DNA of 36,056 bases. Source: an uncultured archaeon (GTDB taxonomy: Archaea; Thermoproteota; Nitrososphaeria_A; Caldarchaeales; Wolframiiraptoraceae). The notes beneath the pieces were generated by a model. It did not search any database and was not told the origin of the DNA. It worked only from the letters and a program-made list of their open reading frames with translations. The position numbers were made by a program, and so were the translations under genes. The stretch lies in NCBI GenBank assembly GCA_938083505.1, contig CALKCF010000005.1, positions 1-36,056 on the forward strand. Direction: 5' to 3'. The first letter of the stretch is position 1. Every line of letters starts with the position of its first letter. Of this stretch, positions 1 to 36,056 are shown piece after piece.

Positions 1-111
1 TCATGGGAGGAGCAGAGGTACGCTGAGACAAAGCTCTTTCCTCTGATAGCGGAGGTAATGATGCACAAAGAGTTTTCTAGAAAAAATCGAATAACTTCCC
101 TTCTTTTTTGA
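1..111 (+). CDS. C-terminal end of an unidentified protein (partial)
   Basis: Frame 1 is open from the window edge to a TGA at 109-111 and encodes about 36 residues ending in NRITSLLF. The other two forward frames close early. The peptide has a protein-like mix of charged and hydrophobic residues (SWEEQRYAETKLFPLIAEVM). I do not recognise a family from so short a piece. It could be a chance opening. A tRNA gene on the other strand follows 50 nt later. Confidence 0.4.
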   Translation, partial: SWEEQRYAETKLFPLIAEVMMHKEFSRKNRITSLLF

Positions 112-161
112 GTCATGAGTCTTTACCCGATAATCTTTGTCTGTAACGGTGGGTAGCTTAA

Positions 162-235
162 AGCCCCGGGCGGGATTTGAACCCGCGACCGCCGGCTTAC
201 AAGGCCGGCGCTATGCCGGGCTTAGCTACCGGGGC
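162..235 (-). tRNA. tRNA-Thr (UGU)
   Basis: The minus strand folds into a complete cloverleaf. The acceptor stem is GCCCCGG paired with CCGGGGC, the D arm carries GCTA/TAGC, the anticodon stem is CCGGC/GCCGG around the 7-nt loop CTTGTAA, and the T stem is GCGGG/CCCGC around TTCAAAT. The anticodon TGT reads ACA (threonine). The discriminator is T and no CCA is encoded. There is no intron. An A/T-rich stretch around 262-272 lies at the right distance upstream to be its TATA box. Confidence 0.95.
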
Positions 236-279
236 CCTCTTACGGGTCTATGTGTGGTGGATAAATAATAGTTTTTATC

Positions 280-726
280 CTAAATTTCCTTATACATTAT
301 GATCGCATCTTCGTTACGATAGTAACGATGCACCTTTCTTTTCTCGACGAAATCCATGCTCGAGTAAAATTTCTTAGCGACGGTGTTGGACTCCCTGACC
401 TCAAGCCAAACCTCACACGCTCCAGACTCTTTTACGTAAGATGTCGCCACCTCCATCAGCGCCCTACCTATCCCCATATTCCTAAAGCCCCGCTCAACTG
501 CAATGTTTAAGATATGGCCGACCTTCTTGCCGCTCCGCTCCTCGATGTCCACGACGACGTAACCTACGAGCTTTTCGTCGATCAAGGCTACTTTAATGCT
601 TTCAGGGTTTTTCATGTGGAGGTATGCGAACATGTAGCAGGGCCATGGATCTTCAAAGGACTCCCTCTCAATCCTGCAGACATCCTCGAGGTCGGACGGC
701 CTGAACGCCCTTATCGCCAACACCAT
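280..726 (-). CDS. rimI: RimI-type protein N-acetyltransferase (GNAT fold)
   Basis: The 148-residue product is one GNAT domain. Visible parts are the N-terminal IRAFRPSDLEDVCRIERESF, the central strand followed by the acetyl-CoA loop RGFRNMGIGRALM (R-x-x-G-x-G pattern, near residues 80-92), and the RimI-type tail with EVRESNTVAKKFYSSMDF and RYYRNEDAIIMYK. Family members acetylate protein N-termini; in archaea the homologue (Ard1/RimI) has broad substrates, including N-terminal Ser or Ala left after methionine removal. Length matches the family. The ATG at 726 is the natural start. The gene stands alone between tRNA-Thr and a long non-coding stretch. Family assignment is firm; the substrate is not shown by the sequence. 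Confidence 0.88.
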   Translation of the reverse strand: MVLAIRAFRPSDLEDVCRIERESFEDPWPCYMFAYLHMKNPESIKVALIDEKLVGYVVVDIEERSGKKVGHILNIAVERGFRNMGIGRALMEVATSYVKESGACEVWLEVRESNTVAKKFYSSMDFVEKRKVHRYYRNEDAIIMYKEI

Positions 727-1206
727 ACCACATCCGACGCCTTAATATTATAGTTGGGCGACCTTAAGCATTGCGACGTCCATGCGACCATCCCATGTTG
801 CGCTTTTACGCCGCCGATTAGTTCAACATTTCGGAAAAATTTTCTCAGGGTGCTGAACTTTTCCGTCTTCGAACCTCGCGAAATTTTTACGGATTTCTGA
901 CCCGTCGATGAGTGTTAGGCCGCTTATGCAGGATAATAGGGTTGTGGGTGTAGCGGTCGTAGTCTAAGTTGCCTTCTCAACCTTTAACTCCCAATTTTCA
1001 TCTGGGAGCATATGCCTGGGATGATAAGGGTATTGTTCAAAAGACTCTTTCAATCCTCTTTGTGAGGTTCCGAGGCGTTTTCCGCGCCCTGCACCTTTCC
1101 AGCGTCTTTTTTTATCTTTATGCTTTGCATTGCTGGCTCTTCTGAAGGTTAGTATTTAAAAAGAGAAGAAGCAGGATGTATAGCTTATGATTCCGAGGTA
1201 AATTGG
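727..1206. other. Intergenic stretch with one frameshifted small ORF
   Basis: About 480 nt lie between rimI and the RNase P RNA. Apart from the small frameshifted ORF at 964-1130 and its TATA box (tatttaaa, 1153-1160), I see no long reading frame, tRNA, 5S or SRP-like RNA, and no clear pair of C and D boxes. Part of it may be upstream control sequence of rimI. Confidence 0.5.
964..1130 (-). pseudogene. Possible small protein gene (about 55 aa) split by a one-base deletion
   Basis: A TATA-like tatttaaa at 1153-1160 is centred 26 nt before an ATG at 1130, the spacing of leaderless archaeal genes. The ATG opens 26 codons (MQSIKIKKDAGKVQG...PHKED) and then meets TGA. In the next frame the sequence goes on as KESFEQYPYHPRHMLPDENW and ends ELKVEKAT before TAG at 964-966. 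The total span, 167 nt, is one base short of 56 codons. One added G at the TGA (GATTGAAAG to GATTGGAAAG) would give a single 55-residue protein with Trp at the join. I do not recognise the family. It could be a real small gene with a sequencing error, a fresh pseudogene, or chance. Confidence 0.4.
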
Positions 1207-1503
1207 GGGGCGTGCGGCCTGTAGCCCTCCTTCTGTTTTAGGCGGGATTTGTCTAATCGGTGCCCGAGGCCTCGCCGGGGCAGGCTCAAAGGCCTCTTGC
1301 CTTTCCCGCGCGGGCCGCCCGTTCCACCCAATCCCGACACCTCGTCAGCGGCTTATTGCCGCATCAAGCTCATCTGGTATCGGGAGGTCTCGTTTCTGGT
1401 GCGTTGCCAGGGGTCTCCCCCTACACCTCGCGGTGTCGCGCGCCCCTGCTTGGGGGAGGAACTTCCTCGGGAGTTCCCCGAGACCCGCCCGGCCACCCGC
1501 CCC
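1207..1503 (-). ncRNA. rnpB: RNase P RNA (archaeal)
   Basis: This is the catalytic RNA that trims 5' leaders from tRNA precursors. On the minus strand the 5' end GGGGCGGGTGGCC pairs with the 3' end GGCCGCACGCCCC, a 13-position P1 helix with one mismatch. Inside are blocks typical of RNase P RNA: CCCGAGGAAGTTCC near the 5' end (conserved region I), CAGAAACGAGACC in the middle, and AAAACAGAAGGAGGGCTACAG near the 3' end (conserved region V). Length is about 297 nt, normal for archaea. High G+C (visibly above the flanks) fits a structured RNA of a thermophile. Open frames across it on either strand are by-products of that composition. End points come from the P1 helix and could be off by a few nt. 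Confidence 0.88.
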
Positions 1504-1525
1504 ACAATAAAAAATCCATGCCTTG

Positions 1526-1534
1526 CTTATTAAT
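1526..1534 (-). promoter_or_regulatory. TATA box of RNase P RNA gene
   Basis: The minus strand reads attaataag here, centred about 27 nt upstream of the inferred RNA 5' end at 1503. Spacing and composition match an archaeal TATA element. The start site itself is inferred. Confidence 0.55.
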
Positions 1535-1619
1535 CATTACTCCGGCATAGGCTTTAGAGGGTCTTTTCAGCTTTGCCGGCCGTGCAACTTTAATAGAAAT
1601 AATCTTCATGTTGATTCGA

Positions 1620-2585
1620 ATGAGCAAAGATTGTTCTGGTCTTGGCGAGTTTCCGCTAGTCCTGCTTCTCTGCGATTCTAAACCGTTCTCGATAGTCAGG
1701 TACTTCGAGCACGCCCTCTACGAACTGGTTAACGTAATCTCTGTGTACCTCGACGTTCATGAATGGTTCATAAAGAAGCTATCCATACCCTCCCTGCTCT
1801 ACAAGCTCTTGAACATGAGGTTCTCCAGGGTAAAACCAATGCCAAGGGAGCCTGACATAGTCCTCGTGGTAGAGCCTCCCATCAAGCGTCCTTACGACCT
1901 CAAAAGGTTCAGGAACTCTATTAAGGTATTCTACGCCTTGGACCCTCATACCCGGAATGCTATGCAGGCCTACAATAAATGCGAGCTCTGGAATTATGAC
2001 TTCGTCTTCGTCGGGCAGAAGGACTACATTTGGATGTTCAAGGAGATGGGTTGCAGCAAGGTCTTCTGGTTACCTTATGCATACGACCCGAGGATATTCA
2101 GGGAAATACCCGGACTCCAAAGAATATATGAAGTCGCATTCTTGGGCTCCATGAACGACGAAAGGAGACGGATACTAAGCGTCCTAAAAGAGAAGTTCAA
2201 GATGTTCACGACGGAAGACGGAAGTTTTGCGTTGATGCATGACGCGTCTCTAGTATACTCTATGTCAAAGATCGCGTTGCAGATCTCTAATAACAAGACC
2301 CTCGGCTCTAGAATATTCGAGGCGATGGGATGCAGAAGGATGGTGCTGGCAGACAAGATAAAAAACGGTTTAGAGGATATCTTCAAGGAGGGGTTAGAGA
2401 TAGTGCTGTACTCAGACTTGGACGAACTCATAGAGCTGATAAAGTACTACTTGGAGGATGAGGAGAAAAGAGAGCTTCTGGCCAGCAACGGTTACAGCGT
2501 TGTGAGAGCCTCGCATACCTACCGACATAGGGTTATTACTATGATGGATCAGCTTGGCATAAAGCTGCCGAAAAGTTTTTGCTGA
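1620..2585 (+). CDS. CgeB-like glycosyltransferase (GT-B fold)
   Basis: The product (321 aa from the ATG at 1620; an in-frame ATG also lies at 1608) resembles the CgeB group of glycosyl transferases family 1. The N-terminal half carries the ALDPHTRN and YDFVFVGQKDYIWMFKEMG segments, the middle has the strand-turn VAFLGSMNDERRRILSVLK, and the C-terminal half has the donor-sugar motif region ISNNKTLGSRIFEAMGCRRM followed by IVLYSDLDELIELIKYYLED and a C-terminal helix. It should move a sugar from an activated donor to an acceptor I cannot name. No signal peptide or membrane segment is visible, so it acts in the cytoplasm. The TATA-like actttaatag at 1587-1596 sits 28 nt before 1620, favouring a leaderless start there. 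It stands alone, without a polysaccharide cluster. Confidence 0.8.
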   Translation: MSKDCSGLGEFPLVLLLCDSKPFSIVRYFEHALYELVNVISVYLDVHEWFIKKLSIPSLLYKLLNMRFSRVKPMPREPDIVLVVEPPIKRPYDLKRFRNSIKVFYALDPHTRNAMQAYNKCELWNYDFVFVGQKDYIWMFKEMGCSKVFWLPYAYDPRIFREIPGLQRIYEVAFLGSMNDERRRILSVLKEKFKMFTTEDGSFALMHDASLVYSMSKIALQISNNKTLGSRIFEAMGCRRMVLADKIKNGLEDIFKEGLEIVLYSDLDELIELIKYYLEDEEKRELLASNGYSVVRASHTYRHRVITMMDQLGIKLPKSFC

Positions 2586-2644
2586 TTTTATGCAGAGAAC
2601 TAACTCCTTAATTAAAATATTCTTTTACTAATCAGTCGAAAAGC

Positions 2645-2654
2645 CTTATTAATA
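2645..2654 (+). promoter_or_regulatory. TATA box of the 23S rRNA gene
   Basis: The sequence cttattaata lies in the A/T-rich gap after the glycosyltransferase gene. Counting 25-27 nt on gives a start near 2676, just before G+C-rich leader sequence begins. This supports transcription of the 23S gene from its own promoter. Confidence 0.55.
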
Positions 2655-2767
2655 ACTCTCAAGAATAAAATAATTGCCGAAGCGTTGTATGAGAGCTACC
2701 GGTCTTCTGACCGGTCTGCTCGATGCGGGAGTAAGTTACGCTTACTGTGACCGCGCTCAGAGGTTTG

Positions 2768-5897
<3,130 letters not shown>

Positions 5898-5917
5898 CTG
5901 CTCTCTGGGCGCGGATT

Positions 5918-5943
5918 ACAACCCCCCAAGAGTTTTGGGTTGT
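5918..5943. terminator. Inverted repeat between convergent 23S rRNA and 267-aa ORF
   Basis: ACAACCC and GGGTTGT bracket an A/T-containing loop, forming a hairpin just beyond the 23S processing stem and before the 3' end of the convergent gene. There is no clear T run directly after it, so it may be a structural 3' end rather than a classical terminator. Confidence 0.35.
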
Positions 5944-5960
5944 GTGGGAGTTTATATCTC

Positions 5961-6764
5961 TCAACATCCGGCCAGTACTCTAATTTTTCTGAACACCTCC
6001 TGTAACTTTGATGCGGAGTTGCTGAAGGGTTGAACGACTAACGTGGTGCACCGCCTTTTAAGGTACTTTAGGGTGTTTACGCAATCGCTCGTTAACGAGA
6101 GCACGTACTCATCGGCTGCATGTTTCGTAAAACCATCCTCAATGTTTTCTACCCTTAATCTCCTAGCGATGTAACACTTGGCTGCGTCGTTCAGTCCGTC
6201 TACTGTAACAGGTGTATATACTGCTGCGAACCCTTTGTCCACGAGCGAAAGAAACTCCTCGAGCCTACTTCTTCTATAAACATAGAACAACGTCATGTTA
6301 AAAAGCTCTGCTATATGGACCGAAGCCTTTTCGATCTTCTCACAGCCTATGTACATCACGTCGTCGTATACTCGCCTGATAATTCTGGCGTACTCCTCGA
6401 TTAGCCTTATGGAGTTCTTGCATAGCTCGTGCGGAGAAAGGTACGCTGGGTTTCCTGGTACAAGGCAGGGTTGTATGTTATCGTAGCTTTGGGACATTTC
6501 GATAAAATCTTTTACCCTCCTGTCTACATCAGAGCGTCTAACGGATATCGTAACTACTAACGTGACGCCTCGTTGTTCCTCAAGCAGGGTAGAGAGCTCA
6601 GAAAATCTTGGGTCCGTACTGACCCACTCAGAGTCGATAAAATGCTTTCTAATGCCGATAGAATTGAGTAATTCGTTTATTTCATATAGCGAAGCTAACA
6701 TTCTGTCGGCGTAAGAGGATAGTTGTGAGGGTTTAGTGGCCTTAGCCAGGCGGAAGTCCCTCAC
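5961..6764 (-). CDS. Hypothetical protein, 267 aa
   Basis: The frame opens with GTG at 6764 (MRDFRLAKATKPSQLSSYAD) and ends with the strand-helix piece TTLVVQPFSNSASKLQEVFR and a terminal Cys. The pattern of beta strands alternating with amphipathic helices (GVTLVVTISVRR, DDVMYIGCEKIEKASVHIAE, GFAAVYTPVTVDGL) suggests a TIM-barrel or other alpha/beta fold. The order of elements faintly recalls luciferase-like/F420-dependent proteins, but I see no convincing cofactor motif and do not claim that family. There are 5 Cys residues and no signal peptide or membrane span. It converges on the 23S rRNA gene. The TATA-rich stretch at 6820-6840 may be its promoter. It is probably a real gene because of its length and normal composition. 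Confidence 0.6.
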   Translation of the reverse strand: MRDFRLAKATKPSQLSSYADRMLASLYEINELLNSIGIRKHFIDSEWVSTDPRFSELSTLLEEQRGVTLVVTISVRRSDVDRRVKDFIEMSQSYDNIQPCLVPGNPAYLSPHELCKNSIRLIEEYARIIRRVYDDVMYIGCEKIEKASVHIAELFNMTLFYVYRRSRLEEFLSLVDKGFAAVYTPVTVDGLNDAAKCYIARRLRVENIEDGFTKHAADEYVLSLTSDCVNTLKYLKRRCTTLVVQPFSNSASKLQEVFRKIRVLAGC

Positions 6765-6873
6765 CTATACGGAACCAATTCACCTCTCACCCTCGATGTT
6801 TGCTTCAAAGATTTTTGTCGCTAGTATAAAAATTTATAAAAATTTAAACAAAAATGTATTTGGGTGTTTTGAC

Positions 6874-7323
6874 CTACCTCAAAGCCAAGAGCCTTTTCAG
6901 TTCTGCTATATGTTCTTGCTCATCCATTATAACATGTCTGACTTCGTGCTCCAACTTGAAGTACTCGTAAGTTAAGTTGTCCTTCTCCTCCACGATCTTC
7001 TTGAGAATCTGAGTGTAATAATCTACCGCGCCCCTTTCGTCATTTAAGTTTATCTCTAAGATTTCTTGTATCGTCTTGGCAGATTTCGTCTCAGCTATTC
7101 CCATAGAAGGTACACCACCCAAATAATCGCCTATGAGCGTCCTGAAAATTTCCTGATGCTTCGCCTCGTCGCTAGCTATCTCTTTTAACCTCTCTATTAT
7201 AGGTTCACAATTTAACCCATCTACGACCTCCGCATGGCTTAGGTACTGCACGTATGCAGCGTGTTCCAACTCGAGAGCCTTATTAAGCATCTTAATAATT
7301 TCTTCCTTCGCTTTAGAAGTCAT
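6874..7323 (-). CDS. Ferritin-like di-iron protein
   Basis: The 149-residue protein is a four-helix ferritin-like domain. Its iron ligands are visible: ELEHAAYVQYLSH (E and H in helix 1 region), SDEAKHQEIF (E-x-x-H in helix 2), NLNDERGAVDYYTQI (E in helix 3) and DEQEHIAELKRLL (E-x-x-H in helix 4). The two E-x-x-H motifs give the expected carboxylate-bridged di-iron site. Relatives are called bacterioferritin-like, Dps-like or ferritin-like and oxidise and store iron or remove peroxide; the exact role cannot be read here. I see no specific Met for heme binding. It has its own leaderless promoter and diverges from tgtA. Confidence 0.82.
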   Translation of the reverse strand: MTSKAKEEIIKMLNKALELEHAAYVQYLSHAEVVDGLNCEPIIERLKEIASDEAKHQEIFRTLIGDYLGGVPSMGIAETKSAKTIQEILEINLNDERGAVDYYTQILKKIVEEKDNLTYEYFKLEHEVRHVIMDEQEHIAELKRLLALR

Positions 7324-7344
7324 GTTTTTTATGTTAACAAATTA

Positions 7345-7360
7345 GATATTTAATATTTTT
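7345..7360 (-). promoter_or_regulatory. TATA region of the ferritin-like gene
   Basis: The minus strand reads aaaaatattaaatatc. Its centre is about 26-28 nt from the ATG at 7323, so the mRNA would start at or next to the start codon (leaderless). A second element, tatttaaaat at 7394-7403, points toward tgtA on the plus strand. Confidence 0.55.
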
Positions 7361-7443
7361 GGTTGGAAGGAACACACTACGCAACCCCTTCAGTATTTAA
7401 AATAGTAAAACCGATTTATTACCCGATAAGGCCGGGTCGTCAT

Positions 7444-8988
7444 ATGTTCGAGGTTATAACCAAAGACCTTCTTGGAAGGATAGGTAGAATAGAGACAAAG
7501 TCTGGAAAGTTTGAGACGCCCGCATTCTTCCCTGTAATAAACCCTGTAAGTCAGACAATCCCTGCAAGCTATATCTCCGAGAGGTTCGGATGTAGGGCAG
7601 TAATAACGAACGCTTACATAATTTACAGGAAGTTAAGGAATGAAGGCATAGAGAAAGACGTACACGACATCATATCGTTTAACGGCATAGTTATGACGGA
7701 TTCTGGTGGGTACCAAATGCTCGAGTATGGTGATGTGGCTGTCACACCTAAGGAAATTGCAAGATTTCAAGAAGCAATGCGTAGTGATATGGCCGTACCG
7801 CTTGATGTGCCGACAGGACTTGTAGGTTACGAGAAAGCTAAGGAGAGTGTTGAGAAGACGTTAGCAAATGTTATGGAGACCCTCGAGGTGTTGAGGGATT
7901 GTAGGAAGGCTTTATGGGCGGCACCGATACAGGGTGGTACGCACCTTCAGCTATTGGAGTACTGTACATCTAAGCTGGTGGATATGCCCTTTGACTTTTT
8001 CGCCCTCGGAAGCCCCACACCCCTCATGAAGGGCTACATGTTCACTAAGCTGTTCAAGATGATAGCAACGGTTAAACGTATCATCCCATCCGAGAAGCCG
8101 CTCCATCTATTCGGTGCTGGTCACCCTATGCTCATGCCTTTTGCCGTGGCGATGGGTTGCGATACTTTCGATTCTGCAAGCTACTACCTCTATGCAAAGG
8201 AGGGAAGGTACATGAGCAGCTCAGGGACGCTAAAGCTCTCAACGCTGGATTATTTTCCATGCGAGTGCGAGGTCTGCTCTAAATACTCTCCTAAAGAGTT
8301 AAGGTCGTTGCCGGATGAGGAAAGGGTTAAACTTCTATCGCTTCATAACCTAAGCGTTTGTTTCCGTGAAGTTATGGAGATAAAGCAAGCGATCAAGTAT
8401 GGAAGGTTAATAGAGCTCCTCGAGATAAGGGCTAGATCTCACCCTAGACTCTACGCTGCTTTTAGGGCAATGCTTTCTGATAGGAAACTCATAGAGCTTA
8501 TGGAGCTGCATACGCCCGTATCGAAAAGGAGGGGCATGAACCTTTTTGATAGGTTCAGCTTGTTGAGACCAGAAGTTAGCAGGACGAGGAGCAGATTGAT
8601 GGAGTACGTAGCAACGAAAAAGTCTGATACGATAGTTTTAATACCCCAAGTGGGAAGAAAGCATAAGAGTGTGGAATCTGCTGAGCGTATCATTAGGGAG
8701 AAGTTACCCGAGATCGCTGAAAAAACCTCTTACGGTTTCTTTTTGAACCCATACGGCGTAGTTCCTGCGGAGCTCAAGTTCGTCTATCCCTTCTCGCAGA
8801 TGAATTTCAGCATATCGTTACTGATGGATGCTAAAGAAGACATAACAGATGCTACCATAAATTACTTATTAGGGCATGGTTATAAGCACGTAGTTTTATT
8901 AAATACTCAGAACCCATCCTTGAGAGAACTCATCACGCTTATCAAATCTAAGCTGGAAGAAAAAGGGATAAGGGTGAGCATGCTTTAG
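7444..8988 (+). CDS. tgtA: Archaeosine tRNA-ribosyltransferase (ArcTGT)
   Basis: The enzyme swaps guanine-15 of archaeal tRNA for preQ0, the first step of archaeosine formation. I start it at ATG 7444 (MFEVITKDLLGRIGRIETKS), which matches the family start; an in-frame TTG at 7363 would add 27 residues without family features. Seen in the 514 aa: FFPVINP, MTDSGGYQ with Asp86, PLDVPTG, and the zinc site CECEVC followed by a His in LSLHNLSVC. The catalytic barrel covers about residues 1-340. The rest is a C-terminal extension with VLIPQVGRKHKSVESAERI and YPFSQMN. It ends at residue 514 with no obvious PUA domain, which the euryarchaeal enzyme carries at its C-terminus. Confidence 0.92.
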   Translation: MFEVITKDLLGRIGRIETKSGKFETPAFFPVINPVSQTIPASYISERFGCRAVITNAYIIYRKLRNEGIEKDVHDIISFNGIVMTDSGGYQMLEYGDVAVTPKEIARFQEAMRSDMAVPLDVPTGLVGYEKAKESVEKTLANVMETLEVLRDCRKALWAAPIQGGTHLQLLEYCTSKLVDMPFDFFALGSPTPLMKGYMFTKLFKMIATVKRIIPSEKPLHLFGAGHPMLMPFAVAMGCDTFDSASYYLYAKEGRYMSSSGTLKLSTLDYFPCECEVCSKYSPKELRSLPDEERVKLLSLHNLSVCFREVMEIKQAIKYGRLIELLEIRARSHPRLYAAFRAMLSDRKLIELMELHTPVSKRRGMNLFDRFSLLRPEVSRTRSRLMEYVATKKSDTIVLIPQVGRKHKSVESAERIIREKLPEIAEKTSYGFFLNPYGVVPAELKFVYPFSQMNFSISLLMDAKEDITDATINYLLGHGYKHVVLLNTQNPSLRELITLIKSKLEEKGIRVSML

Positions 8989-8994
8989 AACCTT

Positions 8995-9519
8995 TTAGCG
9001 CGACTCCATCATACGGGTAACGGAGTTTCCGTATACGTTGTAGTATGCGATCTCTTCGAGCGCTTTTCGCCTCTTCTTTCCCTTCCTTGCCGGATTTACC
9101 GGATAACCAAAGGGTGCCACTGTTATTAGTCTCCATTCCTTTGGAACCTCGAGTATTTGTTTAACTTTCTTTTCCTCAAAGTTTGTTACCCAGCAGGAGC
9201 CAACACCAAGAGACCATGCCACCAGCATCATGTCTTCCATAGCCCTAGCACCGTCAACCTCAGGGAGCTTTGCATTTTCCGTAAAAAGCGCAATGGCAAA
9301 CGCGGCGTTCGCTATATGAGCCCCCGTCGGAGTCGTTTTACTTAACAAAAGTAGCTTATCCTTATCATCGATGAGTATAAAGCGCCATGGTTGTGTGTTC
9401 TTAGAGCTATGCGCGAGACGCCCTGCCTCCAGAATCTTGAGGATTGTGTCCTTAGGAACTTTATCCGGTTTAAACTCCCTAACGGCTAAGTTTGTCTTTA
9501 TAGCTTCTATAACCTCCAT
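8995..9519 (-). CDS. Nitroreductase-family FMN oxidoreductase
   Basis: The 174-residue protein is a complete short nitroreductase domain: AVREFKPDKVPKDTILKILE at the start, the FMN loop SSKNTQPWRFILI (N-x-Q-P-W pattern, near residues 38-50), then GVGSCWVTNFEEKKVKQILE and the tail VAPFGYPVNPARKGKKRRKA. These homodimeric flavoproteins use NAD(P)H to reduce varied substrates; I cannot assign one. It converges on tgtA with 6 nt between stops. A TATA-like gtttaaatcc near 9558 on the minus strand fits a promoter with a short leader. Confidence 0.88.
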   Translation of the reverse strand: MEVIEAIKTNLAVREFKPDKVPKDTILKILEAGRLAHSSKNTQPWRFILIDDKDKLLLLSKTTPTGAHIANAAFAIALFTENAKLPEVDGARAMEDMMLVAWSLGVGSCWVTNFEEKKVKQILEVPKEWRLITVAPFGYPVNPARKGKKRRKALEEIAYYNVYGNSVTRMMESR

Positions 9520-9623
9520 AGCTTCCAGCCAAGAAGGCTATGTGTATCATCTCGGATTTAAACGCTAGCTCCTTAGAAACGTTTATGAATTACGTTAAAT
9601 TGGAAAGGTGAGAGATAAAGGTC

Positions 9624-9633
9624 ACATATATGG
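9624..9633 (+). promoter_or_regulatory. TATA box of the beta-CASP nuclease gene
   Basis: The sequence acatatatgg is centred about 27 nt before the GTG at 9656, implying a leaderless mRNA beginning at that GTG. Confidence 0.5.
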
Positions 9634-9655
9634 TGTATAGGTTTTCTGAGGGACG

Positions 9656-10921
9656 GTGCCTACCATGGAAATAACTTTTCTGGGCTCTGTAGGCGAGGTT
9701 GGCAAGTCAGCAATACTCATAAAGTCTGACAAAACGAGGATTCTGTTAGACTACGGTATTAAACCAAACGATGAGCCAGAGTTTCCTGCGCATATAGCTC
9801 CTAAGGACCTAGACGCCGTTGTAATTACGCACGCCCATCTGGATCATTCCGGGGCCGCGCCGCTGTTGTATATGGACGAGGGGCCAAAACTCTACTCCAC
9901 GAGCATGTCCCTTAAAACGTGCGAAATACTCCTTGAGGACTTCCTCAGACTGTCCGGTTATTACGTCCCGTACGAGTACTTAGAGGTGGAGTACATGTTT
10001 GGAAGAGCAAAGAGTGTTTACTACAGGGAGCCGATAAGGATTAAAGACGTTGAGATAGAGTTGCTGGATGCCGGCCACATACCGGGAAGCGCTCAGGTCG
10101 TAATAAACGCCGATAAGCGCCTTCTCTTCACAGGAGATATCAACCCTATAAAAACTAGGTTACTGAAAGGTGCCGATATTAGCCAAACTGATGTAGACGC
10201 AGTAATCATAGAGTCCACGTATGCTAAGGAGGCACACGAGAATAGATTAGAACTTGAAAAACAGTTCGTCGAGGAATGCTACAGGGTGGTTGAAGATGGT
10301 GGTATAGTTTTAGTGCCAGCATTCTCAGTAGGCCGCTCACAAGAAATGTTGTGCATCTTAACGGTGCAAAACTTTAAACACATGCTTTCGACTGACGGTA
10401 TGGCCATCAAGATGCTTGACTTATATCTAAAAGAAGGTAAAGAGTTCATCGCAAACTACGATCTGCTAGAAAAAGTTAGAAAAAGGGTCAACATCGTCAG
10501 CGGCAAAAAGGAAAGGAAAAGGGTGCTCGAGCATCCTGGCGTAATAGTTTGTCCAGCCGGTATGCTCAAGGGCGGGCCAGCTGCTTATTACGTTCAACAT
10601 ATAGCTAATGATAAGTCTTCGGCGATATTCTTGGTTAGCTATCAGATACCGGGGACACCAGGGGCTTTGCTGGTTTCGGAGAAGAAATTGATGATAAACG
10701 GTAAGGAAGTGCCAGTTAAGGCCAGGGTTGAGCATTTCCTATTCTCGAGCCATGCTGGTCAGAAGGAACTTCAGGCTTTGCTAAAGTCTTTTAACCCTGG
10801 AACAAAGGTCTTCACGGTTCACGGCGACGGTGATAGTTGCGAGGTCCTTGCCGATTGGGCCAGAAAGGAGTGCTCGTTAGACGCTGTTGCACCATCATTG
10901 AGAATGACTTACAAACTTTAG
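9656..10921 (+). CDS. Archaeal beta-CASP metallo-beta-lactamase nuclease (aCPSF2-like)
   Basis: The product is a ribonuclease of the CPSF73/beta-CASP class, acting in RNA processing or decay. Motifs in order from the GTG start: LGSVGEVGKSAI, the zinc ligands H-x-H-x-D-H at residues 59-64 (THAHLDHSG), DAGHIPGSAQ, LLFTGDINP, the beta-CASP strand IESTYA, VLVPAFSVGRSQEML, VIVCPAGMLKGGPAAYY and FSSHAGQKEL near the C-terminus. At 421 aa it lacks the N-terminal KH domains of aCPSF1, so it belongs to the shorter aCPSF2/RNase J-like archaeal set. Start may be GTG 9656, placed by the TATA box, or ATG 9665, which costs 3 residues. The aCPSF2 subgroup is inferred from length and domain make-up. Confidence 0.9.
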   Translation: MPTMEITFLGSVGEVGKSAILIKSDKTRILLDYGIKPNDEPEFPAHIAPKDLDAVVITHAHLDHSGAAPLLYMDEGPKLYSTSMSLKTCEILLEDFLRLSGYYVPYEYLEVEYMFGRAKSVYYREPIRIKDVEIELLDAGHIPGSAQVVINADKRLLFTGDINPIKTRLLKGADISQTDVDAVIIESTYAKEAHENRLELEKQFVEECYRVVEDGGIVLVPAFSVGRSQEMLCILTVQNFKHMLSTDGMAIKMLDLYLKEGKEFIANYDLLEKVRKRVNIVSGKKERKRVLEHPGVIVCPAGMLKGGPAAYYVQHIANDKSSAIFLVSYQIPGTPGALLVSEKKLMINGKEVPVKARVEHFLFSSHAGQKELQALLKSFNPGTKVFTVHGDGDSCEVLADWARKECSLDAVAPSLRMTYKL

Positions 10922-10960
10922 CCAGCTCGGGAACAGCTTTTATGAGAGGTATCTGCTGCT

Positions 10961-11901
10961 TCAGTTGGACGTGAAATGTACAAGAGTTGGTAAGCGAAGT
11001 TTAGAAACTAATCTGCAGTAACTGCATACGGGGGTTCTTCGAGGATATGCCGCACCTCTCGCATTCTCTTAAAGCTTGTGGTTCAAAATGATTTTCAAGG
11101 AGTGGCAGAAAGCGTTTTACATGAGTCTTAAATAATAGATATTTGAAGTTTAGAATTTCCTCCTCGATCTTTAACAGCAACTTCTTTCTTTTTATCATCC
11201 GTGAACCTCTTACCAGAGGACGTTCATAATCTACGTACTCCATATGTGTGGATAACACGTAGTAAAGGTTTTTCCTGCTCGGTCATCTCTATTAATGGTT
11301 TTATTTTCTTAACGATTTTTGGGTGCATAGTAGGAAGAACTAGTTTATTTCTTACAAGCTCCTCTAGGACTCCGTTAATATAGTGACTAAATAAGACCTC
11401 GACGGTGTCATCAAGATTGTGCCCCGTAGTTACGGTATCTAAATTGTTATCGGGTGCGATTTTGTTTATTAAGTACCTCTTGACGACTCCGCATATCCCG
11501 CATATTCTACGGCCGAGTTTCAGGGTTACAAAATCTTTGAACGAATACTCTTCGATGCTTTTCAAGTCGTATATTATGTGGTCTATTGAATTCTTTTGGC
11601 AAAATCTCTGAACTAACGTTTGACATTTATCAGAATACTCGGATATCCTAAGGTTTAAATGTATTACCATGAAGTTAAGGCTTGGAAATATGTTCAAGAG
11701 ACCTGACCAAGGCCATACTATCCTTTCCTCCAGAAACAGCGACTCCCAAATTTTTGACATCGGCAAACATCCTGTACTTCAATATCGTTATTCTTACTTC
11801 TCATAGTAGTCAACAAAGCAGGAACGGCAAGGATTGCTTTTTATATTATCCAATCGGTAAAGCGGCCTCCCTTCAGCCCCGCATTTACTACATCTGAGCA
11901 T
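10961..11901 (-). pseudogene. TtuA/Ncs6-type tRNA 2-thiolation protein, broken by four frameshifts
   Basis: Read in pieces, the minus strand encodes a full TtuA/Ncs6 (TtcA-superfamily) protein of about 300 aa. From ATG 11901: N-terminal zinc finger CSKCG...NPCRSCF; shift near 11795-11803; PP-loop GVAVSGGKDSMAL; shift near 11683-11697; NFMVIHLNLRISEYSDKCQ, RICGICGVVKR (C-x-x-C) and TTGHNLDDTVEVL; shift at the A5 run 11269-11273; NLYYVLSTHMEYVDYERP, GSRMIKRKKLLLK, and ECERCG; shift at the C5 run 11030-11034; PVCSYCRL. The third Fe-S cysteine expected in a C-P-Y motif reads Arg-Pro-Leu (one T to C change). The family thiolates tRNA uridines. An intact leaderless promoter remains. All identified full-length genes nearby are intact, favouring a young pseudogene over bad sequence, but homopolymer errors are not excluded. 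Confidence 0.85.
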
Positions 11902-11920
11902 TCTATGGTCATATTAGGGG

Positions 11921-11932
11921 ATAAAAATATTT
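11921..11932 (-). promoter_or_regulatory. TATA box of the broken tRNA-thiolation gene
   Basis: The minus strand reads aatatttttatc, centred about 25 nt before ATG 11901, as expected for a leaderless gene. Its good preservation shows the gene was recently expressed or still is. Confidence 0.5.
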
Positions 11933-11944
11933 GAACCTATTTGG

Positions 11945-12032
11945 TGCGGCCGCCGGGATTTGAACCCGGGACCTTGGGGCTTGCCCCCTTATGACGGGGC
12001 CCCCACGTCCTACCAGCCTAGACTACGGCCGC
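11945..12032 (-). tRNA. tRNA-Gly (CCC), with probable 14-nt intron
   Basis: Acceptor GCGGCCG/CGGCCGC, discriminator A, D arm GTCT/GGAC, T arm CCGGG-TTCAAAT-CCCGG, and CCA encoded at 11944-11942. The anticodon stem TGGGG/CCCCA encloses 21 nt instead of 7, so about 14 nt are removed. GCCC just after the 5' stem pairs with GGGC before the 3-nt bulge AAG, which places the cuts at the canonical 37/38 site and gives intron TCATAAGGGGGCAA and mature loop GCCCCGG with anticodon CCC. The acceptor and A73 match archaeal tRNA-Gly. The loop is odd: C at 33 instead of universal U, G at 37. A CAT triplet after T inside the insert could mislead software to Met. Confidence 0.72.
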
Positions 12033-12125
12033 CTACACGCTCGGACAAAACACCATGATAATATTGCAGGATAGAAAGGGATAAATGTTACGTAAACGGG
12101 TTTAGTAACATTAATTAATTCCGGA

Positions 12126-12854
12126 ATGAGGTATTACATTAGAAAAGGAATGCTTGAGACTGACGTCGTTTTTGAGAAAGATTTAGAGGATTTCTACTCA
12201 GAAGACGTAGTCCTAATAGAAGGTCTACCAGGTGTTGGTTTAGTAGCGAAGGTTGCTGTTTCTTATCTTCTAACTAAGCTGGACCTAAAAAGGGTGTGCC
12301 GACTTTACTCGCCTTATTTTCCAAGCATTAGTTTCATAAGGGATGGCAGACTCATGTTTAGCTTTGGTGATATATACCTCGCCAAGTCGCCCAGACCTAT
12401 GCTGTTGCTTTATGGAAATGCGCAACCAATGACCAGCTACGGACAATATGAGTTTTGCGAGAAGGTCTTAGATATCGCACAAAAGTTTGGATGCAAATTC
12501 GTCATAACATTAGGAGGTTATGGTAAGGATTTTGTATCAGATAAAAGGATGGTTTACTGCTCGTCGACCGATAAGAATGTACTCGAAAAATGGATTAAGA
12601 AGATTGGAGGTCTAAGGTACTCAGGACAAATAATAGGAGCGGCTGGTCTGCTGGTTACGTTAGCAAACATGAGGAACATGAATGGCCTTTCGATACTTAT
12701 AGAGACCAACGGATTGGCACCAGACTTCTTCGGAGCCATGCGTGCCATAGACTCCATAAATAAGATTCTCGACATCAATATTAGGCCAAAGGAACTTGAA
12801 GAGCTTTCTAGCGCTTACGCATTTGCAGAGATAGAGTACGAACGCCCCTACTGA
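12126..12854 (+). CDS. PAC2-family protein (proteasome assembly chaperone-like), COG2047 type
   Basis: The 242-aa protein belongs to the PAC2 superfamily, homologous to eukaryotic proteasome assembly chaperone 2 and archaeal PbaB. Visible marks: the glycine-rich IEGLPGVGLVAKVAVSYLL, SPYFPSISFIRDGRL, PMLLLYGNAQP, the hinge VITLGGYGK, GQIIGAAGLLVTLANMRNMN and ETNGLAPDFFGAMRAIDSIN. Archaeal PbaA/PbaB bind proteasome alpha subunits or serve as ATP-independent chaperones. The C-terminus (IEYERPY) lacks a hydrophobic-Tyr-x tail, so direct docking on the proteasome is not predicted from sequence. A relative lies at 16987 next to the proteasome beta gene. No ATP-binding motif is clear, despite older naming as ATP-grasp. 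Confidence 0.82.
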   Translation: MRYYIRKGMLETDVVFEKDLEDFYSEDVVLIEGLPGVGLVAKVAVSYLLTKLDLKRVCRLYSPYFPSISFIRDGRLMFSFGDIYLAKSPRPMLLLYGNAQPMTSYGQYEFCEKVLDIAQKFGCKFVITLGGYGKDFVSDKRMVYCSSTDKNVLEKWIKKIGGLRYSGQIIGAAGLLVTLANMRNMNGLSILIETNGLAPDFFGAMRAIDSINKILDINIRPKELEELSSAYAFAEIEYERPY

Positions 12855-12893
12855 ATCGAAACGAGTCCCGTCACGTACAGAGCTTAGCTCCGA

Positions 12894-13316
12894 TCATTTT
12901 GCTCCTTCTTTAATGAATTCTTCGAAGACCTTCTGCACACGTTCAGCAGCAGGCCCAGACCCCTCGATCACACCGTTCCTTGTTACCCTGACCCTATCCA
13001 TGACAAGTATGACATCCGCCTCTTTGATATATTTCACCATATTCGGAAAAACACGATTAAGTCTTTCTGCGAGTTTTTGCATGTCTATTCCAGCCTCCAC
13101 AGTTTCGATCATCAATATGTTGCTACCGGATAAGAACACCTTTGGGATCACGTTACCACCTTCGTCCCTTACATCCGCAAGCCATATGCTATAATCAGAA
13201 GGGTTGTATGCTAAGAGCCTTCCTTCCAACTTTATACCTTGAACTGTCGATACTTTGACTACCTTGTCTATAAGTGCCGCAAACTCGTCAGAAAATCTCT
13301 TAGATGGGAGCGCCAT
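12894..13316 (-). CDS. Two-domain Sm-like archaeal protein (SmAP3 type)
   Basis: From ATG 13316 the protein has 140 aa (an in-frame TTG at 13334 would add 6). The N-terminal 70 residues form an Sm fold: IDKVVKVSTVQGIKLEGRLL (Sm1) and the Sm2-like KVFLSGSNILMIETV. The C-terminal part, MQKLAERLNRVFPNMVKYI to VRVTRNGVIEGSGPAAERV, is an added alpha/beta domain like that of Pyrobaculum SmAP3. Sm proteins form RNA-binding rings; the role of the two-domain form is not known. It converges on the PAC2 gene and has its own A/T-rich upstream region near 13353-13360. Confidence 0.82.
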   Translation of the reverse strand: MALPSKRFSDEFAALIDKVVKVSTVQGIKLEGRLLAYNPSDYSIWLADVRDEGGNVIPKVFLSGSNILMIETVEAGIDMQKLAERLNRVFPNMVKYIKEADVILVMDRVRVTRNGVIEGSGPAAERVQKVFEEFIKEGAK

Positions 13317-13381
13317 TGAGTCCAACCTCGCCAATTTTATTGGCTAAAGCTTAGATAAAAGCGTAAAACCTCGAAATAACC

Positions 13382-14167
13382 CTATATTGGCCTACTATCT
13401 AAATCCGTCACGTCATCCACACCTACTTCCGAACCTGCTGATTTGCTTAGCAGGGCATCAAACGGTTGCTTAATAACTATGCCAAAACCAGATTGTATCT
13501 CAAATGTGTATATCGTGGGATCCATTTGTGACCATCGCATCTTTCTCACATACAACGTCCTGACAAGTTTACCGTTCAGCCTTGTTATGCCCATCACTAT
13601 TACGCCTGATGCAAGGAATTCCTCATAACCGAATCTGCTCAACCTAGTGGAACCCGTAGGTATGTCCGTAATAAGCAAAGTTGTAGCGTTACAAACTTCC
13701 TCCAGATATGTTATGACTTCCCTTAAATACTCTCTGACGTAGAATTCTTCTTTGGCTCCCGTGGCAAGGGCCGAAATAGGGTCCAGAACGATCCTTGATA
13801 TAGGTTCCCCTTTAGTTACTTTCCTAATTGCTTCGATGAATGCTTTACTCTCCTTTCCATACTTCCTGACTTCAGCAGCTTCGAGCCTTATCTCGAACGG
13901 ATAGAAAAGTCCACTCCTAACGTAAGGCCAAAAGTTCCAGCCTAACGTTTCAGCACCCGTAAGGACGTTACCGACCCTTTCATCTAATGATACATAAACA
14001 CACGGCTCGTTACGCAATAATCCGTCTCTCAAAAACTGTAAGGCAAGTATGGTCTTGCCGGCACCGGTCTCACCAGCGATTAGATATGTGCGTCCTTGGA
14101 TGAACCCACCTCCCAACATTTTGTCGAGCTTTGATATTCCTGTCGAAACCCTTTGCAACAAAAGCAA
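13382..14167 (-). CDS. KaiC-like RecA-superfamily ATPase
   Basis: A single KaiC domain of 261 aa. Walker A is GETGAGKT at residues 32-39 after ISKLDKMLGGGFIQGRTYLI; the catalytic acidic pair region is YVSLDE, and Walker B is RIVLDPISAL. Then come LLITDIPTG, GVIVMG and KMRWSQMDPTIYTFEI, typical of archaeal single-domain KaiC proteins. The last 25 residues are Ser/Asp-rich and probably disordered. Roles of these proteins range from signalling to motility; none is shown here. The start is TTG 14167, set by a TATA box 28 nt upstream and by family alignment. It lies 35 nt downstream of thrC but seems to have its own promoter. Confidence 0.85.
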   Translation of the reverse strand: MLLLQRVSTGISKLDKMLGGGFIQGRTYLIAGETGAGKTILALQFLRDGLLRNEPCVYVSLDERVGNVLTGAETLGWNFWPYVRSGLFYPFEIRLEAAEVRKYGKESKAFIEAIRKVTKGEPISRIVLDPISALATGAKEEFYVREYLREVITYLEEVCNATTLLITDIPTGSTRLSRFGYEEFLASGVIVMGITRLNGKLVRTLYVRKMRWSQMDPTIYTFEIQSGFGIVIKQPFDALLSKSAGSEVGVDDVTDLDSRPI

Positions 14168-14190
14168 TCAATATACTCTAATACGTTTGT

Positions 14191-14200
14191 CTTATAAATA
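14191..14200 (-). promoter_or_regulatory. TATA box of the KaiC-like gene
   Basis: The minus strand reads tatttataag, centred 28 nt before the TTG at 14167. It sits in the short gap after thrC and supports leaderless initiation at TTG. Confidence 0.6.
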
Positions 14201-14202
14201 TT

Positions 14203-15432
14203 CTACTGCTTGAGTAAAGATGTAAAGACATTCCTGATAAGCTCCATGTTGGGTGTGACGTCTAAAGGCTCTAGACCTTTAATCAACTCCGGGTTTGGGT
14301 CCTTTAGAATGTTCCCTGTACAAATACAAACGATTGTTTCGCTAGCATCAATCTCCCCATTCTCTATAAGTTTCTTGGTACCGGCTACCGATGCCGCAGC
14401 AGCCGGCTCTACACCGATCCCCTCAAGGCTAGCCAGCATTCTTTGGGCCTCGATTATCTCAGCGTCCGAGACTTTTGCAACAAGGCCATTAGACTCTTTT
14501 ACGGCAAACAGTGCTTTTTTCCAGTTTATCGGTTTTCCTATTCTTATGGCTGATGCTATGGTGTTAGGCGCCTCGATGGGTCTTAATGTATCGTGCCCCT
14601 CCTTTACTAAATCAACAAACGGTGATGCACCCTCAGCCTGTATGCCAACCATTAAGGGTGCGCTTTCCGTGAGATCTATTGCCTTCATTTCCTTAAACCC
14701 TTTCCAAACTGCTGATATGTTCCCACAGTTTCCGACGGGAAGCACTACGTATCTTGGCACCTTACCAAGCTGGTCCACTATTTCAAAGGCCACAGTCTTC
14801 TGTCCTTCGAGCCTCCATGGATTGATCGAATTAAGCAGATACACGCCCACCTCGTCAACGATTTTCCACACTAAGCTCAAGGCTTCGTCAAAAGTTCCGT
14901 CCAATCTAACCACTTTGGCACCGTACAGTATAGCTTGAAACAACTTACCGAGAGCAACTGTTTGCCTCGGCACGAGTACAATACAAGGGATTCCGGCTTT
15001 AGCAGAATACGCTGCGAGTGATGCGGCAGTATTGCCCGTTGAGGCGCACGCAACACCCTTTACTCCAATCTTTAATGCTTTTGTTATACCAACACTCATT
15101 CCCCTATCCTTGAAACTACCTGTAGGGTTCGCCCCCTCGTACTTAATATAAACATCTTTAGCTCCTAACCACTTGCCGAGCCTCTCACACTTATAGAGAG
15201 GTGTCCCACCCTCATCCAGCGATACTATGCGCTCATTATCTTCAAATGGAAGTAATTCAAAGTACCTCCAAACGTTAAATTTTCTAGACCTAAAATCGTC
15301 CCAAGAAATACTGTCCAAACTTTCGAGATCTATGCGAACTTCTAACAGTCCGCCGCAGTCGCATTTGTACTTTACAACGTCCGCACCATACACCGAATGG
15401 CATTCTATGCATTCTTGCCAGACTTTTTTCAT
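14203..15432 (-). CDS. thrC: Threonine synthase
   Basis: The PLP enzyme converts O-phosphohomoserine to threonine, the last step of the pathway begun by the aspartate kinase and homoserine dehydrogenase genes near the right end of the window. In its 409 aa: an N-terminal zinc ribbon with Cys8, Cys11, Cys24 and Cys26, the substrate loop LDEGGTPLYKC, the PLP lysine in PTGSFKDRGM (Lys108), ACASTGNTAASLAAY, the phosphate-binding VLPVGNCGNISA, and IVCICTGNILKDPN near the C-terminus. Length and zinc ribbon are normal for archaeal type enzymes. The ATG at 15432 is clear. Homoserine kinase (thrB) is not in the window. Confidence 0.95.
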   Translation of the reverse strand: MKKVWQECIECHSVYGADVVKYKCDCGGLLEVRIDLESLDSISWDDFRSRKFNVWRYFELLPFEDNERIVSLDEGGTPLYKCERLGKWLGAKDVYIKYEGANPTGSFKDRGMSVGITKALKIGVKGVACASTGNTAASLAAYSAKAGIPCIVLVPRQTVALGKLFQAILYGAKVVRLDGTFDEALSLVWKIVDEVGVYLLNSINPWRLEGQKTVAFEIVDQLGKVPRYVVLPVGNCGNISAVWKGFKEMKAIDLTESAPLMVGIQAEGASPFVDLVKEGHDTLRPIEAPNTIASAIRIGKPINWKKALFAVKESNGLVAKVSDAEIIEAQRMLASLEGIGVEPAAAASVAGTKKLIENGEIDASETIVCICTGNILKDPNPELIKGLEPLDVTPNMELIRNVFTSLLKQ

Positions 15433-15461
15433 AATCTTTCACATTTAACTCACGCGCTATT

Positions 15462-16178
15462 TTAAACATTACTCGCACTCAGAAGATTGCTGAACAACAA
15501 AACTGGTTGGAGATTAACCGTTAGTTTAACTTTATCACCATCCTTAAGACCATACTTCTCCCTAAGGTTGTATGGTGCTACAACCTCTACCACGGATGCG
15601 TCGTGATGGGTTCTTTCTATGAAGAGTATAGCACATTCATCCTTGTCGTTGAAGATTGCCTTTATGCACTTAGCACCACCATAACTTCTCTTCTCATCCT
15701 TGAACCCCTCTATTAATATATCAGCGACTTTTTCCAACAACATTCTTTCTTCTATCGCAGTATTCGACGAAAGCCTTATGTTGAGCGTGCCCAAGAAAGG
15801 TTCAAAACCTAGCTTCTCTTTAATTTGATTATAGTAGCCTGGTAGGCTAATATAGTAAGCGCCTTCACCAAGACCAGAAAATACCTTGCCCTCCAAGGTT
15901 ATTTTTACGGGATGCTCAAATATACTCTTCAACCTAACATGTAGGTCAATCAATTCATTAAGTCCCTTTTCCGTTAATTTCACGTAAGTCTCCTTTCTGG
16001 CTATTCTTCGCGTTATGTAACCTTCCTTATCCAGTTGGATAAGTAGCCTGGATGTTGTTTGTTGCGAAATGCCAAGTTGCTTTGCAAGCATCGACGTAGT
16101 TATTCTAACTTCGTGAGCAAAGCCATCGTTTTCTGCTAAAAATATCAGTATGTTCTCTTTGCCCTTTAGCAGCCTCAT
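15462..16178 (-). CDS. ribK: CTP-dependent riboflavin kinase with N-terminal winged helix
   Basis: This archaeal enzyme (DUF120 family) phosphorylates riboflavin to FMN with CTP. Residues 1-80 form a MarR-like winged helix (MLAKQLGISQQTTSRLLIQL, then the wing TRRIARKETYVKLTEKG). The kinase domain spans about 90-230: GKVFSGLGEGAYYISLPGYY, the conserved FLGTLNIRL, RSYGGAKCIKAIF, ERTHHDASVVEVVAPYNLRE and LKDGDKVKL. The HTH fusion is common in TACK archaea and suggests that it represses its own or flavin genes, by inference. It lies 29 nt upstream of thrC on the same strand, so the two may be cotranscribed. Confidence 0.92.
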   Translation of the reverse strand: MRLLKGKENILIFLAENDGFAHEVRITTSMLAKQLGISQQTTSRLLIQLDKEGYITRRIARKETYVKLTEKGLNELIDLHVRLKSIFEHPVKITLEGKVFSGLGEGAYYISLPGYYNQIKEKLGFEPFLGTLNIRLSSNTAIEERMLLEKVADILIEGFKDEKRSYGGAKCIKAIFNDKDECAILFIERTHHDASVVEVVAPYNLREKYGLKDGDKVKLTVNLQPVLLFSNLLSASNV

Positions 16179-16233
16179 ACAGGATACCGACCCAAATGAT
16201 TGACGCCTTTTTCGTTATCGTACATCATGCCTC

Positions 16234-16839
16234 TCATAAACTTATGGTTTCGTTAACCATCAGGCCTTTTTCAGTAAAGATAAGTATGTCTATACCGTTG
16301 CCGCTCGCTGCATCCCTAGCTATCGATGCTTTGATCGCCTTTATGGATAAATCATAAAGCTCCTTTGGTGTCATATCCTGTTTATACTCGCTTTCAACGA
16401 CACCTATCGCTATCTCAGCACCAGAGCCTATGACAGCATAATCGTCCTCTATCATGGAGCCCAGCGGGTCTAATACTATAATATGCGCGCCATCTTCGTC
16501 AAACCCTCCGACCACACTCTCAGTCAAGTAAGGGAAAAACCTACTGCTGAACAGATAGTTGGAGAGAACTTTGGCTACCGTCTGAACTCTCGGTTCAATA
16601 CGATTCTCGAGCCTGTAAAGGTTTATTGCAGCCGTAGCGTCCCTTATGAGCATCTGCATGTCAGCAACGAATCCTGCACATGCAGCACCTATTTTTGGAG
16701 TTATCTGGAATACCTTCCTTGCAGATTTACTTATGACGAAGTAACCGTATGAAAGCCTTTTCTCAGAGGCTAAAGCAACAGCGCTCTTGCTTCTGATGCC
16801 AAGCGTCGTTGCACCTGGATACGGAAACTGGATGTTCAA
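16234..16839 (-). CDS. psmB: 20S proteasome beta subunit, probably non-catalytic
   Basis: The 201-aa protein is a proteasome beta subunit with a 9-residue propeptide (MNIQFPYPG). Aligned without gaps to Thermoplasma beta, the residue after the processing Gly is Ala10 where the nucleophile Thr1 should be (GATTLGI against GTTTVGI). The helper residues remain: Glu17 (ALASEKR), Lys33 (SARKVFQI), Ser129 region GSGAEIA, and Asp166/Ser169 in ARDAASGNGID. Many crenarchaea carry such an ATAIG-type beta together with an active one, so a second beta gene is expected elsewhere. Family knowledge says the inactive subunit helps assembly or tunes specificity. A TATA-like element near 16884-16894 gives a leader of about 24 nt. 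It diverges from a PAC2 gene. Confidence 0.9.
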   Translation of the reverse strand: MNIQFPYPGATTLGIRSKSAVALASEKRLSYGYFVISKSARKVFQITPKIGAACAGFVADMQMLIRDATAAINLYRLENRIEPRVQTVAKVLSNYLFSSRFFPYLTESVVGGFDEDGAHIIVLDPLGSMIEDDYAVIGSGAEIAIGVVESEYKQDMTPKELYDLSIKAIKASIARDAASGNGIDILIFTEKGLMVNETISL

Positions 16840-16986
16840 ACTCCGTTCACCGGATTTCTCTGTTTAATCGTATTCAGGCCGCATACTTAAATATTCACCA
16901 TCTCATAAGTTTTTCTTTAATCTACATTAATCCGCTTTGTGAGTTGCTGAAGTTAAATAGTGGTATAACTACTCGTTGAATGAGGA

Positions 16987-17796
16987 ATGGAGGAAATTAT
17001 CCGCTTCTACGAATTAGCATCCCTAAAAGAGCCGTATCTAGTTGCTGGCTTTTATGGTTGGTCTGATGGTGGAAGGGTGTCGAGCATGTCGCTCATTTAC
17101 TTGCTGACGAAACTTCCGTCAAAACTTTTTGCCGAAATGAACCCAGAGCCTTTCTACGATTTCACTGTAAGAAGACCGTATGTTTCTTATAAATCAGGTA
17201 TGATTACCAGCTATAGCATGCCAAAAAACGAGTTTTGGTACGTCAAGGATGCAGGTGAACGTTCACTCGTACTGCTCCTTGGTGAAGAACCTAACTTAAA
17301 CTGGATTAAGTACGTTAATGCTGTAATGCAAGTGATTAAAAAAATTGGAATAAAGAGAGTTTACACGATAGGTGGTTTGTTGGACAGGATACCGCATACT
17401 GTCGAGCCTATGATAAGTTTCTTTGTTAACAGTGAAAACCTCAAGAAAGATGTATGTAGGATTGGTGGAGAATTCACAAACTATGAAGGACCAAGTAGCA
17501 TACATAGTTTCATATTGTATACGTGTATGAAAGAAGGCATAGAGGCAATGAGTATATGGGGACACTCGCCCATTTACATCTCATTCCCAGATGTTCAGAC
17601 TACATATCACCTAACAAAGAAACTTGTGGAGCACCTTAACATAAAATTGGACCTAAGCGACCTCGAGGCCGAGAGCAAGGACTTCAGGGCTAGACTCGAT
17701 ATGGAAATGCAAAATCAGCCGGAGCTGAGGAGGTTGGTCTTAGAGCTGGAGGATGAGTACTATAGGACGAGAAGAAGGTTCGGATATGTGTCTTAA
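16987..17796 (+). CDS. PAC2-family protein (PbaA-like), COG1938 type
   Basis: The 269-aa protein is a second PAC2-superfamily member, distinct from the one at 12126. Marks: LVAGFYGWSDGGRVSSMSLI, MNPEPFYDFTVRRPYV, SLVLLLGEEPNLNW, RVYTIGGLLDRIPHT, FTNYEGPSSIHSFILYTC, ASIWGHSP-like stretch (MSIWGHSPIYI) and a long charged C-terminal helix with LEDEYYRTRRRFGYVS. The last three residues do not form a hydrophobic-Tyr-x tail. It is divergent from the proteasome beta gene (147 nt apart), and 16 nt separate it from rtcA downstream. Position beside psmB fits a role in proteasome assembly, which is known for archaeal PbaA but inferred here. Confidence 0.85.
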   Translation: MEEIIRFYELASLKEPYLVAGFYGWSDGGRVSSMSLIYLLTKLPSKLFAEMNPEPFYDFTVRRPYVSYKSGMITSYSMPKNEFWYVKDAGERSLVLLLGEEPNLNWIKYVNAVMQVIKKIGIKRVYTIGGLLDRIPHTVEPMISFFVNSENLKKDVCRIGGEFTNYEGPSSIHSFILYTCMKEGIEAMSIWGHSPIYISFPDVQTTYHLTKKLVEHLNIKLDLSDLEAESKDFRARLDMEMQNQPELRRLVLELEDEYYRTRRRFGYVS

Positions 17797-17811
17797 AAAG
17801 TGTGAGAGATC

Positions 17812-18897
17812 TTGCATGCGGAAAATGTTATCGAGCTTGACGGCTCAATAGGCGAGGGCGGGGGTCAGGTACTTAGGGTTGCCATAACTCTCTCTGCCAT
17901 AATGCTAAAACCCATCAGGATCTATAACATTAGGGCCAAAAGGTCACCTTCAGGTCTTAGGCCGCAACACTTGACTGCGGTAAAGGCAGTAGCTTGGTTA
18001 ACAGATGCTGAGGTTAAGGGGCTGAATGTAGGCTCCAGTGAAGTGCTTTTCATACCAAAAAGATTGAAGGGTGGAAGTACGACGTTTGACGCAGGAACAG
18101 CCGGTAGCACCACGCTAATACTCCAATCCCTGATGCCCGCCATGAGCTTCGCGGAAGGACGGGTAGATGTTGAGGTGAGAGGAGGGACCAACAACCCTAT
18201 GGCGCCCACATTCGAGTATCTTTATTATGTGCTTCTACCAGTAATTAGACAGATGGGTTGCAACTTTTCACTCGAGATGATAAGACGCGGTTTTTATCCT
18301 AGGGGTCAAGGGATACTCAGGATTAGGTCGGAGCCTGTAGAGTATCTTAAACCTATCAAGCTGACAGAATTTTCAGGCATAGAGAAGATATCGGGAATTA
18401 GCTACAGTTGCAGATTACCGAGCCATATAGCCGAACGTATGGCAAAAAGTGCATCCAACTTTCTGAAAATGAACGGTTATGAGAACGTGGATATAGCATT
18501 AGAAGTGTTGCAACCCAACACGCCGAAATGTTCGGTAGATCCTGGTTGTGGTATCATATTGTTCGCTAAAACAAAAGACGGTCACCTCATAGCATCAGAT
18601 AGCCTCGGAAAGTTGGGTATTCCTGCTGAGAAAGTAGGTGAAGAGGTGGCAACAGACTTGGTAAAGCAACTAAATGCTAAAGCACCAGTCGATAAGCACC
18701 TCGGTGACCAACTGGTTGTATGGGTGGCAATTGCAAAAGGTTATTCCGAGTATAGAGTTACAGAATTAACGCTACATACATTCACAAGTGTGGAAGTCTG
18801 TAAGAGGTTAACAGGTGCCGATTTTGTGGTTGAGGGCGCGCTTGGTGAACCCGGCAGGATATCGTGCAATGGTATAGGCTTAATGCGAAAAAGTTAG
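17812..18897 (+). CDS. rtcA: RNA 3'-terminal phosphate cyclase
   Basis: The enzyme turns an RNA 3'-phosphate into a 2',3'-cyclic phosphate using ATP through an adenylated histidine. In 361 aa: LDGSIGEGGGQVLRVAITLS at residues 9-28, RAKRSPSGLRPQHLTAVKA, FDAGTAGSTTLILQSLMPA, RRGFYPRGQG and the nucleophile region DKHLGDQLVVWVAIAKG, with the His that is adenylated in family members. The start is TTG 17812, giving MHAENVIELDG; no ATG precedes the conserved core. It follows the PAC2 gene by 16 nt and may share its transcript. The ligase partner RtcB is not in the window. Confidence 0.93.
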   Translation: MHAENVIELDGSIGEGGGQVLRVAITLSAIMLKPIRIYNIRAKRSPSGLRPQHLTAVKAVAWLTDAEVKGLNVGSSEVLFIPKRLKGGSTTFDAGTAGSTTLILQSLMPAMSFAEGRVDVEVRGGTNNPMAPTFEYLYYVLLPVIRQMGCNFSLEMIRRGFYPRGQGILRIRSEPVEYLKPIKLTEFSGIEKISGISYSCRLPSHIAERMAKSASNFLKMNGYENVDIALEVLQPNTPKCSVDPGCGIILFAKTKDGHLIASDSLGKLGIPAEKVGEEVATDLVKQLNAKAPVDKHLGDQLVVWVAIAKGYSEYRVTELTLHTFTSVEVCKRLTGADFVVEGALGEPGRISCNGIGLMRKS

Positions 18898-18920
18898 AAA
18901 ATACATAAAATCATCCTGAT

Positions 18921-19700
18921 TTAAGTTCGAAACTTTGCCGCCCTATTAGCTATAAGCGCAGAGAGTATGCCTGCTGGAACGCCACCGTCTATGTTCACCA
19001 CACCTATGCCAAGTGAGCAAGATTGTAGCATTGCCATCAACGCAGTCTTGCCCTTGCCACCATAACCATAACCGGACGATGTTGGTACGGCAACGATCGG
19101 CACGTCCACAAGACTTCCGACAACCGTTGGAAGGGCACCTTCCCTTCCAGCTACGATAACTATGACATCAACATCCCATTCCAACAACTCTTTGAGGGGT
19201 TCAAAAAGCCTATGGATGCCGGCTGTTCCAACATCATAATAAGACTTTACCATGCAGCCCATCTCTTCGGCAACCACTTTAACTTCCTCGGCTACTGGAA
19301 TGTCATGGGTCCCGGCCGTGAGTATGCCAACCTTTCCACCGATGCTCGGTTTAGGGTAGTCCACACTCCTGACGACAAGTATCCTAGCCAACTCGTTATA
19401 TTGGTGCTCGCAACTTTCTGGTAAACGTGGCACTAACCGCTCATATCTTTCCTTTTGAAGTCTAGTTACTATAGCCCTATGAGCTTTTTTTATTAATACA
19501 TGTATTATCTCCGAAAGTTGCTCATCCGTTTTTCCTTCAGCAAGTACGAGTTCCGGTATGCCTCTCCTCAACTCTCTACCAACGTCCAGCCTTGTAAAGT
19601 TTGCTACGTCTTGGATGGCGAGAAGCTTTATGAGCCTTTCAGCATCCTCAATGCTTAGCTTACCCTTAGATAACTTGGTGAGTATTTCGCGTAAGTTCAT
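18921..19700 (-). CDS. larB: Pyridinium-3,5-biscarboxylic acid mononucleotide synthase (LarB)
   Basis: LarB starts synthesis of the nickel-pincer nucleotide: it carboxylates nicotinic acid adenine dinucleotide and cleaves the product. The 259-aa protein has the family layout: a helical N-terminal part (SIEDAERLIKLL, VGRELRRGIPELVLAEGKT) and a PurE-like domain with VGILTAGTHDIPVAEEVKVV, YDVGTAGIHRLFEPL, VIVIVAGREGALPTVVGSLV, VPIVAVPTSSGYGYGGKGKT and NIDGGVPAG. Its ATG overlaps the TGA of larE (ATGA), so the two are translationally coupled in one operon. LarC, the nickel insertase, is not in the window. Confidence 0.93.
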   Translation of the reverse strand: MNLREILTKLSKGKLSIEDAERLIKLLAIQDVANFTRLDVGRELRRGIPELVLAEGKTDEQLSEIIHVLIKKAHRAIVTRLQKERYERLVPRLPESCEHQYNELARILVVRSVDYPKPSIGGKVGILTAGTHDIPVAEEVKVVAEEMGCMVKSYYDVGTAGIHRLFEPLKELLEWDVDVIVIVAGREGALPTVVGSLVDVPIVAVPTSSGYGYGGKGKTALMAMLQSCSLGIGVVNIDGGVPAGILSALIANRAAKFRT

Positions 19701-20545
19701 GTAGGATTTTCTACAGAAACGTGCTTATTCGTTTTTCGGATAGCCTCAAGAAAGCTTCCTTGTCTGTAACCTTCTAAATCCAACGTAACGAAGGTGAAAC
19801 CAAGACTCTTAATATAGGCTGCTATCTTATCCATGAGGTTTACGTCAAACATTAGGTGTCTTTCTTCTTTGCCGACCTCTATCCTGACAATATCACCGTG
19901 AACCCTAACACGAAGGATCTTCAAGTTAACGTGCTCCCTTATAAAATTCTCAACCATGTCGACCTTTTTTAGAAGCTCGTCTGTTATTGGATATCCGTAT
20001 ACTATCCTTGAGGCAAGGCATGGAGACGAAGTTTTGAACGTTGTAGGAAGGCCTAACAACTTCGAGATTTCCCTCACAAGCTCCTTCCCTATTCCCAGCT
20101 CAGCTAGAGGGCTCCTAACACCGAACTTTTTAGCAGCATCTATACCCGGCCTAAAATCCTTTAAGTCATCGAAGTTTGTTCCATCAACTATCTGCTCAAT
20201 ACCCAAGCTGACAGCAAGCTCTCGGAGTTTGCTGTATAATTCCTCCTTACAAAAGTAGCACCTATCAGGTGCATTCCTTACATATTCCGGTTTGTTTGTT
20301 TCATTCGTGTTTACAAAAACTTGCCTAATACCTATAAGTTTGGCTATATCGGTTGCCTCTTTCAGCTCCCGTTCTGGTAAGGACGGTGAGCAGGCCGTAG
20401 CCGCATAAGCTCTGTCGCCCAACACCATATGAGCCACCTTGGCGACTAGCGTGCTATCAACACCTCCTGAGAATGCAACCAGTACGCCGTTATATTTTTT
20501 AAACCATGCTATGAGTTCCGAGAGCTTCGAGCTTGCATCTTTCAT
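19697..20545 (-). CDS. larE: ATP-dependent sacrificial sulfur transferase (LarE)
   Basis: LarE adenylates pyridinium-dicarboxylate mononucleotide and donates sulfur, giving the thioacid form for nickel binding. In 282 aa: the PP-loop SGGVDS at residues 26-31, RCYFCKEELYSKL, NFDDLKDFRPG, RSPLAELGIGKELVREISK and SSPCLASRI with Cys176, the position of the sacrificial cysteine in Lactobacillus LarE. The N-terminal half is the ATP pyrophosphatase domain, the C-terminal half (TDELLKKVDMVENF, ILRVRVHGDIVRIEV) is the usual LarE extension. It is the first gene of larE-larB. The known partner enzyme, lactate racemase LarA, is not nearby, so the Ni enzyme served is unknown. Confidence 0.93.
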   Translation of the reverse strand: MKDASSKLSELIAWFKKYNGVLVAFSGGVDSTLVAKVAHMVLGDRAYAATACSPSLPERELKEATDIAKLIGIRQVFVNTNETNKPEYVRNAPDRCYFCKEELYSKLRELAVSLGIEQIVDGTNFDDLKDFRPGIDAAKKFGVRSPLAELGIGKELVREISKLLGLPTTFKTSSPCLASRIVYGYPITDELLKKVDMVENFIREHVNLKILRVRVHGDIVRIEVGKEERHLMFDVNLMDKIAAYIKSLGFTFVTLDLEGYRQGSFLEAIRKTNKHVSVENPT

Positions 20546-20689
20546 ACAAATTACTTCAACAGATTCCGAACTAAAAAGTTTTTCAAAGAATCTTAGTAGT
20601 TTTGCTTATACAGGGCTATTTGACGGCCGGGTTTGTTTCGGTAATTTTACGAAAGTATTTTTGTTAATGTAAATTACTTCTAATGTCCT

Positions 20690-21382
20690 ATGCCAGGGCT
20701 GGGGAGAGACTGGTGGAGGGTCGTAAAGGCACTCAGCAGGCTTCCGTGCTTTTACGATAAGCTAAATACGATAATATCGCTTGGTAGGGATAAAGAGTTT
20801 AGAAAGATTACGGCCAGAAAGTTAGGGGGTGTAAATGATGTGGTGCTGGATGTTGGCGCAGGTAATGGGGCGATGACGAAAGCTATGCTTGCAGAGAATC
20901 CGAATATGAACTTCATCATAATGTTGGATTTCTTGCCTGAAATGCTGAAGAATGCGGATGTAGAGCGCTCGGTTTGCGAGAAGGTTGTTGGAGCGTTCGA
21001 AGCAATACCGCTGAGAGATAATTCAGTGGAGGGTGTGGTCATGGCATTCTCCTTACGTGACGCTTACGATATGAATGTCGCTTTACAAAATGTTAATAGA
21101 GTTATGAAGAATTATGGAAAACTCGTAATTTTAGAACTCGGGAAGCCAGACCATGCATTCAAGCGTTTCCTTATCACACTCTATTGGAGATTCGTCTCAC
21201 CCATGCTGGCGTTCATGAAGCTGGGAAGAAAGGGTTTGCTGGCATACGAGATATATCTGACCTATACGAAGATGCCAAAGAATGGAACATTCATAGAGTT
21301 AATAAAGGCATTTTTTGAAAACGTATGCGTTGAGAAAAAAATGCTGGATGGTGTGTTGCTGATAAGTGCCTCACATCGTTAA
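20690..21382 (+). CDS. UbiE/MenG-like SAM-dependent methyltransferase
   Basis: The 230-aa protein is a class I methyltransferase of the UbiE type. Motif I is VVLDVGAGNGAMTKAML, motif II region FIIMLDFLPEMLKNAD, then EAIPLRDNSVEGVVMAFSLR (the R-D after FSL resembles the UbiE motif NVPD/GLRNV class) and GKLVILELGKPDH, followed by the hydrophobic FLITLYWRFVSPMLAFM segment also present in UbiE. Such enzymes add the last methyl to menaquinone precursors. The menaquinone role is inferred; no other men genes are here. It diverges from larE and precedes nadM by 33 nt. Confidence 0.75.
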   Translation: MPGLGRDWWRVVKALSRLPCFYDKLNTIISLGRDKEFRKITARKLGGVNDVVLDVGAGNGAMTKAMLAENPNMNFIIMLDFLPEMLKNADVERSVCEKVVGAFEAIPLRDNSVEGVVMAFSLRDAYDMNVALQNVNRVMKNYGKLVILELGKPDHAFKRFLITLYWRFVSPMLAFMKLGRKGLLAYEIYLTYTKMPKNGTFIELIKAFFENVCVEKKMLDGVLLISASHR

Positions 21383-21415
21383 ATACATCCGACAGCCATT
21401 TGTTAATGAGCGTTC

Positions 21416-21946
21416 TTGAGGAGAGCATTATTTGTAGGCAGGTTCCAGCCAATACATATGGGTCATGTCGAAGCGGTAAAGCATATACTATCTGAGAATG
21501 ACGAACTTATAATCGTGGTGGGAAGCGCACAATATAGCCACACATTCGATAACCCATTCACAGCTGGTGAGAGGATAGAGATGGTGAGAATGGCCTTAGA
21601 GGAAGTAGGCGTAGACCTCAGAAGGGTTCTTATAATACCAGTGCCTGACGTGGGCTCACACTCTATATGGGTCTCACATATTAAATCGTTAACACCGTGT
21701 TTTCAAACAGTATACACCAACAACCCGCTTGTCACACAACTATTCATGGAGGCAGGCTATGAGGTGAAACCAATCAAGATGTTCAGGAGGGATGAACTCA
21801 TAGCAACAAGGATAAGAAAGATGATGGCAGAAGGTGAGGAGTGGAAATCGTTCGTGCCAAAATCTGTAGCAGATTTCATCGAGAAGATAGATGGTGTGAA
21901 ACGGCTTAGGACAATAATCAGTACAGACTCGCCTACTCATGCCTAA
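21416..21946 (+). CDS. nadM: Nicotinamide/nicotinate mononucleotide adenylyltransferase (archaeal type)
   Basis: NadM joins NMN or NaMN to AMP from ATP, making NAD or NaAD. In 176 aa: FVGRFQPIHMGH at residues 6-17 holds the nucleotidyltransferase H-x-G-H signature; then IVVGSAQYSHTFDNPFTAGE, the conserved PVPDVGSHSIWV and MFRRDELIATRIRKMMAEGE (substitute for the bacterial ISSTxxR). The start is TTG 21416; the nearby ATG at 21406 is in another frame. Its last 14 nt overlap the end of the convergent SAM hydrolase gene. NaAD, one of its products, is the substrate of LarB encoded about 1.7 kb away. Confidence 0.93.
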   Translation: MRRALFVGRFQPIHMGHVEAVKHILSENDELIIVVGSAQYSHTFDNPFTAGERIEMVRMALEEVGVDLRRVLIIPVPDVGSHSIWVSHIKSLTPCFQTVYTNNPLVTQLFMEAGYEVKPIKMFRRDELIATRIRKMMAEGEEWKSFVPKSVADFIEKIDGVKRLRTIISTDSPTHA

Positions 21947-22733
21947 TGCGCACCCTCTCGCCGACCTTAGCACCGGTAATCTCTGCAGCGCTTCCCATGT
22001 TAACAGCAATTTCTAGAAAACCAGTGCCCCCAAATACAATTAGCATGGAACCAGCAGTAACTTCCCCATAAGTTTTACACAAAGGAAGTACGTAACGTTT
22101 GTCACCCAGCTCAACCTCATATCTTACGGCCGTAGGTCCTAATAGTGCAAGGGCCTCCTCAGATATGTTAGTTATGAGGTTGCCAAATTTATCTATATGC
22201 ATCAACTCTCCACACAACCAACCATTAGAAATTGTTGGTTCAAAAAACTCCGCCCTTTTCATGTAGTCAATTTGCTTTCCCAGCTTTTCGGGGTTGACAC
22301 CGATTGCAAGCTTAGCGGCTACGTACGCAAATACGTCCCTTCCATGAAAAGTCTCACAAATTCTTGGTGGAATCTTTGACTGGTCTATCTCATATATGCT
22401 CACGATACCAGCTGCGTTCGCCGCGGGCCACATAAGGCCAGTATCAGGGCCTACAAAAATATGTCCGGACTTTGTAACGACAATTATCCCTTTCCTTTCT
22501 GTCCCAACTTTTGGATCGACTACACATACATGAACTGTACCCTTCGGAAAGTGCTTCGCAACCGTTAGGAGGATGAACGCCCCTCGCCTTTCGTCAAAAC
22601 TTGGTATTGTATGTACTATGTCAACTATTTGTGCGTCACGGACGATGGAAAGTATCTTCGCCTTTACTTCTGCAACATATGGATCTCCTAAACCATAATC
22701 CGTGGTTAGTGTTATAATTGGCCTTCTTCTCAT
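21933..22733 (-). CDS. S-adenosyl-L-methionine hydroxide adenosyltransferase (SAM hydrolase, DUF62)
   Basis: The family splits SAM with water to adenosine and methionine. From ATG 22733 (MRRRPIITLTTDYGLGDPYV) the protein has 266 aa: TTDYGLGDPYVAEVKAKI with the catalytic Asp, DIVHTIPSFDERRGAFILL, VHVCVVDPKVGTERKG, FVGPDTGLMWPA and ETFHGRDVFAYVAAKLA, then a C-terminal beta barrel (MHIDKFGNLITNI, LIVFGGTGFLEIAVNMGSAA). The reading frame extends back to 22907, but that would overlap pth2 on the other strand and adds nothing conserved; an ATG at 22772 is possible. Its use in the cell (removing excess SAM, purine salvage) is not settled. Confidence 0.9.
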   Translation of the reverse strand: MRRRPIITLTTDYGLGDPYVAEVKAKILSIVRDAQIVDIVHTIPSFDERRGAFILLTVAKHFPKGTVHVCVVDPKVGTERKGIIVVTKSGHIFVGPDTGLMWPAANAAGIVSIYEIDQSKIPPRICETFHGRDVFAYVAAKLAIGVNPEKLGKQIDYMKRAEFFEPTISNGWLCGELMHIDKFGNLITNISEEALALLGPTAVRYEVELGDKRYVLPLCKTYGEVTAGSMLIVFGGTGFLEIAVNMGSAAEITGAKVGERVRIRHE

Positions 22734-22817
22734 AATTGGTGAAAAATCGACCCCTTCAATAAAGCTTTCCATATCTGATTTAATAGAGGGTATAGCATAA
22801 GAACTACGGGAAGCTAG

Positions 22818-23183
22818 ATGATGAGAGCTTTCCGATATAAGCAGGTAATTGTGGTAAGGGCGGACCTTGGCATGAGCGTCGGTAAGCTTGCAGCCCAAGT
22901 GGGGCATGCCGCCGTCTCTGCTACGGAGGAATGTAGGAGACTGAAGCCTAAGTGGTTGGACGAATGGATGGAGGAGGGGCAGAAGAAGGTCGTAGTTAAG
23001 GTGAGGTCTAAGGACGAGCTCGAAGAGCTAAAGAAGAAGGCCGATGCGCTTGGTATACCTAATGCTCTTATATCCGACGCCGGCCTGACCGAGCTAGAGC
23101 CTGGAACCGTGACGACTCTCGGGATAGGGCCGGCCCCCTCTGAACTGGTGGATAAAGTTACGGGCAACTTGCCTCTACTATGA
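22818..23183 (+). CDS. pth2: Peptidyl-tRNA hydrolase, archaeal/eukaryotic type
   Basis: Pth2 frees tRNA from peptidyl-tRNA dropped by ribosomes. The 121-aa protein is a full family member: [45 protein letters not shown], then [20 protein letters not shown] and [17 protein letters not shown]. It starts at ATG 22818 and is followed after 9 nt by truD, so pth2-truD (and perhaps trmI) should be one transcript for tRNA upkeep. Its base composition is higher in G+C than the flanking genes (22861-22920 is about 65% by my count). Confidence 0.95.
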
Positions 23184-23192
23184 GCTTATCGG

Positions 23193-24593
23193 GTGAAGGT
23201 AATGATATTGAACAAGCTCCAGCCAAAAGATATCGAGCGTTTCATTGGTATAGAAAGTTATGCAACAAAGTCGGAAGGTATTGGTGGTGTGATTAAGGAA
23301 AAACCTGATGACTTCATAGTATGGGAGGTTCTGAAGGATGGAAGTGATGCAAAAAGAATGTTCGAAACGAGGTTTTCAAGCGATGGACACGGTAAATTCT
23401 TACTATGCGTACTGCATAAAGTCGATGTTGATACGATGTCGGCAATATTCCTCATATCTAGGCGGCTTGGTATTAAACAGGAAGATGTAGGTGTTTGTGG
23501 AATAAAGGACAGAAGGGCCCGTTCATGGCAGTTCATTACTGTACCCGACAACGGCATGCTAGCATCTAACGAAACTATTCAGCTTGCAGAGCGTATCTGG
23601 TTACGTGGAATATCCACAAGGGGCTCTAAGCTTTCATCAGTTGAGCTGCATAGAAATATGTTTGAGATCAAGATTTCTAAGTTACGATTTAGTGGTCGCT
23701 CGGCTACCGATCTACTCAAAAGAACAATCGATGAGTTAAGGCTAAAGGGTGTGCCAAACTTTTTTGGGCATCAAAGATTCGGAGCATCCAGACCGATAAC
23801 GCACATCATCGGAAAACTGATAACAAAGGGCATGCTCAAAGAGGCTGTCGAAGAGTTCATAATGGATTGGACATATTTTGAGCCGAGGGTTATAAGAGAG
23901 ATGAGGATGAAGCTTGCAGAATCTTGGAATCTTGAAGGTGCATTAAAGTATCTGCCGAAGTATTTTTTCTATGAACGAACCATGATCAAGTATCTAAAAA
24001 ATAATTCAGAGGATTATGTGGGTGCACTTAGAAGGTTGCCTTTAAGACTTAGAAGGCTGTTCGTGGAAGCCTACTCGTCGTACATTTTCAACAAATGCCT
24101 CTCAAAGCTACTGACAAAGAATTCTGAACTATTAGTACCTAAAGCCGGGGATCTAGTTGTTGAGCTTGATGCTTATGGTTTACCAATTCGTAAACCCTTC
24201 TTCTTGAATTCTGGTGCCCTAGCAAGGGCACTATCTCTTGCTCAGGCTGGTAAGCTATCTATCCTCCTACCGGTGCCGGGACATAAGGTCAGGTTGCCGA
24301 ATAATGAGAAGGGAGAGATTTTAGAAGAAGTTCTAAAAGAAGAGGGTGTGGAATTAGAGGACTTCGCATCTAAGGCCTTACCGGAAGCAGCAACAGCAGG
24401 AAGTTACAGACCAATTGCTATACCTTTTTGGGAGCTCGAAATCTCTAACGTAGGGGAGGAAGACATATGGATTCACCTCTCCCTTCCGAGCGGGTGCTAT
24501 GCTACGTCTTTATTAAGGGAGCTTATGAAACCCGAAAACGCTCTCTGCTTTGAAGGCTACTCAGATAAATATCTTGGCTTAAGTTTGAATTGA
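23193..24593 (+). CDS. truD: tRNA pseudouridine-13 synthase
   Basis: TruD makes pseudouridine at tRNA position 13 (and 35 in some archaea). The 466-aa length is usual for archaeal members. Motifs: GGVIKEKPDDFIVWEVL near the start, the catalytic loop VCGIKDRRARSWQFITV with Asp106, GVPNFFGHQRFGASRPITHI, the inserted TRUD domain, VEAYSSYIFNKCLSK, and the C-terminal WIHLSLPSGCYATSLLREL. The start is GTG 23193, in-frame with ATG 23202; the family does not decide between them. It lies 9 nt after pth2 and 22 nt before trmI. Confidence 0.94.
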   Translation: MKVMILNKLQPKDIERFIGIESYATKSEGIGGVIKEKPDDFIVWEVLKDGSDAKRMFETRFSSDGHGKFLLCVLHKVDVDTMSAIFLISRRLGIKQEDVGVCGIKDRRARSWQFITVPDNGMLASNETIQLAERIWLRGISTRGSKLSSVELHRNMFEIKISKLRFSGRSATDLLKRTIDELRLKGVPNFFGHQRFGASRPITHIIGKLITKGMLKEAVEEFIMDWTYFEPRVIREMRMKLAESWNLEGALKYLPKYFFYERTMIKYLKNNSEDYVGALRRLPLRLRRLFVEAYSSYIFNKCLSKLLTKNSELLVPKAGDLVVELDAYGLPIRKPFFLNSGALARALSLAQAGKLSILLPVPGHKVRLPNNEKGEILEEVLKEEGVELEDFASKALPEAATAGSYRPIAIPFWELEISNVGEEDIWIHLSLPSGCYATSLLRELMKPENALCFEGYSDKYLGLSLN

Positions 24594-24615
24594 GGGTTTT
24601 GTTGGAGGGATTTGT

Positions 24616-25404
24616 GTGAGGGAAGTGATACAGGAGGGCTCTAGGGTTTTATTATTAACAGAACGGAAGAAGCGATATCTCGTTAGAGTCAAACCTGGAG
24701 TAAGATTTCACACTAGCGAGGGCTACATTGACCTATCCGAACTTATTGGTAAGAGGTACGGCACAAGGCTTACGAGTAACATAGGCTCTGTTTGGTTTGC
24801 TCTGAAGCCCACGATTTTAGATATAATTATGAAGATGCCAAGACCGACCCAGATAGTCTATCCCAAAGACTTGGGAGCAATCATAACCCTTGGAAATATT
24901 AGGCCAGGTTCTAGGGTGCTCGAGGCCGGAACAGGTAGTGGGGTCCTAACAGCTGTTATAGCATCTTATGTCATGCCCGACGGTATAGTCTATAGTTACG
25001 ACATCTCAGAAGAATATTTGGAGAATGCAAGAAAGCAGCTTGACGAGTTAGGCTTGTTACCGTACGTAGTACTAAAGCAGGGTGATGTTACTGCGAGGAT
25101 AGAAGAAAGGGATTTGGATACGGTGGTTTTAGACATACCAACGCCTTGGCTGGCAGTGCAGAATGTATACGAGGCATTATCCGATGGAGGTATCTTTATA
25201 TCACTAAGCCCCACGATCGAGCAAGTAATCGAGACAGTTGATGCAATTGGCTCGAACGGCTTCGCCGACATCACCACTATTGAGTTACTAATGAGGACTT
25301 TAAGGGTTAAGAGAGGAATGACAAGACCCGATCATATAATGAGAGCACACACAGTCTATATTACGACAGCCAGGAAGGTTTGTCGCGATTCTTTGAGTTA
25401 TTAA
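24616..25404 (+). CDS. trmI: tRNA (adenine-N1)-methyltransferase TrmI
   Basis: TrmI methylates A57/A58 in the tRNA T loop, a heat-stabilising mark. The 262-aa protein has the N-terminal beta domain (VLLLTERKKRYLVRV to IDLSELIGKRYGT) and the Rossmann domain: MPRPTQIVYPKDLGAIITLG, SAM motif I VLEAGTGSGVLTAVIA, YSYDISEEYLENARKQL and the catalytic LDIPTPWLAVQNVYEALSDG. A clear ribosome binding site ggaggg lies 6 nt before the GTG at 24616, confirming that start. It is the third gene of pth2-truD-trmI. Its last 4 nt overlap the end of the convergent lysine-rich ORF. Confidence 0.94.
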   Translation: MREVIQEGSRVLLLTERKKRYLVRVKPGVRFHTSEGYIDLSELIGKRYGTRLTSNIGSVWFALKPTILDIIMKMPRPTQIVYPKDLGAIITLGNIRPGSRVLEAGTGSGVLTAVIASYVMPDGIVYSYDISEEYLENARKQLDELGLLPYVVLKQGDVTARIEERDLDTVVLDIPTPWLAVQNVYEALSDGGIFISLSPTIEQVIETVDAIGSNGFADITTIELLMRTLRVKRGMTRPDHIMRAHTVYITTARKVCRDSLSY

Positions 25405-25586
25405 GGTATCTGTTCCCGCTTACCTTCTTCACTCGGTGTGGTTTCTGTCGTTGGCTTTTCCTCAGTAGTCGAAGGAGCTTCCTCGGTCGGCGCGGGTACT
25501 ACCTTCTTAGGTGGTGCCCTCTTCTTGGCTTTTTTCTTTGTAACCTTTCCTTTTTTCTTTCCTATCTTTTTTCTTTTTTTAGCCAT
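25401..25586 (-). CDS. Small lysine/proline-rich protein, 61 aa
   Basis: The product has two parts. Residues 1-29 are very basic (MAKKRKKIGKKKGKVTKKKA and KKRAPPKK), like a nucleic-acid-binding tail of histone H1 type. Residues 30-61 are rich in Thr, Glu, Pro and Ser (APTEEAPSTTEEKPTTE), acidic and surely disordered. I do not recognise a family. It starts at ATG 25586 with a short A/T-rich upstream and converges on trmI with a 4-nt overlap. Strong bias raises the chance of a spurious frame, but a clean ATG and a promoter-like upstream region make a real gene likely. Possible roles are chromatin or ribosome association. Confidence 0.6.
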   Translation of the reverse strand: MAKKRKKIGKKKGKVTKKKAKKRAPPKKVVPAPTEEAPSTTEEKPTTETTPSEEGKREQIP

Positions 25587-25686
25587 ACGCTTTCCCTATA
25601 TGTTTCCTCATAACTCCTTAATATTTATTTTGTGATGAGGTTTTCTCCCAGTTGTAATAAATGAGTTTGAAATAAGGTGGCGAATT

Positions 25687-25869
25687 TTGAGAGACGTATT
25701 GAAAGGTCTAATAACGGTTGTACTTACGATGTTGATAGGTTTATCCGTAGTGTTTGGTTATGTTTCTGAGAGATTGTTGAATGCGCAACCGCCTATGGGC
25801 ACCGTTGTGGCTATTATAATACTGACTATATGTACGGTTGCAGCTCTTGTGATATTTTGGAAAGGATAA
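25687..25869 (+). CDS. Small membrane protein with two predicted spans, 60 aa
   Basis: The ORF opens with TTG at 25687 (MRDVLKGLITVVLTMLIGLS) after a possible ribosome binding site aaggtgg at 25675-25681. It has two hydrophobic stretches, about residues 6-26 and 37-57 (GTVVAIIILTICTVAALVIF), joined by a loop SERLLNAQPPM, and ends WKG. This is a two-span hairpin in the membrane. I do not recognise a family. It ends 2 nt before the convergent adenylate kinase stop codon. Confidence 0.55.
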   Translation: MRDVLKGLITVVLTMLIGLSVVFGYVSERLLNAQPPMGTVVAIIILTICTVAALVIFWKG

Positions 25870-25871
25870 AG

Positions 25872-26492
25872 TTACGTAGTGAGACCTTTCTGCTGGAGTA
25901 TAAATTTTATTAGGTTGACTAGTTCTTTGGCACATTCAATAGCGTGCTGAAACGGATATTGTTGAGGATAATAATACTTAAAGATCTTCAGATAACACTT
26001 TGCCTCGTTCGCTGCCGCTACGGCAAACATTTTGCTGATGTTTTGATGTTCTTCTATTACCTCTATGCTATCTAACCCCCTCTTTCTTACCATCTCTTGG
26101 TCCATTTCCCTTCTTGCGAGTATGTCTTCGGGTCTGAATTCTAAGAATGCTATCAAGTCAACGTTCAATACTCTAACAACTTCAGATGGTAACCCTGGAT
26201 AATATCCATAAGGTGTGCTTATAGCGGCATGTGTGTCTACGATGATGACGTCATCACTCCGGCTTGCTATCACCTTTGCTGCATGAAGTTGAAGATCTCT
26301 ATAATCCAGAAGGGCAAGCCTTTTCCTCATTTCGTCCCTGTCTGTTACGCCGAAATGTTTGGAAGCTTCCTCTAACATAAGATCGCCAAAATTTATGACG
26401 GAAATCGATGGCATAATCTCTTTGAGCTTTTTAAGAATTGTGGTCTTACCAGCACCCGGTACAGCTACAACTACTATTACTGTTTTGACCAT
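25872..26492 (-). CDS. adkA: Adenylate kinase, archaeal type
   Basis: AdkA interconverts ATP + AMP and 2 ADP. The 206-aa protein has the P-loop VPGAGKTT at residues 11-18, INFGDLMLEEASKHFGVTDR for the AMP site, the helix RDEMRKRLALLDYRDLQLHA, VIIVDTHAAISTPYGYYPGL and LIAFLEFRPEDILARREMDQ, all in the archaeal pattern. The C-terminus is some 15 residues longer than in methanogen enzymes (KELVNLIKFILQQKGLTT), a minor difference. It starts at ATG 26492 and lies 32 nt after the zinc-ribbon gene on the same strand. Confidence 0.93.
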   Translation of the reverse strand: MVKTVIVVVAVPGAGKTTILKKLKEIMPSISVINFGDLMLEEASKHFGVTDRDEMRKRLALLDYRDLQLHAAKVIASRSDDVIIVDTHAAISTPYGYYPGLPSEVVRVLNVDLIAFLEFRPEDILARREMDQEMVRKRGLDSIEVIEEHQNISKMFAVAAANEAKCYLKIFKYYYPQQYPFQHAIECAKELVNLIKFILQQKGLTT

Positions 26493-26524
26493 AATTAGGA
26501 CACTGCAAACTCGACACTTTATTA

Positions 26525-27313
26525 TCAGAATTGCATTTCTAGTTGTTTTTCAAGTCTCTGTCTTTGAGCTAAGTATTCATCCTCTTTAAGCTCGCCGATC
26601 TTGTATTTCAACTCTAGTTTGTTGAGTTCATGCTTTATTTTTTTGTGCTGTTCCATCAGAACGTTTAAGCTTTCGAGCACGTTGCTTAGGTCCTTTACTA
26701 TGAGATCTATGAGTTCATTGTTCAGGTTAAGGCTTTTTCCAGAATTTTTAATCCTCTCCATTCTTGAGCGGACCGATTCTTCGAATGCTGGCAAGTCTGC
26801 GAGCCTTACGTCAAAAGGATTCTGCATAAGTCCAAGCTTAGGTCTTAACTTTGAGAGCTCTTTGTCTATCTCCAGTTTCGACATTATGTACTGTCTATCC
26901 GGTATCTCACCAACTTCATGTCTGACCTTGAGTTGGTTAAGCTTCATCGTCAGCTCGCTTATCTTATCTTCTATCTTTGCTTTTTCCTCCTGTAGCTTAG
27001 TTTCAAGCGTTTTGATTCTATCGTGGTATTCTTTGTACACTTCTTCGAAGATTTCAACATCTGTACCGCCTTCTAAGAATACGTCTAGGAGTTTGAACCT
27101 CCATTTGTGGAGGTTGGCGATTTGCTCGATAAGTTTCCTTTCTTCGACCATTTCTTCGGATTTTGGCGCCTCTACAGTCGGTATTTGCGGAACAGCTTGC
27201 ACTTCAACCGCAGGTTCTAGCTCCTTTCCACAATACATACAGAACCTCCCTCTGATTGTTAACTTACCGCAATGTGGGCATGTAACCCTCTCTACGCCGC
27301 TCATAATACTCAC
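26525..27313 (-). CDS. Zinc-ribbon coiled-coil protein with two SHOCT-like repeats
   Basis: The 262-aa protein starts with a zinc ribbon (VTCPHCGKLTIRGRFCMYCG, two C-x-x-C pairs at about residues 12-31), then a Pro/Glu linker, then long charged helices. Two similar segments stand out: KVRHEVGEIPDRQYIMSKLE (about 131-150) and LKYKIGELKEDEYLAQRQRL (about 235-254). Both follow the SHOCT-like pattern of a hydrophobic helix, G-E-I/L, then an acidic/aromatic turn and a basic helix, suggesting an internal duplication. There is no membrane span. Function is unknown; such layouts often act as scaffolds. Start: GTG 27313, placed by a TATA box 25 nt upstream; ATG 27304 is the alternative. Confidence 0.7.
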   Translation of the reverse strand: MSIMSGVERVTCPHCGKLTIRGRFCMYCGKELEPAVEVQAVPQIPTVEAPKSEEMVEERKLIEQIANLHKWRFKLLDVFLEGGTDVEIFEEVYKEYHDRIKTLETKLQEEKAKIEDKISELTMKLNQLKVRHEVGEIPDRQYIMSKLEIDKELSKLRPKLGLMQNPFDVRLADLPAFEESVRSRMERIKNSGKSLNLNNELIDLIVKDLSNVLESLNVLMEQHKKIKHELNKLELKYKIGELKEDEYLAQRQRLEKQLEMQF

Positions 27314-27332
27314 AATTTTCTGCCCAAATAGG

Positions 27333-27343
27333 TATTTTTATAA
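27333..27343 (-). promoter_or_regulatory. TATA box of the zinc-ribbon gene
   Basis: The minus strand reads ttataaaaata, centred 25 nt before GTG 27313, so the message would be leaderless from that GTG. Confidence 0.6.
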
Positions 27344-27528
27344 TTTAAAACTTTTTTTATAGAGGGATTGAGCCGGCTTATCGGTGTATAAATTGCGTAT
27401 TTTTTTGGTAATTTCTCGGCTTTCTTGAAATTGTTTTCATTTTAAAAAGCAAATTAAAGAGGTTTTAACACTTCAGAAAGGTTATTATAGGGGAAACAAG
27501 CTCTATTTTTGCAAAAGAGGGTTGTTTT

Positions 27529-27762
27529 ATGTCCCAAGGTGAGCTTTCAACGGCTCCAATTCACAGAATAATAAAAAAGGCGGGTGCTGTTAGGGTAAGC
27601 GAGGAAGCAGCCGAAGAACTCAGACGCGTGTTGGAAGAGGTCGGCCTCGCCGTCGCAAAGGAAGCACTAGGTCTAGCAAGTTATGCGGGCAGAAGAACAG
27701 TTAAACGTGAGGATATAGAAAGAGCCGCAAGAACGTTGCTTAAAGGGATTTTCACACCATAA
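27529..27762 (+). CDS. Archaeal histone
   Basis: A single histone fold of 77 aa with a short N-terminal extension (MSQGELS). The fold reads APIHRIIKKAGAVRVSEEAA (helix 1 and loop with R-V-S), then the central helix ELRRVLEEVGLAVAKEALGL, then GRRTVKREDIERAARTLLKG (loop 2 with R-R-T-V-K-R-E-D-I and helix 3). These are the DNA-contact and dimer positions of HMfB-type histones, so it should wrap DNA as dimers or longer stacks. It has no Lys-rich tail. A TATA-like ttattata at 27482-27489 and a roughly 15-nt leader precede the ATG. The upstream 215-nt gap (27314-27528) holds only A/T-rich promoter sequence. Confidence 0.95.
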   Translation: MSQGELSTAPIHRIIKKAGAVRVSEEAAEELRRVLEEVGLAVAKEALGLASYAGRRTVKREDIERAARTLLKGIFTP

Positions 27763-27854
27763 AGTTTAAGGAGAGTCCCGGTTGTCAGTATTCGCCCATA
27801 TTAATTAATACTTAAATTTCTTAAAAACAAAATAAAAAGGTCAGGGTATGCAAC

Positions 27855-28727
27855 ATGAACATTTCTAAAGTTGCCTTTTTTATTTTACTGTTTTTGCTTT
27901 TTCAACCAATAATCTTTGCCGAGAATTCCTACGCTGTTAAGGACATGACCTTGACAGTCTTCGCAGACGGTATCGTCCGGGTTAGCGCAGTAATTTTAGT
28001 TAACGAAGATGAGGTATCTGTTACCCTTCCGCTTTTGTCTCCTCAGACGCATGTGTTCAACTTGGCTGTCTTTGATGAAAATGCGGTACCGCTTGATTAT
28101 GAGTTTGGAGAGGTGAATATAACAATTTACTCTCTTGGTGCTGGTAATGTCTTGTTAGAATACGACACGGATTTTCTGACACGTAAGGAGGCAGGATTAT
28201 GGACGTTGACGATTAACACGCCTTTCGAGTTGAATGTTATTTTTCCTGAAAACTCAGTGCTGATATACATAAACGCGCCGCCATCGCTTATAAGCTCTGA
28301 CGGGGGTAAAATAAAGCTCACACTTTATCCTGGGGACTGGGAGATAAGTTATGAGTTAGTTTATCAAAGAACAACGACAGATACAGCGACACAGACTACA
28401 ACCCAAACAGTAAATCAGGTTATCCCTCCTGCCGAGGTTATACCTGTAGCCGCTTATTATGCGCTGGTTGTATGTGCTGTGGCTGCGGTCGCTATCGGGA
28501 TAGGGTTGAGTAAGCGTAGAAAGAAGTTCAAAAATCTTAGAAGAGAGGAGTTAGAAATCGTGCGTTTTTTGAAGGAAAATAATGGAAGGGCATTAGAGGC
28601 GGAGTTAAGGGAAGCTTTCCCAAGTATTCCTAGGACGACAATGTGGAGACTCGTTAAGAGGTTAGAAAAGAAGGGAATACTTAGGGTCAGAAAAGTTGGA
28701 CTACAGAACGTAGTAGAGCTAGCTTAA
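27855..28727 (+). CDS. Membrane-anchored protein with extracellular domain and cytoplasmic winged helix
   Basis: The 290 aa divide clearly. Residues 1-22 are a signal peptide (FFILLFLLFQPIIFA). Residues 24-172 form a beta-rich extracellular domain (MTLTVFADGIVRVSAVILVN, LYPGDWEISYELVY). A Thr/Gln linker (TTTDTATQTTTQTVNQ) follows, then one membrane span at about 196-218 (PVAAYYALVVCAVAAVAIGI), a basic stop SKRRKKFK, and a C-terminal winged helix (LEAELREAFPSIPRTTMWRL, VKRLEKKGILRVRK). The layout matches archaeal one-span sensors of the DUF7345/DUF7343 kind, where an outside domain controls a DNA-binding domain inside. Ligand and target genes are unknown. It converges, 5 nt apart, on a secreted coiled-coil gene. 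Confidence 0.78.
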   Translation: MNISKVAFFILLFLLFQPIIFAENSYAVKDMTLTVFADGIVRVSAVILVNEDEVSVTLPLLSPQTHVFNLAVFDENAVPLDYEFGEVNITIYSLGAGNVLLEYDTDFLTRKEAGLWTLTINTPFELNVIFPENSVLIYINAPPSLISSDGGKIKLTLYPGDWEISYELVYQRTTTDTATQTTTQTVNQVIPPAEVIPVAAYYALVVCAVAAVAIGIGLSKRRKKFKNLRREELEIVRFLKENNGRALEAELREAFPSIPRTTMWRLVKRLEKKGILRVRKVGLQNVVELA

Positions 28728-28732
28728 CAAAT

Positions 28733-29998
28733 TTATGGTATAGAGAATTCATCTACGGCTTCTATCAACTGCCCGCATTGTTCGCAAATTCCCCTTACGC
28801 AAACCCTGTACTCTCCTGGTTGGGGTTGATTAAGTCTTACCGTAACGTGTTCAACCTGCCCAGGTTCAAGAAAGACTATAACTTGGGCAGCGATTGGCGA
28901 GTAGTAGGGTTCCCATCTCCCATCTTCGCCTTTCCGCTCTATAGTTAAACCATAGGCGGAATCTTGAAATTGTAGTCTCACATTCCCTACGTTCTTCACT
29001 ATGATATCCAGAAAGACCCATCTAAGGTTACCGACGATGTTTTTCACATGAATCTCAACACTTAACGCTGGTGCACCTTCGACTTTGGGCTGAGTAGTTA
29101 CGGTTGACTCAACTTTCTTTTCGAGCTTCTTGAGCCCGTTTGCTAAAGACATCAACTTACTCATCAAACCTTTGGCATTTTTCGGTTCAATTGACTTGAT
29201 GGACTCCTTTAGTTGTTGTGCGTGTTCTCGAAATTCATTTGCGTTTTTGAATGCCGTTTCATTCAAGAAATTTGTGATGTTCACACCTATCGCATTTAAT
29301 TTATCAATCAGTGCTTCGTACCTTTCCTGGAGCCTTTCCATGAAACGCTCCATTCTGTCGGATACGATTTTTTCAGCCATCGACTTTAACGCTTGAGAAA
29401 TGAGCCTGTTGGCTTCAGCAATTCTGTGAGCGACATTAGATACGTTCTCTTCCTTAAGGAGCTCGGTTATCTCATCTATGTTTAGAAGATTTTTGGCAGT
29501 GTTTAGGATTGCTTGAAGTTCGGGTATCGACTTTTCTAGACATGCGATTCTTTCTATGGTTCTGTTGACTGCCACTAGCAGTCCTTGGGCTTTAATGAAT
29601 TCTTCTTCCAATTCAATCTCAGCTTGCTCGAGGACCGGCGCTAATAGCTTACGCACTTCTCGAAACCTCTCCATTGCACTTATTGTTAAACGCACTGCTT
29701 CGCCGTAGTTCCGTTCTCTAACCGCTACCTCGGCTTGACTGAGTAATGCATTCCCCTCTTCATAAAGTCTTTCAGCTTCCGTTAGGTTGGTACCATTTGT
29801 TGTTTCTTTGACCTTGTTTAGAAGGTATTCAATATGAGTAGATGCCTTTTTTGCTATTCCAATTAACGTCTCGGCTCTTTCAGCCTCACTTGACGAGTTT
29901 GCAGCGACAACTGTAATTGTCGATAGTTGGGTGAGTATTATAACAAGCACCAGTACAATACTTACCAAAATAACAGGGGTTTTTCTCTTCATGCCCAT
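28733..29998 (-). CDS. Secreted or membrane-tethered coiled-coil protein with C-terminal beta domain
   Basis: From ATG 29998 the product has 421 aa (an in-frame ATG at 30016 adds 6). A hydrophobic signal/anchor (VILVSIVLVLVIILTQLSTI) comes first. About residues 35-295 are nearly all amphipathic helix rich in Glu, Ala and Leu (ERAETLIGIAKKASTHIEYL, ISAMERFREVRKLLAPVLEQ, RMERFMERLQERYEALIDKL), with several Asn-x-Thr sites. The last 110 residues are a beta domain (SVEIHVKNIVGNLRWVFLDI, FLEPGQVEHVTVRLNQPQPG) like immunoglobulin-type domains of surface proteins, with four Cys in CVRGICEQCGQL and an upstream helix. I do not recognise a named family. It should face the outside of the cell. Confidence 0.68.
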   Translation of the reverse strand: MGMKRKTPVILVSIVLVLVIILTQLSTITVVAANSSSEAERAETLIGIAKKASTHIEYLLNKVKETTNGTNLTEAERLYEEGNALLSQAEVAVRERNYGEAVRLTISAMERFREVRKLLAPVLEQAEIELEEEFIKAQGLLVAVNRTIERIACLEKSIPELQAILNTAKNLLNIDEITELLKEENVSNVAHRIAEANRLISQALKSMAEKIVSDRMERFMERLQERYEALIDKLNAIGVNITNFLNETAFKNANEFREHAQQLKESIKSIEPKNAKGLMSKLMSLANGLKKLEKKVESTVTTQPKVEGAPALSVEIHVKNIVGNLRWVFLDIIVKNVGNVRLQFQDSAYGLTIERKGEDGRWEPYYSPIAAQVIVFLEPGQVEHVTVRLNQPQPGEYRVCVRGICEQCGQLIEAVDEFSIP

Positions 29999-30156
29999 TT
30001 TCACTACATAAACCATGATTTGGCGTAAAGATAAGGGATGTTATGAAACGTCACATCTCACCTAGGTGAAACGCTGAAAAATAATTAGAAGCTTAAGTAT
30101 GTGTTTGTTAGATTTTTAAACTTTATTAGTCAGTGTGTTACCTATACACTCATCTT

Positions 30157-30444
30157 ATGACGGAATATAAAAAGAGAAAAGAGGGGCGGTTTATTATAGA
30201 AATTAACCATGAGACGCTAGATATAAAGGTGTTGCAACTATCAAAACCTATTAAAAGCATTAAAGCATACCTTGAGGACGAAAAGCTAGCAGGACAAGCA
30301 GTACACGTACAGACATTCAAAGTGCCTTCTTATTCTGAAGATTGGGAAGAGGTAGAAATGCTCCTACACGAAAAGAATTTCGAGGTGCTAGAATGGTTCG
30401 TAAGTGATAAAAAAGACTTGCTTTTAGCCGAGCGCCTTACCTGA
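30157..30444 (+). CDS. Hypothetical protein, 95 aa
   Basis: ATG 30157 follows a TATA-like ttttaaact (30113-30122) with a leader of about 15 nt; an in-frame GTG at 30133 would lie too close to that box. The protein is small, soluble and charged: MTEYKKRKEGRFIIEINHET, SIKAYLEDEKLAGQAVHVQT, EDWEEVEMLLHEKNFEVLEW. Alternating strands and helices suggest a compact alpha/beta fold. I do not recognise a family. It is divergent from the secreted coiled-coil gene and precedes tRNA-Glu. Confidence 0.55.
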   Translation: MTEYKKRKEGRFIIEINHETLDIKVLQLSKPIKSIKAYLEDEKLAGQAVHVQTFKVPSYSEDWEEVEMLLHEKNFEVLEWFVSDKKDLLLAERLT

Positions 30445-30481
30445 AAAATAGAGAATGGTAGTTAAAAATAAATAAAATTAA

Positions 30482-30556
30482 TGCTCCGGCCGGGATTTGA
30501 ACCCGGGTCACCGGCTCGAAAGGCCGGTATACTTGACCGGTCTATACTACCGGAGC
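30482..30556 (-). tRNA. tRNA-Glu (UUC)
   Basis: The cloverleaf is complete on the minus strand: acceptor GCTCCGG/CCGGAGC, D arm with GTAT/GTAT wobble pairing, anticodon stem CCGGC/GCCGG around the loop CTTTCGA, T stem CCGGG/CCCGG around TTCAAAT, and discriminator A. The anticodon TTC reads GAA/GAG (glutamate). There is no intron and no encoded CCA. Confidence 0.93.
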
Positions 30557-30689
30557 GCATCGTGCCCGCTATTTACCATAAAAGTCTAGGTGGAATAAGT
30601 GCCAGTGCGCTTAATAACTTTACCTTTTTAGAAAACAACGCATAAATAAAAAAGTTAGGGTTAGCGATATTTAGTTATGACTATGATAC

Positions 30690-31178
30690 TCAAATTCTAC
30701 TTTTGGTCTCTATAGCATAATTGCTCATTATACTTCTGAACCCTAGCTTATTGTAGAACCTCACTGCTATCTCATTTAACGTCGGGAACTCGGCAGTTAT
30801 CATATCTACCCTGTTTTTCAACCTATCTATTATAGCCTCTATAAGTCGCTTCCCAAGCCCGTTCCGCCTAAACTCTGGAAGGACGTATAACTCCCTTATT
30901 CTACCCTCTATCCTCGGCTCGTAGAATATTCTATCTACAATGTCTGCTTTCACGACACCTACGACCTTTCCTTTCCGTTCGGCGACTACAATAACGGAGC
31001 TTTCAGAACCCAAAGCAGACTCAACATATTCCTTGGTATGTATGGCTATATCATCTCTAGTCTTAAATAGAGGGTCAAATTCTTCGTTTAATCTCTTTAA
31101 CCTTATAACAAGCTCTACGACGCTGTTGATATCTTCGGGTTTCGCATCCCTGATTTCTATATCCTGCACACTTCCCAT
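30690..31178 (-). CDS. GNAT-family acetyltransferase
   Basis: A 162-aa GNAT protein: IEIRDAKPEDINSVVELVIR at the start, VIVVAERKGKVVGVVKADIV in the middle, the acetyl-CoA loop LPEFRRNGLGKRLIEAIIDR (R-x-x-G-x-G at about 112-117) and the closing TLNEIAVRFYNKLGFRSI. Such enzymes move acetyl to amines on proteins or small molecules; the substrate is not evident. It follows the malic enzyme gene by 20 nt on the same strand and is probably cotranscribed with it. Confidence 0.85.
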   Translation of the reverse strand: MGSVQDIEIRDAKPEDINSVVELVIRLKRLNEEFDPLFKTRDDIAIHTKEYVESALGSESSVIVVAERKGKVVGVVKADIVDRIFYEPRIEGRIRELYVLPEFRRNGLGKRLIEAIIDRLKNRVDMITAEFPTLNEIAVRFYNKLGFRSIMSNYAIETKSRI

Positions 31179-31198
31179 CGTAGTTAACCTCCCAACTA

Positions 31199-32533
31199 TT
31201 ATTCTGGCGGTGGTGGTATGAACCCTTTTTCCATCAAGAGCTTTGTCTGCTCCCTAGCGACCTTTATTTTCCTGTAAGCTTCCTCGTATAACTCGTCCCT
31301 ACTCTTATTTATACGTGCAACCCCCGTCTCTATCGCCTTCATCGCCACGACGGTCGCCTCTCTTGGGTAGGCCTCCCAGTCTTCCATTGTTGGTAGGATG
31401 TACTCCTCACTCAGACCTTTCTCTTCTGCGACCCTCGCCAGTTCAACTGCTGCAGCCAAACACATTTCATCTGTAATCGTGTAAGCTCTAACATCTAAAG
31501 CCCCTCTGAATATTCCTGGAAAACCTAAAGAGTTGTTCACCTGGTTCGGGAAATCAGACCTTCCGGTTGCCACTATTTTGGCTCCCGCCTCCTTTGCTTC
31601 CCAAGGCCATATTTCAGGTATCGGGTTGGCACACGCAAAAACTATACTATCATCAGCCATTGCGGAGACCCATTCTTTCTTTATGACGCCAGGGCCTGGC
31701 CTAGACATAGCTATGCATACGTCGGCTCCTTTTAACGCTTCAGGTATACCTCCAACAACCCTGTCCTTATTCGTTTTTATTGCCATCTCATACTTCCACC
31801 TGTCTTGGAATTGAAGCTTGTCGACATCTTCTCTTTCAGCGTGGAGCACTCCTTTAGAATCAACCAGTCTCAGGTTTCCGGGCGGTACGCCGTATACTAT
31901 GAGGAGCCTAGCTATCGCTATGTTAGCAGCACCCGCTCCTATCAACGTCACGACAACATCGTTAATGCGCTTTCCTACGAATTTTACAGCATTTATGAAT
32001 GCGGCAACCGTAACAGTTGCCGTGCCCTGCTGGTCGTCATGCCATACTGGAATACGCATTTCCTGCCGAAGCCTCTCAAGTATGTAGAAACATTTCGGCT
32101 TTTCAATGTCCTCAAGATTTATACCTCCAAAGGAAGGCTCCAGAGCTTTGACGACTTCTATTATTTTCTCTGCATCTTTAGTTGCAAGCGCTATGGGGAA
32201 AGCGTCGATACCTCCAAGGTACTTGAATAAAAGAGCCTTTCCTTCCATGACGGGCAACCCGGCCTCAGGGCCGATGTCACCTAGGCCTAAGATCCTAGAC
32301 CCGTCCGTTACTATGGCTACTGTATTGGCTCTGTTCGTATACTCAAAAACTAAGTCTACGTTATTCCGTATCGCCCTACACGGCTCGGCCACGCCGGGTG
32401 TGTACCAGATCGCAAAATCATCATAAGACCTAACGGGGCACTTTAGGGCAGTTTGTATCTTACCCTTATAGAAAGGGTGATACTTCATTGCTAGAATGGA
32501 AGGATATCTAGCTTTCTCTTCAAGGGACGTCAT
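31199..32533 (-). CDS. Malic enzyme (oxaloacetate-decarboxylating malate dehydrogenase)
   Basis: The enzyme converts malate to pyruvate and CO2 with NAD(P). In 444 aa: FAIWYTPGVAEPC (residues 40-52, with the catalytic Tyr), SRILGLGDIGPEAGLPVMEG, GIDAFPIALAT, the metal site PSFGGINLEDIE, IPVWHDDQQGTATVTVAAFI, the dinucleotide fold VVTLIGAGAANIAIARLLIV, and FACANPIPEIWPWEAKEAG followed by FPNQVNNSLGFPGIFRGALD. It is a short form without the phosphotransacetylase domain. Cofactor choice cannot be read safely. The ATG at 32533 is 26 nt from a palindromic TATA, so it is leaderless. Confidence 0.94.
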   Translation of the reverse strand: MTSLEEKARYPSILAMKYHPFYKGKIQTALKCPVRSYDDFAIWYTPGVAEPCRAIRNNVDLVFEYTNRANTVAIVTDGSRILGLGDIGPEAGLPVMEGKALLFKYLGGIDAFPIALATKDAEKIIEVVKALEPSFGGINLEDIEKPKCFYILERLRQEMRIPVWHDDQQGTATVTVAAFINAVKFVGKRINDVVVTLIGAGAANIAIARLLIVYGVPPGNLRLVDSKGVLHAEREDVDKLQFQDRWKYEMAIKTNKDRVVGGIPEALKGADVCIAMSRPGPGVIKKEWVSAMADDSIVFACANPIPEIWPWEAKEAGAKIVATGRSDFPNQVNNSLGFPGIFRGALDVRAYTITDEMCLAAAVELARVAEEKGLSEEYILPTMEDWEAYPREATVVAMKAIETGVARINKSRDELYEEAYRKIKVAREQTKLLMEKGFIPPPPE

Positions 32534-32555
32534 ATTATAGCAACTGTATGAATCG

Positions 32556-32563
32556 TTATATAA
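32556..32563. promoter_or_regulatory. Palindromic TATA shared by divergent malic enzyme and homoserine dehydrogenase genes
   Basis: TTATATAA is a perfect palindrome. Its centre is 26-27 nt from the malic enzyme ATG on the minus strand (leaderless) and about 56 nt from the homoserine dehydrogenase ATG on the plus strand, giving a roughly 30-nt leader that holds a strong ribosome binding site. One TBP site may serve both directions. Confidence 0.5.
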
Positions 32564-32601
32564 TCTTTTTTACACTCATGTTATTCAACGCTTAGCAATT
32601 A

Positions 32602-32608
32602 GGAGGGG
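32602..32608 (+). promoter_or_regulatory. Strong ribosome binding site of homoserine dehydrogenase
   Basis: GGAGGGG lies 7 nt before ATG 32616, an unusually full match to the anti-Shine-Dalgarno sequence in a window where many first genes look leaderless. Confidence 0.65.
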
Positions 32609-32615
32609 GGGCTTC

Positions 32616-33629
32616 ATGAACGTAATAATCGCCGGCTTCGGCACCATTGGACAAAGCTTTGTCCAGCTGTTGATGAATCATAAAGAGTTTCTAAAGAAAG
32701 CTTACGGAATGGTTACGAAGGTCGTTGCGATTGTTGACAGTAAAGGCGCTGCCGTATCTCAGAGAGGTTTGGATTTGAATCTGGTTATGAGGTGTAAAAG
32801 AGAATACGGTACGGTTGCAAAGGTACCATCCGTAGGCTACGAAATGAGTTTCCTTGAAGCTATTCAGAGTGTCGAGGCAAATGTTCTCATCGAAGCGACC
32901 TACACGAACCTTACGAACGGTGAGCCTGGCATGACGCATATCCTCACCGCACTACAGCTCGGTCTTAACGTCGTGACGGTAAATAAAGGGCCACTAGCGC
33001 TTGCCATGCCTATGCTAAAAGAGATCGCTGAACATAGAAAGGTCGCTTTAAAGTTTAGTGGAACCGTTGGGGGAGGCTTACCCGTCTTAGCTTTCGCAAG
33101 AGAGTGTGCCAAGGGCGATAAGGTGGTTAAAGTAGAGGGTGTGCTGAACGGAACGACGAACTACATACTCACAAGGATGGAGGACGGTCTAAAATTTGAG
33201 GAAGCTTTGATAGAAGCACAGGAGAAAGGTTACGCAGAACGTGACCCGACGCTTGACATAAGCGGCATGGACACCGCCTGTAAGCTCGTTATATTAGCCA
33301 ACGAGGTTCTGGGAAATAGAGTAACGCTTAAGGATGTAAGGGTTGAAGGCATAGCAGACATCAAACCCGAAGACCTTAAGATAGCAAAAAATGCAGGGAA
33401 GACTATTAGGCTAATAGGTGTAGCTGAAGAATCGGAGGTCTTCGTAAAACCATTAGTCATAGATCAATCTGACCCGCTTGCAGTTAAGTATACATATAAT
33501 GCCATCACATTGACTCTTGAGAATTCTGGTAGACACACAATAACGGGTAAAGGTGCGGGCGGAAGGGAGACAGCAACCGCTATAATAAGGGACCTGATAT
33601 CTATAAAGGAACGCCTTGTTGTGACATAA
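32616..33629 (+). CDS. hom: Homoserine dehydrogenase
   Basis: The enzyme reduces aspartate semialdehyde to homoserine, the branch toward threonine and methionine. In 337 aa: the Rossmann start VIIAGFGTIGQSFVQLL, EATYTNLTNGEPGMTHILTA, VVTVNKGPLALA, the substrate segment KFSGTVGGGLPVLAFAREC, VEGVLNGTTNYILTRMEDG and EKGYAERDPTLDISGMDTAC with conserved acidic and lysine residues. It has no ACT domain, so feedback control must lie elsewhere. It comes before the aspartate kinase gene by 46 nt on the same strand, and the two form a pathway operon. Confidence 0.94.
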   Translation: MNVIIAGFGTIGQSFVQLLMNHKEFLKKAYGMVTKVVAIVDSKGAAVSQRGLDLNLVMRCKREYGTVAKVPSVGYEMSFLEAIQSVEANVLIEATYTNLTNGEPGMTHILTALQLGLNVVTVNKGPLALAMPMLKEIAEHRKVALKFSGTVGGGLPVLAFARECAKGDKVVKVEGVLNGTTNYILTRMEDGLKFEEALIEAQEKGYAERDPTLDISGMDTACKLVILANEVLGNRVTLKDVRVEGIADIKPEDLKIAKNAGKTIRLIGVAEESEVFVKPLVIDQSDPLAVKYTYNAITLTLENSGRHTITGKGAGGRETATAIIRDLISIKERLVVT

Positions 33630-33675
33630 AATATGTTAAATTATTATATCCAAGCGGTTTTCTTAGATTTTTGCC

Positions 33676-35073
33676 TTGAAGTTGGTGATGAAGTTCGGCG
33701 GAACATCGCTTGGCGATGGTAAAAAAATCAGACATGTAGCCAGTCTCATAAGAAGATATTCTGAAGAAAATGAATTGGTTGTAGTTGCTTCAGCGATGTC
33801 AAACATTACGGATGAATTAATCAAACTCACATCTATAGCAGAGAGTGGTAGGGAAGACGAAGTTGATGAACTCTTAGAGAAGCTCAGCTCTCAACATGAA
33901 GACGCGATAGGGGACGCTATCAAAGATGAGAAAATATCTGCAGAAGTATGGCGACACATACAAAGAGACTTGGAGAGTTTAAGAAGGGCAGTTAAAGGTG
34001 TATGCTATATCATGGAGGCAACGCCTAGGACGAGGGACCTCATACTTTCATTTGGTGAAAGACTTTCTACAAGGATTCTGTGGGGAGCCATGTTAGATTT
34101 TGGTATGCCTGCTGTATACTTAACAGGGAAGGATGCGGGCATAGTAACAAACTCAAATTTCGGAGAAGCCACACCGCTTATCGAGACAACATACTTGAAT
34201 CTATCCTCTAGGCTAGGCAACCTTATCTCCAAAGGAAAAATACCGGTAGTAACTGGATTCATAGCTGCGGATGTTGATGGTGTGATTACGACGCTTGGCA
34301 GGGGCGGCTCGGACTATACCGCCACGTTGATAGGAAGTGCAATAGATGCCGATGAGGTATGGCTTTGGAGCGACGTTGACGGTCTGATGACCGCCAATCC
34401 TAAGATCGTCCCAAACGCTAAGGTTCTTCCAGAAATTTCATATGCTGAAGCAATAGAAATGGCCATGTTTGGCGCAAAAGGGCTTCATCCTAGGGCGTTT
34501 GAGCCAACGATCGAGAAGGGCATCCCCATCAGGATAAGGAATACATTCAATCCAGAGAATACTGGGACTCTCATAACGAAATCTAAGGTTATATCGGGTA
34601 GTATTGTTAAGGCAGTGCTTCTGGTCGAGAACGTTGGTATGGTGTCTTTCAGGGGCACGAGCATCGTAGGAAGCCCCGGGATCGCGGCGAAAATTCTGGA
34701 CACCATAGCAAGACGTTCGATTAACATTATGATGATTTCGCAAAGCATCTCGGAGTCCAGTATATCCTTAATCGTGAAAAAGGATGTGTTAGAAAAAGCT
34801 ATAGCAGCAATTGAAACATCGCTCTTAAGTTCAGGCATTGTAAAGGAGGTTGATATTGACGAGGACGTAGCTGTCGTTGCGGTCGTTGGAGAGGGAATGA
34901 AGGGCACGCCAGGCATAGCGGCCAGGGTCTTCAAGGCTGTTGCCAGCAAGGGCATAAATATAAAAATGATTTCTCAGGGTTCGTCTGAGCTTAACATTTC
35001 ATTTGTCGTTAGAGGAGCAGAAGCTGCAGATGCTGTCAGAGCGGTGCATGAGGAATTCAATTTAGGAACATAG
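33676..35073 (+). CDS. Aspartate kinase with two ACT domains
   Basis: This enzyme phosphorylates aspartate, the entry step for Thr, Met and Lys. The 465-aa protein has the kinase domain (residues 1-295: KLVMKFGGTSLGDGKKI, VVVASAMSNITDELIKL, LSFGERLSTRILWGAML, TLGRGGSDYTATLIG, VWLWSDVDGLMTANPKIVP, MAMFGAKGLHPRAFEP) and two tandem ACT domains (about 310-465; SINIMMISQSISESSISLIV and GINIKMISQGSSELNISFVV), which bind a regulating amino acid such as threonine or lysine. The start is TTG 33676; GTG or ATG a few codons later would cut into the family's first strand. Confidence 0.94.
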   Translation: MKLVMKFGGTSLGDGKKIRHVASLIRRYSEENELVVVASAMSNITDELIKLTSIAESGREDEVDELLEKLSSQHEDAIGDAIKDEKISAEVWRHIQRDLESLRRAVKGVCYIMEATPRTRDLILSFGERLSTRILWGAMLDFGMPAVYLTGKDAGIVTNSNFGEATPLIETTYLNLSSRLGNLISKGKIPVVTGFIAADVDGVITTLGRGGSDYTATLIGSAIDADEVWLWSDVDGLMTANPKIVPNAKVLPEISYAEAIEMAMFGAKGLHPRAFEPTIEKGIPIRIRNTFNPENTGTLITKSKVISGSIVKAVLLVENVGMVSFRGTSIVGSPGIAAKILDTIARRSINIMMISQSISESSISLIVKKDVLEKAIAAIETSLLSSGIVKEVDIDEDVAVVAVVGEGMKGTPGIAARVFKAVASKGINIKMISQGSSELNISFVVRGAEAADAVRAVHEEFNLGT

Positions 35074-35143
35074 AAACCAATTCGCTGAAATCTTTAGTAT
35101 ATAAACTATAAAAAAAGTTAAGGGGTTTTCAGGAGGGGCGCTT

Positions 35144-35731
35144 TTACACTATTACGCCTCCTGGGAATAGCATCAATAAGAAGGTCATTACTCCCGACCA
35201 AAGACAGATGGCGCCGCCGAACTTTGGTACCTTACCGTGTGTTGCTAAGTAAAAGCCAAGGGCCGCCAGCGCATAAGTCAACAGGGCTATCTGTATTATG
35301 ATAGTGTTTAGGTCGTAGACACCACCAATCAGGTAGTGGAAGATCCCCATGAAGATGAACTGATAGATGCATACGAAGAGTGCCATGTTGCCTAGGTACC
35401 TGGGATCCCATCCGAACCATGTAACGATTACCGTAGTAAGCCAAAGGAAAGCGTACATGAGCGGCGTGATGCTGAAGAGCTGCGTCAAGGCTACGCCTAC
35501 GGGACCTGCAGCCGCAGGATCAACGGCCGCCGGGGAAGCTGTAATCTGGTGTATGGCCATTACGAATAATGACAGGAATGCAGACAAGGCACCTATCGTC
35601 GCGACCGTCTTTCCCGGATCAGGTGCGCCCTCCTTTAACGGCTTAGCCTCGAATCCAAGGAGATATAGGCCGTACATGAAGAGGCCGAAGGTCAGTCCCA
35701 TCATACCGAACGCAACAGGAGCTAAACCCAT
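35144..35731 (-). CDS. AmiS/UreI-like amide or urea channel
   Basis: The 195-aa protein is all membrane, with six or seven spans: VAFGMMGLTFGLFMYGLYLL, TIGALSAFLSLFVMAIHQI, LMYAFLWLTTVIVTWF, MALFVCIYQFIFMGIFHYL, IIIQIALLTYALAALGFYLA and GAICLWSGVMTFLLMLFP. The layout matches AmiS/UreI channels: a G-rich first span, then a D-P motif (GAPDPGKTVA, like D-P-K-S-x-A), a central span ending FGWDP-LGNMALFV (like FGLDW-WYSLFV in UreI) and a C-terminal GK-P-F stretch. These pass urea or short amides. The acetate-transporter (GPR1/FUN34/YaaH) family is the chief alternative; I do not see its N-P-A-P-L-G-L signature. Start: ATG 35731. Confidence 0.62.
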   Translation of the reverse strand: MGLAPVAFGMMGLTFGLFMYGLYLLGFEAKPLKEGAPDPGKTVATIGALSAFLSLFVMAIHQITASPAAVDPAAAGPVGVALTQLFSITPLMYAFLWLTTVIVTWFGWDPRYLGNMALFVCIYQFIFMGIFHYLIGGVYDLNTIIIQIALLTYALAALGFYLATHGKVPKFGGAICLWSGVMTFLLMLFPGGVIV

Positions 35732-35880
35732 GCATTTTCACCTTATTCGGCATTTTTAAATTATCTGTTTTGGGTAATTAAGCTTTTCGGATGAAGTTCT
35801 GAATTTTTAAAAACTTTTAAAAATTAGAATCTGCATAACTTCAACAATTTAGAAAAATAAAAAGTAAAAAATTTATGCGG

Positions 35881-36054
35881 TCAATACTTTATGTACTTAC
35901 CTATGTCGTATGGTACCCACTTAGCTTCGTAAGGAACCCTTGGGACTTGGGATGCAATCCTCTTGCCAATCTCGTCCGCTGCCTTCATCGAGTAGAATAT
36001 ATGCTCAACAGGATCTACTATGTTCTTGAACGGGCCAACTTCCTTAGCAGCCAT
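35881..36054 (-). CDS. Unidentified protein, 57 aa visible, may be the end of a longer one
   Basis: The minus strand reads from ATG 36054 (2 nt from the window edge) to TGA at 35881. The peptide begins MAAKEVGPFKNIVDPVEHIF, has YSMKAADEIGKRIASQVPRV in the middle and ends WVPYDIGKYIKY. With no sequence upstream I cannot tell whether the ATG is the start. The peptide is well-structured and uses common codons, so it is likely coding. It is upstream of, and on the same strand as, the channel gene, with 149 A/T-rich nt between that hold a separate TATA-like element (gataatttaaaa, near 35755-35765). I do not recognise the family. Confidence 0.6.
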   Translation of the reverse strand: MAAKEVGPFKNIVDPVEHIFYSMKAADEIGKRIASQVPRVPYEAKWVPYDIGKYIKY

Positions 36055-36056
36055 GT

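Follow-up and report, generated by a model that had tools for sequence, protein, structure and literature searches.

A very probable, recently formed ttuA pseudogene in a Candidatus Terraquivivens species

Thiolation of tRNA at the 2-position of residue 54 counts as a hallmark of archaeal thermophiles. By homology, intact TtuA would function as a PP-loop, [4Fe-4S] enzyme that uses ATP to activate the 2-position of tRNA U54 and inserts sulfur there, a modification that would in turn stabilise the T-loop at high temperature. The closest described systems are the TtuA proteins of Pyrococcus horikoshii (PH0300, PDB 3VRH/5MKO) and Thermus thermophilus (PDB 5B4E/5GHA), whose structures are the best matches of a profile of the orthologues considered here (E about 1e-64); in the T. 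thermophilus protein, residue C222, the equivalent of PH0300 C220, is one of three [4Fe-4S] ligands (PMC9821441). The NcsA/Ncs6 proteins, which are tRNA U34 2-thiolases, belong to the same superfamily and have a related fold.

Here we describe a TtuA-type locus on contig C5, which was analysed in its entirety as a window of 36,056 nt (Table 1) and belongs to a 1.154-Mb draft archaeal assembly of 10 contigs that is 98.5% complete. We compared it with five further genomes of the same genus (G001, G002, G003, G004 and G005). As G005 is Candidatus Terraquivivens tengchongensis (contig JALNJK010000001), the source of the contig is a Candidatus Terraquivivens species (Caldarchaeales), within the thermophilic archaeal family Wolframiiraptoraceae (PMC9246946). 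The initial annotation had read the minus strand as a single TtuA-type gene spread over five segments in shifted frames, and this reading is borne out by three-frame translation between positions 10900 and 11960, by HMM searches and by orthologue alignment. The remnant shares the motifs and the domain order of the structurally described TtuA proteins but, unlike them, has a reading frame that is broken four times and an arginine in place of the third [4Fe-4S] cysteine.

Table 1. Features of the ttuA locus and other elements of the contig, numbered along the 36,056-nt window.
Feature	Position	Strand	Description
Probable ttuA pseudogene (TtuA-type tRNA-U54 2-sulfurtransferase)	10961..11900	-	Five segments in shifted frames
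Start codon of remnant	11898-11900	-	ATG
Segment 1	11797..11900	-	N-terminal zinc finger, MLRCSKC...CRSC (translation, alignment)
First in-frame stop	11794-11796	-	TAA, just past the -4 deletion
Segment 2	11701..11797	-	PP-loop VSGGKDSMAL; flanked by the -4 and -2 deletions; PF01171, E=0.0018
Segment 3	11272..11700	-	CGICG (Fe-S cysteines 1 and 2), KRY, GHNLDD; NF049949, E=2.2e-28; same frame as segment 1
A5 run	11269..11273	-	One extra A (+1) relative to three relatives (alignment)
Segment 4	11034..11276	-	Third Fe-S Cys motif CPL replaced by RPL; CERC, the first of the C-terminal zinc pairs, kept; NF049949, E=6.8e-6
C5 run	11030..11034	-	One extra C (+1) relative to three relatives (alignment)
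Segment 5	10961..11030	-	Last zinc pair CSYC and C-terminus, to the stop codon
Last stop	10961-10963	-	
tRNA-Gly(CCC)	11942..12032	-	Directly upstream of the remnant; syntenic anchor in congeners
RNase J/CPSF-like metallo-beta-lactamase gene	9656..10921	+	Intact; downstream syntenic anchor
23S rRNA gene	2797-5869	+	RF02540
Archaeal RNase P RNA	1210-1500	-	Overlaps mechanical ORFs

HMMs assign segments 2 to 4 to the PP-loop/TtuA family, with NF049949 (TtuA, Pyrococcus type) as the best NCBIfam family for segments 3 and 4. The long middle segment scores 99 bits against this model versus 32 bits against NcsA, which sets the remnant apart from the U34 enzymes, and the intact orthologues of the congeners score 220-226 versus 80-91 bits. 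Unlike Pyrococcus TtuA, these orthologues lie under the curated equivalog cut-off of NF049949 (450 bits), which no member from the Caldarchaeales reaches. The statement that every motif had been kept holds for the PP-loop (SGGKDS), both zinc fingers (CSKC/CRSC and CERC/CSYC, spread across the segments), the C-x-x-C pair of the cluster and GHNLDD, but fails for several family-invariant residues and for the third [4Fe-4S] cysteine, so that two of the three cluster cysteines remain. The annotated exchange of this ligand for arginine is real, and the lost residue aligns with PH0300 C220. Judged by its sequence, the locus derives from ttuA yet no longer qualifies as a functional representative of the family.

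To call the frame breaks, we aligned the remnant with the intact syntenic orthologues of G001, G002 and G005. The four predicted frameshifts correspond to four frame-changing indels within 940 bp, namely deletions of 4 bases near 11797/11798 and of 2 bases near 11700/11701 and single-base insertions in the A and C homopolymer runs, both of which fall exactly where the initial annotation had placed them; all four are confined to the copy of the source genome. Consequently, the remnant has no continuous open reading frame and its first-frame product would be limited to about 35 amino acids. Each of the orthologues nevertheless covers it in tblastn over 93-99% of its length, in order and at a single locus, which excludes a chance assembly of unrelated segments and places them all in one family. 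Upstream of the remnant lies a TATA-like stretch, CAAATATTTTTATC, which G005 shares and which represents a candidate promoter.

Of the three origins envisaged by the initial annotation, namely gene death, local sequence errors and slippage, very recent death is clearly the best supported, and the locus is very probably a genuine, recently formed ttuA pseudogene. In favour of sequencing or assembly errors in an otherwise working gene are the position of two of the indels in homopolymers, where errors are commonest, and the draft state of the source in 10 contigs. Deletions of 4 and 2 bases are, however, untypical of homopolymer errors, and alignment of G002 and G005 proteins to the whole 36-kb contig, which sets the scope of this control, revealed the remnant as the only broken frame among about 30 genes, the remaining multi-frame matches being a few antisense ORFs. 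Errors would also fail to explain how the surviving codons have changed. At sites invariant in three other species, the remnant differs at 30 of 217 positions compared with 138 of 2382 in 11 neighbour genes of the same genome (Fisher p=3.5e-5), and radical changes, defined by a negative BLOSUM62 score, amount to 14/217 versus 30/2382 (Fisher p=6e-6), a 5-fold excess; the intact orthologues carry 1-3 radical changes each. Because TtuA evolves faster than its neighbours in the intact species as well (odds ratios about 1.9-2.3 for all changes), it is the radical rather than the total changes that carry the argument: the surviving codons are under relaxed purifying selection, independently of the indels. 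Residues invariant across the family are altered at seven positions, or at eight if an E to Q change beside an excluded codon, possibly an alignment artefact, is counted, versus 0-1 per congener, and among them are two glycines (now Arg and Glu), a proline (now Leu), a Met-Pro pair (now Ile-Ser) and the third cluster cysteine (now Arg), a ligand loss that errors likewise leave unexplained. A sequencing error is thus unlikely as the origin of the breaks, and we grant it only a small share of the probability. One or both of the +1 homopolymer insertions could still be artefacts in a gene that the two deletions (-4 and -2) and the exchange of Cys for Arg had inactivated beforehand, and ttuA would remain broken if one of them were.

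Expression of the gene through programmed or slippage frameshifting might draw on the long A and C runs, which are potentially slippery, and on the persistence of most catalytic motifs. We reject it as exceedingly improbable, since every pass would demand four separate shifts, including ones compensating for the 4- and 2-base deletions, whereas the orthologues are open without any of them, and the product would lack an essential cluster ligand in a protein whose constraint is relaxed; none of our observations requires it. An equally slim chance attaches to the retention of a fragment with a different function, such as a truncated protein from the middle segment: the frame 11224-11766 is indeed open over 180 codons, but it would lack the PP-loop, the third Fe-S ligand and both zinc fingers, its start lies out of the family frame, and the surviving codons show the radical-change excess. 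Returning to the pseudogene, pairwise dN/dS values are low and only slightly raised (0.10-0.11 versus 0.08-0.09), which indicates that most of the divergence predates the loss and that ttuA died recently, late on the branch. Counting against the pseudogene reading are the homopolymer setting of two of the indels and the large number of indels relative to excess substitutions for a pseudogene of such recent origin.

Comparison of the locus in close relatives reveals intact ttuA frames of 323-348 aa in G001, G002 and G005, flanked in each case by the same two anchors, the RNase J-like gene and tRNA-Gly, and the absence of the gene from G003 and G004. In G003 an MFS-type gene replaces ttuA between the two anchors, and in G004 a similar MFS-type gene adjoins the RNase J-like gene, the tRNA/PAC2 flank being located on a different contig; neither region showed any similarity to TtuA. 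While these loci retain no detectable remnant, the source contig preserves an intermediate stage. In a tree built from five neighbour proteins, G003 and G004 group together (100% support) and apart from the source genome, and TtuA is widespread in the remainder of the Wolframiiraptoraceae, suggesting that their loss is separate from the decay described here. The best reading of these sequence comparisons is therefore that ttuA was lost at least twice in the genus, with G003/G004 and the source genome representing separate events. The interval between the tRNA-Gly and the RNase J-like gene is itself variable in the genus (L035:7718-10762, L037:7766-8761, L057:2067-3260), with a P-type ATPase-like gene in G005, a thioredoxin-reductase-like gene in G001, the MFS-type gene in G003 and no extra gene in G002 or the source contig.

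A search of the 98.5% complete source genome with the TtuA profile detected no second TtuA, its matches being the remnant and an intact NcsA-like protein (G000:C2:133517-134401, 130.6 bits). In the Caldarchaeales, the TtuA and NcsA-like classes are cleanly apart in this profile, at about 204 bits or more and about 155 bits or less, respectively. With the NcsA-like protein intact and no other TtuA, U34 thiolation is probably retained, and we infer that 2-thio-U54 has been lost in the source species. The same combination of TtuA absence and NcsA retention recurs in G003 and G004, in G016 of the Wolframiiraptoraceae and in others. In the favoured scenario, the four indels and the loss of the cluster ligand have abolished ttuA in the source lineage, and the loss was tolerated as one of several in the order. 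As for partner enzymes, the available distributions do not track TtuA: PF05958 occurs in the genus only in G001, where it scores above the RlmD cut-off rather than as TrmA, which speaks against the joint disappearance of ttuA and a U54 methyltransferase gene; no member of the Wolframiiraptoraceae has TrmY; and Pus10 is present in all congeners. With Pus10 present and TrmY absent, s2U54 can be named only as the presumed modified base in the relatives.

The initial annotation had deemed the loss of a tRNA thiolase in a presumed thermophile notable. TtuA does appear to be lost, but the intact NcsA-like U34 thiolase remains and the loss is recurrent in the order: in a set of 29 Caldarchaeales genomes of 90% completeness or better, intact TtuA is found in 14 and is absent from 15, the source genome included, and 13 of these 15 have reverse gyrase above the cut-off. 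In the Caldarchaeales, thermophiles have thus commonly lost ttuA, and the present case is a documented recent instance that involves no new mechanism. A move to mesophily was considered as the cause and rejected, as the source genome encodes an intact reverse gyrase (an open frame of 1,065 aa), and its 16S G+C content (62.7% versus 63.6-64.1% in congeners) points to a slight shift at most. G003, a 97% complete genome with no reverse gyrase match at E<=1e-40, is the only one in the genus without both ttuA and reverse gyrase and is possibly a less thermophilic species.

We consider the chances evenly balanced that position-54 2-thiolation is undergoing repeated loss in hot-spring Caldarchaeales that still have reverse gyrase. 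If so, such lineages would either stabilise the tRNA T-loop otherwise or inhabit the lower thermophilic range, and the source contig would show one such loss under way. A passage in PMC6313347 concerns T. thermophilus above 75 C and refers to Pyrodictium tRNA that is stabilised without the modification. The present case also shows that the absence of ttuA from near-complete Caldarchaeales genomes can reflect real loss rather than assembly gaps. With a recent natural ttuA knock-out alongside intact and fully lost states, the genus offers a convenient set for testing the need for 2-thio-U54 in thermophily.

Two further observations concern the RNA genes of the source genome. The tRNA-Gly(CCC) gene next to the remnant measures 91 nt; its surplus nucleotides lie within or next to the anticodon arm and may constitute a short intron. 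The sole 16S rRNA gene found lies on contig C2, away from the 23S gene of the present contig, and the two are thus apparently unlinked.
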